Positions 1 through 64,000 of a DNA stretch of 64,000 nt are shown here, piece after piece. This DNA comes from Lentisphaeria bacterium (GTDB lineage Bacteria > Verrucomicrobiota > Lentisphaeria > Victivallales > Victivallaceae): the NCBI GenBank assembly GCA_017450705.1, contig JAFSTC010000102.1, positions 1 to 64,000 of the forward strand, given 5' to 3'. The notes under the pieces were generated by a model, which saw only the letters and a list, made by a program, of their open reading frames with translations, did no database searches and was not told the origin of the DNA. A program made the position numbers and the translations under genes. Within the stretch, counting starts at the first letter, position 1, and the number at the start of each line of letters is the position of its first letter.

Positions 1-369
1 GCTCCCGCAGCCGCCGCCCCTGCCGCGGCTCCCGCGCCCGCGGCGGCCGCACCCAGCCGTCTGCTGCAGCACGACAAATACTACATGTACTCGTTTCTCG
101 GGCAGGACGAACATTTCGAAACATCCATTCCGACGGGTTCGGACATCGACTTCGAACTCGGTGAGGATGCCGGCAGTTCGCTTTTCTGGCGGCTCACGAG
201 CTACGATCCCTCCGTCTGCCGCGTCAAGCTCAAGCACGAACAGGACGGCGTGTTCCCGGTCCGCTGGGACAAGGCCGAGATCGAGCTCAAAGCCCTGCGC
301 CCCGGCCGGACCGACGTGGTCTTCGTCTGCGGGCAGAAAAGGCTGACGGTCCACTTCACCGCGCTGTGA
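1..369 (+). CDS. C-terminal part of an unknown protein with an Ala/Pro-rich linker
   Basis: The frame is open from the first base of the window, so the start lies upstream. The first 18 codons are an Ala/Pro linker, followed by about 100 residues that look like a small all-beta domain. The last part (residues about 90-122, with GRTDVVFV and LTVHF) resembles the final strands of chagasin/I42-type inhibitor domains or similar Ig-like folds. The NPTTGY loop that would confirm a chagasin is absent, so this is only a hint. The linker suggests a modular or surface-exposed protein. No function is assigned. Confidence 0.6.
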   Translation, partial: APAAAAPAAAPAPAAAAPSRLLQHDKYYMYSFLGQDEHFETSIPTGSDIDFELGEDAGSSLFWRLTSYDPSVCRVKLKHEQDGVFPVRWDKAEIELKALRPGRTDVVFVCGQKRLTVHFTAL

Positions 370-485
370 CCCACCGGCGGAGGGATCGGCGAAGGTCCCC
401 CCTGCCCTTCGATGTGCCGGACTGCGGCTCCTGTTCACCCGCCGCTGTCCGGTCTTTTTTTACGATAAAAAAAGGGAGTAACGAA

Positions 486-1742
486 ATGAAAACGACCGCG
501 GTCAGACTCTACGGAAAACGTGATCTGCGTCTGGAGACCTTCGACCTGCCGGAACTTCCCGACGACGGCATCCTTGCCAGGATCGTCTCCGACAGCGTGT
601 GCATGTCCACTTACAAAACGGCGGAACAGGGCGCGGAACATAAGCGCGTTCCCGGCGACGTCGCGGAAAATCCCGTCATCGTCGGGCACGAACTGTGCGG
701 CGTCATCCTCGAAGTCGGCCGCAAGTGGGCCGGGAAATTCCGTCCCGGCGACCGTTTCGCCGTCCAGCCGGTCATTGATCCAGGGGTGAACTTCGACACC
801 ATCGGCTACTCCTTCGGGACCGTCGGCGGCGACTCGGAATACGTCCTCATCCCCAATCGCATCATCGAAAAAGACTGCGTGCTCCCCTACTCCGGAGACG
901 CATTCTTCAAGGGCAGTCTGGCGGAGCCCATGAGCTGTATCGTCGGAGGTTTCCGGGCCTTTTACCACCGGGGGAAGGAAGAGTACACCCACGAAATGGG
1001 CCTCAAGGTGAACGGCAAAATGGCGATCATCGGCGGAACGGGTCCCATGGGGCTGGGCGCCACCGACTACGCCCTCAACGGGGAGCGGAAGCCGAAGACA
1101 CTCGTCGTGACCGACATCAACCCCGAACGGCTCGCCCGGGCGGAAAAGATCTTCCCGCCGGAGGAGGCGGCGAAAAAAGGCATCGCGCTCCACTTCGTCA
1201 ACACATCCGGGGAAAATGCCGACAAACTTCTCATGGAGCTGAGCGGCGGCAAGGGCTTCGACGACGTCCTCTGCATGGCCCCTGTGAAGACGGCCGTGGA
1301 ATTCTCAGACCGGATCCTCGCCGAAGACGGCTGTCTCAACTTCTTCGCAGGTCCGATGGACAAACATTTCTCGGCCGCATTCAATTTCTACAACGTCCAC
1401 TACTCTTCCGCCCACGTGACGGGAACTTCCGGCGGGACCGTGAGCGATCTGCTGACCGCCCTGCGCCTGATGGGCGAAAACCGGATCCATCCCGAAGTGA
1501 TGATCACCCACATCGGCGGCCTCGACGCGGCCATCGGCACGATATTGGATCTGCCGTCGATCCCCGGCGGCAAAAAGATGATCTACCCGGGGATCCGCTG
1601 TCCGCTGACGGCCATCGGGGATTTTGCCGCAAAGAAGGACAATCCCCTGTTCGCCAAACTGGCTGACGCCTGCGAAAGCCACGGCGGCCTGTGGAACCGC
1701 GAAGCCGAGACGATCCTGCTGGATCACTTCGGCCTGCTGTAA
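486..1742 (+). CDS. Zinc-dependent medium-chain dehydrogenase, L-sorbose-1-phosphate reductase-like
   Basis: This 418-residue MDR-superfamily dehydrogenase probably oxidises or reduces a sugar alcohol or sugar phosphate with NAD(P)H. The catalytic zinc ligands of the family are recognisable as Cys39 and His68-Glu69 (GHELCG), and a Rossmann glycine motif (GGTGPMG) lies near residue 180. The N-terminus (MKTTAVRLYGKRDLRLE) resembles SorE-type sorbose-1-phosphate reductases. The ATG at 486 is chosen over upstream in-frame codons because a GGGAG ribosome site lies just before it. A CTTTTTTT/AAAAAAAG palindrome at 454-474 also lies upstream. A class II aldolase follows after 31 bp, which suggests a two-gene sugar-phosphate pathway. 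The substrate is inferred from family resemblance only. Confidence 0.8.
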   Translation: MKTTAVRLYGKRDLRLETFDLPELPDDGILARIVSDSVCMSTYKTAEQGAEHKRVPGDVAENPVIVGHELCGVILEVGRKWAGKFRPGDRFAVQPVIDPGVNFDTIGYSFGTVGGDSEYVLIPNRIIEKDCVLPYSGDAFFKGSLAEPMSCIVGGFRAFYHRGKEEYTHEMGLKVNGKMAIIGGTGPMGLGATDYALNGERKPKTLVVTDINPERLARAEKIFPPEEAAKKGIALHFVNTSGENADKLLMELSGGKGFDDVLCMAPVKTAVEFSDRILAEDGCLNFFAGPMDKHFSAAFNFYNVHYSSAHVTGTSGGTVSDLLTALRLMGENRIHPEVMITHIGGLDAAIGTILDLPSIPGGKKMIYPGIRCPLTAIGDFAAKKDNPLFAKLADACESHGGLWNREAETILLDHFGLL

Positions 1743-1773
1743 AATTTCGAGTTATCAAGGAGAAAAAAAGAAA

Positions 1774-2634
1774 ATGCTCGTCACCCTGAAAGAGATCCTC
1801 TCCGACGCCTCGCGCCGCAAATACGCCGTGGGGATGTTCGACGTATCCGACCTGGAAATGGTCCGCGCCGTGACCGAAGAGGCCGAAGCGCTGCGCGCCC
1901 CCGTCATCCTCGCCGCCCTGTGCCCCGATGTGGAAGGAGCCCGGCTGGCCTACTGGTACGCCCTCGCCCGGCTCGCCGCGGAAAAATCCCCGACCCCCGT
2001 CTGCATCCATCTGGATCACGCAAACACCCTCGACCAGGTGAAACGGGCGGCCGACATCGGATTCACCTCCGTCATGCTGGACGCCTCCGCCTCGCCCTAT
2101 GAGGAAAATATCCGCCGCTCCCGCGAAGTCGTCGAAGCCGTCCGGGCACGGAATATTTCCGTCGAAGCCGAACTGGGACACGTGGGCAACGGGCTGGTCG
2201 GCTCCGGCGAAAGCGGCGAGTCTGCCGATGACCGGCTGACCGAACCCGACAAGGTGGCCGAATTCGTGGAAAGGACAGGCGTCGACGCCCTGGCCGTCTC
2301 CATCGGCACCGCCCACGGCATCTACGTCAAAGCCCCGAAACTGGACATCCCCCGCCTCGACCGGATCACCGCCGCCTCGGACATCCCCCTCGTCCTCCAC
2401 GGCGGCTCCGGCACCCCCGAAGACCAGCTCGCCTCCGCCATCGCCCACGGCATCTGCAAGGTGAACATCTTTTCGGAACTCATCGTCGCCTGGAACACCA
2501 CCCTGCGCGACGAACTGGCTCAGGTCCCCCACATGGCCGCCTGGCCCGCCGTCCTGCGGCAGAAACCCGACGCCGCCATGCGCGAAGTCATCCGCCGCAA
2601 GATCCGCTTCTTCGGCAGCGCCGACCGCTGCTGA
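1774..2634 (+). CDS. Class II fructose/tagatose-bisphosphate aldolase family protein
   Basis: A 286-residue zinc-dependent aldolase that would cleave a ketose phosphate or bisphosphate to DHAP and an aldehyde. Family motifs are in order: HLDHAN (catalytic Asp81 and zinc ligand His82), VEAELGHVG (Glu), GTAHGIY (zinc His), LHGGSGTP (zinc His) and a KVNIFSEL variant of the usual KVNIATEL. Length fits the family. The start at 1774 has AAGGAG upstream. It lies 31 bp downstream of the dehydrogenase and is probably co-transcribed, so reduction of a ketose phosphate followed by aldol cleavage is a reasonable reading. Fructose- and tagatose-specific enzymes cannot be told apart here. A repeat-type hairpin follows the stop codon. 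Confidence 0.85.
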   Translation: MLVTLKEILSDASRRKYAVGMFDVSDLEMVRAVTEEAEALRAPVILAALCPDVEGARLAYWYALARLAAEKSPTPVCIHLDHANTLDQVKRAADIGFTSVMLDASASPYEENIRRSREVVEAVRARNISVEAELGHVGNGLVGSGESGESADDRLTEPDKVAEFVERTGVDALAVSIGTAHGIYVKAPKLDIPRLDRITAASDIPLVLHGGSGTPEDQLASAIAHGICKVNIFSELIVAWNTTLRDELAQVPHMAAWPAVLRQKPDAAMREVIRRKIRFFGSADRC

Positions 2635-2647
2635 ACAAGGGAGAAAA

Positions 2648-2747
2648 GGAATCCGGGGGAGGGGAAAACTTCTTTTCCACGGGAAAAAAAGTTTTTTCCT
2701 TCCCCCGAGCCCCCATCCTTTTTCAAAAAAAGCGGCGTATTTTGAGG
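2648..2747 (+). repeat. Intergenic repeat element, copy 1, with long hairpin
   Basis: About 100 bp almost identical in layout to 51721-51817: a long A/T-rich stem flanked by G/C runs (GGGGGA...TCCCCC), then a CTTTTTCAAAAAAAG segment, then TTTGAGG. The hairpin could terminate the aldolase transcript. The 3' end supplies the GAGGAG ribosome site of the methyltransferase at 2759. A short related palindrome (GGAAAAAAAG/TTTTTTTCC) occurs at 3696-3714. Confidence 0.8.
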
Positions 2748-2758
2748 AGATTTCGGCA

Positions 2759-3478
2759 ATGGATGAAATCACGAACAAGCGCACCGTCGCCGAGATCGGC
2801 GATTATTTCGACGGGGAAGTGGAACGGTTTTCCGACCTGACCCGGGGACAGGCTTCCATCAAGGACGCCCGGCTCATGATGAACCTGCTGGCGGAAACGG
2901 CTGCCGTCCTGACGCCGGACGCCCGCAATCTGCTGGATATCGGCTGCGGCGCGGGGAATCAGACGCTCAATCTGCTGAGGGTCTTCCCCGCCGCCGACTG
3001 CACGCTGCTGGACATCAGTCCCGCCATGCTGGCCCGCGCCCGGGAACGAGTTTCCGCCGCCGCACGGGGAAGAGTCATCCCCGTCGAGGGGGATCTCAGG
3101 GACGCGCCGCTGCCTGCGGGCAAATTCGATCTCATCGTCGCGGCCGCCGTGCTCCATCACCTGCGCGACGACGCCGACAGGACTTCAGCCTTCACGCGGA
3201 TCCATTCTTTGCTGAAAGAGGGCGGCGTGCTGCTGGTTTCCGACCTGATCCGGCATGACAACGCAAAGATCGAAGCCCTGTTCAAGGTGCGGCAGGAAAA
3301 GTTCCTGCGGGAGGCTTTGGGGGACGCCGAGGCGGAACGGATCATGCGCTCCATCGAAGAGAGCGACACGCCGTGCTCCGTGGAATACCAGTTTGCGCTC
3401 CTGCGGAGGATCGGCTTCCGCGAAGTCGGGCTCCTCCACAAAAATCTCGTCTTCTGCGCCTACTACGCAAAAAAATAA
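2759..3478 (+). CDS. Class I SAM-dependent methyltransferase
   Basis: A 239-residue protein with a seven-strand methyltransferase fold. Motif I (LLDIGCGAGNQT, about residues 57-68) binds S-adenosylmethionine, an acidic residue follows at LLDIS, and motif IV is seen in FDLIVAAAVLHHL. The LHHL segment and the C-terminal layout are typical of small-molecule methyltransferases of the ubiquinone/menaquinone or tellurite/arsenite type. The substrate cannot be read from sequence. Its ribosome site (GAGGAG) lies at the end of the preceding repeat element. No neighbour explains its substrate. Confidence 0.8.
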   Translation: MDEITNKRTVAEIGDYFDGEVERFSDLTRGQASIKDARLMMNLLAETAAVLTPDARNLLDIGCGAGNQTLNLLRVFPAADCTLLDISPAMLARARERVSAAARGRVIPVEGDLRDAPLPAGKFDLIVAAAVLHHLRDDADRTSAFTRIHSLLKEGGVLLVSDLIRHDNAKIEALFKVRQEKFLREALGDAEAERIMRSIEESDTPCSVEYQFALLRRIGFREVGLLHKNLVFCAYYAKK

Positions 3479-3800
3479 ATACACTGCCCTGTTCCTTTTT
3501 CATGCCGGGCCACGCAAAAATACAATACAACGCGCCGGCGGAGCAACGGGCAATGTGGATGAGGCGGTGGCCGCCTTCCTGAAAGGCGAACTACGCACCG
3601 ATCAAAATTTCCAGTGCCGCCGCCGCGGCGGCGATGCCGGCCGCAAATGCGGCGAACACCATTGCGGGAACGGGAATCGCCGCTGGATCCGCTCCGGAAA
3701 AAAAGTTTTTTTCCCGATGCGGTATGGCAATTTCGGAAAAAGAGTGTATATTAAACCGCTTCGTTTCCGGACTGTAAGAGATAGATGTGGGGTCAGGCAG
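3479..3800. other. 322-bp intergenic region upstream of the antiporter gene
   Basis: No convincing gene. It holds a CG-rich palindrome near 3617-3634, a perfect A/T palindrome at 3696-3714 related to the repeat elements at 2648 and 51721, and the promoter at 3725-3752. In-frame upstream extension of the antiporter ORF to 3255 runs through the methyltransferase gene and is not credible. Confidence 0.6.
3725..3752 (+). promoter_or_regulatory. Probable sigma-70 promoter of the antiporter gene
   Basis: TGGCAA, 16 bp, TATATT. The -10 is identical to that of several other units in the window, and the spacing fits. Confidence 0.6.
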
Positions 3801-5939
3801 ATGGCTGTTCAGGTTGCGGTTTTGGCCATTCAGCTGGGAGTTATCCTGGTTGCGGCGCGTTTTTTCGGGATGATGGCATCCAAGGTGAAGGTCCCTCCCG
3901 TGATGGGGGAACTTCTGACGGGGATCCTGCTGGGGCCTTATTGTCTGGGGTCGCTGTCACTGGGTCTGTCCCCCTTCGAACACGGCCTTTTCCCGCTGAT
4001 CGCGCATCAGAGCGTTCCCATGGACACGAAGCTGTACAGCATCGCCACGCTGGGTTCGATCCTGCTGCTGTTCGTATCCGGTCTCGAAACGGATGTCCGC
4101 ACCTTCTTCAAATACTCCGTCGTAGGCACGGTGGTGGGTATCGGCGGCGTGCTTTGCTCGTTTTTCTGCGGCGCTGCGGTCGGCTGCATGCTGGGCTGGC
4201 AATTCATGGATCCGCGCACGCTGTTCCTGGGGATCCTCTGCACGGCGACCAGCGTCGGGATCTCCGCGCGCATCCTCTCCGAACACAAGGCGATGGGATC
4301 GCCCGAGGGCGTGACGATCATGGCGGCGGCTGTGATCGACGACGTGCTGGGGATCGTCTGCCTTGCCGTCGTCGTCGGTCTTGCCGGCGTGAATCTGAAC
4401 GGCGGCAGGATGTCCTGGGGGGCGATCGCCTGGATCTCCGTGAAAAGTTTCGGCATCTGGCTGGGCGTCACCGCCATCGGGCTCCTGCTTTCCCGCCGCA
4501 TTGCAGGCTTCCTCAAACTGTTCAAATCGTCCCGGGTCTTCGCCGTTATCGCCTTCGGACTTTCACTGATCCTTGCGGGGTTGTTCGAACAGGCCGGTCT
4601 GGCAATGATCGTCGGCGCTTTCGTCATGGGTCTCAGCCTTTCCAAAACCGACATCGCTTTCAAGATCCGCGACAAACTGGACCCGATCTGCAACTTTCTG
4701 GTTCCGGTTTTCTTCGTCGTCATGGGCATGCTGGTGGATGTCCGGGTCCTGAAAGATCCGCAGGTCCTGACGATCGGTCTGCTGTTCTCGGCGATGGCGA
4801 TCATCGGCAAGGTGGTCGGCTGTTTCTTCCCGGCATTGCTGATGAATTTCAATCTGGTCGGCAGTCTGCGCATCGGCGTCGGCATGGTGCCCCGCTGCGA
4901 AGTCGTGCTGATCATCGCGGGCATCGCCGCCACCAGCATGATGAAAAATCCCGCGCTGGAAAAGTGTTCCGCCGCCGTCGGGAACCTGCCGCAGGTCGTC
5001 CCGATTTTCGACAGCAAACTTTTCGGCGTCGCCATCATCATGACGCTGGTGACCGCGCTTCTCGCGCCTCCTCTCCTCGACATGGCGCTCTCCATCAGGA
5101 AAAAAGGCATCCGCCGCGAAGTCCCGGACGCAACGGAAATCACGACCGATTTTTCTTTCCCCAACGAGGCGATCACCTTGTCGGTCCTCAACACCATTCT
5201 GGACCTTTTCACGCATGACGGTTTCATGCACTCCCTTTACTCGAAGGGCATCCGCGTCATCCAATTCCGCAGGGAGAACACCCAGTTTTCCCTGCAGATC
5301 AAGCACACCACCCTCGCCTTCACCTCCAACGCCGCGGATGTGCCGCTGATCAAAGCGGCGGTTTATGAAGCGATCGTGGAACTCCACCAGTCGCTTTCGG
5401 ATCTGCGTCAGCTCGCCACCCCGGAGAACATCAGGAACGAACTTTTCATCAAAGCCGAAGAAGCGAAGCCGACCAATCGGGAAACTGCCCTGCTTTCCAA
5501 AGTCATCTCCACGGACAACATCATCGTCGGGCTAAAAGGCGCGACAAAAGAGGAAGTCTTCAGGGAACTGCTGGATACCATCGACAGCCATTGTCATCTT
5601 CACGACAAGACGCTCTGCAGCCGGGATCTTCTCGAGCGCGAGCGGGAAATGTCCACCTATCAGGGCGACGGCATCGCCATGCCGCACGCCCGCACCACCG
5701 GCACGGAGAAATTCATCTCCGCCATCGGGATCAAGCCGGAAGGGATCCCATATGACGATGACTCCGACAACCGGGCGCAGATCGTCATTCTCTCCCTCTG
5801 TCCCCGCTACGAGTCAGGGCCTTATCTCCAGTTCATCGCGCAAATCGCGAAAGTCCTTTCGGACAAGGATAAACGTCAGGCTCTCATTTCCGCGAAAGAT
5901 GCGCAGGAAGTCAAGGAGATTATCACGCGCAAAGCCTGA
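3801..5939 (+). CDS. Cation:proton antiporter (CPA2/Kef-like) with C-terminal PTS EIIA-type domain
   Basis: A 712-residue inner-membrane protein. Residues 1 to about 420 form a Na+/H+-exchanger-type transporter with about 12 hydrophobic segments (e.g. GELLTGILLGPY, IDDVLGIVCL with the paired acidic residues of the transport site). A cytosolic linker of about 140 residues leads to a PTS EIIA type-2 domain (about 563-712) with the phosphorylatable histidine in GDGIAMPHAR (His629). In PTS IIA proteins that histidine accepts phosphate from HPr. In this fusion it would more likely regulate transport by phosphorylation or ligand state than carry sugar. No PTS permease, EI or HPr gene is in the window. 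The start ATG 3801 lies 48 bp after a TATATT -10 and gives a normal transporter N-terminus. Confidence 0.85.
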   Translation: MAVQVAVLAIQLGVILVAARFFGMMASKVKVPPVMGELLTGILLGPYCLGSLSLGLSPFEHGLFPLIAHQSVPMDTKLYSIATLGSILLLFVSGLETDVRTFFKYSVVGTVVGIGGVLCSFFCGAAVGCMLGWQFMDPRTLFLGILCTATSVGISARILSEHKAMGSPEGVTIMAAAVIDDVLGIVCLAVVVGLAGVNLNGGRMSWGAIAWISVKSFGIWLGVTAIGLLLSRRIAGFLKLFKSSRVFAVIAFGLSLILAGLFEQAGLAMIVGAFVMGLSLSKTDIAFKIRDKLDPICNFLVPVFFVVMGMLVDVRVLKDPQVLTIGLLFSAMAIIGKVVGCFFPALLMNFNLVGSLRIGVGMVPRCEVVLIIAGIAATSMMKNPALEKCSAAVGNLPQVVPIFDSKLFGVAIIMTLVTALLAPPLLDMALSIRKKGIRREVPDATEITTDFSFPNEAITLSVLNTILDLFTHDGFMHSLYSKGIRVIQFRRENTQFSLQIKHTTLAFTSNAADVPLIKAAVYEAIVELHQSLSDLRQLATPENIRNELFIKAEEAKPTNRETALLSKVISTDNIIVGLKGATKEEVFRELLDTIDSHCHLHDKTLCSRDLLEREREMSTYQGDGIAMPHARTTGTEKFISAIGIKPEGIPYDDDSDNRAQIVILSLCPRYESGPYLQFIAQIAKVLSDKDKRQALISAKDAQEVKEIITRKA

Positions 5940-6047
5940 TCCGCACGGTAAAGCGGAAATGATGCGCCTTTCGCCGCAGAGCGGTCGAAGGATGGCGCAC
6001 GAGAATAAAGCAGGGATTTCATCCGATCAAAAAGGAAGAGAAGCGTT

Positions 6048-7118
6048 ATGAAGCGGTTCATCGTTCTCTGTATCGCCTTGGCGGCGGGGGTTCTCTGCGG
6101 AGCTGAGTTCTTCGGAAGCCAGGAAGCCTGCCCGGAATTGTTGGTACTGACCATACACAACGGAAAGGCAGCTGGAGTGAATTGCGAATCCGCCCGGACG
6201 CCGATGGTCAAAACCGCCCTGCTGGGCGACACGCTGGATGTGGATATCCGTACTGAATTTACAGGCGAGGGAACGCTGGATTTCGACATCCCGGATGGAA
6301 CCCAAAAGATCCGTCTCTTCGGCTGTGAGTACGCGTTGCCCCCGCCGGATCATACGGCGTTTTTCAACGCCGTTCTGATGGAGAAGGAACGGCCGTCCTG
6401 GCCGCAGTCCTGGTTGCGGCCGGATGAAGTTCAGTATGCGCTGGTTCTGGTCAGTCTTGCACCGGACCGGAAAAAATTCGATGTGCAGATCCGGTACCTG
6501 ATCTATTCCGGAGGGAAAAGATGGAAATGGAGAGAACGCAATTTCACCTGCTTTGCGGCGGATGACGGTCAGATCTTCGAATTGCTGAAGCCCGAGGAGC
6601 GAGAGCGTATGGGGCCCGGCGCACATTACCGGTCTTCCCGCGATTTCACGAATCGGAACGGAAAACTCCGGATCCGGCTTGAAACGACGGGCTGTTACTA
6701 CAAGTACCTGATCGAGAAGAAATTCGTCTTCAACAGAATCGATCTGCCGAAGCCCGCGCCCCGCCCGTACACCTTATTTTTCCTGAACCTGCCCTTCAAG
6801 GAAAAGTACCTTGAAGAAAATCAATCTGCGAAAATCTTCAAGGTGAAAAAGAGCGTTGCGGAGTTTCACGCCCTTGCGGAGAAACTGAAACACCTCCGGA
6901 CCGGGATGACGCCCGGCGAGACTGCCGCAGTTCTCGGAAAGCCGGATGTATACCAAACCGCCGGCAGAAAGGGACCGGATACGAAGAACCATGCTTTCGC
7001 GGGATACTTCTTTCTGAATACGGAAACTGCAGGTTCGACCAGCGGAAGGAATCTCACGGTTACGCTTTTCTTCGAGGAAACACCGGACGGAGGTTTCCGT
7101 CTGCGAGAAGTGTACTGA
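6048..7118 (+). CDS. Exported protein of unknown function with SmpA-like C-terminal motif
   Basis: A 356-residue protein with a clear signal peptide (MKRFIVLCIALAAGVLCGAE, cleavage near residue 19) and a good ribosome site (AAAGGAAGAG). The body has no catalytic motif I recognise. Near the C-terminus, LRTGMTPGETAAVLGKPD resembles the 'GMT..EV..LLGKPD' turn of SmpA/OmlA (BamE-like) domains, which mediate protein contacts in the cell envelope. An envelope location is likely and the function unknown. It lies between the antiporter and an independently promoted esterase. Confidence 0.65.
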   Translation: MKRFIVLCIALAAGVLCGAEFFGSQEACPELLVLTIHNGKAAGVNCESARTPMVKTALLGDTLDVDIRTEFTGEGTLDFDIPDGTQKIRLFGCEYALPPPDHTAFFNAVLMEKERPSWPQSWLRPDEVQYALVLVSLAPDRKKFDVQIRYLIYSGGKRWKWRERNFTCFAADDGQIFELLKPEERERMGPGAHYRSSRDFTNRNGKLRIRLETTGCYYKYLIEKKFVFNRIDLPKPAPRPYTLFFLNLPFKEKYLEENQSAKIFKVKKSVAEFHALAEKLKHLRTGMTPGETAAVLGKPDVYQTAGRKGPDTKNHAFAGYFFLNTETAGSTSGRNLTVTLFFEETPDGGFRLREVY

Positions 7119-7228
7119 TGTAAGATCCGTTTGCAGGCAACTGTCGAAATCCGGCCGCCGTTTGTGCTTTGCGGGCCCGGAGGTACGGCAAGCTGCGGCA
7201 ATCCCGGGACGAAGTTGATTCCGGAGGC

Positions 7229-7257
7229 TTGCCGGAACGGTAAACGGGATGTATATT
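7229..7257 (+). promoter_or_regulatory. Sigma-70-type promoter of the esterase gene
   Basis: TTGCCG, 17 bp, TATATT, ending 35 bp before the ATG at 7293. Confidence 0.65.
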
Positions 7258-7292
7258 ACCCGTGAGCGCTGCAAAAAAAGGAACCCCCGGAT

Positions 7293-8093
7293 ATGGAAAA
7301 ACGGAAAATGCTCGTCCTCCTCGCGGGACAGTCGAATATGTCGGGCCGCGGCATTGCCGGTCCGGACGATCTCGTGGACATCCCCGGCGTCGAAGCGCTC
7401 AGGCGCGACGGCGCATGGGGGCCCGCGATCGAACCGATCACCAAGGACCGCGCCTTCGTCGGCACCTTCGACGCGGACGGCAAAAAACTCACCTCGCCCG
7501 ATCCGTGGGACTGCATTCTGCCCGCCGTCGGCGGACAGGTCGTCGGCGTCGGCTGCGGACGGACCTTCGGCAGACTGCTGCACGAAGCTTTCCCCGACCG
7601 GGCCGTGGGCCTGATCCCCACTGCTGTGGGCGGCACCCCCGCCGCGGCGTGGAAGCCCGGCGGCGAAGACGAACACGAAGCCGGGCGCCGCCCCTACGAC
7701 GAATCGATCCGGCTGGCGAAGATCGCCATGCGGAGCGGCGACATCGTCGCGGTGCTGTGGCATCAGGGCGAAACCGACGCCGCCCGCGGGAACCTCAATT
7801 ACCGCAACGACCTTCGGGAGATCGTGACGAACTTCCGCCGCGATCTCGCGCTGGGCGACGACGTGCCCTTTCTGGCGGGCGAGCTTGCGGATTTCTACGA
7901 GGAGGAACTCCAGTGCAAGGTCCCCATCGTCAACGACGCGCTGTACGAACTCGCCGCCGAATGGCCGTTCTTCCGGGTGATCCCCCTCAAAGGTCTTTCG
8001 CACAAGGGCGACCGCCTGCACTTCGACACCGCGGCGCAGCACGAATTCGGACGGCGCTGTTTCGCGGAGTTCCGCCGTTTCCGAAAATTTTAG
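7293..8093 (+). CDS. Sialate O-acetylesterase-type (SASA/CE6-like) carbohydrate esterase
   Basis: A 266-residue SGNH-like esterase that removes acetyl groups from carbohydrates. The nucleophile motif is LLAGQSNMSGRG (Ser about residue 14). LWHQGETDA is the conserved block around residues 152-160, and a C-terminal D-x-x-H-like catalytic pair is seen in KGDRLHFDTAAQHEFG. There is no signal peptide, so it probably acts on imported, partly degraded sugars. Transcription starts from its own promoter. It converges on the flavoprotein gene, with a strong hairpin between them. Such esterases are abundant in Lentisphaerae and Planctomycetes polysaccharide-degrading genomes. The exact substrate is unknown. 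Confidence 0.8.
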   Translation: MEKRKMLVLLAGQSNMSGRGIAGPDDLVDIPGVEALRRDGAWGPAIEPITKDRAFVGTFDADGKKLTSPDPWDCILPAVGGQVVGVGCGRTFGRLLHEAFPDRAVGLIPTAVGGTPAAAWKPGGEDEHEAGRRPYDESIRLAKIAMRSGDIVAVLWHQGETDAARGNLNYRNDLREIVTNFRRDLALGDDVPFLAGELADFYEEELQCKVPIVNDALYELAAEWPFFRVIPLKGLSHKGDRLHFDTAAQHEFGRRCFAEFRRFRKF

Positions 8094-8148
8094 CCGCGGA
8101 CGGAAACACAACCCTTTCGACAGATCCGGCCGGTCAGTTTGCCCGGAC

Positions 8149-8197
8149 CGGGTGCACAGCCGGCTCCCCCGCGGAGGACAGAGCCGGGGTGCACCCG
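8149..8197. terminator. Strong hairpin between convergent genes
   Basis: Inverted repeat: CGGGTGCAC and CCGGCTC arms on the left pair with GAGCCGG and GTGCACCCG on the right, with one bulge. It lacks a clear T-run on either strand, so it may block both transcripts or act as an RNA-stabilising end rather than a classical terminator. Confidence 0.5.
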
Positions 8198-8234
8198 CCC
8201 GAACGAGCTTATTCCCGGGGATCGGGCTCTCCGC

Positions 8235-9803
8235 TTATTCCAGATTGGTGCCGACGTCGCCGTCGGTCTGGGCGTAACCGTTGTCGCTCAGGTATTTTTC
8301 CATCCGGTCGGCTTCGATCTCGGAAACGTTCATGGCGTATTTCCCGCGCGCTTTATCGGTCAGGACCACGTTGGCCTGGCCGGAAGGATTGTTTTCCGGG
8401 TAGATCAGGTCGGCGGGAGTGATCTTCGAGGAGGCGGCAATGCCGCTCTGGCCGTATTCGGGCGCGTGGAAGAGGTTGATGCCCATTTCCTCGAGCCGGC
8501 TGCGGAGTTTCTGCACATCAAGCTTGCGGGCGGTGACGCCGTCTTTGAGCGACAGGGCGGCGGCGGTCCCGGCGGCCTGCCCCATGTTGAGACACTCGAG
8601 CACCAGACGGATCCCGCTCTGGCCCATGAAGTCGGCTGAGACGTTTCTGCCGGCGACCAGCATGTTTTCGATCTTCTTCGTAACCAAAGCGCGGTAGGGG
8701 ATCTCACGCCATTGGCCCGGATTGACATAGCATTTTTCCTCGGTGCCGTCGGCTTTCCGGCGGACGATGTGCTTGATATGGCCGGGCTCGGTGGGATGGT
8801 GCGCGTCGAATGCGTGCATGGCCCGGGCCACGGCATCCTCGAACCGGGCGCCGTCCACCAGGTCGTCACCGGTGACCTTGTAGTCGCACATGATCCGGCG
8901 GGACTCGCGGACGCCGAGCAGCGGAGCCGTATCGATCAGCCAGGCGTTGGCAAAGCCGGGAAGGTGTTTCCGGCAGAATTCGATCGTCCACTGGCACTGC
9001 TGGCGCTGTTCGATCAGCTGGCGGGTCAGGTCGAAACCGTCCGTGCAGCGGCACTTGCGGCTGTGGGCGTAGCAGATGTAAACTTCGGCGTGGTGCGGAT
9101 CGCGGCCGGGGACGCGGACCTGCCAGTTCACCCGTTTGTCGATCATGTAGGGATATTCTTTGGCGGCCATGGCCTTGTCGATCGCCTCCCTCCAGACGAG
9201 CTCGAAACTGCCGTGCGATCCGGCGTCCATGGCTTCGAAATCGACGTTCCCGACGTGCATGACCAGACTGCTGGCCTGATTGTAGCCGTCGAGTTCCGGG
9301 CAGCCGCATTCGCAGGGGACTCCGGCAAAAACGGCGAGATCGCCGTCGCCCGTGGCGTCGACCGAGCGTTTTGCGCGGATCGCCTGAAAGCCGCTTTTGT
9401 TGAAAATGACCGCGCCCGCCGCCGCGCCGTTTTCGACGATCGCATCCACGATGCTCGTGCCGTAGAGGATCTCAACGCCCTCTTTGAGAAGCATCTGTTC
9501 GAGGATGACCTTGGTCTTTTCCAGATCGAGGAAACGGCCCTTGACCGCACCGCAGTTTTTCAGGGCGTGGAAGAGTTCGAAGCCGATCCCCTCGATGTAG
9601 CTGAAGGTCAGAGCCACATAGCCCATGGTGACCAGTCCGCCCAGCGCCGACAGCTGTTCCACCAGCAGGACTTTCGCGCCGTTGCGGGCGGCGCACATCG
9701 CAGCCCCGAATCCGGCATAGCCGCCGCCGGCGACCAGCACATCGACGCTGCGGACGACGGGGATCTCTTTGGCTCCCCACGCGAATTTTTCCATTTCCGA
9801 CAT
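8235..9803 (-). CDS. FAD-dependent oxidoreductase (FAD_oxidored family)
   Basis: A 522-residue flavoprotein. The N-terminal Rossmann motif VLVAGGGYAGFGAA (about residues 23-36) and the following LLVEQLSALGG bind FAD. A second conserved block (LVAGRNVSADFMGQSGIRL, about 385-405) is typical of the family. These proteins are numerous in Lentisphaerae and Planctomycetes sugar-utilisation loci and are thought to oxidise sugars or related substrates. The specific reaction here is unknown. No signal peptide or twin-arginine motif is present. It lies 17 bp behind an IclR regulator on the same strand, so the regulator probably controls its own operon. The start at 9803 is preceded by AAGGAG. Confidence 0.8.
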   Translation of the reverse strand: MSEMEKFAWGAKEIPVVRSVDVLVAGGGYAGFGAAMCAARNGAKVLLVEQLSALGGLVTMGYVALTFSYIEGIGFELFHALKNCGAVKGRFLDLEKTKVILEQMLLKEGVEILYGTSIVDAIVENGAAAGAVIFNKSGFQAIRAKRSVDATGDGDLAVFAGVPCECGCPELDGYNQASSLVMHVGNVDFEAMDAGSHGSFELVWREAIDKAMAAKEYPYMIDKRVNWQVRVPGRDPHHAEVYICYAHSRKCRCTDGFDLTRQLIEQRQQCQWTIEFCRKHLPGFANAWLIDTAPLLGVRESRRIMCDYKVTGDDLVDGARFEDAVARAMHAFDAHHPTEPGHIKHIVRRKADGTEEKCYVNPGQWREIPYRALVTKKIENMLVAGRNVSADFMGQSGIRLVLECLNMGQAAGTAAALSLKDGVTARKLDVQKLRSRLEEMGINLFHAPEYGQSGIAASSKITPADLIYPENNPSGQANVVLTDKARGKYAMNVSEIEADRMEKYLSDNGYAQTDGDVGTNLE

Positions 9804-9820
9804 CTTCTTTTCTCCTTGTT

Positions 9821-10555
9821 TTACGGTTGAGTCGTATGATCGAGACGATGGAGCGCCTGACGCAGGAGCTCCAGCAATTTCGTTTCATCGAAGCCGGACT
9901 GGGGAACGCTGATGCCGACGGCGACCGGCAGTCCGGCATTGCCGTTCGCACATCCGGCGGCAATGAAGCACCGGCCGGGCTGTGACCGGAACACGGCAGC
10001 GAACCCCTGCTCCCGGATTTTTTTCAGCTCCTCCAGCAGCGTTTTCAGATCGCCGGTCGCCTCGGGCCATTCCCGGTCCGAAGGCAATCCGATCGCACCG
10101 ATGATCCGGGTCCGGAGTTCCGGCGATGCTTCGGCCAGCAGGACCCGCCCCGTGGCGTTGCCGTAAAAACACTCCTCGTCGGGCGCATTCGCGGTGAGCC
10201 GGGTGACCCGGAGAGAAGTACATGAGAAGAGCCGCCGGTATTTTCCGTTGCGGACCGTGGCGATGGTGATATCCCCGCCGCAGGCGGTGTTGAGGTCGAT
10301 GGCGATGGATTCCGCCGTTTTCCGGAACAGCACGTTTTCCTCCCGCCGCGCGGCCAGATCGCTGAACAGAGGACCGAGGTGGTATTCTCCCGCGATATCC
10401 CGGAGCAGCAGACCGTTGCGCACCATCGACTGCAGCTGCTGGCAGAGGGCGGATTTCTTGTATCCGGCCGCCGCACAGAGACTTTTCAGCGTGCAGTGTT
10501 CCTGCGACGCCACCAGCTTCAGGACCCTCACTGTCTTGTCGATCACCTGCCCCAT
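9821..10555 (-). CDS. IclR family transcriptional regulator
   Basis: A 244-residue regulator with an N-terminal winged helix-turn-helix (about 1-65; SLCAAAGYKKSALCQQLQSM is the recognition region) and an IclR effector domain. The ATG at 10555 is chosen over an upstream GTG at 10579 because GGAAGGAGAG lies at the right distance and the promoter -10 at 10585-10590 would put the transcript start at about the GTG. It leads an operon with the flavoprotein 17 bp downstream. The ligand is probably a sugar acid or related small molecule, inferred from family and context. A second IclR gene lies just upstream on the same strand. Confidence 0.8.
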   Translation of the reverse strand: MGQVIDKTVRVLKLVASQEHCTLKSLCAAAGYKKSALCQQLQSMVRNGLLLRDIAGEYHLGPLFSDLAARREENVLFRKTAESIAIDLNTACGGDITIATVRNGKYRRLFSCTSLRVTRLTANAPDEECFYGNATGRVLLAEASPELRTRIIGAIGLPSDREWPEATGDLKTLLEELKKIREQGFAAVFRSQPGRCFIAAGCANGNAGLPVAVGISVPQSGFDETKLLELLRQALHRLDHTTQP

Positions 10556-10584
10556 GACAACGATCTCTCCTTCCGTCACGGCCT

Positions 10585-10612
10585 AATATACCGCCGTCCG
10601 AAATCATTGCAA
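10585..10612 (-). promoter_or_regulatory. Promoter of the IclR-flavoprotein operon
   Basis: Reading on the minus strand: TTGCAA, 16 bp, TATATT. It supports the downstream ATG start of the regulator. Confidence 0.7.
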
Positions 10613-10767
10613 GACGGAAAAAGGGGAAGGTCGCAAAAAAATCAAAAAAATTCAATACAATTAAACGAAAAAACAAAAACAGCAGAAAAAAATATATGAA
10701 ATCAAAAACAATTCAATTATATTAAACTTGATATCCGGCCGGCCGCGGTTCCCGGGAGGACGGGAAA

Positions 10768-11523
10768 TCATCCGCGCCGGACGGTCGTCTCACGGCCGGC
10801 CGTCTGTGACAGGCGATCCGCATGCAGCTTGAGCTGTTCGACGATCTTCTTCCGCGCGGCCGGCTGACACCGGGAGATCGGCATCGTCAGGCCCAGCGAC
10901 ATGACGCCGTCGTTCCGGAAAACCGGGACGGCAAAGGCGATGATCCCCTGTTCGGGATTTTTCATCACGGAGATCCCCGCCCGGCGGATCCTGGAACAGG
11001 CCTTTTCCAGCTCCTTCGAAGTCCGGCTTTCATCCCATTGATCGCCGGGGAAGCCCGTCCGGGCGCAAAGGCCGGCCCGCGCTTCCCGGTCCAGATAGGA
11101 AACGAGGATCCGGCCGGAAACGCTGTGATAAAGCGACAGCGCCGCATAGATCTCGAAGGTGTTGAGCATGAGCACCTGGGCGTGCTGCGCCTGGGCCACG
11201 ACGGCCACCCGGTCCCGGCGCAGCACCGCCAGCACGCCGGATTCGCCCGTTGTTTCCGCCAGGGAATCCACCGTCTGACGGAAACTCCCCATGGCGCTCT
11301 CCGGGAATTCCGTCCCCGCGGCCAGTTCGCAGAACCGGGCCGTCAGTTCGTAATGACTGCTCCTTGTCCGCGCAACGTACCCCAGTTCGATCAGGCTCCG
11401 CAAAATGTTGCAGAGCGTCCCCTTGTTCAATCCGGTCAGCTTCGCCAGCGATTCCAGGGAGACCTCCCCGTCCAGGCTCAGTTCCTCCAGAATGGTGAAT
11501 ACCCGCTCGATCACCTGTATCAT
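10768..11523 (-). CDS. IclR family transcriptional regulator, divergent from the catabolic operon
   Basis: A 251-residue IclR protein: winged helix-turn-helix at about residues 1-65 (LESLAKLTGLNKGTLCNILRSL) and an effector-binding domain with the family-like stretch SVSGRILVSYLDREARAG. The ATG at 11523 (MIQVIERVF) has GGAAAGGAAG upstream. The alternative ATG at 11547 would sit on the likely transcript start. The gene is divergent from the HpcH aldolase operon, the classic arrangement for an IclR regulator controlling a neighbouring sugar- or aromatic-acid catabolic operon. It is related in fold, but not closely in sequence, to the regulator at 9821. Confidence 0.8.
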   Translation of the reverse strand: MIQVIERVFTILEELSLDGEVSLESLAKLTGLNKGTLCNILRSLIELGYVARTRSSHYELTARFCELAAGTEFPESAMGSFRQTVDSLAETTGESGVLAVLRRDRVAVVAQAQHAQVLMLNTFEIYAALSLYHSVSGRILVSYLDREARAGLCARTGFPGDQWDESRTSKELEKACSRIRRAGISVMKNPEQGIIAFAVPVFRNDGVMSLGLTMPISRCQPAARKKIVEQLKLHADRLSQTAGRETTVRRG

Positions 11524-11547
11524 ACCGGTCTTCCTTTCCTTTTTCAT

Positions 11548-11576
11548 AAGATAGCACAGTATCCTTTATTTTACAA
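11548..11576 (-). promoter_or_regulatory. Promoter of the second IclR gene
   Basis: Minus strand: TTGTAA, 17 bp, TATCTT. It places the transcript start near 11542 and so favours the ATG at 11523. Confidence 0.55.
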
Positions 11577-11585
11577 TATAAAACA

Positions 11586-11601
11586 CCGTTCCGCAAAACG
11601 G
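11586..11601. promoter_or_regulatory. Possible IclR operator
   Basis: CCGTT, 6 bp, AACGG forms an inverted repeat midway between the two divergent promoters, inside an otherwise very A/T-rich spacer. The position fits a shared operator; binding is inferred. Confidence 0.35.
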
Positions 11602-11654
11602 CGCCGGATCTTTGATTTCATAATATAAAATATGTTTTTTTATTAAAAAAATAT

Positions 11655-11682
11655 TTGATTTCCGGATTTGCGGCGGTATATT
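11655..11682 (+). promoter_or_regulatory. Promoter of the HpcH aldolase operon
   Basis: TTGATT, 16 bp, TATATT, ending 34 bp before the start codon. Confidence 0.65.
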
Positions 11683-11716
11683 AGGACACAAGGCAAGGGA
11701 AAGGGGGATTTCATCT

Positions 11717-12481
11717 ATGGACATCAATCATCTCGAACGCTTCAAGGCCGTCATCGGTTCCGGAAAAACCGCGATCGGAGCCGTGGTCACCTTGTCCGAC
11801 TTTGCCGTGAGCGAGTGCGCCGGCGACTGCGGTCTGGATTTCGTGTGGATCGACGCGGAACACGCGCCCCACACGCTGGATACCATCAAGGGGCACGTGA
11901 CCGCCTGCCGCGGCACGGGATGCGCGCCGTTCGTCCGGGTCTGCGCCAACGATCCGGGCGTACTGAAACCCATCCTCGATCTGGCCCCGGCCGGTGTGAT
12001 CATCCCCATGGTGAACTCCGCCGAGGAGGCCGAAGCGGCGGTGGCGGCGTGCCGGTATCCCCCGCGGGGCATCCGGGGGTGCGGCGTGCGCCGGGCCACC
12101 CGCTACGGCAGGGACGACCTCTTCGACTACCTGAAACTCTCGGACGCCGAACCGCTGGTGATCGTTCAGATCGAGCACGTGGACGCCGTAAAAAATCTGG
12201 ACGCGATCCTGAAAGTGCCGGGACTTGACTGCATCTGCGTCGGGCCCTGCGACCTCTCCGGCAGCATGGGCATCCTGTGCCGGACAGAGGACGCCGAATT
12301 GAACAAAGTCATCGACGAGATCTGCCGCAAGACGAAAGCGGCGGGGAAAATGCTCGGGACCGCCTCCGCCCCGCTGGCCCGCTGGCAGGAGCGCGGCGTG
12401 GACTGGATCGCCATGGGCAGCGACTGGGGCTTCATGGCCCAAGGGTTCCGCAATATGCTCAAGGAAAGGGACGGCCGATGA
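11717..12481 (+). CDS. HpcH/HpaI family aldolase (2-keto-3-deoxy sugar acid aldolase type)
   Basis: A 254-residue class II pyruvate aldolase. The family pattern is complete: FVWIDAEHAPH (catalytic His), PFVRV (Arg), VQIEH (metal Glu) and VGPCDLSGSMG (metal Asp). Relatives such as GarL, YfaU and HpaI cleave 2-keto-3-deoxy acids to pyruvate and an aldehyde. It is the first gene of an operon with a 2-hydroxyacid dehydrogenase, whose start codon overlaps its stop (ATGA), and a Gfo/Idh enzyme, which suggests breakdown of a sugar acid. The preferred substrate cannot be read from sequence. Expression is probably controlled by the divergent IclR protein. Confidence 0.85.
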   Translation: MDINHLERFKAVIGSGKTAIGAVVTLSDFAVSECAGDCGLDFVWIDAEHAPHTLDTIKGHVTACRGTGCAPFVRVCANDPGVLKPILDLAPAGVIIPMVNSAEEAEAAVAACRYPPRGIRGCGVRRATRYGRDDLFDYLKLSDAEPLVIVQIEHVDAVKNLDAILKVPGLDCICVGPCDLSGSMGILCRTEDAELNKVIDEICRKTKAAGKMLGTASAPLARWQERGVDWIAMGSDWGFMAQGFRNMLKERDGR

Positions 12482-13386
12482 AAACGGTGCTGATCACGGG
12501 GGAAGAAAACGCCGTGCCCGCCGAATATCTGGCTCAAATCCGGGCGGCCGGGATCGAGCTGGCCTGCCGGAAATGCAAATCTCCGGAAGAGGTCGAAGCC
12601 TTTTCGCAGGACGCCGATCTCGTCTGGATGTTCGGCCCCAATCCGGGGCTGACGGGGGAAGTGTTGCAGCGTCTCCCGAAATGCAAGGGCATCTTCCGCA
12701 GCGGCAGCGGGTTGGACGCCCTGCCCTGCGCCGCGGCGAAAGAATTGGGCATCGCCGTGCTGAACACGCCGGAATCCATTGCCGAATGCGTCGCCGAACA
12801 CGCCGTATCTCTGCTGTTTGCCCTGATCCGGCAGATCCCCCAGCTGGACACTGAGGTGCGCAAAGGGGTCTGGGCGGGGACGTCCCGGCTCAAGTGGCAT
12901 ATCTCGGGCCGCACGCTGGGACTGGTGGGTTACGGACGCATCGCGCGCAATGTGGAGCGGATGGTTTCCGGGTTCCGCATGCGCGTCGTCCATTACGATC
13001 CCTTTGCGCCGGATTCGACGGATCTCGACGAACTGCTGAAAGTCTCGGACTACGTTTCTCTGCACTGCCCCCTGACCGACGAGACCCGCAACCTGATCGA
13101 CGACCGGCGTCTGGCCTTGATGAAGCCCGGTGCTTTGCTTGTCAACACCTCCCGCGGCCCCGTCATCGACGAAGGGGCCCTTGCGGAAGCGCTGAAAAAC
13201 GGCACGATCGGGGGCGCCGCGCTGGACGTGCTGTGCGACGAGCCTCCGGAAAAGGATCACCCGCTGTTCGGTCTGGACAACGTGATCCTGACGCCGCACA
13301 TCGCGGCGTTCTCGGCCGATTTCGAAAAGAATTTCTGGAGTTGTTCAGTACAAAAAATCATAGAATTCGCCGAAAGTTCGAAATAA
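12478..13386 (+). CDS. D-isomer specific 2-hydroxyacid dehydrogenase
   Basis: A 302-residue NAD(P)-dependent dehydrogenase. The Rossmann motif is LGLVGYGRIA (about residues 145-154). Catalytic residues are seen as Arg in NTSRGPVID, Glu in DEPPEKDHP and His in LTPHIAAFS. The start at 12478 overlaps the aldolase stop by 4 bp, implying translational coupling, although the frame stays open to 12277. In this context it may reduce or oxidise an alpha-keto or hydroxy acid made by the aldolase, for example hydroxypyruvate, glyoxylate or tartronate semialdehyde. That choice is inference. Confidence 0.85.
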   Translation: MKTVLITGEENAVPAEYLAQIRAAGIELACRKCKSPEEVEAFSQDADLVWMFGPNPGLTGEVLQRLPKCKGIFRSGSGLDALPCAAAKELGIAVLNTPESIAECVAEHAVSLLFALIRQIPQLDTEVRKGVWAGTSRLKWHISGRTLGLVGYGRIARNVERMVSGFRMRVVHYDPFAPDSTDLDELLKVSDYVSLHCPLTDETRNLIDDRRLALMKPGALLVNTSRGPVIDEGALAEALKNGTIGGAALDVLCDEPPEKDHPLFGLDNVILTPHIAAFSADFEKNFWSCSVQKIIEFAESSK

Positions 13387-13402
13387 GGAAAGGAAGACTC
13401 TC

Positions 13403-14743
13403 ATGACAAAGAAACGCTATGCCGTCGTCGGAACGGGCGGAAGATCGGATATGTACATCTGCGCCCTCGCGGGGGGCGATTACAAGGACTATGCCGAACT
13501 GGTCGCCTTCTGCGACGTCAATCAGGGCCGCATGGACTACTACAACGAGCGCATCGGGAAGAAATACAACCATGCCCCCGTCCCGACCTATCTTTCGCAG
13601 GACTTCGACCGCATGATCGAAGAGTGCAGGCCCGACACCGTCATCGTCACCACCATGGACCGGACCCATCACAAGTACGGCTGCCGCGCCATGGAGCTGG
13701 GCTGCGACGTCATCAGCGAAAAACCCATGACCGTCGACGCGGAAAAGTGCCAGCAGATCATCGACACGCAGAAGAAGACCGGGAAACATTACACCGTCAC
13801 CTTCAACTACCGCTACAGTCCCCGCAACACGAAGATCAAGGAATTGCTCAAAAGCGGCATTTGCGGCCAGATCACCAGCGTCAACTTCGAGTGGCTGCTG
13901 GACACCAGCCACGGCGCGGATTATTTCCGGCGCTGGCACCGCTGCAAGCGCAACTCCGGCGGGCTCATGGTCCACAAGGCGACCCATCACTTCGATCTGG
14001 TCAACTGGTGGCTGGACTCCGTGCCCGTGACCGTCTACGCCATGGGCGACCTCAAGTTCTACGGCAGGGAAAACGCCGAGAAGCGGGGCGTGACCGAGTT
14101 CTACCAGCGTTCTCTGGGCAGCGAGATCGCCAGGAAGGATCCCTTCGGCTTCCGGCTGGACAAGGACTACACGGAGTTTCTGCAGCGGCTCTATTTCGAC
14201 AGCGAGAAATACGACGGCTACCAGCGGGATCAGAGCGTCTTCGGCGACGGCATCGACATCGAGGACAACATGAGCGTCATGGTCCGCTACAAGAACAACG
14301 TGGTCATGAACTACACCCTCTGCGCCCACTGCCCCTACGAGGGGTACCGCATCTGCTTCAACGGCACGAAGGGGCGTCTGGAGTTCTACGTCATCGAGCG
14401 CGGCGTGACCCAGCTGGACGAGGACTTCTCCACCTTCGGCAACCGCGAGGAGGGCGAAACGCCCGATCAGGATCTGGACCGCAAGAAGATGGCTCCGGAG
14501 ATCATTTTCCAGCCCTTCTGGGGGAAACCCGTGGTCTACACCTACGACAAATCGGCCAAGGGCGGCCACGGCGGCGGCGACGTGCGTCTGATGAACAACC
14601 TCTTCATCGGCGTCAAGGACGATCCCTTCGGTCACGCCGCCGACTTCACCGACGGCGCCATGTCCATCCTCACCGGCATCGGAGCCAACATCTCCATGCG
14701 CACCGGTGAACCGGTCAAAGTCCAGGAACTGATCCATTTTTAA
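13403..14743 (+). CDS. Gfo/Idh/MocA family oxidoreductase
   Basis: A 446-residue NAD(P)-dependent sugar oxidoreductase. The N-terminal Rossmann domain begins RYAVVGTGGRSDMY. SEKPMTVD (about residues 108-116) is the conserved Glu-Lys-Pro motif, and the C-terminal half is the substrate domain. It is longer than the usual 330-400 residues, with an insertion around residues 220-290 and a long tail. No signal or Tat peptide is seen, so it is cytoplasmic. It lies 16 bp behind the 2-hydroxyacid dehydrogenase with a good ribosome site (AAGGAAAGG). Family members oxidise or epimerise sugars, inositols or glycosides; the substrate here is unknown. Confidence 0.85.
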   Translation: MTKKRYAVVGTGGRSDMYICALAGGDYKDYAELVAFCDVNQGRMDYYNERIGKKYNHAPVPTYLSQDFDRMIEECRPDTVIVTTMDRTHHKYGCRAMELGCDVISEKPMTVDAEKCQQIIDTQKKTGKHYTVTFNYRYSPRNTKIKELLKSGICGQITSVNFEWLLDTSHGADYFRRWHRCKRNSGGLMVHKATHHFDLVNWWLDSVPVTVYAMGDLKFYGRENAEKRGVTEFYQRSLGSEIARKDPFGFRLDKDYTEFLQRLYFDSEKYDGYQRDQSVFGDGIDIEDNMSVMVRYKNNVVMNYTLCAHCPYEGYRICFNGTKGRLEFYVIERGVTQLDEDFSTFGNREEGETPDQDLDRKKMAPEIIFQPFWGKPVVYTYDKSAKGGHGGGDVRLMNNLFIGVKDDPFGHAADFTDGAMSILTGIGANISMRTGEPVKVQELIHF

Positions 14744-14782
14744 CCGCCGATCCCAAGCTGAAATTCATCAAAGGAACGTGCC

Positions 14783-16111
14783 ATGAAAAAGATATCACAA
14801 CTTGCATTTGCGATTCTCCTCGTTTCCGGATTTCCGACCCTGCTGAAGGCGGAACTCAAACTCGCCGCGGAGTGCACGCGGGAGAGCGCCCTTTTCAAAG
14901 CGGGGGAGGAAATAACTTTCCGGACGACGCTGACCAAAGAGGACGGCTCTCCGGAATGCGGCCGGGAAGTCCAGTATATCCTCAAGGGCGACGGCGGATT
15001 CCTCCGGAAAGGCAAGTTCACCTCGGCGGAAAAACCGCAGGAACTGACCGCCCGGCTGGACCGCCCCGGTTTCGTCCTGCTCACCGTCACCGCCAAAGGC
15101 GAAAAGAAGACGCTCAGAACCTGGGCCGGCGCCGGGGTCGATCCTGAGCAAATCCAGCCGGGAACGCCGGATACGCCGGATTTCGACGATTTCTGGCAAG
15201 GCGAGCTCAAGGCCCTGCGCGCCCGCAAGATCGAAGCGAAACTCGAACCGGTCGCCGATCCCAGGATCCGCTTCGGCGTCAAAGTCTGCAAGGTCCAGCT
15301 GGACAACGGCGAACTCCGCGCCAACGGATATCTGCTGATCCCCCCCGATGCCAAGCCGAAAAAACTCCCTTTGACGATCATGTTCAACGGCGCCAGCGCC
15401 ATCGGCGCTTCCTACGCGGCGATCGACAGCATGACTGCCCAGTACAAAACCCTCGTCTTCGTGATGAATCTCCATGACACGCCCGTCGACATCCCCCGGA
15501 AGGACTGGCAGAAATGGCGGCAGAGCGATGAGATCCGCGACTATATGTACCGCGACACCGGCGATCCCAAAAAGTATTATATCTTCAAGATTTTCTCCCG
15601 CGTCGTCCTTTCTCTGGAATACCTGAAGACCCGGCCCGAATGGAACGGGCGGACCATTATCGCCCGCGGCGGAAGTCTCGGCGGCGCCCAGGCGCTGGCC
15701 GCCGCCTATTTCGAGCCCAAAACCGTCCTGTGCATCGCCAACGCCCCTGCCCTCAGCGATCACTTCGGGGCGGACCGAAATCAGAACCCCGGCTGGCCCG
15801 ATCTTTTCGAACGGCTGAAGAAAGATCCGGAGGCGCTGGCCGCGGCCCGCAAGACGATGCGCTATTTCGATACGGTGAACTTCGCCCGCAGGATCAAATG
15901 TCAGGTCGCCATGAGCACGGGTTTCATCGACACGGTCTGTCCCCCGACGACGGGTTACGCGGTCTACAACACCCTTCCCGGCAAAAAATCCATCGTCAAC
16001 GTCACGCTGGGGACCCACGGGCTCAGTCTGAAAAAAGGAGAACCCAGCGTTTTCTCCTGCGGCGGCAATTACGTGCGCGAACTGTGCCGCAAGGTCGAAA
16101 AAGGCAACTGA
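14783..16111 (+). CDS. Exported acetylxylan-esterase-like alpha/beta hydrolase (AXE1 family)
   Basis: A 442-residue secreted or periplasmic esterase. A signal peptide covers residues 1-23 (MKKISQLAFAILLVSGFPTL). An Ig-like N-terminal domain (about 24-120) precedes the AXE1/cephalosporin-C-deacetylase fold, beginning at TPDFDDFW. The nucleophile elbow is RGGSLGGAQALA (Ser about residue 296), with the catalytic Asp probably in STGFIDTVCPP and the His in GTHGLS. It would deacetylate xylan or another acetylated glycan before hydrolysis. It lies 39 bp behind the Gfo/Idh gene and is followed closely by an exported LamG-domain protein, so extracellular glycan attack and intracellular sugar-acid catabolism appear to share one operon. 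Confidence 0.8.
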   Translation: MKKISQLAFAILLVSGFPTLLKAELKLAAECTRESALFKAGEEITFRTTLTKEDGSPECGREVQYILKGDGGFLRKGKFTSAEKPQELTARLDRPGFVLLTVTAKGEKKTLRTWAGAGVDPEQIQPGTPDTPDFDDFWQGELKALRARKIEAKLEPVADPRIRFGVKVCKVQLDNGELRANGYLLIPPDAKPKKLPLTIMFNGASAIGASYAAIDSMTAQYKTLVFVMNLHDTPVDIPRKDWQKWRQSDEIRDYMYRDTGDPKKYYIFKIFSRVVLSLEYLKTRPEWNGRTIIARGGSLGGAQALAAAYFEPKTVLCIANAPALSDHFGADRNQNPGWPDLFERLKKDPEALAAARKTMRYFDTVNFARRIKCQVAMSTGFIDTVCPPTTGYAVYNTLPGKKSIVNVTLGTHGLSLKKGEPSVFSCGGNYVRELCRKVEKGN

Positions 16112-16130
16112 TCGCGGGGGGACCGTTCCT

Positions 16131-19028
16131 ATGAGCAAACTCGTCGAAATCGTCCTCGGGACCGCCGTGCTCATGTCGGCGCTTCGCTCCGCCGGAGCGC
16201 CGGAGATCCCCCGGCGGCCCGGAAAAGTCACGAAAACCATCGCCGTTTTTCCCGAACAGCAGGTCAAGTACAACACGTTCCAGAATTTCCTCCACTACTG
16301 GAACGACCGCCCGCTCCATATCGACCGCGCCCACCGGTATTTTGGCAACAAGTTCGCGTACAACACCGACCCGAGTCTCTTCACCGATATCGAGATCGCC
16401 CGGCGTTACGGCATCTCCGGACTCTGCCCGCTGGCCCGATACGGTCTCGTCAAACTGGCTCTGGACGCGGCCGACAACCACTACAGTCCTGACTTCCGCG
16501 TTCTGCCGGGCGTCTATCTCATCAATCTCGGCCGCGGCTACGTGGACAAAATGACCGCTGCCGAAAAGGAAAATTTCTTCAAGATCGTCGAGGCGGCCAT
16601 CAAGTCCAAAAGCGCCTGGCGGGTCAACGGCAAGGCGGTCATCAACAGCTACGAGGCGACGCGTCTCGCCCCCGCGGGACTGAAGGAGGTTCTGGACGAG
16701 GCGCACAAGAAATTCGGCGACACCTTCCTCTTCTCGGCCTGCATGAAGATCCCGGGGCAGCGGCTCTACGCCCGGTTCATCGCCAACGGCCGCACGCTCA
16801 AGGACGAAGACATCAAGTGGTACACCGACACCGTGCAGTCCTATCTCGACATCTGCGGCGGGGCGTATCTCTACGGGCTGGGGCTGGGTTACGACTACGA
16901 CGGCGAATACGGCAGCCGGATCGACGCCGAATATTTCCGCAAGTTCTACCGCCCGCTGGCGTGGAAGATCATGACCGATCCCCGCAACAAGGGGAAACTC
17001 TTCGGCATCCTCTGCTCCCTCGGCTACGTCAACAACTTCACGGGAAGAGTCAATGCCGGGGAATACGGCACCGAAACGCTCCGGGAGAGTTTCGACGAAT
17101 GCCTCTCCCTCGACCCCGACTACATCGTCCCCTTCGAGTGGAACGAGTGGAACGAAAACACCTGCTTCCTGCCGACGATCTATAAAGGCAGTTCCATCGA
17201 GCGATTGATGAAATACTTCAACTCCCGGATCACCGGCAAGGCGCCCGTGCCCCGCGAGGGCGACGACCTCACGCTGCCCAACGCGGTTTTGAGTTACCGT
17301 TACCAGCTCAAACTGGGGGAGATCCTCCGCTTCGAACTGCTGACGGTCCCCGACGGGTCCCCCGCCTTCGACGGGAAAGCGGAACTCGTCCTCAAGGACG
17401 GCGCGACGGGGAAAATCGTAAAGACGATCCCCTTTTCCTTCCGCAACGGGGAGTACAAGGCCCAGACCGTGGAACTTGCGACGGAGGAACTGGCGGATCA
17501 TCAGGTCCTCGTGCCGGAACTGCGGCTCACCGACCGCGCAGGCAAGGAGCGCCGCATCGCCAACATGCTTTACATCAGGCTTCTGCCCAGCTACAACAAC
17601 CTCTATCAATATGTGCGGCACGTCATCCGCGACGACGCCCCCGTCACGGCCGACTGGCAAGTCGAGCCCGACGGGACCGGCTATGTCATTTCCGGGAAAG
17701 TCGCCTCGAAGGAGGATCTGCGCCACGTGGAACTGCTGGACAACCGCGATGAGATGCGCGCCGTCGAGGACGCGCCGGAGTTCGATCAAAGCCGCGAGAT
17801 CGTCCTCCGCGTCGCCATGACCTCCGCACCTGCCGTGTATCTTACCGGTACGATGCGCATTCTCAATGCGGGCAAGGTCAAAGCCCGCGGCGCATTCAAC
17901 GACGGCAATGCCGAGTTTTTCAGTTACAAGACCCTCGACGACGGTTTGGCGCCGCGCCGTGCGGGCATCAGCTCCGGCAACCGTCAGGCCCTGTTTTCCT
18001 TCGATGCGGACAAGGCGGATCAAGCCGTCTTCGAAGCCGATCTTGAGCAGGGCAAATTTGCTTTCCCCATCAAAAAACTGCTGGCAAACGGCGGGCATTA
18101 CGCGGTGGAACTGGGGGGGCAGCAGTTTTTCCGGTTCGACATCGTCCGCAACCAGCCGGACATCCCGCTGAAACTCACGGGCAAGGAGGCGAAGTTCCGT
18201 TTCCGTGTCCAAAGCGGGGAGAAATTCCCCGTCTTTTCGCTCCGCGTGCTGACCGAAAAGGGCAAGGTGTGGCACTCTTTGCCTGTTCTGCCCCAAAAAC
18301 TCTCTTCCGAAACGGAGAAACTCGACATCTACAGCGAAACGCGGCGCAAAGCCGTCAAAATCGATATTCCCAAGGAGCGGATCGTCGATCTCGACTACCG
18401 TTTCGACCCCGCCTGCGGCGCGATGCTGACGGCGGCGGGCCGCCCCGACTTCATTGCGACGCTGGGCGGCGGGTACAACTACGGATGCGCCATGAACTAC
18501 GTCATGCGCCGTCCCGCCGTCAAGGTCCATGGCCATGCGCCGAAGTGGATCAAAGAGGCCGACGGCTCATGGATATTGCGTTTCGACGGTGAAATGGACT
18601 ACATCGCCCTGCCCATGGAATCCCTCCCTCGGGGCGCGTTCACGCTTGAGATGGAACTCCGTCCCGCTTCCGACAAACCGATGATGCTCTTCCGTTCGCA
18701 GGGTGTCTACCCGATCAACAGTTTCTCGCTGATGACCCGCGAGGGGACGCTGTGCGCCGGGTGGTACAGCGAGCCGCCAAAGGTCCGCGTCTTCCAGACG
18801 AAACTCGCCCCGAAGGTCGGCGCGTGGAACAGGATCTCCGTCCGGTACGATCTTGAAAAACTCACCGTCAGCTGCAACGGGCAGGAAGCGTCATTCCCCC
18901 TCTCCAAACGTCAGGTGATCTATTCGGCTTGCTGTTTCGGCGGCCACGACGCCGCTTACGGCATCCCCCCGGGAAAGCCGGGGTATTTCCAGGGAGATCT
19001 GCGCAAACTCCGCATCGTCCAACGGTGA
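16131..19028 (+). CDS. Large exported protein, glycoside-hydrolase-like with C-terminal LamG domain
   Basis: A 965-residue protein. A hydrophobic N-terminus (about residues 1-23, ending SAGA) looks like a signal peptide. Residues about 40-400 resemble the endo-1,3-alpha-glucanase-like (GH71 or related) TIM-barrel proteins of Lentisphaerae, with VPFEWNEWNENT as a possible active-site loop. This family placement is tentative. A beta-rich middle follows. Residues about 805-965 look like a concanavalin/LamG sugar-binding domain (ILRFDGEMDYIALP, FTLEMELRP, GAWNRISVRYD). It is 19 bp behind the esterase and is probably the last gene of the operon. The role is likely polysaccharide binding and hydrolysis outside the cytoplasm. 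Confidence 0.65.
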   Translation: MSKLVEIVLGTAVLMSALRSAGAPEIPRRPGKVTKTIAVFPEQQVKYNTFQNFLHYWNDRPLHIDRAHRYFGNKFAYNTDPSLFTDIEIARRYGISGLCPLARYGLVKLALDAADNHYSPDFRVLPGVYLINLGRGYVDKMTAAEKENFFKIVEAAIKSKSAWRVNGKAVINSYEATRLAPAGLKEVLDEAHKKFGDTFLFSACMKIPGQRLYARFIANGRTLKDEDIKWYTDTVQSYLDICGGAYLYGLGLGYDYDGEYGSRIDAEYFRKFYRPLAWKIMTDPRNKGKLFGILCSLGYVNNFTGRVNAGEYGTETLRESFDECLSLDPDYIVPFEWNEWNENTCFLPTIYKGSSIERLMKYFNSRITGKAPVPREGDDLTLPNAVLSYRYQLKLGEILRFELLTVPDGSPAFDGKAELVLKDGATGKIVKTIPFSFRNGEYKAQTVELATEELADHQVLVPELRLTDRAGKERRIANMLYIRLLPSYNNLYQYVRHVIRDDAPVTADWQVEPDGTGYVISGKVASKEDLRHVELLDNRDEMRAVEDAPEFDQSREIVLRVAMTSAPAVYLTGTMRILNAGKVKARGAFNDGNAEFFSYKTLDDGLAPRRAGISSGNRQALFSFDADKADQAVFEADLEQGKFAFPIKKLLANGGHYAVELGGQQFFRFDIVRNQPDIPLKLTGKEAKFRFRVQSGEKFPVFSLRVLTEKGKVWHSLPVLPQKLSSETEKLDIYSETRRKAVKIDIPKERIVDLDYRFDPACGAMLTAAGRPDFIATLGGGYNYGCAMNYVMRRPAVKVHGHAPKWIKEADGSWILRFDGEMDYIALPMESLPRGAFTLEMELRPASDKPMMLFRSQGVYPINSFSLMTREGTLCAGWYSEPPKVRVFQTKLAPKVGAWNRISVRYDLEKLTVSCNGQEASFPLSKRQVIYSACCFGGHDAAYGIPPGKPGYFQGDLRKLRIVQR

Positions 19029-19059
19029 CGCCCGTTTTTCAGGCGGGCGGCCTTTCCGT

Positions 19060-19088
19060 TTGACACGGGAAGCGTTCCGGCGTATATT
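19060..19088 (+). promoter_or_regulatory. Strong consensus sigma-70 promoter
   Basis: TTGACA, 17 bp, TATATT: the best promoter match in the window, ending 17 bp before the start codon of the 19106 gene. The transcript must begin very close to the ribosome site (GGAAGGA). Confidence 0.8.
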
Positions 19089-19105
19089 TAGGAAGGATCA
19101 ACATT

Positions 19106-21457
19106 ATGAGCAAGATCATCGAAATCGTCCGATCCGGGAGCCGGGTCGTTTTCACGCCGGAGAGCGGAGGCGTTCCCGCTTGCATTTCCGTGAAGGAATT
19201 CGACAGGGAGTGCCTCATCGCCCCCAAAGGGTTCGTTCTGGCCATGGAGACGGCGGATCGCGGCCGGATCCACCCCGGGCCGTCGGCCGGTGAGCCGGAG
19301 CATTATTTCCAGAACGGGGCGGAGGTCGTGGAGTTTCCCCGCCTCGGCTGGGTCGATGCCGCGGGAAAGCCCGTACCCGATTTCAACTTGGCCCTGCGTT
19401 ACGAGTTTTTCCCCGACGGAACGGTTTTCTGCACCGCCATCCTTCACGTCGAAACGGCCCATCCGCCGGTGTGCCGGAACTTCACGCTCTCCTTCCCCTT
19501 CGATTTCTCTTCTTTCGACGACTGCCGTTTCGCCGTGTTCCCCCGTTTCGGCAGCGGCGGCGCGGTGGATATCCAGCGGATCGCGGCACAGCGTTTCGTC
19601 CCCGCGGGCAAGGACATCGCCTACGAAAACAATCTGCCCATCGAATACGCATTCAACCTCTTCCGCGACGGCGGCCCCTCGCTCTACGCGGAGGTGTTCC
19701 TCGAGTCGGGCGCGGTCCTCGACGGGGACAACGCCCGGGGCCGCGGCAATGTCCGGTGGGAAGGGAAATCCCCCGTCGCGGAATGGAACTTCCAGACGGC
19801 GGACACAACCAAGGATCACCGCCCGCTCCAATGGCGCAACCGCTGGGGCTGGCGGATCGTCCCGCCCGCGACCCGCCGCAAACTGCCTCCGCAGCAATGC
19901 TATCAATTCATCGACAATTACCGGCACTATCCCACCGCCGATGAACTGGAGACCATCGCCCGCTCCGGATGCACCATGCTCGTCCTCCACTCCAACTGGC
20001 GGCGCGACGCCGCCAACGGCTCCGTTCCCTACGATCCGGAAAAGTTCCGCATGGTCCGGGACATGGCGGCGAAACAAGGCATCTCCCTGCTGCTGTACAT
20101 CCGCGGCTCCGAAAAAGAGATCGTCGAGGGCTCTGGCGAATGGTTCCCCCGTCTGCTGGCGAAAGACCGCGACGGCCTCTACATGGATTACGCCGGGCCC
20201 ATGAGCCGGATGGCCCCGCCCGAGGAATTCGCCTGCGGCGGCACGGTGCTGTACTATCAGCACTACCGGAATCTGATGCGCCTCCGGGAACACCTCGGCG
20301 AAAACGGCCTTCTCATCGGCCATACGGGGGCCTGGTTCAGCAACGTCGGCATGAGTTTCTGCGACGCCTACATCTCCGGCGAAGGCGAGCGGGGCCAGCT
20401 CCTCGCCGGACGGCGGGAATTCGAATATTTCACCATGGCCGCCGCCGCCCCCGGCTCGCTCTGGAGCGCCGCCTTCCCCGAATACGCCACGACGGCGATG
20501 ATCCCCTTCATCGCCTCCGCCGGGCAATTTCCGCACTCCCCCCTCGGCATGCAGTTCGCCTCGTCCTCGCTGCTCCACCCGCCGGAGCCGGGGATCAACG
20601 ACGCCGTGTTCCGTCCGCTGTGGCGGATCTGGAAACTTTTTGCTTCCGAACGCGACGTCGCAGTCTTCAGCGATTACAACTGCGCCGGGATCTTCGGCGG
20701 AGAAAAAGGCATCGGCCACTATCTCATGATCTCCGCCGACGGCAGGAGGGCATTGTTCGTCCTCTCCGACTTCGGCGGCAAAGGAGATGTCGCCGTCGAC
20801 TGGGAGAAAACCGGCTTCGATCCCCGCGGCAAAATCTGCTTCCGCCTGACTCCCGGCGAACAGTCCCCGGGCAAGGCCGTCCGGGCGGAGAAGATCCGCG
20901 CCGATTTTTCCGTCTATCCCGCCGAAGCGTACTATTTTGCCCCGGACGACGCCGGCATCGCCGCGTTCGAGGCCGATTATCCCGCCTGCGGTCCCTCCGG
21001 CAAAGCGTTTCTGGACGAGATCGGGCGCCAGAGACAGGGACGTCACCCCGCCCCCACCGTCAAAGCGGAACTGCGTCTGTATCTGGACGACCGCCTCTGC
21101 ACGGCTCTGGAAGACTCCATGGTGGTCGACCTCTACGACGAGGATGTCAAGCTGGGCGTGATCGGCCCCGAAGGCTTCCGCCCCCTCGGCATCATCACGC
21201 CGGACGGCATGGTGCCGCCCGACTGCGAAAACGCCCCGCGCATCCTGCCGGGGACCACCACTCCCCCCGTCGACCTGGCCGCCCTGCTGGGCAAGGGCCG
21301 TCACCGCCTCGCCGTGAAAAGCTTTTACAAGCACGAACCCTTCTACAACTTCGTCATGGTCAAACTGACCACCGACGACGGGGAACGCACTCTGGAATTC
21401 CGCAATCAGCTGGAAAGCGACCGCTCGGAGATCACCTGGGAGCTCACTGTAAAGTAA
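19106..21457 (+). CDS. Unknown cytoplasmic protein, probably a TIM-barrel glycosidase-like enzyme
   Basis: A 783-residue protein without a signal peptide. The first 270 residues look beta-rich, as in the N-terminal sandwich domains of GH31/GH36-type enzymes. Residues about 270-480 alternate strands and helices as in a TIM barrel, with acidic candidates in GLYMDYAGP and SFCDAYISGEGER. The C-terminal third is beta-rich. I do not recognise a named family, and the glycosidase idea rests on architecture and context only. It has its own strong promoter immediately downstream of the exported LamG gene. Its first ten codons closely match those of that gene. Likely role: intracellular processing of imported oligosaccharides. 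Confidence 0.6.
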   Translation: MSKIIEIVRSGSRVVFTPESGGVPACISVKEFDRECLIAPKGFVLAMETADRGRIHPGPSAGEPEHYFQNGAEVVEFPRLGWVDAAGKPVPDFNLALRYEFFPDGTVFCTAILHVETAHPPVCRNFTLSFPFDFSSFDDCRFAVFPRFGSGGAVDIQRIAAQRFVPAGKDIAYENNLPIEYAFNLFRDGGPSLYAEVFLESGAVLDGDNARGRGNVRWEGKSPVAEWNFQTADTTKDHRPLQWRNRWGWRIVPPATRRKLPPQQCYQFIDNYRHYPTADELETIARSGCTMLVLHSNWRRDAANGSVPYDPEKFRMVRDMAAKQGISLLLYIRGSEKEIVEGSGEWFPRLLAKDRDGLYMDYAGPMSRMAPPEEFACGGTVLYYQHYRNLMRLREHLGENGLLIGHTGAWFSNVGMSFCDAYISGEGERGQLLAGRREFEYFTMAAAAPGSLWSAAFPEYATTAMIPFIASAGQFPHSPLGMQFASSSLLHPPEPGINDAVFRPLWRIWKLFASERDVAVFSDYNCAGIFGGEKGIGHYLMISADGRRALFVLSDFGGKGDVAVDWEKTGFDPRGKICFRLTPGEQSPGKAVRAEKIRADFSVYPAEAYYFAPDDAGIAAFEADYPACGPSGKAFLDEIGRQRQGRHPAPTVKAELRLYLDDRLCTALEDSMVVDLYDEDVKLGVIGPEGFRPLGIITPDGMVPPDCENAPRILPGTTTPPVDLAALLGKGRHRLAVKSFYKHEPFYNFVMVKLTTDDGERTLEFRNQLESDRSEITWELTVK

Positions 21458-21532
21458 AGACGGCATCGGCGCAAAACCCGTGACCGCCGATGCGGAAAAG
21501 CTCCGGCGGATCATCGGCACCGCCCCCTGCCG

Positions 21533-21564
21533 AAAAAAACCGCCGTCCCCGACAGGGGCCGGCG
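21533..21564 (-). terminator. Intrinsic terminator, repeat copy 1
   Basis: Minus strand: a CGCCG/CGGCG plus CCCC/GGGG stem with a GTCG-type loop, followed by seven T. It is the tRNA-distal member of a tandem series spaced exactly 100 bp. Confidence 0.75.
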
Positions 21565-21632
21565 TACACGGCTCTTCTTTCGGTTACTTTTCTTCTCACC
21601 GGGAGAAGGATTCCAGCCGACCGGCCCCCGAC

Positions 21633-21664
21633 AAAAAAACCGCCGTCCCCGACAGGGGCCGGCG
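21633..21664 (-). terminator. Intrinsic terminator, repeat copy 2
   Basis: Same stem and T-run as the neighbouring copies, read on the minus strand. Confidence 0.75.
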
Positions 21665-21732
21665 TACACGGCTCTTCTTTTGGTTACTTTTCTTCTCACC
21701 GGGAGAGGGATTCCAGCCGACCGGCCCCCGAC

Positions 21733-21764
21733 AAAAAAACCGCCGTCCCCGACAGGGGCCGGCG
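21733..21764 (-). terminator. Intrinsic terminator, repeat copy 3, nearest the tRNA
   Basis: Same stem and seven-T run on the minus strand, about 54 bp beyond the tRNA CCA end. It is probably the main terminator of the tRNA transcript. Confidence 0.8.
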
Positions 21765-21782
21765 TACACGGCTCTTCTTTTG

Positions 21783-21817
21783 GTTACTTTTCTTCTCACC
21801 GGGAGAAGAAAAGTAAC
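21783..21817 (-). other. Perfect 15-bp hairpin directly after the tRNA 3' end
   Basis: GTTACTTTTCTTCTC pairs perfectly with GAGAAGAAAAGTAAC over a 5-base loop, starting at the base after the tRNA CCA. It may guide 3'-end processing; no T-run follows. Confidence 0.6.
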
Positions 21818-21894
21818 TGGTGGATCCAGACGGACTTGAACCGCCGACCCGGAGATTATGAGTCACCTGCTCTAACCGACTGAGCTATGGATCC
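21818..21894 (-). tRNA. tRNA with CAU anticodon (Met elongator or Ile2)
   Basis: A 77-base cloverleaf on the minus strand with encoded CCA. The acceptor pairs GGATCCA with TGGATCC, with discriminator A. The D arm is GCTCAGTCGGTTAGAGC, the anticodon loop CTCATAA (CAU at 21858-21860), and the T loop GGTTCAAGTCC. The anticodon stem GGTGA/TCTCC has a T-T mismatch in the middle. Loop and D arm fit both elongator tRNA-Met and the tRNA-Ile whose C34 is changed to lysidine. Stem details do not decide. It is not an initiator tRNA because the first pair is a normal match. Confidence 0.9.
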
Positions 21895-21908
21895 ACTGTG
21901 CGGGGTAT

Positions 21909-21937
21909 ACTATAACGCCGATGGGGGCCCGGGTCAA
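21909..21937 (-). promoter_or_regulatory. Promoter of the tRNA gene
   Basis: Minus strand: TTGACC, 17 bp, TATAGT, about 15 bp upstream of the mature 5' end. Confidence 0.75.
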
Positions 21938-21979
21938 GGGGGAAAAGTTCTTTTTTTTCGATTTTTGCGGGGGGGAGAA

Positions 21980-22007
21980 TTGCATTTCCGCCGGGGGTGT
22001 GTATATT
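21980..22007 (+). promoter_or_regulatory. Promoter of the methyltransferase/MTHFR gene
   Basis: TTGCAT, 16 bp, TATATT, divergent from the tRNA promoter. The leader is only about 35 bases, too short for a riboswitch. Confidence 0.65.
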
Positions 22008-22048
22008 AACGGGGTGGAAATACACAAACTCGGGACAGCAGGAAAGAC

Positions 22049-23905
22049 ATGGCAAATCCTTTACGCGAACTTCTGGAGAAGGGTCTCGTCATCTTCGACG
22101 GGGCCATGGGGACGGAGATCTACCGGCGGAACTTTTTCGTCAACGCATCCTATGAACAGCTCTGCCTCACGCAGAGGGACGTGATCCTCGACATCCACAA
22201 TCAGTATCTCGCGGCGGGGGCGGAGGTTTTGACGACCAACACCTTCAACGCCAATGCGCGGCGGCTGGGCAAATTCGGCATCGCCGATCAGACGCCGGCC
22301 ATCAACCGGGCGGGGGTCGCGCTGGCCCGGGAGGCCGCGGGGGGAAAGGCGCTGGTCGCGGGATCCGCCGGGCCCGTGGGCGAACCGGAATCCCCGGCGG
22401 ACAAACGGACGAAAGCGGACCTGCTCCGGGAACAGATCTCGGGGCTGGTCGAGAGCGATTTTCTCATCTTCGAATCTCTGCGCACGCGGCAGGATCTGGA
22501 GGCGGCCGTCGAGGCGGTCAAAAGCGTGAAGCCCATGCCTTACGTGCTGAGCTTCGCGGCGGACGTCCACGCGTCGGTCAACGGCGGAGAGGGCGGGCTG
22601 GATGATTTTCTGAAGATCATCGAAGAAGCCGTCAAGAGCGATTACCCGCCCACGGCTCTCGGGCTCAACTGCGGGAACGGACCGGAGGCCACGCTGACGG
22701 AGCTGGAGTATCTGGCGCCGAAAGTGAAGCTTCCGCTGATCGTCCAGCCCAATGCGGGGGCGCCCCGCAATATCGACGGGCGGATGCTGTACATGACCAG
22801 CAACGAATATTTCAGCACCTATGCCCGGCGCTACGTGCAGCTGGGGGCGGCGGCCATCGGCGGGTGCTGCGGCATCACGCCGGCGCACATCGCGGAACTG
22901 GTCCGCACGATCAAGCCCCTGGCCCGGGCGGAGCAGAATTCTTCTCACACCAACGTGGGCTACGGCATCATAACGAAAAAGGCGGAGCAGGCGCAGCCGG
23001 TGGAACCCGTGCCGCTGAAGGACCGTTCGCGCCTGGGGGCGAAACTGGCGGCGGGGCAATTCGTTGCCACGGTGGAGATCACGCCGCCGCGGGGATTCGA
23101 TCTTGCGAAGACGATCGCGGGGGCGAAACTCTGCGCGGAGGCGGGCATCGACGCGGTCAATCTGCCCGACGGTCCCCGGGCCAGCGCCCGGATCACGCCG
23201 CTGGTCACGGCCATCGCCATCGAGCGGGAGACGGGTATCGAGACGATCCCCCACTGCTGCTGCCGGGACAAGAGCCTCATCGGACTTCAGGCCGAACTGC
23301 TGGGCTACGCCGGGGCGGGGATCCACAATCTTCTTTTCATCACGGGAGACCCGCCGAAACTCGGGGATTATCCGTCGAGCACGGGGGTTTTCGATATCGA
23401 CTCCATCGGACTTGCCGCCATGCAGTCCAATATGAACCGGGGCATGGATCTGGGCCGTCAGCCGCTGAATGCGCCGACGCGGGTCGTCATCGGCGTGGGA
23501 GCCGATCCCAACGCGCTGGCCTTCGAGCGGGAATGCGACAGGATCCGGCGGAAGGCGGAGGCGGGGGCAGATTTCATCGTCACGCAGCCGGTGTTCGATC
23601 CGGAGGTGCTGTTCCGCTTCATGGACGCGGTCGCGGACACGAAACTCCCCGTCATCGCGGGGGTATGGCCGCTGACAAGTTTCCGCAACGCCCAGTTCAT
23701 GCACGACGAAGTGCCGGGGGTGGTGGTTCCCGAGAAAGTCATGGAGCGCATGGCCGCCTCTTCCGACAGGGACGCCCAGCGGCGGGAGGGCATCGCCATC
23801 GCCCGGGAAACGGTCTTCCTCATCCGCGGCCGTGCCGCGGGTGTCCAGATCAGCGCGCCCTTCGGCAACGTCGCCTTCGCGCTGGACGTGCTTCGGCGGG
23901 AGTAG
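22049..23905 (+). CDS. Homocysteine S-methyltransferase / methylenetetrahydrofolate reductase fusion (YitJ-like)
   Basis: A 618-residue bifunctional protein. Residues 1 to about 300 are a zinc-dependent homocysteine methyltransferase (FDGAMGTEIY; Cys near 207 in LNCGNG and the Cys pair at about 272-273 in GGCCGI bind zinc). Residues about 330-618 are a MetF-like methylenetetrahydrofolate reductase (VATVEITPPRGFDLAKT, FITGDPP, DFIVTQPVFD). There is no cobalamin-binding domain, so it is not a MetH. In YitJ-type proteins the reductase makes methyl-THF or uses FAD in one-carbon supply, while the N-terminal half methylates homocysteine. Length matches YitJ proteins. The start has AGGAAAG upstream. 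Confidence 0.9.
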   Translation: MANPLRELLEKGLVIFDGAMGTEIYRRNFFVNASYEQLCLTQRDVILDIHNQYLAAGAEVLTTNTFNANARRLGKFGIADQTPAINRAGVALAREAAGGKALVAGSAGPVGEPESPADKRTKADLLREQISGLVESDFLIFESLRTRQDLEAAVEAVKSVKPMPYVLSFAADVHASVNGGEGGLDDFLKIIEEAVKSDYPPTALGLNCGNGPEATLTELEYLAPKVKLPLIVQPNAGAPRNIDGRMLYMTSNEYFSTYARRYVQLGAAAIGGCCGITPAHIAELVRTIKPLARAEQNSSHTNVGYGIITKKAEQAQPVEPVPLKDRSRLGAKLAAGQFVATVEITPPRGFDLAKTIAGAKLCAEAGIDAVNLPDGPRASARITPLVTAIAIERETGIETIPHCCCRDKSLIGLQAELLGYAGAGIHNLLFITGDPPKLGDYPSSTGVFDIDSIGLAAMQSNMNRGMDLGRQPLNAPTRVVIGVGADPNALAFERECDRIRRKAEAGADFIVTQPVFDPEVLFRFMDAVADTKLPVIAGVWPLTSFRNAQFMHDEVPGVVVPEKVMERMAASSDRDAQRREGIAIARETVFLIRGRAAGVQISAPFGNVAFALDVLRRE

Positions 23906-23906
23906 C

Positions 23907-26030
23907 TCACTTTCCGGCGGCGGGGGCCTCGACGATCAGGCGTCTTGCGGGCAGAAGTCCGGAGGCGCGGGACTTTCGGTACTTAGCCTGCCCCGTTTTC
24001 CGATCCTTGTACCGTTCACGGAACGTCATGCTGCAGACAAAGATCTGATTGACGGTGATCGGTTTCGCGTCCGCGGCGACGCGGATCGTCGCGGTGATCT
24101 GTCCCTTTTCCTTTTCGTATTTCACATCCTCGATCAGGACTCCCTGAGGCTGTTCGTGCAGTGCTATGCCGGTGAAGGTGAATTCGGCGGGGAGGTACTT
24201 CGGATTGGCCGTTTTCAAAGTTATGACCGTGCGGCTGCCGGGATACAGTTTGATCGCGGGAGGCGTCTTTTCCTTCCAGGAAAAATAACGGCTGGCCCAG
24301 TATCTGCCGTTGCGGGTCACGTAAAAGTCGCCCTCGCAGGGGATCAAATGGGTGTAGGCAAAAGCCTGCATGGCCTCTGTCCCGGGAACGACGGGCCGGG
24401 TGATGTTTCCGTCCGAGGCTTCGAGGCGGAAGGTCTGCCGCTGTCCGCGCTTGGCAGAAGCGCTGTCGAGGGTGAAAAACGCCCGTTCGCAGCCTGCGGG
24501 AACGGTGTTCTCGCCGACGATCCGATACCCGTCGGGACTGCGCAGAACGATCTTCACAGGGCCGGAAAAACCATCCAGTCGGTCCACGACGACGCTGAAG
24601 ATGCCGATCCCGCCGCACTCCACCACGGAGGGGCATCCGTAGGCGCGGAAATCCGGACGGGGGCGGTCGATGCGCAGATAGTACCTGTAATCGGGTCCCC
24701 CCGCGCCGGCGTTGTCGCGGACGACGGCCCGGTAACGGCCGGAAACCGGGGCCGTGAACATCACAGTGGGATCCATGTGCTGCATGACAAGTCCGATGCG
24801 GGGACGCCTGACGTCGTCGCACACGCAGATCCTTTTGCCGTCGGGATCGAAGATCTCGAGCAAGGCGTCCACGGGAGAGGCCAAGCGGCGCGCCCAAACG
24901 TCGGCGACGACCTGTTCCCCCTTCTCCGCATGAAAAGACCAGGCGCGGCAGGAACCGGGCTTGTCAAGCACGTCATCCACCACGGTCGGGATGCTCAGAC
25001 AGACTCCTTTCCCGGCCTTCGGGTCGATCTTCACCGGCGCGACGGCGAACTCGGGCGGCAGCAGCATTCCGTAGGGCCGCGGATTCCGGTCGATCTCGAT
25101 GCGGTAGACGAAATCCTCACGCCCGCGGTAGAGGGCGTCGCGCACCAGAAGGCGGTAACGGCCTGTGGCGGGAGCTTTGAAACACAGCACGGGATCGGGA
25201 TTGAAATACCGGTCGTCGGCGAGGGCCAGGCGGGAACCGTTCTCGTCGGTCACCTCCAGCACGGCCTGAAAGTGCCCGGGAACGCCGTCGCCGAGGAAAG
25301 GCTGGAGAACGCGCCCCTTGAGGTCGAAATACATGACGTCCCCCTTCTTCGCCTCGAAATCGAAACAGTCGGTCTCTCCCGGGCGGATCTGCCCGTTGAG
25401 CACACAGGGCCAGGTGAAGGAGCCGTTTTTCTTCTTCGACGGAGGGGGTTGATACCGCGGTTCGGCAAACTCCGGCGCCTTGCCGATGTAAAAAGGCATG
25501 GGGTTGCTGATCCAGCTGCCTCCGGCCAGACGCAGTTCCCGGCGTCCGGGAGAGGCCTCCGGGGCGATCTTGAACCTTACGATGACCCGCTGGGCGATGC
25601 TGGGACTCATCTGCAGAGAGTTCCGGGGGACGTAAAGGAAGTGGGTCACGAGTTCGTACTGGAGGGGGGACAATTCATTGAGTTTGCTGTACCACGCGCT
25701 GTGGTGCCAGTCGATCGTGGCATTCTCGCCCGTGGGCAGCGGCAGGAAACTTCTGTCGCCTTTTTCGATCTGACGGACCCAGCGGTGGAGGTAACGGCGC
25801 TGGGAAGAGGAGGGAACAGGCATCCCGGGGACGTTCTCGCAGACGACGTCGGAGATCCCGCCGCCGGTCAGGATGACACTGCGAACGCCGCCGAGGCCCT
25901 GCCCGCCGACGAGGATCTCCACCTCGCTCCCCGCGCGGCCCCCCGCCGGATAGAGATAGCCGATATACGCCGCGGAAAGCGATCCGCAGAGAACCGGAAC
26001 GACGAAGGTCAAAAAGCGTTTGAACGACAT
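23907..26030 (-). CDS. Exported PPC-domain protein of planctomycete/Lentisphaerae type
   Basis: A 707-residue protein with a signal peptide (residues 1-20, MSFKRFLTFVVPVLCGSLSA). An N-terminal Ig/IPT-like region (YIGYLYPAGGRAGSEVEILVGG) is followed by two or three bacterial pre-peptidase C-terminal (PPC) domains, e.g. GETDCFDFEAKKGDVMYFDL (about 220-340) and a second at about 350-460. In PVC bacteria such proteins are regularly found next to DUF1549/DUF1553 proteins. Here the DUF1549/1553 gene is divergent, with overlapping promoters. The molecular role is unknown; an envelope scaffold or partner is likely. It converges on the MTHFR fusion gene. The start has AGGAAG upstream. Confidence 0.75.
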   Translation of the reverse strand: MSFKRFLTFVVPVLCGSLSAAYIGYLYPAGGRAGSEVEILVGGQGLGGVRSVILTGGGISDVVCENVPGMPVPSSSQRRYLHRWVRQIEKGDRSFLPLPTGENATIDWHHSAWYSKLNELSPLQYELVTHFLYVPRNSLQMSPSIAQRVIVRFKIAPEASPGRRELRLAGGSWISNPMPFYIGKAPEFAEPRYQPPPSKKKNGSFTWPCVLNGQIRPGETDCFDFEAKKGDVMYFDLKGRVLQPFLGDGVPGHFQAVLEVTDENGSRLALADDRYFNPDPVLCFKAPATGRYRLLVRDALYRGREDFVYRIEIDRNPRPYGMLLPPEFAVAPVKIDPKAGKGVCLSIPTVVDDVLDKPGSCRAWSFHAEKGEQVVADVWARRLASPVDALLEIFDPDGKRICVCDDVRRPRIGLVMQHMDPTVMFTAPVSGRYRAVVRDNAGAGGPDYRYYLRIDRPRPDFRAYGCPSVVECGGIGIFSVVVDRLDGFSGPVKIVLRSPDGYRIVGENTVPAGCERAFFTLDSASAKRGQRQTFRLEASDGNITRPVVPGTEAMQAFAYTHLIPCEGDFYVTRNGRYWASRYFSWKEKTPPAIKLYPGSRTVITLKTANPKYLPAEFTFTGIALHEQPQGVLIEDVKYEKEKGQITATIRVAADAKPITVNQIFVCSMTFRERYKDRKTGQAKYRKSRASGLLPARRLIVEAPAAGK

Positions 26031-26070
26031 TTTTCAGCTTCCTGAAGAAAATTTTTCGGTTTTCTGTTTT

Positions 26071-26099
26071 ACAATAGCACGATCGAATCCAACTTTCAA
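26071..26099 (-). promoter_or_regulatory. Promoter of the PPC-domain gene
   Basis: Minus strand: TTGAAA, 17 bp, TATTGT. Its -35 directly abuts the -35 of the divergent promoter. Confidence 0.65.
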
Positions 26100-26128
26100 T
26101 TGAAAAAACGCGAAAACGTCATTATATT
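26100..26128 (+). promoter_or_regulatory. Promoter of the DUF1549/1553 gene
   Basis: TTGAAA, 17 bp, TATATT. Together with the divergent -35 it forms the palindrome TTTCAATTGAAA at 26094-26105. Confidence 0.7.
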
Positions 26129-26163
26129 TGTATAGGAGTGTTCATCACGCGAAAGGTTCATTC

Positions 26164-27735
26164 ATGCGCACGGTCAAAATTCGACTCACGGTCATCCTGC
26201 TCGCCGCCGCGGCGGCCGTCTTCTCGACGCCTCAGGAAAAACTCGACGCCCTGCTTCAGGAAAATCACCAACGCCACGGTCTCTCCCCGGTGGAACGGGT
26301 TTCGGACAACGCCTTTCTGCGGCGGGCGATGCTGGACGTCACGGGAAGACTGCCGACGATCACCGAGGTCCGCAAGTTCGCCGCGGACAAAGACGGGGAC
26401 AAGCGTGCGAAACTCATCGCCCGCCTGCTGGCCTCTCCCCGCTTCGCCGATGTGACGGCCATGCGTTTCGCCGACATGTTCCGGATCAAGTCGGAGTTCC
26501 CCATCAATCTGTGGCCCAACGCCGTCCAGAGTTATCACCGCTACTTCCGCGACGCAGTGATCGAAAACAGGCCGTGGAATAAGGTCGCCCGGGAACTGCT
26601 CACTTCTTCGGGAAGCAACTTCCGTGTGCCGGCGGCCAATTTCTTCCGCGCCGCGGCGGAGCGCACGCCGGAGGGTCTGGCCAAAGTCACCGCCCTCACC
26701 TTCATGGGGTTCAGGACGGGACGCCTGTCGCCGGAGGACCGCGCCAAATTCGCGGCCTTCTTCAGCCGCATCCGCTTCAAGAGCACGGACGAATGGAAAG
26801 AGGAGATCGTCTTCACCTCTCCGGATCCCGTCCGTGTGGAGGCCCGCACGCCCGATGGGAAGAGCTTCGACATCGACGCCCCCGCGACAGATCCCCGGAC
26901 CGTATTCGCCGACTGGCTCACGGCTCCGGGCAATCCCTTCTTCGCCCGGGCCTTCGTCAACCGCGTCTGGTACTGGCTGCTGGGAAGCGGCCTCGTCGAG
27001 CCGGCCGACGACATGCCCCTGCCGGGGGGGTTCTGGAGCGGCGTCTTTTCCGTGTTCACGCCCTCCGGCGACAACGCGGGGAACGAAAAGATCCTCGACT
27101 TTCTCGCCGAAGAATTCGAGAGATCCGGCTACGACATCAAAGGACTGTTTTCGCTCATCCTCAACTCCCGCGTCTACAACGCCGACTGGAAGACGCTCCC
27201 CGCCGAGCAGGAAAAGGCGGAAAAGTGTTTCGCCGTCTACAAAATGCGCCGTCTGGAGGCGGAGCTGCTCGTCGACGCCTACAGCCAGGTCCTGCATGCT
27301 CACGAGTCCTACAGCAGCGTCATCCCGGAACCCTTCACCTTTCTGCCGCAGAATACGCCCGCGGTCACCATCGCAGACGGCAGCATTTCCAGCCGTACGC
27401 TGGACAACTTCGGAAAACCCTCCCGGGATGCCGGGACCCTGGAGGAGAGGAACAATCAGATAACCCCCTCCCAACGGCTCTTTCTCCTGAATTCCAACTG
27501 GGTCTATCAGCGGACTCTCCAACTGCCGGGACGTCTCTTCCAGAGGCGCCGGATCTCCGACGACATCCGGATCGATGAACTGTACCTGACGATCCTTTCC
27601 CGCAAACCCACCCCCGAAGAGAAGAAAATCTTTTTCGCCTACCGCAAACGCCTGCCCGTAAAGATACGCGGACGGGCCTGGGGCGATTTGGCGTGGTGCC
27701 TCATCAACACCCAGGAGTTTCTCTACCATCACTGA
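26164..27735 (+). CDS. DUF1549 and DUF1553 domain-containing exported protein
   Basis: A 523-residue protein with a signal peptide (about residues 1-20). The N-terminal half carries DUF1549 features (FLRRAMLDVTGRLPT, LLASPRFADVTAMRFADM). The C-terminal half carries DUF1553 features (NPFFARAFVNRVWYWLLGSGLVEPADD, a LLVDAYSQVL stretch and the terminal LAWCLINTQEFLYHH). In planctomycetes these proteins often have N-terminal cytochrome c domains and a DUF1501 neighbour; both are missing here, and the protein is short for the family. The start ATG 26164 is chosen for the AAAGG before it and the clean signal peptide. Its partner is the divergent PPC-domain gene. Function is unknown. Confidence 0.85.
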   Translation: MRTVKIRLTVILLAAAAAVFSTPQEKLDALLQENHQRHGLSPVERVSDNAFLRRAMLDVTGRLPTITEVRKFAADKDGDKRAKLIARLLASPRFADVTAMRFADMFRIKSEFPINLWPNAVQSYHRYFRDAVIENRPWNKVARELLTSSGSNFRVPAANFFRAAAERTPEGLAKVTALTFMGFRTGRLSPEDRAKFAAFFSRIRFKSTDEWKEEIVFTSPDPVRVEARTPDGKSFDIDAPATDPRTVFADWLTAPGNPFFARAFVNRVWYWLLGSGLVEPADDMPLPGGFWSGVFSVFTPSGDNAGNEKILDFLAEEFERSGYDIKGLFSLILNSRVYNADWKTLPAEQEKAEKCFAVYKMRRLEAELLVDAYSQVLHAHESYSSVIPEPFTFLPQNTPAVTIADGSISSRTLDNFGKPSRDAGTLEERNNQITPSQRLFLLNSNWVYQRTLQLPGRLFQRRRISDDIRIDELYLTILSRKPTPEEKKIFFAYRKRLPVKIRGRAWGDLAWCLINTQEFLYHH

Positions 27736-27770
27736 TTTTTTGCCGCATCACCCCGAAAGGAAAAATCGCC

Positions 27771-28175
27771 ATGGACCTCCCGCGGAAAACCCTTCTCGCC
27801 GCATGCGTTGCCGCGATGCTGGGCGGCTGTGCCGCAACGCCTGAAGAAAAAGAGATCGTCCTCACCGAACAGGACGCCGGCCGAACGCTGGTCCTGGCGG
27901 CGGGGAAGTCTTTCACCGTCGACCTGAAAAGCAATCCCACCACCGGCTACCGGTGGCAGTCCGAACCGCCGCAGCCCGAAAAGGAGCTCCTCCATCTCGA
28001 ACGCGACGACTTCACCGCGCCGCCGGGGGAACTCTGCGGCGCGCCCGGGAGACAGCGTCTGACCTTTTCCGCCAGGAAGCCCGGTCAAACCACTCTGCGG
28101 CTGATCTACGTCCGCCCCTGGGAAAAACCGCCCCGGCCCGTCGCGGCGTTCCAGGTGCCCGTCACCGTAAAATAA
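27771..28175 (+). CDS. Chagasin-like (I42) cysteine-protease inhibitor lipoprotein
   Basis: A 134-residue protein. A lipoprotein signal with the lipobox LGGC (Cys19) anchors it to a membrane. The mature part is a chagasin fold: SNPTTGYRW (inhibitory loop), GAPGRQRLTF (second loop region, GxxG form) and IYVRPWE (RPW motif of the third loop). In chagasins these three loops fill the active-site cleft of papain-like proteases. A role in guarding the envelope against cysteine proteases fits. It lies 35 bp behind the DUF1549/1553 gene with its own ribosome site (GAAAGGA) and is probably co-transcribed. Confidence 0.85.
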   Translation: MDLPRKTLLAACVAAMLGGCAATPEEKEIVLTEQDAGRTLVLAAGKSFTVDLKSNPTTGYRWQSEPPQPEKELLHLERDDFTAPPGELCGAPGRQRLTFSARKPGQTTLRLIYVRPWEKPPRPVAAFQVPVTVK

Positions 28176-28241
28176 GAGAAGAGTACTGACCTGCCGGACC
28201 TGTCGAACGGGCCGTGTACGTCACACTTCTTCCCTCGGCGG

Positions 28242-29297
28242 CTAATTGAAGAGACGCCAGAGAGCGAGCAGACGGGGAGAAGCGGTCACGCAGTTTTCGG
28301 AACAGACAAGCTCCGCGTAAAGCCGCCCCAGAACGGAGACGACGGGAGGATCGAACATCGCGGCAAGGGGACGGACCCCGCGGGCACGTACCAGCCAGCG
28401 CAGCAGATTTTTCACGGATCTCTCGCCCTGAGCCGCACGGTGGAGCCCCCGGGAAACGTCGCCGCTGGAAGCCTCCGCGGGAACACCGGCGCAGCGGCAG
28501 ACGCAGGCAAGATAGAACCGGCGGCATCCGCGCCAGGCCTTGAGAGGATCGGGAGGCAGGATGATCTCCGGCTCCAGTTTCCAGTGGAAAGCTCTTTCGT
28601 AGAGGGCGGCCCAGTCGGCAGGGAGCCCCTCGCTGCGGACGAACCCGGCAAAGGCCTCCACGCGGTCCATCCCCCGCCAGCGGTAGAGACCGGAAGCCAG
28701 CAGAAGGGCGTCGCCGCCGCCGAGCACGGCCTTGTTCATGTTGCGGACGATGAAGTCGGGATCGTTCCTGTTTTCTTTGAGATATTCCCCGGCAAAGATC
28801 AGCCCCATGCCCCGGTTGAGGAGCAGCCGAACGGCTTCGGAACGGGGGATCCGGGCGGGCGAGAGCGGCGGGATCCAGTTTTCAAGGTCGGCTTCGCCCC
28901 AGACGGGGACCCAGCCCCGGCGCAGTTCCTGAAACATCAGGGTCGATGCCACGTTTTTCAGGGAAGAGATGTTTTTCGCGGGACCGAAGTCAACGGCGAT
29001 CCCCAAATCCTTTTCGCGGCGCGCCGAGAGCTGTTTCAGCGTTTCGCCGATCCGGGCGGCCGTCCGGGGATCGGCGTCGCGGGTGAAAACAAAAAAATCC
29101 AGATCGTTGTAAAGACGGCTTCCCACGGGCGTATGGAGGACGCCGCCCTCGCCCCGTCCGTAGCCGCCGCCGAGGACGACGGCCTGCAGACAAGGCAGAT
29201 GGAGGGCGTCGATCTCGGAAGCGATCCCGGCCAAAGTTCCGTCGAGGAGTTCCCCGAGCGCGGCGTCGGGAACGCCGGTGTAGCGGGCCCCCTTCAT
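28242..29297 (-). CDS. Nucleotidyltransferase-fold protein in the polysaccharide cluster
   Basis: A 351-residue protein. The N-terminal part has the polymerase-beta-like nucleotidyltransferase pattern: VLGGGYGRGEGG (about residues 43-54), then NDLDFFVF (about 69-76) carrying the metal-binding acidic pair, with a third acidic residue probably in IAVDFGP. The rest is helical and not recognised. Its start codon overlaps the stop of the upstream frameshifted gene (ATGA), so the two are translationally coupled. It ends the operon that starts with the PP2C phosphatase and the sugar transferase. Transfer of a nucleotidyl group to a sugar, lipid carrier or protein is possible; the substrate is unknown. 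Confidence 0.6.
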   Translation of the reverse strand: MKGARYTGVPDAALGELLDGTLAGIASEIDALHLPCLQAVVLGGGYGRGEGGVLHTPVGSRLYNDLDFFVFTRDADPRTAARIGETLKQLSARREKDLGIAVDFGPAKNISSLKNVASTLMFQELRRGWVPVWGEADLENWIPPLSPARIPRSEAVRLLLNRGMGLIFAGEYLKENRNDPDFIVRNMNKAVLGGGDALLLASGLYRWRGMDRVEAFAGFVRSEGLPADWAALYERAFHWKLEPEIILPPDPLKAWRGCRRFYLACVCRCAGVPAEASSGDVSRGLHRAAQGERSVKNLLRWLVRARGVRPLAAMFDPPVVSVLGRLYAELVCSENCVTASPRLLALWRLFN

Positions 29298-30558
29298 TTG
29301 CCGCTCTCCCCGCCAGGAGCAGACTCGGACGAGGATACGATGGGCGAAAGCACGAAGAGCCGTCTCAGCAGACTGTTGAACACGGTCGTCAATATATTGA
29401 ACACGCTGCGGTTGTAATAGAAGTACATGTCATCCATATTCCGCAGCGCCTCGGTCCTGTGAAGGAGCCACTGATCGGAGAAGCGGAAGGCGTACACGGG
29501 ATCGCTGCTGCCGTAACGCACCAGATGCGCCCTTCCGGTGATAACGGGCCAGCACTTGGGATAGACAGCAGGAAGTAGCGGAAAAACTCCAGCTTCTCCG
29601 CCTGCCGTCCGAAAAGCCGCGCCCCCAGATAAAGCGGCGCACCCGCGACGGCGATGAAAACGGCGAGGATGAATTCCGTGATGGAGAAACGGCTGACCTC
29701 ACGGGGCCGGGAACTTGCGGTCAGGAACTCGTCCTCCAGCTCAACGAATTCCCCCGTGGGGACGTCGATCACCCGGCTGCCGTCGATGATCTTGTCCTTG
29801 AAGAACATGAACTTGCCGATGTAGGTAAAGTCCATGATGACGGAGTGCTCCAAAACGGCATTCTCGTTGATGAGGACGTATTTCCCGGCAATGACCTGAC
29901 GGTTCAGCTCCACGCCCCGCTCCAGACGGACATGATCCGAAAGAAGCACGGGCTTCTCCAGTTTTCCTCCGGGCAAAATGATCACATTGGTCCCGAACAC
30001 ACACCCCTCTTTGTTGGAATAGCCCGGCAGATTGTAGATCCCCGGCTTCTCCAGCAGGCGGAAATTGAGGTCGAAATACGCCCGGAGCGAATCGATCCGC
30101 ATCAGGGGACAGAGGCACTCGTAAAGTTTCCCGCCGCGCAGGAGCCAGATGCCCGGCGGCTGCGGCTCGGGCATCGACTCCACCTCGCGCAGTTCGGAAA
30201 AGATCTGCCGGATGTCCGGAACGTCCGGCATCACCAGGCCCCAGACGATCATCAGATCGTCGGCGGGGATCTCTGGATGCGCCTCGAGGAGCTGACGGAT
30301 CGACCCGCAGGGACGGGTCTCGGGCAAATGGAGCCTGAGCGACCAGTATCCTCCCTGCCCCAGCCGGGCGGCCAGTTCGTCCCTGCGGTAGCAGTCGACG
30401 ATGAAGATATCGGACAACGCCTCCAGACAGGAACACTGATCGACGGCATGCCGGACCCAGCTTTTGCCGGCGATGGGCAGTTCGCCGGGGCTCCGCCGGG
30501 GAAAGTACTTGAGACACCACTCGTTGTCCTCGGGGCCGATGTAAAAACAGGCGTTCAT
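29294..30558 (-). pseudogene. Sugar nucleotidyltransferase/hexapeptide-like gene broken by a frameshift
   Basis: The upstream frame runs from ATG 30558: an N-terminal part like a degenerate NTP-transferase (ELPIAGKSWVRHAVDQC) and a left-handed beta-helix-like middle (FGTNVIILPGGKLEKPVLLS, AVLEHSVIMDFTYIGKF). A membrane-prone segment near residues 300-325 follows. After EKLEFFRYFL the frame degenerates. The sensible continuation (PKCWPVITGRAHLVRYG, FRFSDQWLLHRTEALRN) lies in another frame and ends at 29294, overlapping the next gene's ATG. One missing base restores about 421 codons. The run of five A at 29582-29586 (T in the mRNA) is the likeliest site. It could be a sequencing error, a true mutation or a minus-one frameshift. 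Confidence 0.75.
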
Positions 30559-30565
30559 GACCGCT

Positions 30566-31294
30566 TCAGTACGCTCCCTTGCCGCTGAGGATGGCCGGGA
30601 CCGTACGCAGAAGGATCCAGAGATCCGACATCAGCCCCCGGGAGCTGATGTACTGCTTGTCCAGACTCACCTGTTCGTTGAAGGGGATGTCGCTCCTGCC
30701 GGAGACCTGCCACAGGCAGGTGAGCCCCGGACGCACGTTCAGCCGCTTGCGGGCCTCGATGGAATACTCGGCCACTTCGGAGGGAACGGGCGGCCGGGGA
30801 CCGACCAGACTCATGTCGCCGAAAAGCACGTTGAGAAACTGCGGCAGTTCGTCCATGCTGGTCTTGCGCAGAATGCGGCCGATCGGCGTGATCCGGGGAT
30901 CGTTTTTCATCTTGAAGATCACCCCGTCCTTCGACTGGTTCTGAGACAGAAGCTCCTTCTTGCGCGCCTCGGCATCCACGTACATGCTGCGGAATTTGTA
31001 GAAACAGAAGTTGCGGCCGTACTGCCCCACGCGGATCTGAACGAAGAACACGGGGCCGGGAGACGTCAGCTTGATCAGCACGATCAATATCAGAAACAGC
31101 GGCGCAAGCACGATCAGGGCCGCCAGCGACAGGACGATGCCAAGAAAACGCTTGATGCCATGGGAAAGGATCACCGTGACCTGCCAGGCGCACAGATGCA
31201 GACTCAGCCTGGCCCGGGCCTTCTCGCGCGCGGCCATCTCGCTCTGCAGCATTCTGATCTGGGCTGCCAAAGATTCATGTCCCGCTTCAGACAT
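30566..31294 (-). CDS. Bacterial sugar transferase initiating exopolysaccharide synthesis (WcaJ/WbaP-like)
   Basis: A 242-residue polyprenyl-phosphate sugar-1-phosphate transferase. It has one membrane segment (about residues 52-80, FLGIVLSLAALIVLAPLFLI) and the catalytic domain of the family: SPGPVFFVQIRVG, FYKFRSMYVDAE, LRKTSMDELPQFLNVLFGDM, LVGPRPPVP and RPGLTCLWQVSGRS. It is the short monotopic type without the N-terminal multi-membrane region. It loads the first sugar of the repeat unit onto undecaprenyl phosphate. The ATG at 31294 follows GTGAGG; an upstream GTG overlaps that site and is rejected. It is 15 bp behind the PP2C gene. Confidence 0.9.
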   Translation of the reverse strand: MSEAGHESLAAQIRMLQSEMAAREKARARLSLHLCAWQVTVILSHGIKRFLGIVLSLAALIVLAPLFLILIVLIKLTSPGPVFFVQIRVGQYGRNFCFYKFRSMYVDAEARKKELLSQNQSKDGVIFKMKNDPRITPIGRILRKTSMDELPQFLNVLFGDMSLVGPRPPVPSEVAEYSIEARKRLNVRPGLTCLWQVSGRSDIPFNEQVSLDKQYISSRGLMSDLWILLRTVPAILSGKGAY

Positions 31295-31309
31295 GGTAAA
31301 AAACCTCAC

Positions 31310-32977
31310 TTATTGGGAATTGCACGGAATGACGAATATGGTTTCATTGAGCCCGCAATAGCGCTGCCGGCTGATCTTGGAAGCGATCTTGCTGATGATC
31401 GGGACGCCGCGTCCGGAAGAGGCCATCTCGTCGTTGAGCTGTTCCAGCGACTGCTCCGCCTTCTCCGGCAGGAGGAAATCGCCGCTCCACTCCCGGCCGT
31501 GGTCCCACACGATCAGTTTCAACTCTTTCTCGCAGGCGCAAATTTTGACCGCCATATACTCGTTGAGTTTCTCATACTCGCTCAAGCCGTGCACGATGAC
31601 ATTGACGAGGTACTCCTCGAGCAGAAGCTCCGCGCTGACGGCAAGGGCCTCGTCCCGACAGACCTCGCCGATAAAGGCGGAAGCCTTCACGCAGATGGCA
31701 TCGACGGCCTGCTTGTCGGCCGGGACCCGGCAGGAGAACACGTATTCCCGCTCCAGCAGCCGGGGCTTGCGAACGAGGATCAGCGAGAGATCGTCCTGCG
31801 GGTGAACGTACCCGAACTGCGCCAGGGAGTGCAGACAGCGGAAGGGAAGAGAGATGGATTTCTCCTCCTTCTTCGTCTCCTTCACCAGAATGGAGGCCAG
31901 ACGGCGGCACATGTCCATGTCCACGTACTTTTCGCCGTGCTTGTCCTTCGACAGGTCCATCAGGCCGTCGGAACTGAAGAGGAAGACGTCGGAATCGGAA
32001 AAATGGTACTCCACATCATCCTCCTCGGAGTAGACCTGATCCTTCATCAGGCCGAGGGGAACGCTGCCGTGCCGCTGCGGATTGATGTCCACGGGCTCCC
32101 CCGTTTCGCCGTCGAAGCAGATGACATCCATGTAACCGGAGTTCTGGTAGCGGATGCAGTTTTTCCCGAAGTCGATGAAGGCGATCAGCGTGCACATGTA
32201 GACGATGCTGTTGAGATGCTGACAGAAGAAATTGTTGATGTCCGAAGCGATCAGAGAGGGCCGCGTCGCCCGCTCCCTGTCGCGCATGAGATCCTGCTTC
32301 AGGAAGGACTGGATCGCCGTCATGGCCAGCGCGGAGTGGGTCCCGTGCCCCGAAACATCGCCGAAGATGAAGAGCGCCCGCTCCTCGTCCAGAGGCATCC
32401 AGCAGAAGAGGTCGCCGCTGACCTTCGTGAAGGGCTTGTAGAGACAGCTGAACTCGTATTTTTCGCTGAAATACACCCACGGCGGAAGCATCGCCTGCTG
32501 GAGCAGACTGGCAATGGACCAGTTCCGCGTTATCTTGGTCTTGAGCTGGTGAAGGGAGGACTCCGCGTGGCAGGACTCGATCATCTGGTCGATCTTGGCC
32601 AGAACGAGCTTTTTGTCCGCGTTTTCGGGAACGTAGTAGGAACGGGGATCCTCGGCGACCCGGCCGAGAAGACGGACATCCGAGCAGGAGAAAGCGGGGA
32701 TCATGAAAAGGATCGGCAGCAGACTGTCGGTCTTGCGGATCTTCCGGCGCAGAGGCATCCCCAGATCGACATCCGTGATGACCGCGTCGATCCTCTCCTG
32801 CCGGAGAATTTTCTGAGCGTCTTCGATTCCCGCGGCGCCCATGAGCGTCACATCGGTATCGGCAAAAAAGTTCTGCAGGGAAAACATGACCAGTTCGTTC
32901 CCGCCGGCCGCAAGGACCCGGCAATGCCTGTCGCTCATCGCGTCGGGAAACAGGTCATCGTGATCATAACTCGACAT
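31310..32977 (-). CDS. Pseudo-receiver / PP2C (SpoIIE-type) phosphatase / HATPase kinase-like regulator
   Basis: A 555-residue partner-switching regulator. Residues about 18-130 resemble a response-regulator receiver: the acceptor-like Asp69 is present (VITDVDLGMP) but the N-terminal acidic pair is missing. Residues about 150-405 are a SpoIIE-type PP2C phosphatase (SGDLF with Asp189, GDVSGHG with Asp207, SSDGLMD with Asp337, PQDDLS with Asp395/396). Residues about 415-555 are an RsbW/SpoIIAB-like ATPase domain (LLLEEYLVNVIVHG with N459, VWDHG with D492, SGRGVPII). The layout matches HsbR-type proteins. ATG 32977 is used because the promoter at 33076 lies downstream of the longer ORF start. 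It leads the sugar-transferase operon. A STAS gene lies at 39350. Confidence 0.85.
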   Translation of the reverse strand: MSSYDHDDLFPDAMSDRHCRVLAAGGNELVMFSLQNFFADTDVTLMGAAGIEDAQKILRQERIDAVITDVDLGMPLRRKIRKTDSLLPILFMIPAFSCSDVRLLGRVAEDPRSYYVPENADKKLVLAKIDQMIESCHAESSLHQLKTKITRNWSIASLLQQAMLPPWVYFSEKYEFSCLYKPFTKVSGDLFCWMPLDEERALFIFGDVSGHGTHSALAMTAIQSFLKQDLMRDRERATRPSLIASDINNFFCQHLNSIVYMCTLIAFIDFGKNCIRYQNSGYMDVICFDGETGEPVDINPQRHGSVPLGLMKDQVYSEEDDVEYHFSDSDVFLFSSDGLMDLSKDKHGEKYVDMDMCRRLASILVKETKKEEKSISLPFRCLHSLAQFGYVHPQDDLSLILVRKPRLLEREYVFSCRVPADKQAVDAICVKASAFIGEVCRDEALAVSAELLLEEYLVNVIVHGLSEYEKLNEYMAVKICACEKELKLIVWDHGREWSGDFLLPEKAEQSLEQLNDEMASSGRGVPIISKIASKISRQRYCGLNETIFVIPCNSQ

Positions 32978-33302
32978 TTCAACAAGAGAAAAAAACACCG
33001 TTCGCAACTCCGGGAACGTCTCCCCGGCGGGTCCTGCGGACCGCACGGGATCGACTTCCGGAAACAACGCGGTAAAATATAGCACGTTTCGGCATTTTTT
33101 CAAGCAGATGACGGAGCCTGACTGTCGTTTTCCGGACTGTCATTTCGTACGGCCGCCGCGGTCGCGCTGCTGCCGGAGGGCGTGACGCACAAAGTCTTCC
33201 GCCGTCTATACGCCGTGCTACGGATCTACTTTGCGGTCATCTTCGACGGTCGAACCGATTATGCCGGCGCGTTCCACGCTGCGGGACTCACGCCGGTCCC
33301 GC
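32978..33302. other. 325-bp intergenic region with the PP2C promoter
   Basis: It holds the minus-strand promoter at 33076-33103 and about 100 bases of leader. The 33104-33302 part shows no gene or convincing terminator for the transporter that ends at 33303. Confidence 0.5.
33076..33103 (-). promoter_or_regulatory. Promoter of the PP2C / sugar-transferase operon
   Basis: Minus strand: TTGAAA, 16 bp, TATATT. Confidence 0.7.
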
Positions 33303-34235
33303 TCAGGACTTTCGAATACACTTACGCATCGCAGTTCGGAAAAAGGCGGAAAGACAGCCTTTCGTTCGGCTACCTTGCCCCGTCGGCAGCTGCACCAGGA
33401 CCACCGCGGCAAAAATGATCGCGCAGCCGAGCAGATTCAGCGGCGAATAGCGCTCGTCCAGCAGAAGCCATCCCCAGATCACGGCAAACACCGAAGCCGT
33501 GCTCAGGATGATGGAGACGACGGCCGGATGCAGATATTTCTGAGCCGCCACCTGCAGCGTGCAGGCGAAGCCGATGGCGACGACGCCGCAGTACAGCAGA
33601 GGGGCCGCCGTCGCCGTCACGCTTTCCCACGGACATCTCTCCCGGGCGATCAGCGCCGCGATCCCGGAGATCGCGGCGACGGTCAAAAACTGGACGGCCG
33701 CCAGCTGCATGGCGTCGGCCTCCGGGGCAAAACGGGCGATGGCGATGAACTGGAATGCGAAAAACAAAGCGCATATCAGCATGAGGGCGTCGCCCATATT
33801 GCCGAAATCCTTCAGCGTCCCGTCGCTGCAGAGCAGATAGGTCCCCGCGACGGAAAGCAGGGCGGCGCACCAGACCTGCCAGCTCGATCTTTTGTTGACG
33901 AAAACGCCGATCAGCGGTATCATGATCACGTACAAAGCGGTCAGGAAACCGGCCTTTCCGGCGGAAGTATAGAGCAGCCCGAACTGCTGAAGGATCTCGC
34001 CCCCGGCCAGGCACACGCCGCAGACGGCGCCGCCGGCGAGCAGTTTTCCGCCGGGGAATTTCCTTTTGAAGAGGATCCACGGGAGAAGCATCGCGCAGCC
34101 GAGCAGATACCGGAGGAAAACGAAGGAGAGCGCCGGCATGCTTTTCGCGGCTTCCGCCTGAGCGGAGTAAGACAGTCCCCAGATCACGGCCGTCAGGAAA
34201 AGCGACGCCGTCGCCAGAATCTCGATTTTTTTCAT
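33303..34235 (-). CDS. DMT-superfamily transporter (EamA type)
   Basis: A 310-residue inner-membrane protein with about ten hydrophobic helices in two EamA repeats (ATASLFLTAVIWGLSYSAQA near the start; IILSTASVFAVIWGWLLLDE in the second repeat). Such carriers export or import small metabolites; the substrate is unknown. The ATG at 34235 (MKKIEIL) gives a normal N-terminus and sits behind GGGGAAACGGGA; an upstream GTG would lie almost on the transcript start. It has its own promoter and lies between the two minus-strand glycan operons, so a link to glycan precursors is possible but unproved. Confidence 0.85.
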   Translation of the reverse strand: MKKIEILATASLFLTAVIWGLSYSAQAEAAKSMPALSFVFLRYLLGCAMLLPWILFKRKFPGGKLLAGGAVCGVCLAGGEILQQFGLLYTSAGKAGFLTALYVIMIPLIGVFVNKRSSWQVWCAALLSVAGTYLLCSDGTLKDFGNMGDALMLICALFFAFQFIAIARFAPEADAMQLAAVQFLTVAAISGIAALIARERCPWESVTATAAPLLYCGVVAIGFACTLQVAAQKYLHPAVVSIILSTASVFAVIWGWLLLDERYSPLNLLGCAIIFAAVVLVQLPTGQGSRTKGCLSAFFRTAMRKCIRKS

Positions 34236-34292
34236 ATTCCCGTTTCCCCGTCGGATTTGCCCGCAAGCCCGGCTCACCGGTCACGGACGCAT

Positions 34293-34320
34293 AATATAAC
34301 AGGGGACGCCGAAATTGCAA
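34293..34320 (-). promoter_or_regulatory. Promoter of the EamA transporter gene
   Basis: Minus strand: TTGCAA, 16 bp, TATATT. It lies in the short gap behind the GT4-GT26 gene. Confidence 0.7.
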
Positions 34321-34350
34321 GCCCGGCGGAAAAACGGCGGCTTCCTGAAA

Positions 34351-36153
34351 CTAATCTTTCCGGAACAGGACGCGAAGCAGGAACAGGGGGTTGCCCAGCA
34401 CGTAGCGGCGGAACATCCGCCGGGGTTCCTGGTAGAGACGGTAGCACCACTCGATGCCCATTTTCCGCATCCACAGCGGCGCGCGGGGGATGCGTTCCGA
34501 AACGAAATCCAGCAGGCCGCCGACGGCGAGGGCAACGCCGCAGACCAGTTCCTTTCTGTGACGGGCGATCCATTTCTCCTGTTTCGGGACCCCCATGGCC
34601 ACCAGCAGGATATCCGGGTCCAGCGCATTGATCCGCGCGATGACGGCGCGTTCCTCCTCCCCGTCGGCGAAAAATCCGGGAGCGGCCCCCACGAACTGCG
34701 CCGCGGGAAATTTTTCCCTGGCTTTGGCTAAGGCCGCCTCGGCGACGCCCGGTGCGCCGCCCAGCATGAAAATACGCCAGGGCCGACCGCAGATCAGGGG
34801 GAACATATCCGTCCCGTTGACGTTGTCCGGCACGGGGAAGCGGCGGATCCGCCCCGCCATCCTGACCCCGCTGCCGTCGGGCCACACGGCGTCCGCTCCG
34901 TTCAGAATTTCGACGTACTCCCTGTCGCGGCAGGCGATGTTGAGACAGTGGGCGTTGATGAAGGCCCCGAAGGAGGAACGCTTTTTCACGAGCTTCTCCA
35001 GCCGTTCAAGCGCCTCGCCCATGGTCTCGTTGTCGCAGGGGACGCCGAAGATCCGCGGACGGTACGGCAGACGGAGGAAGGAATCCGCCGCGTTTTCCCA
35101 TGTGTAGAGCGCGGCGCGCCGCAGACCGGCCGACTTGAGCCGTTCCCGCGTCGTCTCCGACGCCAAGAGTTCGGTCAGGGCGGAGGCGATCTCCTCAGGC
35201 TTGGCGGGATCGAAAAGCAGCGCCGCCCCCTCCCCGATCTCCCGGAGCGAGGAGGTATCCGAACACGCGCAGGGCACACCGCAGGACATGGCTTCGAGCA
35301 GAGAGAGGCCGAAACCCTCGAAAAGGGAGGGGAAAACGTACCCGGCCGCCCTGCCGTAAAGGGAGACGAGAAGTTCGGAGGGAACGAATCCGGGGAAATG
35401 GATATGCCCGGCAAAAGGCGACGACTCCGCCGCCCGGAAAACGGCGTCGGAACCGTTCCACGAGGCCCCGGGCAGCACCAGGTCGTATTTTTCGGAGAGC
35501 TCGGGCGGCAGAAGCTCCCAGGCCCGGATGAGATTCACGTGATTTTTCCCGGGATGCTCCAGGCGGGAGATGTACAGGACGTAGGGCCGCCGGACGCCGT
35601 TCTCCGCCAGCCATTTCCCCGCATCGGCCCCGCCGGCGGGAAGCGAAAGTCCGTCGCAGATCACGGAGATCTTCTCCTCGGGGATCCCCCAGAAGCGGCC
35701 CAGATCCGCCGCCGTGGAACGGCTGATGGCCGTCACCGTCTGCGCCTTGCGCACGAAATGCGGCAGCAGATGCTTGATATAGAACATCCGGAAGGGGTCG
35801 TATTTCGCGGGGACGTGATACTGCGAAAGATCGTGGACCACTGCGGCCGTGAAGACGGGATACCGGCAGAAGGCCCGCCGGTTGGCCGCGCACAGGATCG
35901 CCATATCGAATTTCTTGAACTTGATCCGGAAGGGCAGAACGAACAGGTGATACAGCATGGAGACCGCCGCAAACCGGCAGCAGCGGGGCAGAACGATCAG
36001 GGAACGGCCGGGAAAAAACGCCCGTGCGTCGGACTCCACGATCAGCGTCAGATCCTGTTTCCGCGCCTCGAGCGCAGCAACGAGATGCCGGATATAGACG
36101 GAGATGCCCGATCTTCCCCCGTCGAAGGGAACGCAGGAAAGCAGTATTTTCAT
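34351..36153 (-). CDS. Fused glycosyltransferase: GT4 domain plus WecG/TagA/CpsF (GT26) domain
   Basis: A 600-residue protein with two complete glycosyltransferases. Residues 1 to about 365 are a GT-B family 4 enzyme (GGRSGISVYIRHLV at the start; PSLFEGFGLSLLEAMSCGVP with the E-x7-E motif near 265-285). Residues about 375-600 are a GT26 enzyme (NAHCLNIACRD, GADAVWPDGSGV, PWRIFMLGGAPGV, VAMGVPKQEKW). GT26 proteins usually occur alone (about 240 residues) and add N-acetylmannosaminuronate or related sugars to a lipid-linked acceptor. The fusion suggests two successive transfers by one protein. It overlaps the upstream GT4 gene by 4 bp and is the last gene of the STAS-led operon. Confidence 0.9.
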   Translation of the reverse strand: MKILLSCVPFDGGRSGISVYIRHLVAALEARKQDLTLIVESDARAFFPGRSLIVLPRCCRFAAVSMLYHLFVLPFRIKFKKFDMAILCAANRRAFCRYPVFTAAVVHDLSQYHVPAKYDPFRMFYIKHLLPHFVRKAQTVTAISRSTAADLGRFWGIPEEKISVICDGLSLPAGGADAGKWLAENGVRRPYVLYISRLEHPGKNHVNLIRAWELLPPELSEKYDLVLPGASWNGSDAVFRAAESSPFAGHIHFPGFVPSELLVSLYGRAAGYVFPSLFEGFGLSLLEAMSCGVPCACSDTSSLREIGEGAALLFDPAKPEEIASALTELLASETTRERLKSAGLRRAALYTWENAADSFLRLPYRPRIFGVPCDNETMGEALERLEKLVKKRSSFGAFINAHCLNIACRDREYVEILNGADAVWPDGSGVRMAGRIRRFPVPDNVNGTDMFPLICGRPWRIFMLGGAPGVAEAALAKAREKFPAAQFVGAAPGFFADGEEERAVIARINALDPDILLVAMGVPKQEKWIARHRKELVCGVALAVGGLLDFVSERIPRAPLWMRKMGIEWCYRLYQEPRRMFRRYVLGNPLFLLRVLFRKD

Positions 36154-37286
36154 GAGGAGACCCTTTGTATCAGTTCATCGAATCCCGCGAGGAAGCGCTC
36201 CGGAGAAAAACGCTCCCGGACGAGTTCCCGTCCGGCCCGGCCCAGCCGGGCTCTCAGCGCAGGCTCGCGCCGGAGCAGCGCCAGTTTTTCCGCCAGAGCC
36301 GCCGTGTCCTTTTCGGGGACGGCAAATCCGGTGACGCCGTCCTCCAGCCACGCGCGGACGCCGCCCACGTCGAAGGCGACGACGGGCTTCCCGCGGGCCG
36401 AGGCCTCGGCGCCGGAGAGGCCGAAGGGCTCCTGCCAGCGGGAGGGAAAGACGACGACGTCGCACTCGTCGAGCGCCCGTCCGGGATCGCTCAGCCAGCC
36501 GGAAAAGGTGACGCGCTCCCGCAGACCGGAGGCGGCAACGCGGCGTTCGAGAAGGGCGCGGTCTCCACCGTCTCCGGCAAACCGGGCCTGCCACGGGACG
36601 TCGAGGCGTTCCAGCGCGTCCAGAAGAAGATCGGCGCCCTTGCCCCGGATCAGCTGACCGAGGAAAAGAATTTTGAACGGTCCCTGCCCCGGTCCCTCCG
36701 GCGGATCGGTGGAAACTTCGATCACGGGCGGGATCAGGTGAACGCGTTCCTCCGCAAATCCGTTGCGGAGCAGATTGCCGCGCATGAACGGAGAAAGGAC
36801 CACGGCGTGATGGCCCCGCAGTTCCGCCAGCAGGGCCCCGTGGCCGGGCCGCAGATACTTCCAGCTCCGTGGCGAGGAGATCCTCGCGCAGAGGGCGCAC
36901 CGCAGAGGAGAAAAGGCCCGGCGGCAGTTGGTCCTGCCGAAAGGGGTGTAATAGTGCCGGCGCGGGCAGTAGAGGTCGTGGTCGTGGGCCCAGAAGACCA
37001 GCCTTTCCCCGAAGCGGCGGCGCAGCTGCGCCAGGAGGGCCGGATCGGGCAGTTTGTGGAGCGCGGCCAGATCATAGTCGGACGGCGCGTCCGAAAGCCG
37101 TTCGGGCGAAAACACCCCGTCGAAGCCCTGCCGGAAGAGGACCTCGTCCCTGTCGGGGGTCCGCCCGCACCAGTCGACGCGGTCCCCCCTGTGCCGCAGG
37201 AGACAGGCGGTCTGGAAGGCATACCTTTCGATGCCTCCCGCAAACCCGGTGTATTCCCCGAGAAAAAGTATCCTACGCCCGCTCAC
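36150..37286 (-). CDS. Glycosyltransferase family 4
   Basis: A 378-residue GT-B glycosyltransferase. The N-terminal acceptor domain starts RILFLGEYTGFAGGIERYAF. The donor domain holds ILFLGQLIRGKGADLLLDAL and VVVFPSRWQEPFGLSGAEAS, the nucleotide-sugar binding E-x7-E region near residue 290. A Cys/His-rich patch (YCPRRHYYTPFGRTNCRRA, about 130-150) resembles an insertion seen in some GT4 enzymes. GTG 37286 is used as start; the gene overlaps the upstream stop by 14 bp and its own stop overlaps the fusion gene's ATG. It adds a sugar to the growing repeat unit; donor and linkage are unknown. Confidence 0.85.
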   Translation of the reverse strand: MSGRRILFLGEYTGFAGGIERYAFQTACLLRHRGDRVDWCGRTPDRDEVLFRQGFDGVFSPERLSDAPSDYDLAALHKLPDPALLAQLRRRFGERLVFWAHDHDLYCPRRHYYTPFGRTNCRRAFSPLRCALCARISSPRSWKYLRPGHGALLAELRGHHAVVLSPFMRGNLLRNGFAEERVHLIPPVIEVSTDPPEGPGQGPFKILFLGQLIRGKGADLLLDALERLDVPWQARFAGDGGDRALLERRVAASGLRERVTFSGWLSDPGRALDECDVVVFPSRWQEPFGLSGAEASARGKPVVAFDVGGVRAWLEDGVTGFAVPEKDTAALAEKLALLRREPALRARLGRAGRELVRERFSPERFLAGFDELIQRVSS

Positions 37287-38508
37287 GGATCAGCTCCCCG
37301 TACAACGCCAGGAGACGCCCGGTCAGGGCCTCCCAGGAAAAGGCCCGCACGTCGGAAAGGGCGTTTTCGGCCAGACGCCTCCCCAGCTCCGGATCGCGGA
37401 ACAGCCGGTCGCAGCAGGCGACCAGCGCCGCCGGATCCTCGGGATCGAACAACAGTCCGTTGCGTTCGGGCACGATGAAATCCTTGAGTCCGCCCGTCCG
37501 GGCGGCGACGACGGGCAGTCCCGCGGCCCAGGACTCCAGCGCGACGATGCCGAAGGGCTCGTGGAGCGAGGGCAGAACGAACACGTCGGCCTCGTGGAGG
37601 ACGGCCTTCAGCCGGGGATCTCCCGGTTCCAGTCCGGGAATGACGGTCACCCGGTCGGCGATGCCCTGTTCCTTTGCCCGTTCGAGGAGCTGCCGGTGAT
37701 ACCACGGCGCCGTCACGGGCCCGATCAGCAGCAGATGGCACCCGGGATCGTGCCGCGGCAGTTCCAGCAGGATCTGCTGGTTTTTCTGGTAGTCGATGCG
37801 CGAGACGCAGAGCACAAGCCGCCGGTCGGAGGGAATGTGCCACTCCTCCCGGGGAGAACAGTCGGGCTTCCGCCTGAAGTCCTCCACGTTGACGCCGTTG
37901 GGCAGATAGACGATCCGACGCCCGGGATACGATGCCGCAAGTCTCCGCTCCTCCTCCCGGCTGATGCAGATGACGGCGTCCGCCTCGGCAACGGCGTCGC
38001 GCCGGTACCCCAGCAGACGGTCGAAAATGCCGCCGTAATGAAATTTGTGCCGGGTGGGCGCCATCATCTGCCGGAGCTCCTCCGGCGGGACCGCCGCATG
38101 GCCGCCGTGCAGACTTATGACGCAGGGCACGCGCAGCCGGTGGGCCAGCAGGGCGCTCATGACCGCCATCCGTCCGCCGCAGTGGATGTGGATGAGATCG
38201 AATCTCTCACGCCGCAGGGTCCGGAACAGCGCGGGGACGAAGGGGTTGCCTCCTTTTTTGTCCAGAAGACGGGCCGTCTCGCGGGGCATGGGGAAATAGG
38301 GGTAGAAACAGGGGAAACGGCGGATGCGGATCTCCTCGCGGATCTCCTCGCCGGGACGGGAGAGCGCACTGGTGGCCAGTATCTCCGGCGTCATCCCCAG
38401 TTTGAGCTGGTTCAGCGCAGTGTTCCAGACCACCGTCTCGGTGCCTCCCCACTCGTCGAAGGTGAAGCGGCGCACCACGTGAGCGATCCTAAGCGGTCTT
38501 TCCGGCAT
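37273..38508 (-). CDS. Glycosyltransferase family 4
   Basis: A 411-residue GT-B glycosyltransferase. N-terminal domain: RIAHVVRRFTFDEWGGTETVV, then FDLIHIHCGG and PCVISLHGGH. Donor domain: LVLCVSRIDYQKNQQILLEL and VFVLPSLHEPFGIVALESWA with the E-x7-E pair near residues 300-308. Length is normal for the family. It overlaps its neighbours on both sides (20 bp with the GT2 gene, 14 bp with the next GT4), which points to one tightly coupled operon. The sugar is unknown. Confidence 0.88.
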   Translation of the reverse strand: MPERPLRIAHVVRRFTFDEWGGTETVVWNTALNQLKLGMTPEILATSALSRPGEEIREEIRIRRFPCFYPYFPMPRETARLLDKKGGNPFVPALFRTLRRERFDLIHIHCGGRMAVMSALLAHRLRVPCVISLHGGHAAVPPEELRQMMAPTRHKFHYGGIFDRLLGYRRDAVAEADAVICISREEERRLAASYPGRRIVYLPNGVNVEDFRRKPDCSPREEWHIPSDRRLVLCVSRIDYQKNQQILLELPRHDPGCHLLLIGPVTAPWYHRQLLERAKEQGIADRVTVIPGLEPGDPRLKAVLHEADVFVLPSLHEPFGIVALESWAAGLPVVAARTGGLKDFIVPERNGLLFDPEDPAALVACCDRLFRDPELGRRLAENALSDVRAFSWEALTGRLLALYGELIRERA

Positions 38509-39331
38509 GCCGGACTCCTTTCCAGTGGTAGAAACGCTGGACGAACCGGCGCAGGGGAGCTCCGGGCAGTTCGGCCAGTCCCGCCGGATGCGCCAGAAGG
38601 AAGCGCACGTCGCGCAGGGTCTCCAAAACGGCGGAGACCATCTCCCGCGGCAGATTCGGCCGGTCTCCGAAAATGACGGCGTCGGCGGCTCCCTCCCCGA
38701 AGAAACGCTTCTTCAGTTCGGCAACGGTGTAATTGTGGGAGTGCTCCACCCTCGCCTCCGGCGCGTAGGCGATCCGGATCGGACGGCGATGGGCCCACTC
38801 CACGTCCTCGGAATAGCGGATCCTCTCGTCGAAGGGGTGCTCGACAAGATCCTTCCGGCGCACGGCGGACGTGGCCAGCGAGAAGAAAAAACGCCACTTT
38901 GCGGCCTCTCTGCCGTCGCCGAAGGCCCGGAGATTGTCCTTGCGCACCAGGTACGCGGCATCGGGACGGGGAAGCTGATTGCCGTACACCGCGTCCGCCG
39001 TTCCGGCAGTCAGGGGCGCGATGAGCTCTCTCAGCCAGAAACGGTCCAGCGGCACGGCGTCGGCGTTGTTGAAAACGACGATGTCCCCGCGGCAGTGCGA
39101 AACCATGTAATTGAGCCGCTGCCCGGGGCGGTACTCCCCCTCGGGCCGGGGCAGACATACGACGCCGGGGAAACTGCGGATGATCTCGTCCGTCCCGTCC
39201 GTGGAGGCATCGTCGCAGCAGATGACCTCGAAAGGGACGGGACACTCCTGCTCCATGATCGCGCGAAGCGTTCTGCCGATGTACGCCCCGTCATTGCGGG
39301 CGCGGACCAGTATGCTTGCAAGACGGCACAT
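38489..39331 (-). CDS. Glycosyltransferase family 2
   Basis: A 280-residue GT-A glycosyltransferase. Motifs: ASILVRARNDGAYIGRTLRA at the start, VICCDDASTDGTDEII (nucleotide binding), and an unusual VVFNNADAVP in place of the common DXD, where the Asp in NADA probably holds the metal. The later VEWAHRR region fits the catalytic base segment (usually ED-type). It follows the STAS gene by 18 bp, so the anti-sigma-antagonist-like gene and the glycosyltransferases share a transcript. Acceptor and donor are unknown. Confidence 0.85.
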   Translation of the reverse strand: MCRLASILVRARNDGAYIGRTLRAIMEQECPVPFEVICCDDASTDGTDEIIRSFPGVVCLPRPEGEYRPGQRLNYMVSHCRGDIVVFNNADAVPLDRFWLRELIAPLTAGTADAVYGNQLPRPDAAYLVRKDNLRAFGDGREAAKWRFFFSLATSAVRRKDLVEHPFDERIRYSEDVEWAHRRPIRIAYAPEARVEHSHNYTVAELKKRFFGEGAADAVIFGDRPNLPREMVSAVLETLRDVRFLLAHPAGLAELPGAPLRRFVQRFYHWKGVRHAGKTA

Positions 39332-39349
39332 GGAAACGAGGAGGAAAAA

Positions 39350-39691
39350 TCAGGCCTCGGGTCCGAATGAGGCCAGCGCCTCGGCCTCCGTGGCGTAGAT
39401 GTCGAAGATCCGGTAGACCTTGGTGATGTCGAACACGATCTTCGGACGGGGCTGAAGACAGCACAGCTTGATGATGCCGCCGTTGCCGTTCATCCACTGC
39501 AGGACCGACACGAGGGCCCCCAGACCGGAGGAATCCACGTGCTCCATCTTCTCCAGATTGAACAGGACCCGCTTGGACTCCCGCAGACGTTCGAACATGG
39601 CCTCTTTGAAATCTTCCGAACAGGAGGCGACCAGACGCCCGGAAAGCGAAACCTTGAGAATGCCGTTGACGACTTCGAAATGATATTCCAT
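39350..39691 (-). CDS. STAS-domain anti-sigma-factor-antagonist-like protein
   Basis: A 113-residue single STAS domain. The phosphorylation loop is complete: EHVDSSGLGALV, with Ser54/Ser55 as the expected target of an RsbW-type kinase. Family members bind and titrate an anti-sigma kinase when unphosphorylated, and a PP2C phosphatase such as the one at 31310 reactivates them. The ATG at 39691 (MEYHFEVVNG) is chosen for its GGGAG site and family length; the frame extends 39 codons upstream without domain character. It is the first gene of the glycosyltransferase operon, an unusual position that suggests it controls glycan synthesis or export, as SypA does for Vibrio fischeri biofilm polysaccharide. 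Confidence 0.88.
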   Translation of the reverse strand: MEYHFEVVNGILKVSLSGRLVASCSEDFKEAMFERLRESKRVLFNLEKMEHVDSSGLGALVSVLQWMNGNGGIIKLCCLQPRPKIVFDITKVYRIFDIYATEAEALASFGPEA

Positions 39692-39793
39692 GATACTGCT
39701 CCCGCTGCACCGCGGGAAGACCCGGCCGGACCGCGCCCGGAGGGATCCCCGCATGTTGCCGTTGAAAAAACGATAAAAAACCGCGTGCGGTAA

Positions 39794-39822
39794 AACGTAA
39801 CCTCTCACCGCGCTTTTTTCAA
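39794..39822 (-). promoter_or_regulatory. Promoter of the STAS-glycosyltransferase operon
   Basis: Minus strand: TTGAAA, 17 bp, TACGTT. Confidence 0.6.
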
Positions 39823-39936
39823 GTCTTGCCGGATGAAAAAGGGCAAAAATATCTCCGCATCCCGCTTTGCGGCTCCATTTCCGGACACCGCGCCCCCCGG
39901 CGGTGCGCCGGAAAAAGCCGCAAAGCGTCCCCCCAT

Positions 39937-39965
39937 TTGAAAGACGGGCGTTTTCGTGCTATATT
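39937..39965 (+). promoter_or_regulatory. Promoter of the plus-strand glycosyltransferase operon
   Basis: TTGAAA, 17 bp, TATATT. Confidence 0.7.
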
Positions 39966-40088
39966 AATGAGCCCGCATGAGGCGAAGCCCCTTCCTCGAA
40001 AAGAGAGCTCTTTTCCCGGGAGGACGGGAGTGCCGGAAAAGCGCGGTCCGGCCCCGAAGCAAAATGCAGAAAACGGAAAGACGGATTC

Positions 40089-41150
40089 ATGAAACCATTT
40101 TTCTCCATCATCATCCCCTGCTGCGACGTGGAGCCGTATATCCGGGAGTGCCTGGATTCGATCCTCGGCCAGTCGTTTCAGGACTGGGAGTGTCTGGCCG
40201 GCGTGGAAACATCGAAGGACAAGACCGAAGAGATCATCCGCGAATACGCCGGACGCGACAGCCGGATCAGATTTTTCACGGGTCCCCGCAGCGGTTCCTG
40301 CTCCGCGACCCGCAACACGGGAACGGAAATGGCAACGGGGGAATACATCATCTTCCTCGACGGAGACGACACCATCGCCCCCGAGTCCCTGGACCGGCTG
40401 TTCCGCAGGATCTCCGCCCGGCCCGGCGCAGATCTCTACCCGTGCCGCATTCTGGCCCACAACGAGATGACCGGCGGGGACGAGACCCGGGACAACTACC
40501 CCGACAACGCGCCGGAAGAACTCACGGGCCCCGAGGCGACCCTTCTGCTGGAGCGGGTGAAACTCAATCCCAGCCCCATGCTGCAGTTCACCATTTTCCG
40601 CAGGGAATTCCTGATGGAGCACGAGCTCCGCTGCATCTACGGTCTGCGGCACCAGGACAGTGAATTTTCTCCCCGGGCGCTCTTTCTGGCCAAACGGGTC
40701 GTGCCGCTGCACGAGCCCTATTATCTCTACCGCATCCGCGAGAACTCCGTCCAGACGAAGGCCAAGGGCAAAGGGTACTTTCTCAAGGACTTCGCCATCG
40801 GTCTCCATTCGCTGTTTGCCTTCCACACCCGGGTCTCCCGTCAGCCGGGCTTCGACCGCCGCGTGGCGGAAGCCTGGGCCCGCGCCTGGTGCACCACTCT
40901 CTTCATCAAGTGGTTCAGCCGGGATTTCGTCCGGGGCGTGCCCCGCAAGGAACGACTGGAGACGCTGAAGATCATCTTTGCCGACGGCTTCGCCGATTTC
41001 GACGAACTGCTGAAGGCCGCGACCGGTCCCAGAAAACTTGCCGGATGGTGGGTCAAGTTTTTCGTGCGCCACCCCTCCCTCGGCGGGCTGTCGGAGCTGT
41101 TTTTCGTCGGAGGGTATTTCCCGCTGCTGAAACTGAAGAAAGGGAAGTGA
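40089..41150 (+). CDS. Glycosyltransferase family 2
   Basis: A 353-residue GT-A glycosyltransferase. N-terminal motif FFSIIIPCCDVEPYIRECLD, then SGSCSATRNTGTEMATGEYI and the metal-binding FLDGDDTIAP (about residues 95-104). A catalytic-base region is RHQDSEFSPRALF. The C-terminal 120 residues are helical, as in capsule and O-antigen transferases. First gene of the plus-strand glycan operon; the next start is 8 bp downstream. It is similar in layout to the GT2 gene at 42351, and the two may be old duplicates. The sugar is unknown. Confidence 0.88.
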   Translation: MKPFFSIIIPCCDVEPYIRECLDSILGQSFQDWECLAGVETSKDKTEEIIREYAGRDSRIRFFTGPRSGSCSATRNTGTEMATGEYIIFLDGDDTIAPESLDRLFRRISARPGADLYPCRILAHNEMTGGDETRDNYPDNAPEELTGPEATLLLERVKLNPSPMLQFTIFRREFLMEHELRCIYGLRHQDSEFSPRALFLAKRVVPLHEPYYLYRIRENSVQTKAKGKGYFLKDFAIGLHSLFAFHTRVSRQPGFDRRVAEAWARAWCTTLFIKWFSRDFVRGVPRKERLETLKIIFADGFADFDELLKAATGPRKLAGWWVKFFVRHPSLGGLSELFFVGGYFPLLKLKKGK

Positions 41151-41157
41151 TCTTTCC

Positions 41158-42354
41158 ATGAAGAAGGTCCTGGTCTACTTCACGCAGTTCGACGACGCTC
41201 TGGGCGGCAGCGAATTCACGCCGCTTGCCTTCATTTCGGAGCTTCAGAAAAACTGTGAAGTGACCCTGGCCCTCAACTGGAAGTCGGATGTGGCGCGCGC
41301 CGCCGGGACGCTGGGCATCCCCGTGGACGTTTCCCGCCTCACCGTCAGATACGTCAAGCCCGGCAACCGCCTGCTGAGGAAACTGGATGCCGTTCTGCCC
41401 TTCTACCGCACCTGGTGCCTGAAAAAGCTGGCGAAAGAGGCCGATCTGTGCATCTCCACCGCCAACGTCTTCGACTTCGGGCGGCCCGCCCATCACTTCA
41501 TCTACCTGCTGCGGACTTTCGGCGACAACGCCTTCTGCGACCGTCTCGCCGGACGTCCCGCGCCGCGGGGAACGGCGCTTCTGCGCCGCAGACTGCGCAC
41601 CGCTTTTGCGGAGCATTTTCTGCGCCCCCTGCTGGGGATCCGCTCCACGCGCAGGATACTGGCCGATCCGCGGGAAAGGATCTACCCCACCTCGCACTAC
41701 GTGGAAAAAGTCATGCGCGATTTTTACGGTGATTTCAACAGCACCGTCTTTTATCCGCCGACGGTCTGGGAGCCCTCGTCTCCGGCCCCGGAGCGCGATC
41801 CGCTCCAAGTCGTCGCCCTGGGCCAGCTCTTCCCCGAAAAACGCCTCGGGGAGATCATCGCCGTCGTCGAACGCGCCCGGGAGCTCTCGGGCCTCGATCT
41901 CAAACTGAGTCTGGGCGGCCCCCTGAACGGCACGGACTATGTGAGGAAACTCAAGGAGACCGCCGCAAAAAAAAGCTGGCTCACCCTGCCCGGCGCCCTC
42001 TACGGGGAGGCCAAGGAGCGTTTCCTGCGCTCCGCCGCCTTTGCCGTCCACGCCGAACGGGACGAGGCTTTCGGCATCTCGATTGCGGAGTACCTGAAAA
42101 GCGGTCTCGTCCCCGTGGTTCCGGACGAGGGCGGCGCCTGCGAGATCGTCGGGAATCCCGCCCTCTCGTGGCACACTGTGGAGGACGGAGCAAAAATCCT
42201 GGCCCGCCTGGCGTCGGACGCACGTTTCAGGGAGGAACAAAGCCGTTTCTGTTCCGGCCGCGCCGGACTTTTCACGAAACAGGCCTACATGGCCAGTCAG
42301 CATGAACTCCTGATAAAAATTCTGGAGAGCGCGGGAGGCGCTGCGGACAAATGA
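41158..42354 (+). CDS. Glycosyltransferase family 4
   Basis: A 398-residue GT-B glycosyltransferase. It begins KKVLVYFTQFDDALGGSEFT, with the glycine-rich acceptor loop. The donor domain has LQVVALGQLFPEKRLGEIIAV and AERDEAFGISIAEYLKSGLVP, which carries the E-x7-E type pair near residues 310-318. Its stop overlaps the next GT2 start (ATGA). The ribosome site is GAAAGGGAAG, in the end of the preceding gene. It is part of the same repeat-unit assembly line; donor and acceptor are unknown. Confidence 0.86.
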   Translation: MKKVLVYFTQFDDALGGSEFTPLAFISELQKNCEVTLALNWKSDVARAAGTLGIPVDVSRLTVRYVKPGNRLLRKLDAVLPFYRTWCLKKLAKEADLCISTANVFDFGRPAHHFIYLLRTFGDNAFCDRLAGRPAPRGTALLRRRLRTAFAEHFLRPLLGIRSTRRILADPRERIYPTSHYVEKVMRDFYGDFNSTVFYPPTVWEPSSPAPERDPLQVVALGQLFPEKRLGEIIAVVERARELSGLDLKLSLGGPLNGTDYVRKLKETAAKKSWLTLPGALYGEAKERFLRSAAFAVHAERDEAFGISIAEYLKSGLVPVVPDEGGACEIVGNPALSWHTVEDGAKILARLASDARFREEQSRFCSGRAGLFTKQAYMASQHELLIKILESAGGAADK

Positions 42355-43421
42355 GCGCGGGACCCAAATTCACCGTCGTCCTCTCCGGATACCGGACGGA
42401 GCCTTATCTGCCCCGGGCGCTCAAAAGCATCGCGGAACAGACTTTTACGGACTTCGAGGCCATCTGCTATGTCGAGGAGTCTCCCGACGGCTCCCTGGCC
42501 CTCTGTCAGGAACAGGCGGAAAAAGATCCGCGATTCAAGGTCGTCTCCGCGCCAAAAAGCGGCGCCGTCGCCACCACGAGGAACTACGCGATCGATCACG
42601 CGCAGGGCGAATATTTGCTTGCCCTCGACGGCGACGACTGGCTCGACATCCGTCAGCTGGAGGGGCTGGAAAAGAAACTGCGGGAGACCGGTCCGCTGGA
42701 CGTGCTGGCCTTTGCCGCCGTCACGGTCCGGGACGATGAGACCGATCTTGCGGGGAAAGTCCGCCTGACGAATTTCCGTCCGCAGGACGCCGAGGGCGTC
42801 TTCACGGGCCGGGAGGCGCTCAGACGGGCCGGACGCGGCGGCCAGTTCCGCAGTTACGTCTGGCTCAGCGCCTACAGAACGGCCTTCCTGCGGGAAAACC
42901 GCCTTTACCAGAGCGACGGACTTCTGATGGAGGATTTCGAGTGGACGCCCCGGGTCTGGTTCGCCGCGGAACGGTTTGCCTATCTGGACGAAGTCTTCTA
43001 CGTCTACCGCCGAAGAGGGAACTCCCTGACCACCGAAAGCTCCTCGCGCCTTCTCTTCGATCTGGTGAAACAAGTCCGCTCCCTGCTGGATTTCAGCCGG
43101 AGGACACAGCTTCCGGAGGATATCGCGCGCATCTGGAGCGACCAGTGGATCTCCACACTGCTCTGGTTCATGTTCCACCCGGTCTCCTCGCGGAAGATCG
43201 GGAACCGCGACAGGCAAAAGGCCCTTGCGGAACTCTTTTCTCCGCCGGGAAAGGAGCAGTTTCTGAAACTTGCGGCAAGAACCTCGCCGCCCAAGCGGCT
43301 GGCCGTCCCCCTGCTCCGTCTGGCGGCCGCGGGGATCGTGCTGCCGGCAAACCTTTATTTCCGTCTTCTGTACTACCCCCTGACCGGTCTCCGGACCGGA
43401 CGCGCACGGAGGAAGTCATGA
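42351..43421 (+). CDS. Glycosyltransferase family 2
   Basis: A 356-residue GT-A glycosyltransferase: FTVVLSGYRTEPYLPRALKS at the start, SGAVATTRNYAIDHAQGEYL, the DXD-containing LLALDGDDWLD (about residues 86-96), and DGLLMEDFEWTPRVWF with the expected ED catalytic base. A helical C-terminal tail is shared with the GT2 at 40089. It is coupled to the preceding GT4 gene by a 4-bp overlap and followed after 81 bp by an epimerase gene. The sugar is unknown. Confidence 0.87.
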   Translation: MSAGPKFTVVLSGYRTEPYLPRALKSIAEQTFTDFEAICYVEESPDGSLALCQEQAEKDPRFKVVSAPKSGAVATTRNYAIDHAQGEYLLALDGDDWLDIRQLEGLEKKLRETGPLDVLAFAAVTVRDDETDLAGKVRLTNFRPQDAEGVFTGREALRRAGRGGQFRSYVWLSAYRTAFLRENRLYQSDGLLMEDFEWTPRVWFAAERFAYLDEVFYVYRRRGNSLTTESSSRLLFDLVKQVRSLLDFSRRTQLPEDIARIWSDQWISTLLWFMFHPVSSRKIGNRDRQKALAELFSPPGKEQFLKLAARTSPPKRLAVPLLRLAAAGIVLPANLYFRLLYYPLTGLRTGRARRKS

Positions 43422-43502
43422 AATATCGTCCGATCGACAACAACGGGCTTCTCCCCGTTCCCGAAACGGCGGGGCGCCCAAAAAAGAAATACGGGAAGCA
43501 TC

Positions 43503-44465
43503 ATGAAAATACTGATCACAGGAACGGCCGGATTCATCGGTTTCCACGCGGCGCAGCACTTTCTGGGACGCGGCTGGGACGTTGCCGGCGTGGACAATTT
43601 CAGCAGCTACTACGACGTCCGCCTGAAGCGGGACCGGGAGGCGATCCTCCTCAAAAATCCGGGATACCGGTCTTACGAACTGGATATCTGCGATCACGAA
43701 AAACTTCAGATCGTCTTCGCGGAGGAGAAACCGGAGGTCGTGCTGCATCTGGCGGCCCAGCCCGGAGTCAGGTATTCGATCTCCCACCCCTTCGAGTACG
43801 AACGGAGCAACGTCGGCGGCGTCCTGAGCGTTCTGGAGTGCTGCCGTCACGCCGAAAAGATGCCAAAACTCGTCTTCGCCTCTTCCTCCTCCGTCTACGG
43901 CGGCAACACGAAAATGCCTTTCGAAGAGGATGACAGACTGGATACGCCGGTGAGCCTCTACGCCGCCACAAAGCGGGCGGGAGAACTCATGGCGTACACC
44001 TATTCCCGGCTCTACAAGATGCAGGCGATCGGTCTGCGCTTCTTCACGGTCTACGGAGACTGGTACCGTCCCGACATGGCGCTCCATCTCTTTGCCGACG
44101 CCATGCTCCGCGGCCGCCCCATCAAGGTCTTCAACAACGGCGACATGCTGCGGGACTTCACCTATGTGGACGATATCGTGGACGGCGTATGCCGGGTGGT
44201 CGAAGCGGATCATCTGCCCCTTTTCGACATCTACAACATCGGCAACCACCGCAGCGAAAAACTGCTGGACGTCATCGAAACGCTGGCGGGCACCCTCGGC
44301 GTGACGCCGAAAATGGAAATGCTCCCGATGCAGGCCGGAGACATCTACGCCACCTACGCCTCCATCGACAAGCTCCGCAAGGCCGTCGGCTACGAGCCGA
44401 AGACCACCATCAAAGAAGGGATCCCCGTGTTCGCAGCCTGGTTCAAGTCCTATTACGGTCTGTGA
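43503..44465 (+). CDS. NAD-dependent epimerase, UDP-glucuronate 4-epimerase-like
   Basis: A 320-residue extended short-chain dehydrogenase/epimerase. NAD binding is by ITGTAGFIGFHAA (residues 5-17). The active site has the Ser in FASSSSVYG and the YxxxK pair in YAATKRAGE. The stretch FFTVYGDWYRPDMALHLFAD and MLRDFTYVDDIVDGV strongly resembles UDP-glucuronate/UDP-galacturonate 4-epimerases (CapI/WbnF type). This would supply UDP-galacturonate for an acidic exopolysaccharide. It closes the plus-strand operon; its stop abuts the convergent flippase stop. Confidence 0.85.
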   Translation: MKILITGTAGFIGFHAAQHFLGRGWDVAGVDNFSSYYDVRLKRDREAILLKNPGYRSYELDICDHEKLQIVFAEEKPEVVLHLAAQPGVRYSISHPFEYERSNVGGVLSVLECCRHAEKMPKLVFASSSSVYGGNTKMPFEEDDRLDTPVSLYAATKRAGELMAYTYSRLYKMQAIGLRFFTVYGDWYRPDMALHLFADAMLRGRPIKVFNNGDMLRDFTYVDDIVDGVCRVVEADHLPLFDIYNIGNHRSEKLLDVIETLAGTLGVTPKMEMLPMQAGDIYATYASIDKLRKAVGYEPKTTIKEGIPVFAAWFKSYYGL

Positions 44466-45995
44466 TCACGCCTTGCGGCGCACGGCGTCGATCGCGTCCA
44501 TGACGTTCCTGTGGAAGAACACCACGAGGAACCCTCCGGCGAACGCCGAGGCGACGACACCCTTGACGAGGATCCCCGTGACGCCGTACATCGGGATCAG
44601 GGCGGCGCTGCCCCAGGTCAGGACGCACAGAACAAGAGCCAGGACCGCGGACCGCAGCTGGAAGCGCCAGTACTGTGCCGACTGCTCGGAATTGAAGAAG
44701 ACCGAGAACACCACGTGGGACTCCCAGGGGATCTGGATCAGCGCCATCGAGGCCACGGAGGCGAAGATCACGCCGTCAAGCTTGTAGGCCGGCGGCAGGC
44801 AGATCACGAAAGAGATGTTCATCGCCAGATTGACGGCCCCGGCGACGATGGGCTTCCAGCGGTCCTGCCGCCAGAGCGCGGCCGCCGATTTGAAGGTCAG
44901 CAGCACCTGACGCGCCTGGTTGACGTAGAAATACACGACCATCAGCACCGGCGTGAGCGCGTGACACAGGAGACCGGGATTTGTCCGGGTCCACTCCCGC
45001 AGAAACGGCTGATACAGCGCGGCCATCACCGCCGAACACCAGATGATGACGATGCCCACCAAGCGGTTGAACTTCATGAAAAGCTGAAAGTTCTTCTGCC
45101 GGTCTTCGGTGTAGATCCGGTTGCCGAAGCCGCTCGTCATGGAGTGATAGACGATCCAGACGATGCCCGCCACCGCCGTGTACACGTAGTAGTAGTTGCC
45201 GTAGGCGGCGACGGCCACGAGCCCCAGAAACGCGGAAATGATCACGTTGCTCATGGAATAGGAGATCACCCCGCCCACCTTGTGCAGAAAGATGGAGCGG
45301 ACGTCGGAAACGACCCGGCGGCGCAGTTCCTTCGGCAGGCTCCCCCGGGGCAGGACGTCCGGGAAAAGCTTTTTCGACGCGCGGAGGATCAGCAGGTTCT
45401 GGACCCCCGTGAAGAGCACCGTCGTCAGGACGTAAAAGTAATAGTTGCGCGTGACCAGGAGAATGACGAAAACGGCCAGGTACTGGAGCACGGACACGGC
45501 CGTCCGGATATTGGTCGAAACATCGTGCCTGTGGTACGCGCTGAGGACCGATCCCCGGTAGGCGAAGAGGAAGTAGCTCAACGAGGTGTTGAGCAGATGG
45601 ATCAGATAGAGCAAATGCAGATTCACATCCGGCGGGATGCTTCCGTGGACCAGACGGCGGAGAAACGGCAGGAGACAGAGGCCCGCCGCGAATATGACGA
45701 AGCCGACCCAGCGGTAAACCGTCCGGTAAAACCGCAGATAGGCGCACAGCAGCTCCTTGTCGTCATCGGCCACCGGCTTGTACATGGAGCACACAACAGC
45801 CGTTCCGAATCCCAGTTCGGCCAGCATGAGCACGCCCAGGATCGACCCGAAGAGCCCGTTCAGCCCCAGGTACGCCGGGCCCATGAGCCACAGGAACAAC
45901 GTGCGATTGAGGAAGGGGAAAAGCAGCTTTATGACACTGTTGACGGAAGCGGCGAAAATATTGCGCTTCAGATTCAAGGCAAGACTTAATTTCAT
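44466..45995 (-). CDS. Polysaccharide flippase (Wzx/MATE-like)
   Basis: A 509-residue inner-membrane protein with about 12-14 hydrophobic segments and the N-terminal pattern of polysaccharide transporters (NIFAASVNSVIKLLFPFLNRT, YLGLNGLFGSILGVLMLAELGFG). It would flip lipid-linked repeat units across the membrane for a Wzx/Wzy-type pathway. No Wzy polymerase or chain-length regulator is in the window. ATG 45995 (MKLSLALN) is preferred to a GTG at 46088 because the family N-terminus begins there, although its ribosome site is weak. It has its own promoter and converges on the epimerase gene. Confidence 0.85.
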   Translation of the reverse strand: MKLSLALNLKRNIFAASVNSVIKLLFPFLNRTLFLWLMGPAYLGLNGLFGSILGVLMLAELGFGTAVVCSMYKPVADDDKELLCAYLRFYRTVYRWVGFVIFAAGLCLLPFLRRLVHGSIPPDVNLHLLYLIHLLNTSLSYFLFAYRGSVLSAYHRHDVSTNIRTAVSVLQYLAVFVILLVTRNYYFYVLTTVLFTGVQNLLILRASKKLFPDVLPRGSLPKELRRRVVSDVRSIFLHKVGGVISYSMSNVIISAFLGLVAVAAYGNYYYVYTAVAGIVWIVYHSMTSGFGNRIYTEDRQKNFQLFMKFNRLVGIVIIWCSAVMAALYQPFLREWTRTNPGLLCHALTPVLMVVYFYVNQARQVLLTFKSAAALWRQDRWKPIVAGAVNLAMNISFVICLPPAYKLDGVIFASVASMALIQIPWESHVVFSVFFNSEQSAQYWRFQLRSAVLALVLCVLTWGSAALIPMYGVTGILVKGVVASAFAGGFLVVFFHRNVMDAIDAVRRKA

Positions 45996-46117
45996 AGGGA
46001 CATCTTTCAAAAACTTCTTCCCGCCGTCCGCACGGCGGGGAGGAACATTCCCCTCAGGCCGACACACCGCCTCCGCAAGCGCGGACACTGCTCCGACCTG
46101 TTCGGATATTCATTAAT

Positions 46118-46146
46118 AATTTACCACAAAAAGGGGTACTTTTCAA
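46118..46146 (-). promoter_or_regulatory. Promoter of the flippase gene
   Basis: Minus strand: TTGAAA, 17 bp, TAAATT. Divergent from the promoter at 46165. Confidence 0.65.
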
Positions 46147-46164
46147 GTTCTCCCGCCGCGGCGT

Positions 46165-46193
46165 TTGCAAAGGAGGGCGGCCGCCTGTATATT
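46165..46193 (+). promoter_or_regulatory. Promoter of the metallophosphoesterase gene
   Basis: TTGCAA, 17 bp, TATATT, about 63 bp before the chosen start. Confidence 0.7.
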
Positions 46194-46255
46194 AGGAGAA
46201 AGTTTTCCGCAGGATGCGGTTTTTTCAAATCCACATTCACACGGGGATGTTTTTC

Positions 46256-48100
46256 ATGAACGGAACAGCCGAAAAAACGGCCAATGTCAGTTATTCGCTC
46301 AATGAATTCCGAAAAAGCCTCGCCGTGCCGCTGCTCGACGGGGAGTTCGCCTTCGGGACCGGCATGACCGACCCGGTCTGGCGCTGCGCGGTCCGGGCGG
46401 AGGACTTCGTGCGGTTCGGAAGCGGCACCGCCGGCCGGCCGCCGAAAAAGTCCGCCATGGCGCTCTTCCGCACCGGAACGGATCTCGTCGTCGGCTTCTT
46501 CTTCACGGAGCCCGAAGCGGAACGCACCCGCCCGCCGGAAAACACGCCCGGCGCCACGGTCTGGCACGGGGACCACGCGGAACTGCACTTCGGCTCCATG
46601 GGGCCCGACCCCTGGCTGCTCCAGCTCTGCATCGGCATCACGGGGATCCGCTTCGACAGCTCCGGAGCCGACATCTGGCAGTCGGCCGTCTTCGAGACGA
46701 AAGAGGGCTGGGGCGCCGAAGTGAAGATCCCGCTGGCCATGCTTCTCCTCACCGAGGGCGGCATGGCCTTCAACCTCTGCCGCGGCAGTCTGAAGAGCGG
46801 CGAATTCTCCTGCTGGAGCCCCCTGCGGAAGCGTTTTCACGAGGTCGAGAACTTCGGAGAACTGCTCTTTGCCGACTACGGGACGGTGAGTTTCCTGCGG
46901 GGCGGCGTCGCGGCCTCATCCCCCCTCACACGGGAGGCCTTCGAACGTCTGCGCAACACGTGGGAGATCCCCGCGGGGCGCGTCATCCACGGGCCCTATG
47001 TCTCCGCCCCCGACGCAGGGAGCGTGTGCATCAGCTGGGAGACCGCGGGACGGGTCCCGGCCTATCTGGAATACCGTAAAAAAGGCTCGGATGAACCGCC
47101 CCGCCGCGCGGATTCCTCCAAACGCAGCGGCATCCTCGCCAGCGAATGCACCCACTTCGTCCGGCTGACCGGACTGGCCCCGGAGACGGAGTACGAGTTC
47201 ACGCTCTTTTCCCTGACGCCCGTGACGGACGCGCCCGTCCGTTCCGGAGAGCCGCATGTTTTCAAAACGCTGCCCCCGCCGGGAAAGGATTTTTCATTCT
47301 TCTGCGTCACGGATCTGCACTCCGACGCCGTCTTCCTCTCCCGGGCCATGGAGACGGTCGAGGCAAGGGAAGCGGCCTTTCATCTGCTCCTCGGCGACAA
47401 TCTGAGCCACGCCGCGGGACGGGAGGCCCTCTACCGCGGCGTCATCGACCCCATCGTCGAGGTCAACCGGTCCTCGGGGAGAGACATCCCCCTCGTCTTC
47501 GTCCGAGGCAACCACGAACAGCTGGGGGTCTTCGCGACGGAGTTCTTCCGCGTCATGCGTCACCCATCGGGACGCACATGGTACGCTTTCAGCTGCGGAA
47601 GCGTCTTCTTCGTCATCCTCGACAGCGGCGACGACAAGTCCGACAGCCCGGAGCGCCCGCTCTTCTCCAACACGGAGATGCTGGCGGAGGAACGGGAGTT
47701 CCTCGCCCGCCTCGTCCGGGAGAGTTCCTGGGAAAAGGCTCTTTTCCGGATCGTCTTCATCCACATCCCGCCCTTCACGGAAGAGGATGTCCAGAGCGAG
47801 GTCGTCCGGCCCCTGGCCTTCGCGGGAACGCCGCCCGACATCATGTTCTCCGGCCACTGGCACGCCTACGCGCGGATCGACAAGAACGCCGCGGCCTTCG
47901 CGGATACGACGGCGCAGACATTGAAGGACCGCGTCCGCGGTCTTCTGCCGATGCCCTTCCCGCGGATCGCGCCGGGGACGGACAACGTCCTTTCCTGCCG
48001 CGTCTCGGGGAACCGGCTGGATGTCTCCGTACTGCGCCTCGCCCGGAACGGGGAAAAGTCCGTCGCGGATACGCTGACCGTCTTCGCCGGGGAAAAATGA
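46256..48100 (+). CDS. Metallophosphoesterase with N-terminal beta-sandwich and fibronectin-like domain
   Basis: A 614-residue protein. Residues about 20-200 look like a CBM9-like beta-sandwich (WHGDHAELHFGS; VKIPLAMLLL). Residues about 240-340 look like a fibronectin type III/purple-phosphatase N-domain (SVCISWETAGRVPAYLEYR; LTGLAPETEYEFTLFS). A calcineurin-type phosphoesterase follows with its metal ligands in order: FCVTDLHSD, LLLGDNL, VRGNHEQ, FIHIPPF and SGHWHAYARID. The domain order recalls purple acid phosphatases with an added binding domain. No signal peptide is visible from ATG 46256, which has GGGGAT upstream. The ORF extends to 46214 without a good site. The substrate is unknown. 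Confidence 0.75.
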   Translation: MNGTAEKTANVSYSLNEFRKSLAVPLLDGEFAFGTGMTDPVWRCAVRAEDFVRFGSGTAGRPPKKSAMALFRTGTDLVVGFFFTEPEAERTRPPENTPGATVWHGDHAELHFGSMGPDPWLLQLCIGITGIRFDSSGADIWQSAVFETKEGWGAEVKIPLAMLLLTEGGMAFNLCRGSLKSGEFSCWSPLRKRFHEVENFGELLFADYGTVSFLRGGVAASSPLTREAFERLRNTWEIPAGRVIHGPYVSAPDAGSVCISWETAGRVPAYLEYRKKGSDEPPRRADSSKRSGILASECTHFVRLTGLAPETEYEFTLFSLTPVTDAPVRSGEPHVFKTLPPPGKDFSFFCVTDLHSDAVFLSRAMETVEAREAAFHLLLGDNLSHAAGREALYRGVIDPIVEVNRSSGRDIPLVFVRGNHEQLGVFATEFFRVMRHPSGRTWYAFSCGSVFFVILDSGDDKSDSPERPLFSNTEMLAEEREFLARLVRESSWEKALFRIVFIHIPPFTEEDVQSEVVRPLAFAGTPPDIMFSGHWHAYARIDKNAAAFADTTAQTLKDRVRGLLPMPFPRIAPGTDNVLSCRVSGNRLDVSVLRLARNGEKSVADTLTVFAGEK

Positions 48101-48128
48101 CTTTTCGGCAAGAATTCCGCTTCCCGCA

Positions 48129-48157
48129 TTGAAAAAAAATGAACGGACTGCTATGTT
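48129..48157 (+). promoter_or_regulatory. Promoter of the gmhA-like gene
   Basis: TTGAAA, 17 bp, TATGTT, ending 46 bp before the start codon. Confidence 0.6.
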
Positions 48158-48203
48158 ATGCGGAGGGGGTCTCCACGACCTTCCCCGGCAGAAGGAGCTG
48201 AAC

Positions 48204-48851
48204 ATGGACCGCAAAACGAAGAAACACATCAACGCGCTCGTCAAAAGAATGCCGGAATTGTCCTTTATGGCGGACAAGCTGGATCTTCTTGCCGACAGGA
48301 TCATCGACCTGTACAGGCATGACGGGATCCTGTTCCTGGCCGGAAACGGAGGCAGCTGCTGCGACGGGGAACACATCGCGGGAGAACTGCTCAAAGGATT
48401 CAAAAAACTTCGCCCGCTCCCCGATGAGGAAAGGCAAAACTACGTCTCCGCCTTCGGAGAAAAGGGCGCATACATCGCCTCCAAACTCCAGAAAGGTCTG
48501 CGGGCCGTCTCGCTCAACGCCCATCCCGGTCTCTGCACCGCCTTTGCCAACGACGTGGACGGCACCCTCGCCTACGCTCAGCAGCTCTATGCGCTGGGAA
48601 GGAGAGGCGACATCGTGATCGGCATCTCCACGGGGGGCAATGCCGCCAACATCGAAGCCGTGTTCATGACCGCCAAAGTCAACGGCATCACCACGGTCCT
48701 CCTCACGGGCAGCCGCCACGGCGTCTGCGAGAAATACGCGGACATCGTCATCGACGTGCCGCAGAAGGAGACCTATCTCATCCAGGAGTACCATATCGCC
48801 ATCTACCACGCGCTGTGCGCCGACGTGGAGGAGGCGTTTTTCGACATCTGA
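48204..48851 (+). CDS. gmhA: Phosphoheptose isomerase-like SIS-domain protein
   Basis: A 215-residue sugar isomerase (SIS) protein. GNGGSCCDGEHIAGELLKG holds the Ser and zinc/catalytic His-Glu of sedoheptulose-7-phosphate isomerases. GISTGGNAANI is the second phosphate loop, and IQEYHIAIYHALC carries the C-terminal catalytic His. GmhA makes D-glycero-D-manno-heptose-7-phosphate for lipopolysaccharide core or heptose glycans. The protein is about 20 residues longer than E. coli GmhA, from an extra segment after GFKKLRPLP. The ATG at 48204 has a perfect GAAGGAG site; the frame extends upstream across the promoter and is not used. The cdsA-like gene follows after 20 bp. Confidence 0.85.
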   Translation: MDRKTKKHINALVKRMPELSFMADKLDLLADRIIDLYRHDGILFLAGNGGSCCDGEHIAGELLKGFKKLRPLPDEERQNYVSAFGEKGAYIASKLQKGLRAVSLNAHPGLCTAFANDVDGTLAYAQQLYALGRRGDIVIGISTGGNAANIEAVFMTAKVNGITTVLLTGSRHGVCEKYADIVIDVPQKETYLIQEYHIAIYHALCADVEEAFFDI

Positions 48852-48871
48852 TTCATGACGGAGGGGGAATT

Positions 48872-49723
48872 TTGTTAAAGTATCGCATCATCAGTTTTCC
48901 GCTGCTGCTGGCTCTGGTGGCGGCGGTTTTCTTCTGGAAAACGGGGGGCGTCTATCTCTTCTCGCTGCTGGCCGTCGCGGGGAGCGCCGCGCTCCTCTTC
49001 GAAGCCGGACGGCTGTGCAACAAAATCGACATCAAAAACGATCCGCTGTTCTGCGCCGTCTGCGGAGCACTGCTCTCGGCGGCGTTTCTCGCCGTCAAGC
49101 TGCCGCTCCCCGGTGACCGGGCCCCCTGCTTCCAGCTGTTCCCCGCGGTCCTCGCCGCGGTGGTGATGCTGCCCTGCGTCTACGCCCTGTTCATGCTCAT
49201 CGGCAAAAAAACCGACGCGGTCCGCCGCGCGGCGGGAGATATGGGGATCCTGGGCATTTTCGGCATACCGGTCCTCCTCCTCGAAATGCTCTATTTCAAG
49301 ACGCTCGGCGGGATCCCGCTGCTTTTTTATGTCATCTGCGTGACGAAGGCCATGGATACCGGCGGGTACATCTTCGGCATGGCCTCCGCCCGGCTCCTGC
49401 CGGGGGGAAACCACAAAATAGCCCCCTCCATCAGCCCCAAAAAGTCCTGGGAGGGCGTCGCGGGCGGCATGCTCTTCTCCGTGACGGCCAGCCTCATCTT
49501 TCGGCATTTCTGCGGAGGGGATCTCCTCGTCTTCATCGCTCACGGCGTCATTTTGAGTCTGCTCAGTCTCGCAGGCGACCTGACGGAGTCGTCCCTCAAG
49601 CGCGCCGCGGGCGTGAAGGACTCCGCCAACTGGATCCCCGGCATGGGCGGCGTCTTCGACGTGCTGGACAGTTTCCTCTACGTGGGCTATTTCATGCTGT
49701 TCTCCAACATAGGACAAAAATAA
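48872..49723 (+). CDS. cdsA: Phosphatidate cytidylyltransferase
   Basis: A 283-residue inner-membrane enzyme that makes CDP-diacylglycerol from phosphatidic acid and CTP for phospholipid synthesis. It has about seven hydrophobic segments and the C-terminal CdsA region (SPKKSWEGVAGG; GDLTESSLKRAAGVKD; PGMGGVFDVLDS). The signature usually reads PGHGG..DR.D; here the His is Met and the Arg is Val. The start is a TTG at 48872, directly behind GGAGGGG; an ATG nearby is out of frame. It is probably co-transcribed with gmhA and the Lrp gene 5 bp downstream. Confidence 0.85.
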   Translation: MLKYRIISFPLLLALVAAVFFWKTGGVYLFSLLAVAGSAALLFEAGRLCNKIDIKNDPLFCAVCGALLSAAFLAVKLPLPGDRAPCFQLFPAVLAAVVMLPCVYALFMLIGKKTDAVRRAAGDMGILGIFGIPVLLLEMLYFKTLGGIPLLFYVICVTKAMDTGGYIFGMASARLLPGGNHKIAPSISPKKSWEGVAGGMLFSVTASLIFRHFCGGDLLVFIAHGVILSLLSLAGDLTESSLKRAAGVKDSANWIPGMGGVFDVLDSFLYVGYFMLFSNIGQK

Positions 49724-49728
49724 ATACG

Positions 49729-50211
49729 ATGCGGCAAAAAATACTCTCCCTCCTCAAGGAAAACGCAAGGATCAGCCTTGCGGACATCTGCAAACGCACA
49801 GGGCTGACCGAACCCGAAGCCGCCGAGGAGATCAAGGCACTCGAAAAGTCCGGCGTCATCCGCGGCTACACGGCGATCCTCAGCGAAAACACCGACGACC
49901 GGGAACAGGTCAAGGCCCTCATCGAGGTCAAAGTCACGCCCCGGCGCGAGGGCGGTTTCGATCAGGTGGCCCGGCGGATCGCCAAATATCCCGAAGTGAC
50001 CGACGTCATGCTGGTCTCGGGCGGTTTCGATCTTCTGCTGACCGTTCAGGGCAGTTCCCTCAACGAGGTGGCCAACTTCGTCGCGGCGAAACTGGCCACC
50101 ATCGACGGGGTCCTGTCCACCTCGACCGGATTCATGCTCAAGAAATACAAGGAGTCCGGCAGGATCATGGAGGATACCGATGAGTACGAACGGCTCAAAG
50201 TCTGCCCGTAG
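49729..50211 (+). CDS. Lrp/AsnC family transcriptional regulator
   Basis: A 160-residue regulator: N-terminal winged helix-turn-helix (about residues 3-50; SLADICKRTGLTEPEAAEEIKALEKSGVI) and a C-terminal RAM ligand-binding domain (about 65-140; VTDVMLVSGGFDLLLTV). Lrp/AsnC proteins sense amino acids as octamers. It overlaps the following aminotransferase gene by 32 bp. The pairing matches the Bacillus alaR-alaT arrangement, so control of alanine or another amino-acid transamination is likely. Confidence 0.88.
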   Translation: MRQKILSLLKENARISLADICKRTGLTEPEAAEEIKALEKSGVIRGYTAILSENTDDREQVKALIEVKVTPRREGGFDQVARRIAKYPEVTDVMLVSGGFDLLLTVQGSSLNEVANFVAAKLATIDGVLSTSTGFMLKKYKESGRIMEDTDEYERLKVCP

Positions 50212-51361
50212 GAGCTTCGTCTCCCGGCACATTTGCACGCTGCCCAAAAGCGGGATCCGGGTCTTCTTCGAGCTGGTCAACACCATGGACGACGTGGTCT
50301 CCCTCGGCGTAGGCGAACCGGATTTCGTCACCCCGTGGACCATCCGCGAAAGCGGCATCTACTCCATCGAAAAGGGCCACACCAGCTACACCAGCAACCT
50401 GGGCATGCCCAAATTGCGCGCGGCCATCTGCGACTACGTGGCGAAAAACTACGACTGCCAGTACAAACCCGAAAACCAGTGCATCGTCACCGTCGGCGTC
50501 AGCGAGGCGCTGGACATCGCCATGCGGGCGATCCTCGATCCCGGCGACGAGGTGATCTACAGCGAACCCTGTTTCGTCTCCTACCCGGCGGAGATCATCA
50601 TGGCCCACGGCGTCCCCGTGCCCGTTTCGACGAAAAAGGCCGACGCCTTCGCCCTCGATCCGGAAGAGGTCCGCAAAAAGATCACGCCCAAAACGAAGGC
50701 GATCCTCATCAACTTCCCCTGCAACCCCACCGGCGCGGTCATGCCGAAAAGGAATCTCGAAAAGCTGGCGCAGCTGGCCGTCGAACACGATCTTCTGGTC
50801 ATCACCGACGAGATCTATTCGGAACTGGTCTACGACGAGCCCCACTGCTCCATCGCTTCTCTGCCCGGAATGGCGGACCGGACGATCTTCCTCCACGGTT
50901 TCTCCAAAGCCTTCGCCATGACCGGCTGGCGGATCGGTTACGCCTGCGGTCCGGCCGACATCATCGAGGCCATGATGAAGATCCACCAGTACGCCATCAT
51001 GTGCGCCCCAACCGTGGCCCAGGAGGCCGCGCTGGAGGCCCTGCAGAACGGCGAAAAATCCGCCCGGTCCATGCGCGACAGCTACCGGGAGCGGCGGGAC
51101 GTCTTCGTCAGCGGCCTCAACCGCATCGGTTTGGATTGTCTGCTGCCCCACGGCGCGTTCTACGCCTTTCCCGAGATCAGGTCGACGAATCTGGACTCCA
51201 TGACCTTTGCCAACGAACTCCTGTTGAAGCAGAAAGTGGCCGTCGTACCGGGAGGCGCCTTCGGTCCCGGCGGCGAGGGATTCGTCCGCTGCAGTTACGC
51301 CTCCAGTCTCGAAGAGCTGGAGACCGCCCTCGAAAGGATGGAGAAATTCCTCAATGGATAA
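50180..51361 (+). CDS. Class I/II pyridoxal-phosphate aminotransferase
   Basis: A 393-residue fold-type I aminotransferase. PLP-site motifs: SLGVGEPDF (substrate loop), NFPCNPTGAV (Asn), ITDEIYSELVY (Asp and Tyr), HGFSKAFAMTGWRIGY (Schiff-base Lys) and FVRCSYA (carboxylate-binding Arg). It resembles the AlaT/PatA/aspartate-aminotransferase Ig group. The start ATG 50180 lies inside the Lrp gene (32-bp overlap) and has GGAGG upstream. The downstream folB gene overlaps by 8 bp. The likely substrate is alanine, aspartate or an aromatic amino acid; context favours control by the Lrp protein. Confidence 0.9.
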   Translation: MSTNGSKSARRSFVSRHICTLPKSGIRVFFELVNTMDDVVSLGVGEPDFVTPWTIRESGIYSIEKGHTSYTSNLGMPKLRAAICDYVAKNYDCQYKPENQCIVTVGVSEALDIAMRAILDPGDEVIYSEPCFVSYPAEIIMAHGVPVPVSTKKADAFALDPEEVRKKITPKTKAILINFPCNPTGAVMPKRNLEKLAQLAVEHDLLVITDEIYSELVYDEPHCSIASLPGMADRTIFLHGFSKAFAMTGWRIGYACGPADIIEAMMKIHQYAIMCAPTVAQEAALEALQNGEKSARSMRDSYRERRDVFVSGLNRIGLDCLLPHGAFYAFPEIRSTNLDSMTFANELLLKQKVAVVPGGAFGPGGEGFVRCSYASSLEELETALERMEKFLNG

Positions 51362-51722
51362 GATCTTCATCACCGGTCTCGAACTTTCGACCGTCATCGG
51401 CACCCTGCCCGACGAGCGGACGCACAAACAGCCGGTCACCCTCGATCTCGAGATCGGACTCGACCTCTCTTCCGCCGGACGCACCGACGATCTCGCGCGG
51501 ACGATCGATTATTCGGAGATCGAAAGCAAAATGCTCCGTCTGGCGGAAACGGCGCACTTTCAGCTGATCGAGGCCTTCGCCCAGGCCGCCGCCGACATCG
51601 TTCTCTCTTACGAAAAGGTCGCGGCATGCACCGTAGCCGTCACGAAACCCGGCGCCTCACGCCGCGCCCAAGTCAAGGTCGAACTCACGCGAAAACGCGC
51701 CGTTCCCGAAAGGGATCGGTGA
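51354..51722 (+). CDS. folB: Dihydroneopterin aldolase
   Basis: A 122-residue FolB protein that converts dihydroneopterin to hydroxymethyl-dihydropterin in folate synthesis. It matches the family along its length: DKIFITGLELSTVIGTLPDE, the D-x-L-x-x-T-I-D-Y core (DDLARTIDYSEIE), and AETAHFQLIEAFAQ, where Glu binds the pterin. The start overlaps the end of the aminotransferase gene by 8 bp, so it is translationally coupled. No other folate gene is adjacent. A repeat-type hairpin covers its stop codon and probably ends the transcript. Confidence 0.85.
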   Translation: MDKIFITGLELSTVIGTLPDERTHKQPVTLDLEIGLDLSSAGRTDDLARTIDYSEIESKMLRLAETAHFQLIEAFAQAAADIVLSYEKVAACTVAVTKPGASRRAQVKVELTRKRAVPERDR

Positions 51723-51817
51723 TTCCCGGGGAAAGAAAAAACTTTTTTTCACGAGAAAAAAAGTTTTTTCTTCCCCCGGACCCCTATCTTTTTTCAAAAA
51801 AGCGATATGCTTTGAGG
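51721..51817 (+). repeat. Intergenic repeat element, copy 2, with long hairpin
   Basis: Near-duplicate of 2648-2747. The stem here is almost perfect over about 25 bp (CCGGGG...AAAAAACTTTTTTTC against its complement), followed by CTTTTTTCAAAAAAG and TTTGAGG. It overlaps the last bases of folB and can act as its terminator. Confidence 0.8.
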
Positions 51818-52036
51818 TGAAGTTCAGGCTTTCGTCCCGCAGGGCGGACAAATACAATCTTGCGCCGGATTTTTTGATTGCATTTTTCGTTTTCCCGCTG
51901 TACATTATTTCGATGTTGCGAATCGGCTTCCCGCCCGGGATAGGACATCTGCAAGTTGACCACGGGGCGCGGAGTGAATCAGGCGAAAAAGACCAAGTCC
52001 ATCTCGGGCGTCTTCAATGCGGAGCAGTCGGCGATC
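51818..52036. other. Leader region of the restriction-modification operon
   Basis: With the repeat before it, this makes about 314 bp between folB and the preferred hsdM start. It contains the promoter at 51878-51906 and alternative hsdM starts (TTG 51956, GTG 51974). No separate gene is seen. Confidence 0.5.
51878..51906 (+). promoter_or_regulatory. Promoter of the type I restriction-modification operon
   Basis: TTGCAT, 17 bp, TACATT; the only clear promoter before hsdM. Confidence 0.6.
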
Positions 52037-53779
52037 ATGACGGACAAAGAACTGAAAACTTTGAAGGACAATCTCTGGCACGCGGCGGACGTGCTGCGCA
52101 GCGGCGCGCATCTGGCGGCGAACAAATACGGGCAACCCATCCTCGGGCTGATCTTTCTGCGTTACGCGGATATCCTCTTCAAACAGCACAAGGAAGAGAT
52201 CGATGCGGAGTTTTCCCGGCTCGCCGGAACGCGCATGGAAAAATCGAAGAAGGAGATCGCCATAGCGAAATGCGGTTTCTTTCTGCCCGAGTGCGCTTAT
52301 TACGATTTCATCAACGACGCTCCCGACACTGCCGAAAAAGCCGAACTGGTGAAGAAAGCGATAGAGTCCATCGAACGGGAGAATCCCAAGGTGGAGGGCG
52401 TACTGCCCAAGGAGGTCTACGCCCAGCTCGTCCCGGAGGAGGAGCCGGAACTGTTGTCGAACATCGTGCGCATTTTCAAGGACATCCCGGAAAACTGCAC
52501 CGTGGACATCTTCGGCGAGATATACGAATACTTTCTCGGCAACTTCGCGCTGGCGGAGGGCAAGGACGGCGGCACCTTCTATACGCCCGCGACGGTGGTC
52601 CGCTACATGGTGGAGGTGCTGGATCCGGAGCCGGGGGACAAAAAGTTTCTCGACCCCGCCTGCGGCTCGGGCGGCATGTTCGTACAGGCGGCGCGGTATA
52701 TGCACCGGCACAACGCGGACAATGCCGATCAGATGAAGTTCCGCTGTTACGGCGTGGAAAAGGAACCGGACACGGTCAAACTCGCCAAGATGAATCTCCT
52801 GTTGAACAACGTGCGCGGCGAGATCTCCGAGGCAAATTCCTTTTACGCCGACCCGTATAATGCTTTCGGCGCGTTCGATTACGTCATGGCCAATCCGCCC
52901 TTCAACGTGGACGAAGTCTCCTTCGACCGGGTGAGCGGAGACGCGCGCTTCAACACCTACGGCGTGCCGCGCAATGCCACCAAGTCCGCGAAGAAAAGCT
53001 CCGACAAAAAGGAGACGGTTCCCAATGCCAACTATCTCTGGATCGGGCTGTTCGCCTCGGCATTGAACGGGAGCGGCAAAGCGGCGCTGGTGATGGCGAA
53101 CTCCGCTTCGGACGCGGGCAAGAGCGAATACGCGATCCGCAAGAAGCTGATCGAAGAGGGGATCATCAGCCAGATGGTGACCCTGCCCTCCAATATGTTT
53201 TCTTCGGTGACGCTGCCGGCGACCTTGTGGTTTTTCGATAAGCACAAGCCGCAGACGGAGAAAAAAGACGAGATCCTCTTCATCGACGCCCGCAACACCT
53301 TCACGCAGGTCGACCGCGCCCACCGCAAATTCAGCGACGAGCAGATCAAAAACCTCGGCGTCATCACCCGGCTGTACCACGGGGACACGGAGGCTTTCGC
53401 CGCATTGATGGCGGAATACAAAGCCGCGCTCGCCGCCGCACCGGAAACCGCAGAAGACAAGGAGACCAGGACAAAAGCCTACTGGCAGAGCCAGATCGAC
53501 TGGCTGACCGAGCGCTTCCCGGAGGGGAAATACCGCGATGTCATCGGTCTCTGCAAAGCGGCGAAGCTGGAGGGCGAAGACGGCATCGCCGATCAGGACT
53601 ACTCCCTCAATGCCGGGCGCTATGTCGGCGTGGTGATCGAGGACGACGGCATGACCGAGGAAGAATTCAAGACGACCATGCTCGGGCTTAACGCGGAGTT
53701 CGAGAACCTGAGCGACGAAGCGAAGAAGCTGGAAGCGCAGATCGCCGAGAACATAAAAGCGCTGTTCGGGGAGAAATAG
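52037..53779 (+). CDS. hsdM: Type I restriction-modification system, DNA methyltransferase subunit HsdM
   Basis: A 580-residue N6-adenine methyltransferase subunit. An N-terminal helical domain (KELKTLKDNLWHAADVLRSG) precedes the catalytic domain with motif I (LDPACGSGGMF, about residue 206) and motif IV (MANPPF, about 285). The C-terminal coiled region (NAEFENLSDEAKKLEAQI) contacts HsdS. It methylates host DNA and is part of the cleavage complex with HsdR and HsdS. ATG 52037 fits the family N-terminus but has a distant GGAG site; TTG 51956 or GTG 51974 would add 21-27 residues. The next gene begins 3 bp after its stop. Confidence 0.9.
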   Translation: MTDKELKTLKDNLWHAADVLRSGAHLAANKYGQPILGLIFLRYADILFKQHKEEIDAEFSRLAGTRMEKSKKEIAIAKCGFFLPECAYYDFINDAPDTAEKAELVKKAIESIERENPKVEGVLPKEVYAQLVPEEEPELLSNIVRIFKDIPENCTVDIFGEIYEYFLGNFALAEGKDGGTFYTPATVVRYMVEVLDPEPGDKKFLDPACGSGGMFVQAARYMHRHNADNADQMKFRCYGVEKEPDTVKLAKMNLLLNNVRGEISEANSFYADPYNAFGAFDYVMANPPFNVDEVSFDRVSGDARFNTYGVPRNATKSAKKSSDKKETVPNANYLWIGLFASALNGSGKAALVMANSASDAGKSEYAIRKKLIEEGIISQMVTLPSNMFSSVTLPATLWFFDKHKPQTEKKDEILFIDARNTFTQVDRAHRKFSDEQIKNLGVITRLYHGDTEAFAALMAEYKAALAAAPETAEDKETRTKAYWQSQIDWLTERFPEGKYRDVIGLCKAAKLEGEDGIADQDYSLNAGRYVGVVIEDDGMTEEEFKTTMLGLNAEFENLSDEAKKLEAQIAENIKALFGEK

Positions 53780-53782
53780 GCC

Positions 53783-54910
53783 ATGGCGGAAATACGGGAC
53801 ACGAAAAAAACGGACGCCCTGTTCGAGAAAATCGCCGAACTGATCGAACAGGCGCGCCGTCATGTCGTCAGCACGGTAAACGCGGCGGAGGTCTACACCA
53901 AGTACCGCATCGGGCAGTATATCGTGGAGGACGAGCAAAAGGGCAGGAACCGGGCGGAATACGGGCAGCGGGTGCTCAAGAATTTGTCGAAACGCCTCAC
54001 CGAGCGGTTCGGCGCCGGGTGGTCGCTGGAAACGCTGAAAAACTGCCGTTTCTTTTATGGTGTATACAGCAGCAGACCGATTGGGTCGACGGCGTTGACC
54101 CGATTGCCGGCGGCAAAAAAGGTCAACGGTGTTGACCCGATTCCGCCGACAAAGATGCGGACAAATGACAGATCCCCGGCCTTTTGTCTTTCGTGGAGCC
54201 ACTATCTGATCCTGATGCGCATCGAGAATCCCGACGAACGCAGTTTTTATGAAATCGAGTGCGCCCGGCAGCAGTGGAGCGTCCGGCAATTGCAGCGGCA
54301 AGTGGCCTCCAGTCTCTACGAACGTCTGGCGTTGAGCCGGAATAAGGCGGAAGTGATGCGGCTGGCAAACGAAGGACAGACCATGGAAAAGCCTGCCGAC
54401 ATTTTGAAGGATCCCGTCACGCTGGAGTTTCTGGGGCTGAAACCCGAAGCCGTCTATACCGAGACCCGGCTGGAGAACGCCATCATCAGCCGTCTGCAGA
54501 CCTTTCTTCTGGAAATGGGCAAAGGGTTCCTCTTCGAGGCGCGTCAGAAACGGTTCTCCTTCGACGAGGAAAACTTCTACGTCGACCTCGTGCTCTACAA
54601 CCGCATTCTGCAGTGCTATGTTCTGGTCGATCTCAAGGTCGACAAGCTGACGCATCAGGACTTGGGGCAGATGCAGATGTACGTCAACTATTTCGACCGG
54701 CACGTCAAGCTGGACTTCGAGAAGCCCACCATCGGCATCCTGCTCTGCAAGACGAAAAAAGACGCCCTGGTGGAATTGACATTGCCCGAAGACGCCAACA
54801 TCTACGCCTCCGCCTATGAACTCTGCCTGCCGGACAAGGCCCTGCTGCAGCGGAAACTCCGCGCGTGGATCGACGAGTTCGAGGGAAATAGCGAAACGCC
54901 GGAGGCATGA
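53783..54910 (+). CDS. DUF1016/YhcG family PD-(D/E)XK nuclease-like protein in the RM operon
   Basis: A 375-residue DUF1016 protein. N-terminal helical domain: EVYTKYRIGQYIVEDEQKGRNRAEYG, KNCRFFYGVY. Then LSWSHYLILMRI and QWSVRQLQRQVASSLYERLAL. The C-terminal nuclease-like domain has YVDLVLYNRILQCYVLVDLKV, where Asp and D-x-K form the PD-(D/E)XK pattern. YhcG proteins are often found beside type I RM genes and have been proposed to act on DNA. The linker at residues about 96-130 contains an in-frame palindromic repeat (54084-54137). The gene is sandwiched between hsdM (3-bp gap) and hsdS (4-bp overlap). Confidence 0.85.
   Translation: MAEIRDTKKTDALFEKIAELIEQARRHVVSTVNAAEVYTKYRIGQYIVEDEQKGRNRAEYGQRVLKNLSKRLTERFGAGWSLETLKNCRFFYGVYSSRPIGSTALTRLPAAKKVNGVDPIPPTKMRTNDRSPAFCLSWSHYLILMRIENPDERSFYEIECARQQWSVRQLQRQVASSLYERLALSRNKAEVMRLANEGQTMEKPADILKDPVTLEFLGLKPEAVYTETRLENAIISRLQTFLLEMGKGFLFEARQKRFSFDEENFYVDLVLYNRILQCYVLVDLKVDKLTHQDLGQMQMYVNYFDRHVKLDFEKPTIGILLCKTKKDALVELTLPEDANIYASAYELCLPDKALLQRKLRAWIDEFEGNSETPEA
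54084..54137. repeat. Two 17-bp palindromes 37 bp apart inside the DUF1016 gene
   Basis: GGTCGACGGCGTTGACC at 54084 and GGTCAACGGTGTTGACC at 54121, each followed by CGATT and a CCG-rich stretch. They fall in the linker between the two protein domains and keep the frame open, as a small inserted element would. Confidence 0.6.
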
Positions 54911-55998
54911 GCGTGATAGCCTATCTGGAACAGAGATTAGGAAATATTTGCAAGCGCTTTTCAAGTGGGAAGGGCATCTCCGCGAATAGCATCTTCGAGG
55001 CGGGGGATTATCCGGTTCTCGGTGGAAACGGGTTGCGGGGTTTTACCGACACATATAACTTTGATGGTGAGTGTGCTGTAATCGGACGCCAAGGCGCCTA
55101 TTGCGGCAACGTTCAGTTCTTTGCCGGTAAAGGGTATATGACAGAACATGCCATTGTCGCCCAGCCAGATGATAGGAACAATGCTAAATATCTAACGTAC
55201 AAACTGGCAGGTTTGCAACTAGGACGTTTTTCCGGGCAAGCGGCTCAACCAGGTCTCTCTGTCACAAAACTTGCTCGGTTGCGCATTGAAATGCCATCTA
55301 AAGAGTATCAGGACAGAGTTGCCTCCATCCTCTCCACCTACGACGACTTAATCGAGATCAATAACCGGCGGATCAAGGCGCTGGAGCAGATGGCGGAAAA
55401 TCTCTACAAGGAGTGGTTCGTCCGTTTCCGCTACCCCGGCCACGAAACCGCCGAGTTCGAAGACGGGATACCGAAGGGGTGGGAGATTGTAAAGGTCAAA
55501 GAAATCGTTAAACGATTGCCATTCGGTACACTTTATAAAACAGAGGATACAGAAAAAGATGGCAGGGTAATCGTGATCGATCAATCTCAATCTGATTATG
55601 TTGGATTTCATAATAATGAGCCTTCTCACTTTGCAACGCCTTTAAGCCCGATTGCTCTGTTCGGCGATCATTCCTGTAAACAACAACTGATGATAACGCC
55701 ATTTTCATTATCGGAAAATATTATTCCATTTAAGGGGAAGACGGGCGTTAATACCGTTTATCTGTATTATTTGACGTATGGACTAATAGAAACAACCGAA
55801 TATAAGCGTCATTGGACTGAATTTATCGCAAAAAAGGTTCTTCTTGCCCCTGTGGAACTTCAAGAATGCTTTGCAGATAAAGTCACGAAGATCTGCGAAG
55901 CTCTCCAAAGGAGAAAAGAACAAAACAGAAATCTCATCAAACAACGCGACCTGCTGCTCCCGCGCCTGATGAGCGGAAAACTGGAGGTTCATACATGA
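54907..55998 (+). CDS. hsdS: Type I restriction-modification system, specificity subunit HsdS
   Basis: A 363-residue specificity subunit with two target-recognition domains, each followed by a conserved helix. The first region (residues 1 to about 130) includes SSGKGISANSIFEAGDYPVLGG and TEHAIVAQP. The central helix is STYDDLIEINNRRIKALEQM (about 139-158) and EWFVRFRYPG. The second domain covers about 180-320, and the closing helix is RRKEQNRNLIKQRDLLLPRL. The two recognition domains set a bipartite DNA target. Base composition drops to AT-rich in both recognition domains while the helices keep the operon's GC-rich style, a sign of exchange of recognition modules. The start overlaps the DUF1016 stop (ATGA). 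Confidence 0.9.
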   Translation: MSVIAYLEQRLGNICKRFSSGKGISANSIFEAGDYPVLGGNGLRGFTDTYNFDGECAVIGRQGAYCGNVQFFAGKGYMTEHAIVAQPDDRNNAKYLTYKLAGLQLGRFSGQAAQPGLSVTKLARLRIEMPSKEYQDRVASILSTYDDLIEINNRRIKALEQMAENLYKEWFVRFRYPGHETAEFEDGIPKGWEIVKVKEIVKRLPFGTLYKTEDTEKDGRVIVIDQSQSDYVGFHNNEPSHFATPLSPIALFGDHSCKQQLMITPFSLSENIIPFKGKTGVNTVYLYYLTYGLIETTEYKRHWTEFIAKKVLLAPVELQECFADKVTKICEALQRRKEQNRNLIKQRDLLLPRLMSGKLEVHT

Positions 55999-56837
55999 GA
56001 CGCATTCCGTTTTCACAAGTTCTAAAAAATTCCAAGGTAGATATTAACAGGGAGTACAAACGTCTCTATAAACTTTTTTACTCTCGACAAATTGTGTCTG
56101 ATTGCGAGGAGGGTGTGAACTTGTCTAACCTCTGTGCAGACTGTTTTATGAAATTACCCTTCCGTGGGACCTGCGTTTCTATAAATGATTTTAACGATTT
56201 TCATGGATATCGATTCAGAGAAAGTCCGAAAGATTTCAACATTGATTATTTGATTTCCTTCTGCGAATATTCATACAATCTCGTCAATTGCAGTGGGGGA
56301 ATCAGTCGTTATTCGCTCACACCTGATATGCATCAGGTAATTCTGTTTTATCTCACCCAAGTAAAGAAGGTTATCGAAACAGTTGGATATATGGAGAATA
56401 TACAAAATGGGATCACTGACTTCGTCCCGAAGGATCAATGTGCTATTTCTGTGGCTGAAATCGTTGACCCGAGTTTGTCGTATAAAGTAATTGAATACCA
56501 CCACCACTCAATGAAAGGCGATTGGGTGCGAAAAAGGGAGACCTTAGTCGCTTTGGTAGATAAACTGGAACCCCAACGCGCCAAGTTGAGGCAAATCAAC
56601 ACTTCACTGGAGACAGATCTTTTCTTCCTTTTCAACAACGTAAATTTGCGACATAACAATGCTGATTCCAACGGAAAAAACTATAAGTTGTTTGTTGCAA
56701 AAATGGCTGAGTCCGAAATTGAGAAATGGTATGATGACACCTATCAAATGTGCCTGCTTGCGTTTCTCGAGCTGGAACATTTGGATCGGAAACCACGTAT
56801 AGGCCAGCTAAAAACAGACATCCAAAATAACGCATGA
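55995..56837 (+). CDS. Unknown protein encoded between hsdS and hsdR (orfA)
   Basis: A 280-residue protein I do not recognise. It is AT-rich compared with hsdM, the DUF1016 gene and hsdR. The start overlaps the hsdS stop (ATGA), so it is translated with the RM operon. It has no signal or membrane segment and is predicted mostly helical in its second half. NVNLRHNNADSNGKNY (about residues 214-229) has an Arg-His pair in a helical setting that faintly recalls HEPN-type RNases, but the R-x4-6-H spacing is not met. Cys residues at the N-terminus (LSNLCADCF) are another visible feature. Likely an accessory defence gene carried in the RM operon; its function is open. Confidence 0.6.
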   Translation: MRRIPFSQVLKNSKVDINREYKRLYKLFYSRQIVSDCEEGVNLSNLCADCFMKLPFRGTCVSINDFNDFHGYRFRESPKDFNIDYLISFCEYSYNLVNCSGGISRYSLTPDMHQVILFYLTQVKKVIETVGYMENIQNGITDFVPKDQCAISVAEIVDPSLSYKVIEYHHHSMKGDWVRKRETLVALVDKLEPQRAKLRQINTSLETDLFFLFNNVNLRHNNADSNGKNYKLFVAKMAESEIEKWYDDTYQMCLLAFLELEHLDRKPRIGQLKTDIQNNA

Positions 56838-56872
56838 TAGGGCTGTGACCTGATGCGCGGGAGACTGAAAAT

Positions 56873-57661
56873 ATGATTATGCTTTGGGAAGACAAAGAGG
56901 CAAATCTTATTGAATCTTTCCGACAGCACACCCTTGGGGACTATCGACCGGTGCTCAGGTTACCCGACATTAAAGAAACCCGGACGATGATGACGTCAAT
57001 CGTCGATGACGAGATATGGAAAAACGAGTGGGTGGATAGCTCGTCCAAGAACGATCCTCCTCCCGACTTCTACAGCGAAAGTCAAAAGCTGATGATGGAA
57101 GCCATGCGAATTGATGACCATGCCTTTGAACAAGACGGACGCATCAAAAACCCCACAAATCAAAGGGCACGTATGAAAGGCAAGGAATTGAGAGACGCCC
57201 TTCATCTCCATCCAGGCACCCCGCTATTTGTTAACGCTCCGACCGGGTTGCCATCTTCAGAAGATCACAATTATCGTTATTACAAATCTAATTTCACGAG
57301 GGTAATCAAAAATCACATAGAAAAAATTCCCGCATATAAATCAAACCATCCTGACTGTAAACTGATATTCTTTGTTTTCGACGAATCATCCATGTATTTA
57401 AAAACTGATACGCCAAATCAGACGATCAAGAGGGGAGAACAAATTTGTGGAGTACCTCATTGTTGGTATCTTGACAAGGCATTTATAGGTGTTTTCGTGA
57501 ATTCCGGAATTGATTATCTAATTTGGATTACCCCGTATAAACACGTAGAGACTCTGGGACGGCCGATAAAATTACCATTGGCCTGTGTATTCGATTGTAA
57601 TCAAGTGAATAGAGAGGCAGTTGATTATCCCGAGGATTATATGGTGAGCGCAGAAGAATAA
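56873..57661 (+). CDS. Unknown protein encoded between hsdS and hsdR (orfB)
   Basis: A 262-residue AT-rich protein without a family I can name. It lies 35 bp after orfA and 12 bp before hsdR. The start ATG 56873 has GGGAG upstream. Visible features: DFYSESQKLMMEAMRIDDHA (about residues 64-83) and IFFVFDESSMYL (about 164-175), which could be acidic metal sites of a nuclease-type core, and several conserved-looking aromatic pairs (HCWYLDKAF, DYLIWITPYKH). A PD-(D/E)XK-like fold is possible but no clear E-x-K is seen. No membrane segment. It is probably co-expressed with orfA as one module. Confidence 0.6.
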   Translation: MIMLWEDKEANLIESFRQHTLGDYRPVLRLPDIKETRTMMTSIVDDEIWKNEWVDSSSKNDPPPDFYSESQKLMMEAMRIDDHAFEQDGRIKNPTNQRARMKGKELRDALHLHPGTPLFVNAPTGLPSSEDHNYRYYKSNFTRVIKNHIEKIPAYKSNHPDCKLIFFVFDESSMYLKTDTPNQTIKRGEQICGVPHCWYLDKAFIGVFVNSGIDYLIWITPYKHVETLGRPIKLPLACVFDCNQVNREAVDYPEDYMVSAEE

Positions 57662-57673
57662 GGAGATTGCAAA

Positions 57674-60600
57674 ATGCGCAACTTCATCTCCGAAGACGAT
57701 ATCGAACAGGCGATCCTGCAGAAGTTGGAGGCGGAGCCCTTCCGGTACGATATTCTGCGCGGCGATCCTTCGCCGGACAAGCGGGAGGCGCTGCCGGACG
57801 GCACCGGGCGGGAGAACAAGAAGCAATGCGTGCTCCCGCAGGTGCTGCAGGCGGCGTTGGCACGGCTGAATCCCGGCATCCCGCCCGAAAAGCTGGAGGA
57901 GATCGCACGGGAACTCTGCCGGGATTTTTCCGCCTCGGATATGACTGCCGTCAACTATCGGTACTACAATCTGATCCGCAACGGCATACAGATCAAACTC
58001 CGCCGCAACGGGAAAGAGGATTTCGATTTTGTGAAGCTGGTCGACTACGAGCATCCGGAAAACAACACCTTCACCGCCGTTTCGCAGATGTGGGTCCGGG
58101 GGCGGGTCTACTGGCGGCGGCCGGACATACTCCTTTTCGTCAACGGGCTGCCGATGGTCTTCATCGAACTCAAAAACAGCATCGTCAAGGTCGAAGAAGC
58201 CTACAACGACAACTTGCAGAACTACAAAAAGGACATTCCCAATCTCTTTGCCTTCAATCAGATCTGCGTGCTCTCAAACGGGCTCGAAACGCGGCTCGGC
58301 GCCTTCAACGCCCCCTACAGCCATTTCTTCGAGTGGCTGAAGGTGGATTCCGAAAAGGAGCGCCCGGACCGCAAAGCCATCCACAGTGCCGCCACCGTGG
58401 GCGAGAGTTCCGTAAAGTACTTCATCGACGGTCTGCTGCGGAAAGAACGGCTCATCGACTACATCGAAAACTTCATCATGTTCCGCAGTCAGAAGAACAA
58501 GATCATCGCCAAGAACCACCAGTATTTCGGCGTGAACAACCTGATGGAGTCGGTGAGGAACCGGGCGGCGCTCCGTGGCAAGCTGGGCGTTTTCTGGCAC
58601 ACGCAGGGCTCGGGCAAGTCCTTTTCCATGGTCTTTTTCGCCCGCAAGGTGCGGCGGAAGATCCCCGGCAATTTCACCTTCCTCATCGTCACGGACCGCG
58701 AGGATCTCGACGGCCAGATCCACAAGAACTTCGTCAAAACCGAGGTCATCGGGCAAAAAGAAGAGTGTCAGCCGAAGAACGGGGAAAAGCTCAGGGAGTA
58801 CCTGCAGACCAGCAAACCCTTCATCTTCACCTTGATCCACAAGTTCCGCTACGACAAGGGCAAGAAATACCCGGTGCTTTCCATGCGTGACGACATTCTC
58901 GTGCTGGTGGACGAGGCGCACAGGACTCAGTACAAGGACTTGGCGGAAAATATGCGCACCGCGCTGCCCAATGCCAACTACATCGCCTTTACGGGCACCC
59001 CGCTGCTGGGCAGCAAGCGCCTCACGAATCAGTGGTTCGGGAACTACGTCTCGGAATACAACTTCGCGCAGTCGATCGAGGACGGCTCCACCGTGCCGCT
59101 TTTCTACTCCCGCCGCGTGCCAGAGGTGGGGCTCGAAAACGACTTCCTCGACGACGACGTGATGGACATCATCGAGGACGCGCAGCTGAACCTGGACGAG
59201 ACCCGACTGCTGGAAAATTCGGCATCGCGGATACTGGAAGTCATCAAAAGAGAAGACCGCATCGACAAGATCGCGCAGGATATCGCGCACCACTTCCCGC
59301 GCCGCGGTTTCCTCGGCAAGGGCATGGTCGTCTCCGTCGACAAGTACACGACGGTCAAGATGTTCGACAAGGTCCAGCACTACTGGTCGCTCGAGAAGCA
59401 GAAGATCATGGCCGAACGCAACGCCGCGGAGAACGGGGAAAAGCGCAGCGAACTGACGCGGATCCTGAATTACATGAACCGCGTGGAAATGGCGGTGATC
59501 GTCTCCGAGGAGGAGGACGAAGACGAGAAGTTCGAGAAACAGGGACTGAATATTTCCCTCCACCGGCAGAAGATGAACGCCGTCACTCCGGAGGGCGCGG
59601 ATATCGAGGACCGCTTCAAGGATCCCGACGATCCGCTCCAGCTCGTTTTCGTCTGCGCCATGTGGCTGACCGGTTTCGACGTGGAAAACCTCTCCACGCT
59701 TTATCTCGACAAACCCATGAAGGGACACACCCTGATGCAGGCCATCGCCCGTGCCAACCGCGTCTATTCGGGCAAGCCCTGCGGGATCATCGTCGACTAC
59801 GTCAACGTCTTCAAATATATGCAGAAGGCCCTGACGGAATATGCCGCGGGCGACGACGGCACGGACTTCCCGGCCAAAAACATCGATCAGTTGATCGTGC
59901 TGATCGACAGCGCGGTGAACGAAGCGGATGAATTCCTGCTGGGGCTCGGCGTCGACATCGGCGAAATCGTGGAGAGCGGTTCGACCTTCGACCGGCTCGA
60001 TCTGCTGCGGGAGGCTTACGACGTCATCCTCGCGAATGATGAAAACAAAGACAGGTTCCGGGTGATCCTGAATACGCTGATGAACCTCTACGAAGCCTCC
60101 CGACCGGAGATTTTCGAAAAGAACTGGCACAACGAAAAGTTTTCGCCTCTGGCATATCTCTATGGCCTGTTCTGCCACACCATCAACGACGAAAAAGTCG
60201 AGCAGGCAAGGCGCCGCCTGGCTCAGGTGCTGGATACAAGCGTTTCGTCACAGCAGGCACAGGACAACGACGACGGTTTCGTGATCCATCAGGGCCAGGT
60301 GATCGACCTTTCGAAGATCGATGTGGAACAGCTGAAAAAGGAGATCAGAACCGCGCAGTACAAGGCCATCGAGATCGACGACCTGAAGGAATTCATCGAA
60401 AAGGCGCTTCTGCAGATGCTGAACCGCAACTGCACCCGCCAGAAGTTCTCTCAGCGGTTCCGCGGCATCATCGACCGCTACAACGCCGGCGGCTCGGAGA
60501 ACGAGGACTACTACGAACAGCTCCTGAAACTCATCGAAGATTTGAAGGCGGAGGAGAAACGCCCCGAGGCTGAGGGGCTCACCGAAGAGGAACTGGAGAT

Positions 60601-60892
60601 CTTCGACATGCTGATCGCCGGGAAGAAACTGACGAAAGCCGAGGAACAGATGGTCAAGTTATCGGCAAAAAATCTGTTTCGGAAACTCTCCGAGAACAAA
60701 GCTGAACTGATGGTCGTGGACTGGTACCGCGACGAACAGCCCCGCGCGAAAGTGAAATCGGCGATAGAAGAATCGCTGAACGCCGATCTGCCGATGTCAT
60801 ACGACAAGGAGACGTTTGCCGCAAAAACCGACCTTCTGCTGGTACACTTGATCGATATGGCCGTTCAGGGCTACGGCTGGGTGGTGGCGTAA
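57674..60892 (+). CDS. hsdR: Type I restriction-modification system, restriction subunit HsdR
   Basis: A 1072-residue restriction and translocase subunit. The N-terminal PD-(D/E)XK nuclease has [11 protein letters not shown] and MVFIELKNS (about residues 150-170). The SF2 motor has Walker [12 protein letters not shown] (about 309-319), DEAH-type box VDEAHRTQ (about 413), TGTPLLG (motif III) and [12 protein letters not shown] (motif VI). The C-terminal helical region binds the methyltransferase core. It translocates DNA with ATP and cuts when two complexes collide. All motifs are intact and length is normal. It follows orfB by 12 bp and closes the operon, converging on the DUF4838 gene. Confidence 0.92.
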
Positions 60893-60907
60893 CCGCCGCA
60901 CGCGCAT

Positions 60908-62644
60908 CTACCCCAGAAATTCGTCGTGGCGGCGGATGTAGGCGTCTTCCCAATCCAGATTGAAGTGGATCCACTCGCGGCCGGTGCGCAGATCCTCCAG
61001 CAGCGCGGGGAAGTACATGTCGATCCGGGCGGTGACGAATACGCGGTTGGCCGGCCGGGTGTGGATCCAGTCCAGAAACTGCCGGACATCCGTTTCAGTC
61101 AGCTTTTTCGCCTGATAGTCGTCGAACAATTTCTTGAAACGGATCATGTATTCGGTCCACAGCACGAGATCGGCGCGGAAGAGATCCCCGGGAGCCTTGG
61201 CCGCAAGAGCCCCGGCAAGCCTGTGGAGTTCCTGATAATCCGCCATTTCGGAGCGCCGCAGGAGTGCGCGGGGATAGGGGATGTGGCAGTGCCCCGTGTT
61301 CATGACCAGCTGTTTCACTTTGCGGTAAAAGTTTTTCGCCTCCTCCGCGTCGGCGCCGAAGAGCCGGTCGAACAGGAGGGCGATGGAAGCGTCTTCCCCC
61401 TCCCCCCGGGCGGCCCGCGCCATGAGACAGTAGTTCATGCCGTAAACGCTCCAGTGGGAAACGTGGAACTGGGTCGTGAGCCCGTCGATGCGGTTGTCGG
61501 CGTACCACCGGATCTCGCGGAACATTTCATGAAAATGGATCATGGGCAGCATGAGATAGAAATTGACGCCCATGTAGTACTCGTAGATGCTGATCTTTCC
61601 GCCGTGTTTGACGGCGGCCCAGCGGCGGATGTCCTCGGCGTAGTGCGAATTGATGGGGCAGTCGGGATCGTCGATGGCGTGATTGATGCACCGCCAGTAG
61701 ACCGCCACGCCGACGCCCATGCCCTTCTCGAGCGTCATGCCGGGCGACGGGGAGCAGTAGTTGATGTACGCGCCGAAGCCCACCGACAGATCGGGCCGGA
61801 CCGCCCGGAGACGGGCGGCCACGTCGCGCACCAGATCGTGATAGATCCGGTCCGCCTTGTAGACGTGCTCCGAGAGACTGTAAAAGTCGCCTTTTTTCGA
61901 TTTGTCGTAAAACCGGGAGCACCGGGGGCACTCGCACCAGCCGAAACCGTCGTTGGGCGTCAGGGGGATGCTCTTCACCTCAGGATGCGCGTCGCAGTAC
62001 GCGACGATGTTTTTCACCATCTCCGCGCGCAGTTCCGGGTTCGTCGTGCAGAGCTGTTCGCTCAGCAGAAGATCGGCTTTGCCCTCGGTAGGCCGGATCC
62101 GCCGGCCGCCGATCTCGGCAAAGAACTCCGGATGGGTCTTGGCGTATTTCCCCGCGGGGATCCAGTAGCTGAAATTGTGGCCGCCGCCGGTGACGGCGAT
62201 GCCGCGGATGGCCGCTTCCTCCTTGAGTTCGTCTGAGAGGCCGTCGTAAAACTTCGTCCAGGTCCCGAGGTGGTTGAGCTTGTTTTTGGCCATCCAGTCG
62301 AAGAGGTCAAAGGTCTCGTCGTCGAAGGGGAACTCCTGGACGAAGCCGCGGACCGCAAGCAGAGGCTTCCGGGCGGGGGCGATGACGCCGTCATCCGGCA
62401 GGACCGCGATCCGGGAGCGGTCGAAACGGTCCCTTCCCGGCTCGAAGAAAAACCAGCCGCAGAACCGCTCGGCAAAATCGTAGACGCCGTAGAGAAGTTC
62501 CACGGAGTCCGGCCCCGCGATGACGGTCTTCCCCTTCTCCCTGCGGATCTCGAAGGAGGGGAGTCCCGGCTCCCGCCGCAGTTCCGCCTCGAGTCCGTAC
62601 TTTTTCAACTCCCGCCGGGCGAGTTCGAGTGTCCTGTCCGTCAT
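60908..62644 (-). CDS. DUF4838 domain protein (GH67-like, sugar-acid hydrolase family type)
   Basis: A 578-residue protein. The first 110 residues resemble the GH67 N-terminal (alpha-glucuronidase) beta domain (KKYGLEAELRREPGLPSFEI, VELLYGVYDFAERFCGWFFF). The rest is a DUF4838 TIM-barrel-like region with TPNDGFGWCECPRCSRFYDK (a Cys-x-x-Cys site near residues 237-240) and SIYEYYMGVNFYLM. DUF4838 proteins are common in Lentisphaerae and Bacteroidetes polysaccharide loci and are presumed glycoside hydrolases; activity is unproved. No signal peptide, so intracellular. Start 62644 has GGAGGAC upstream and its own promoter. It converges on hsdR. Confidence 0.75.
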   Translation of the reverse strand: MTDRTLELARRELKKYGLEAELRREPGLPSFEIRREKGKTVIAGPDSVELLYGVYDFAERFCGWFFFEPGRDRFDRSRIAVLPDDGVIAPARKPLLAVRGFVQEFPFDDETFDLFDWMAKNKLNHLGTWTKFYDGLSDELKEEAAIRGIAVTGGGHNFSYWIPAGKYAKTHPEFFAEIGGRRIRPTEGKADLLLSEQLCTTNPELRAEMVKNIVAYCDAHPEVKSIPLTPNDGFGWCECPRCSRFYDKSKKGDFYSLSEHVYKADRIYHDLVRDVAARLRAVRPDLSVGFGAYINYCSPSPGMTLEKGMGVGVAVYWRCINHAIDDPDCPINSHYAEDIRRWAAVKHGGKISIYEYYMGVNFYLMLPMIHFHEMFREIRWYADNRIDGLTTQFHVSHWSVYGMNYCLMARAARGEGEDASIALLFDRLFGADAEEAKNFYRKVKQLVMNTGHCHIPYPRALLRRSEMADYQELHRLAGALAAKAPGDLFRADLVLWTEYMIRFKKLFDDYQAKKLTETDVRQFLDWIHTRPANRVFVTARIDMYFPALLEDLRTGREWIHFNLDWEDAYIRRHDEFLG

Positions 62645-62685
62645 GTCGTCCTCCGTGTCGATCGGTCAAAAAAAATGCTGTCCAT

Positions 62686-62714
62686 AATGTAGTGCCCCGC
62701 CCCGGATTTTTCAA
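62686..62714 (-). promoter_or_regulatory. Promoter of the DUF4838 gene
   Basis: Minus strand: TTGAAA, 17 bp, TACATT. Confidence 0.65.
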
Positions 62715-62782
62715 TAGCGGGACAGGCTCCGACGCCCCTCTGAAAAATATCTGAAAAAAAAGTATTTTTTTGCGTTTTTCGA

Positions 62783-62811
62783 CTGGAATAATCGCGGCCG
62801 CGGACTATATT
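62783..62811 (+). promoter_or_regulatory. Probable promoter of the M42 peptidase gene
   Basis: A good TATATT -10 at 62806-62811; the -35 (CTGGAA, 17 bp upstream) is poor, so activation by another factor is possible. Confidence 0.45.
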
Positions 62812-62849
62812 TTAGCAAAGTCCGGTCCGCAGCGAAGAAAGGGTGAAAA

Positions 62850-63917
62850 ATGTTCCGCAAAAGCAGTCTGAAATTTCTCGAAGAATTCCTCAATTCACCG
62901 TCGCCCTCCGGGTACGAGATCGCCGCGGCAAAAGTTTTTAAAGAATACCTTTCGGACTGCTGCCGTGTCACCACCGATGTCATGGGCAACACCATCGCCG
63001 CGCTCAACGAAAAAGCCCCGATGAAAGTCATGCTCGCCGGACACTACGACGAGATCGGATTCCAGGTCATCCACATCGGCGAAGAGGGGGAGATCTATTT
63101 CCGCAACGTGGGAGGGATCGACAAACTCAACATCCCCTCCTCCGAAGTGGAGATCCTGACCGAAAAAGGCCGCATCCCCGGCGTCATCGGCAAGCGGCCC
63201 ATCCATCTGCTGAAACCCAAGGAACGGGATATCCCGCCCGAACTCTCCGACATGTGGATCGACATCGGCGCGGAGTCCGGCAAAGAGGCCCGCAAGCTCG
63301 TCTCCGTGGGCGACTCCATCGTCATCCGGGCCAATTTCAAGCTGCTCAACGCCAACCGGTTCATCTCCAAGGGGACCGATGACAAGATCGGCGCTTTCGT
63401 CGTGGCCGAGACCATGCGGGAGCTGGCCAAACGCAAGCTCAACGTCGCCGTCTACGGCGTCGGCACGGTCCAGGAGGAAGTGGGGACGCGGGGCGCCGCG
63501 ACCAGCGCTTTCGGCATCGATCCCGACGTGGCGTTCGCCCTCGACGTGGGTTTCACGACGGATATCCCGGACATTCCCAAGAAGCTCCTCGGCGACCTCC
63601 GGCTCGGCGCCGGTCCGGAGCTGACGCGCAACTGCGACAACAACATCGTTCTCGGACGCATCCTGCGCAAGATCGCGGCGGCCAAAAAGATCCCCTACCA
63701 GGAATCGGCCGCCCACCGGGCCACAGGCGGCACGGACACGGCGACGATCCAGCTGACCAGATCCGGCGTGGCCACGGCGCTGCTGAGCATCCCCAACCGC
63801 TACATGCACTCCGCCGTGGAGATGTGCGACCTGCGCGACGCCGAGGCCGCCGTGAAACTTTTGACGGAAACCATCGCCTCCTTCAAGGGGAACGAATCAT
63901 TCATACCCATGGCATGA
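62850..63917 (+). CDS. M42 family metallo-aminopeptidase/endoglucanase-like protein
   Basis: A 355-residue cytosolic di-metal peptidase of the TET/deblocking aminopeptidase family. Metal and catalytic residues are in order: AGHYDEIGF (His, Asp), GTDDKIGAF (bridging Asp), VQEEVGTRGA (catalytic Glu and metal Glu), FALDVGF (metal Asp) and RYMHSAVEM (last metal His). Length and the insert between the first two motifs (dimerisation domain, about 70-165) are normal. Such enzymes trim peptides; old annotations call some endo-1,4-glucanase. The start has GAAAGGG upstream. A further reading frame begins at its stop (ATGA). Confidence 0.9.
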   Translation: MFRKSSLKFLEEFLNSPSPSGYEIAAAKVFKEYLSDCCRVTTDVMGNTIAALNEKAPMKVMLAGHYDEIGFQVIHIGEEGEIYFRNVGGIDKLNIPSSEVEILTEKGRIPGVIGKRPIHLLKPKERDIPPELSDMWIDIGAESGKEARKLVSVGDSIVIRANFKLLNANRFISKGTDDKIGAFVVAETMRELAKRKLNVAVYGVGTVQEEVGTRGAATSAFGIDPDVAFALDVGFTTDIPDIPKKLLGDLRLGAGPELTRNCDNNIVLGRILRKIAAAKKIPYQESAAHRATGGTDTATIQLTRSGVATALLSIPNRYMHSAVEMCDLRDAEAAVKLLTETIASFKGNESFIPMA

Positions 63918-64000
63918 AACAGGACAGGACAGGCAGAAACAACCGGAACACCGCGCTCTCCGCCGCTCCTCCGGCCAGGGGACGCAGATACATCCGAAGA
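63914..64000 (+). CDS. Possible start of a further gene, cut by the window end
   Basis: An ATG overlapping the M42 stop (ATGA) opens a frame of 29 codons to the window end (begins MKQDRTGRNNRNTAL), rich in Arg, Asn and Ala. The overlap is typical of coupled genes, but the piece is too short to identify. Confidence 0.35.
   Translation, partial: MKQDRTGRNNRNTALSAAPPARGRRYIRR

Follow-up and report, generated by a model that had tools for sequence, protein, structure and literature searches.

In the PrrI type I restriction-modification (R-M) operon, the second-line effector PrrC is nested within hsdMSR (PMC3710099, PMC2610378). HEPN proteins, PrrC included, occur in R-M operons, and R-M loci that combine a HEPN gene with a Doc/Fic gene have also been described (PMC3710099). 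Here we analyse a 64,000-nucleotide stretch of contig JAFSTC010000102.1 from a Lentisphaeria bacterium (assembly GCA_017450705.1), referred to as the window, in which two genes of unnamed families, orfA and orfB, lie between hsdS and hsdR. Like prrC, orfA and orfB are nested inside a type I R-M operon. PrrC, however, is an ABC-ATPase fused to a HEPN RNase, and neither OrfA nor OrfB has an ABC-ATPase match, which sets both apart from the PrrC family. The literature on nested type I R-M genes yielded no paper on either family.

Operon organisation and composition

The genes hsdM, DUF1016 (YhcG), hsdS, orfA, orfB and hsdR form one co-oriented operon with 4 bp overlaps or gaps of at most 35 bp (Table 1). 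This is a type I R-M system, with genes for HsdM, HsdS and HsdR together and Pfam and PADLOC matches far over cut-off. The start of orfA overlaps the end of hsdS by 4 bp (ATGA) and has GGAGG upstream, orfB starts 35 bp past orfA with GGAG ahead, and hsdR starts 12 bp past orfB with AAGGAG ahead; the coordinates thus bear out the spacing reported in the initial annotation. Judged by their sequences, both orfA and orfB are genuine genes and neither is a chance open reading frame, because homologues in other phyla share many invariant residues.

Table 1. Genes and motifs of the composite type I restriction operon, in window coordinates
Feature	Position	Strand	Basis
hsdM, type I DNA methyltransferase	51956..53779	+	Pfam HsdM_N, N6_Mtase; PADLOC MTase_I E 7e-180
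DUF1016/YhcG protein, PD-(D/E)XK domain; PADLOC candidate PDC-S02	53783..54910	+	YhcG_C E 3e-50; PDC-S02 E 2e-138
hsdS, specificity subunit, low GC	54907..55998	+	Methylase_S E 7e-21; composition
orfA, 280 aa; putative helical C-terminal domain with PDC-S32-type relatives	55995..56837	+	relatives, profile links
RHNN motif of orfA, residues 219-222	56649..56660	+	R219, H220 invariant in 11/11 aligned relatives
orfB, 262 aa; candidate new family, PD-(D/E)XK-like motif	56873..57661	+	nine relatives; model, motif
orfB residues 64-79, PDFYSESQKLMMEAMR, candidate PD...(D/E)XM site	57062..57109	+	conservation; DpnII-MboI PD...DVK alignment
hsdR, type I restriction subunit	57674..60892	+	HSDR_N, SWI2_SNF2, T1RH-like_C; PADLOC REase_I E 2e-178

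The G+C content is 0.400 in orfA, 0.427 in orfB and 0.460 in hsdS, compared with 0.582 in hsdM, 0.566 in the DUF1016 gene, 0.568 in hsdR and 0.602 across the window. The corresponding third-position values (GC3) are 0.44, 0.445 and 0.48 against 0.81, 0.76 and 0.815. The low-GC block begins at or within hsdS and stops exactly at hsdR. A low G+C content had been noted for orfA and orfB, which is correct, but the property is not limited to these two genes. Since hsdS is low as well, its composition together with that of orfA and orfB makes the three look like one exchanged cassette between hsdM-DUF1016 and hsdR. Within hsdS itself the G+C content steps from 0.496 over the first 510 bp to 0.428 over the remainder, a pattern that an exchange of target-recognition segments would produce.

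Family searches

Neither OrfA nor OrfB produced a match reaching the curated Pfam or NCBIfam cut-offs, nor a convincing match, or any at cut-off, in PHROGs or PADLOC. Sequence searches of the PDB, whether with a single protein or with a profile as query, produced no credible hit for either, and Foldseek returned no significant match for either model, which does not in itself point to new folds; one of the fold predictions used input without the phage row. In tblastn searches close relatives of both were absent from plasmids, and among phages the sole match was to phiS11, for orfB, with none for orfA. Clear homology to a housekeeping family was found for neither protein. That they fit no nameable family holds at curated cut-offs but is too strict beyond them, as profile comparison connects OrfA with PDC-S32-type proteins and OrfB has PD-(D/E)XK-type features.

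OrfA and its relatives

A profile built from only five close members of the OrfA family also detects remoter homologues (E 5e-8 to 2e-6), whose genes adjoin an MNT-HEPN-like gene in L023, a HepT-type pair in L030, SIR2 and PIN-like genes in L031 and the gene of an Abi_C protein in L032. PDC-S32 is matched by 5 of the 11 members of the joint alignment (best E 5.6e-15), and one member has a match to AbiJ_NTD4 that falls below the cut-off. While these relatives match the PDC-S32 model of PADLOC, OrfA itself does not at E up to 1, and its N-terminal half differs. On these sequence relationships OrfA is probably a distant cousin of abortive infection proteins.

The C-terminal domain of OrfA is predicted to be helical, with pLDDT 85-94 from residue 181, and contains the invariant R-H pair together with an invariant E upstream. 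A search for the HEPN Rx4-6H motif in OrfA found R219 invariant with no H 4-6 residues on, the invariant H lying directly after the R. The model aligns with Csx1 HEPN at Z 5.7 but with an rmsd of 7.5, amid unrelated bundles. As modelled, the domain resembles HEPN in outline, with the Rx4-6H histidine missing. A match of OrfA to FolE (E 0.084) is at chance level and was discarded. OrfA also has a weak match to the PADLOC Specificity_I model (residues 126-242, E 0.0041), which might indicate that it is no independent protein but derives from the specificity subunit as a remnant, or serves it as an accessory. This match spans a helical region only, and an HsdS-derived origin was rejected, as relatives occur without any hsdS (L006, L016, L017 and L022); we consider such an origin very improbable.

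The genome encodes a paralogue of OrfA (34% identity over 179 residues) on a different contig. Its gene is flanked by those of a Bro-N/Fic protein and of DUF4391, and the operon also encodes an SNF2-type helicase and an N6/N4 methylase. This is a second composite restriction-type operon in the genome. In full, the region (L006, 3033-13038, from contig C43) encodes a PLD/SNF2 helicase, the Bro-N/Fic protein, the OrfA paralogue, DUF4391, two unnamed proteins and the N6/N4 methylase. The order of helicase, Bro-N/Fic, orfA paralogue, DUF4391 and Mod-type methylase recalls the R-M loci that carry HEPN and Doc/Fic genes, with the difference that a member of the putative-HEPN OrfA family fills the HEPN position. 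Elsewhere, relatives of orfA take an accessory position after the tail genes of prophage-like contigs (L016, L017), and a solitary copy occurs in a further genome from the phylum. Some relatives are found in prophages or near sugar-transfer genes, not defence genes.

OrfB and its relatives

Nine relatives of OrfB were found; identities are 34-42%, and 35 columns of the alignment are invariant. They comprise one gene of phage phiS11, one on a viral contig and seven on genome contigs from Bacillota and Gastranaerophilales. E9, D65, an acidic residue (D/E) at position 76 and M78 are kept in all ten proteins. The PD and (D/E) acidic residues of a PD-(D/E)XK site are therefore present, aligned to the DpnII-MboI site, but the catalytic lysine two residues past (D/E) is absent and replaced by methionine in 10/10 proteins. 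Lysine variants and lysine migration are known in the PD-(D/E)XK superfamily (PMC1189080). Given methionine at the lysine position, we infer that a basic residue that has migrated serves in its place in OrfB, or else that the protein is non-cutting.

The match of OrfB to the DpnII-MboI nuclease domain (PF18742) is sub-threshold, with E 0.006 and 16.6 bits against a gathering score of 27, and sub-threshold matches to it occur in 4/9 family members. In a profile alignment PDF...MMEAMR of OrfB falls on VPDF...LVVDVK from a DpnII-MboI protein. This protein ranks top among the unrelated proteins tested against the OrfB profile, at a probability of just 5%; the DpnII-MboI relatives found were too few for a proper profile. 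OrfB is thus like this domain in its aligned PDF...(D/E)V motif and unlike it in scoring below the gathering threshold and in carrying methionine in place of the catalytic lysine. Both DpnII-MboI and HamA are PD-(D/E)XK folds. HamA (PF08878) was rejected for OrfB, with one weak sub-threshold match by a member, and the HamA proteins included when profiles were compared did not rank near the top. The best OrfB model is fair (pLDDT 80, pTM 0.79) and the other four are poor; its structural matches to Vsr, NotI, Hjc and influenza PA endonuclease are weak (Z 2.4-4.3). OrfB is probably a divergent PD-(D/E)XK-fold protein of a new nuclease-like family.

Defence genes lie near 9/9 relatives of OrfB, a raw count for relatives that were not picked for defence. 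Restriction genes are directly abutted by two of them: one lies 9 bp upstream of an hsdR whose product is just 29% identical to that of the window (L007), and another overlaps a PvuRts1I-like gene by 4 bp (L005). Type II restriction enzymes and methylases are nearby in L008, L010 and L011, a D12 methylase and GmrSD in L009, and a Mrr-type gene at 1.2 kb in L012. In phiS11 the relative occupies an accessory-gene position after the lysis genes, with NgoFVII-type R-M genes within ~3.2 kb. In L013 (4776-6768) an orfB relative lies 5 bp behind a Pycsar-type cyclase and membrane effector and may be a third Pycsar-linked gene.

OrfA and OrfB could instead be modulators of phage origin, which would dampen restriction in an anti-restriction or self-protection role, with OrfB as a non-cutting PD-(D/E)XK-fold binder of DNA or enzyme. 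Loss of the lysine in all ten OrfB proteins would suit this role, as would the phage and prophage accessory positions of orfB in phiS11 and of orfA in L016 and L017. We nevertheless regard it as improbable, since many further conserved D, H and E residues of OrfB resemble an active site and a place behind Pycsar genes in L013 is ill-suited to anti-restriction.

The position upstream of hsdR

Neither orfA nor orfB was found in the examined flanks of 29 hsdR relatives in the phylum. Inspection of translations placed a ribbon-helix-helix/RelE-like toxin-antitoxin pair exactly between hsdS and hsdR in L050 (900-1380), a RelA/SpoT-like protein whose gene overlaps the hsdR start by 4 bp in L049 (515-1393), and a Bro-N/Fic-like protein upstream of hsdR in L053. 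DUF1016 directly precedes hsdR in L041, while in the window the DUF1016/YhcG gene lies between hsdM and hsdS. In L059 and L060 hsdS is directly upstream of hsdR. By the sequences compared, the contents of the place before hsdR vary, and toxin-like genes accumulate there.

Among the loci compared, orfA and orfB occur together only in the window. A conserved orfA-orfB pair was therefore rejected, and the two are separate accessories and not a conserved module. They are probably accessory defence genes acquired independently. The initial annotation proposed a novel defence module; its unnamed defence genes within a type I R-M operon are retained, whereas a single module is not supported, as none of the other loci compared contains both genes. 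The proposed link to defence was upheld by all nine orfB relatives being near restriction or defence genes and by the defence loci among orfA relatives, and the pair is not confined to loci outside defence.

Discussion

Our results support a model of a composite type I restriction operon in which orfA and orfB, acquired independently, encode second-line effectors expressed in step with the restriction enzyme. We give this reading a probability of about one half. The two genes occupy a variable position, flanked by hsdS and hsdR, which in relatives holds toxin-like genes or nothing. In this model OrfA is a protein of the abortive-infection type that would act on RNA or translation and whose helical C-terminal domain would be HEPN-like, and OrfB would be a PD-(D/E)XK-like protein binding or cutting DNA once restriction has engaged or failed. 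The motifs, homologues, defence contexts and operon anatomy are observed; the folds and nucleic-acid targets, as well as the coupling to HsdR and any toxicity, we infer. A second-line role is the likeliest function because of the precedent set by PrrC and by R-M-linked HEPN and Doc genes (PMC3710099). The effector reading is favoured by the translational packing with hsdS and hsdR, the defence contexts, the orfA paralogue operon with its Fic gene, the reach of the orfA profile to PDC-S32-type proteins beside HepT, SIR2 and Abi_C genes, and the contents of the slot. Against it stand the missing catalytic lysine of OrfB, the missing Rx4-6H histidine of OrfA, the orfA relatives found in prophages or near sugar-transfer genes, and the weak fold matches.

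Alternatively, orfA and orfB may be stand-alone defence genes that hitch-hike in defence islands and share the operon promoter with no functional tie to HsdR. The wide variation in orfB neighbours, which include type I, II and IV systems and Pycsar, is consistent with this, as are the separate occurrence of orfA and orfB elsewhere and the distance of 1-4 kb between the L008, L010 and L012 copies and the nearest R-M gene. However, the genes in the window, L005, L007 and L013 lie within ~12 bp of a defence gene or overlap it, which suggests co-translation with that gene, and we judge hitch-hiking rather unlikely. Returning to the second-line effector model, relatives of orfA and orfB are found mostly beside anti-virus genes, so the operon probably carries back-up defences.

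The nesting of accessory genes in restriction operons is a known bacterial route to a second defence line, as for PrrC. With OrfA, restriction operons gain members of an uncharacterised candidate family for abortive infection, and this genome has two such cases. The family of OrfB is unnamed and its active-site motif unusual; because it recurs next to several defence systems of different kinds, it is a concrete candidate for a partner that they share. More tentatively, and with considerable doubt, OrfB may found a new family of PD-(D/E)XM proteins that lack the lysine and plug into unrelated defence systems as a general effector or partner. If so, the OrfB family would serve type I, II and IV restriction as well as Pycsar, often from directly beside the enzyme or effector gene.
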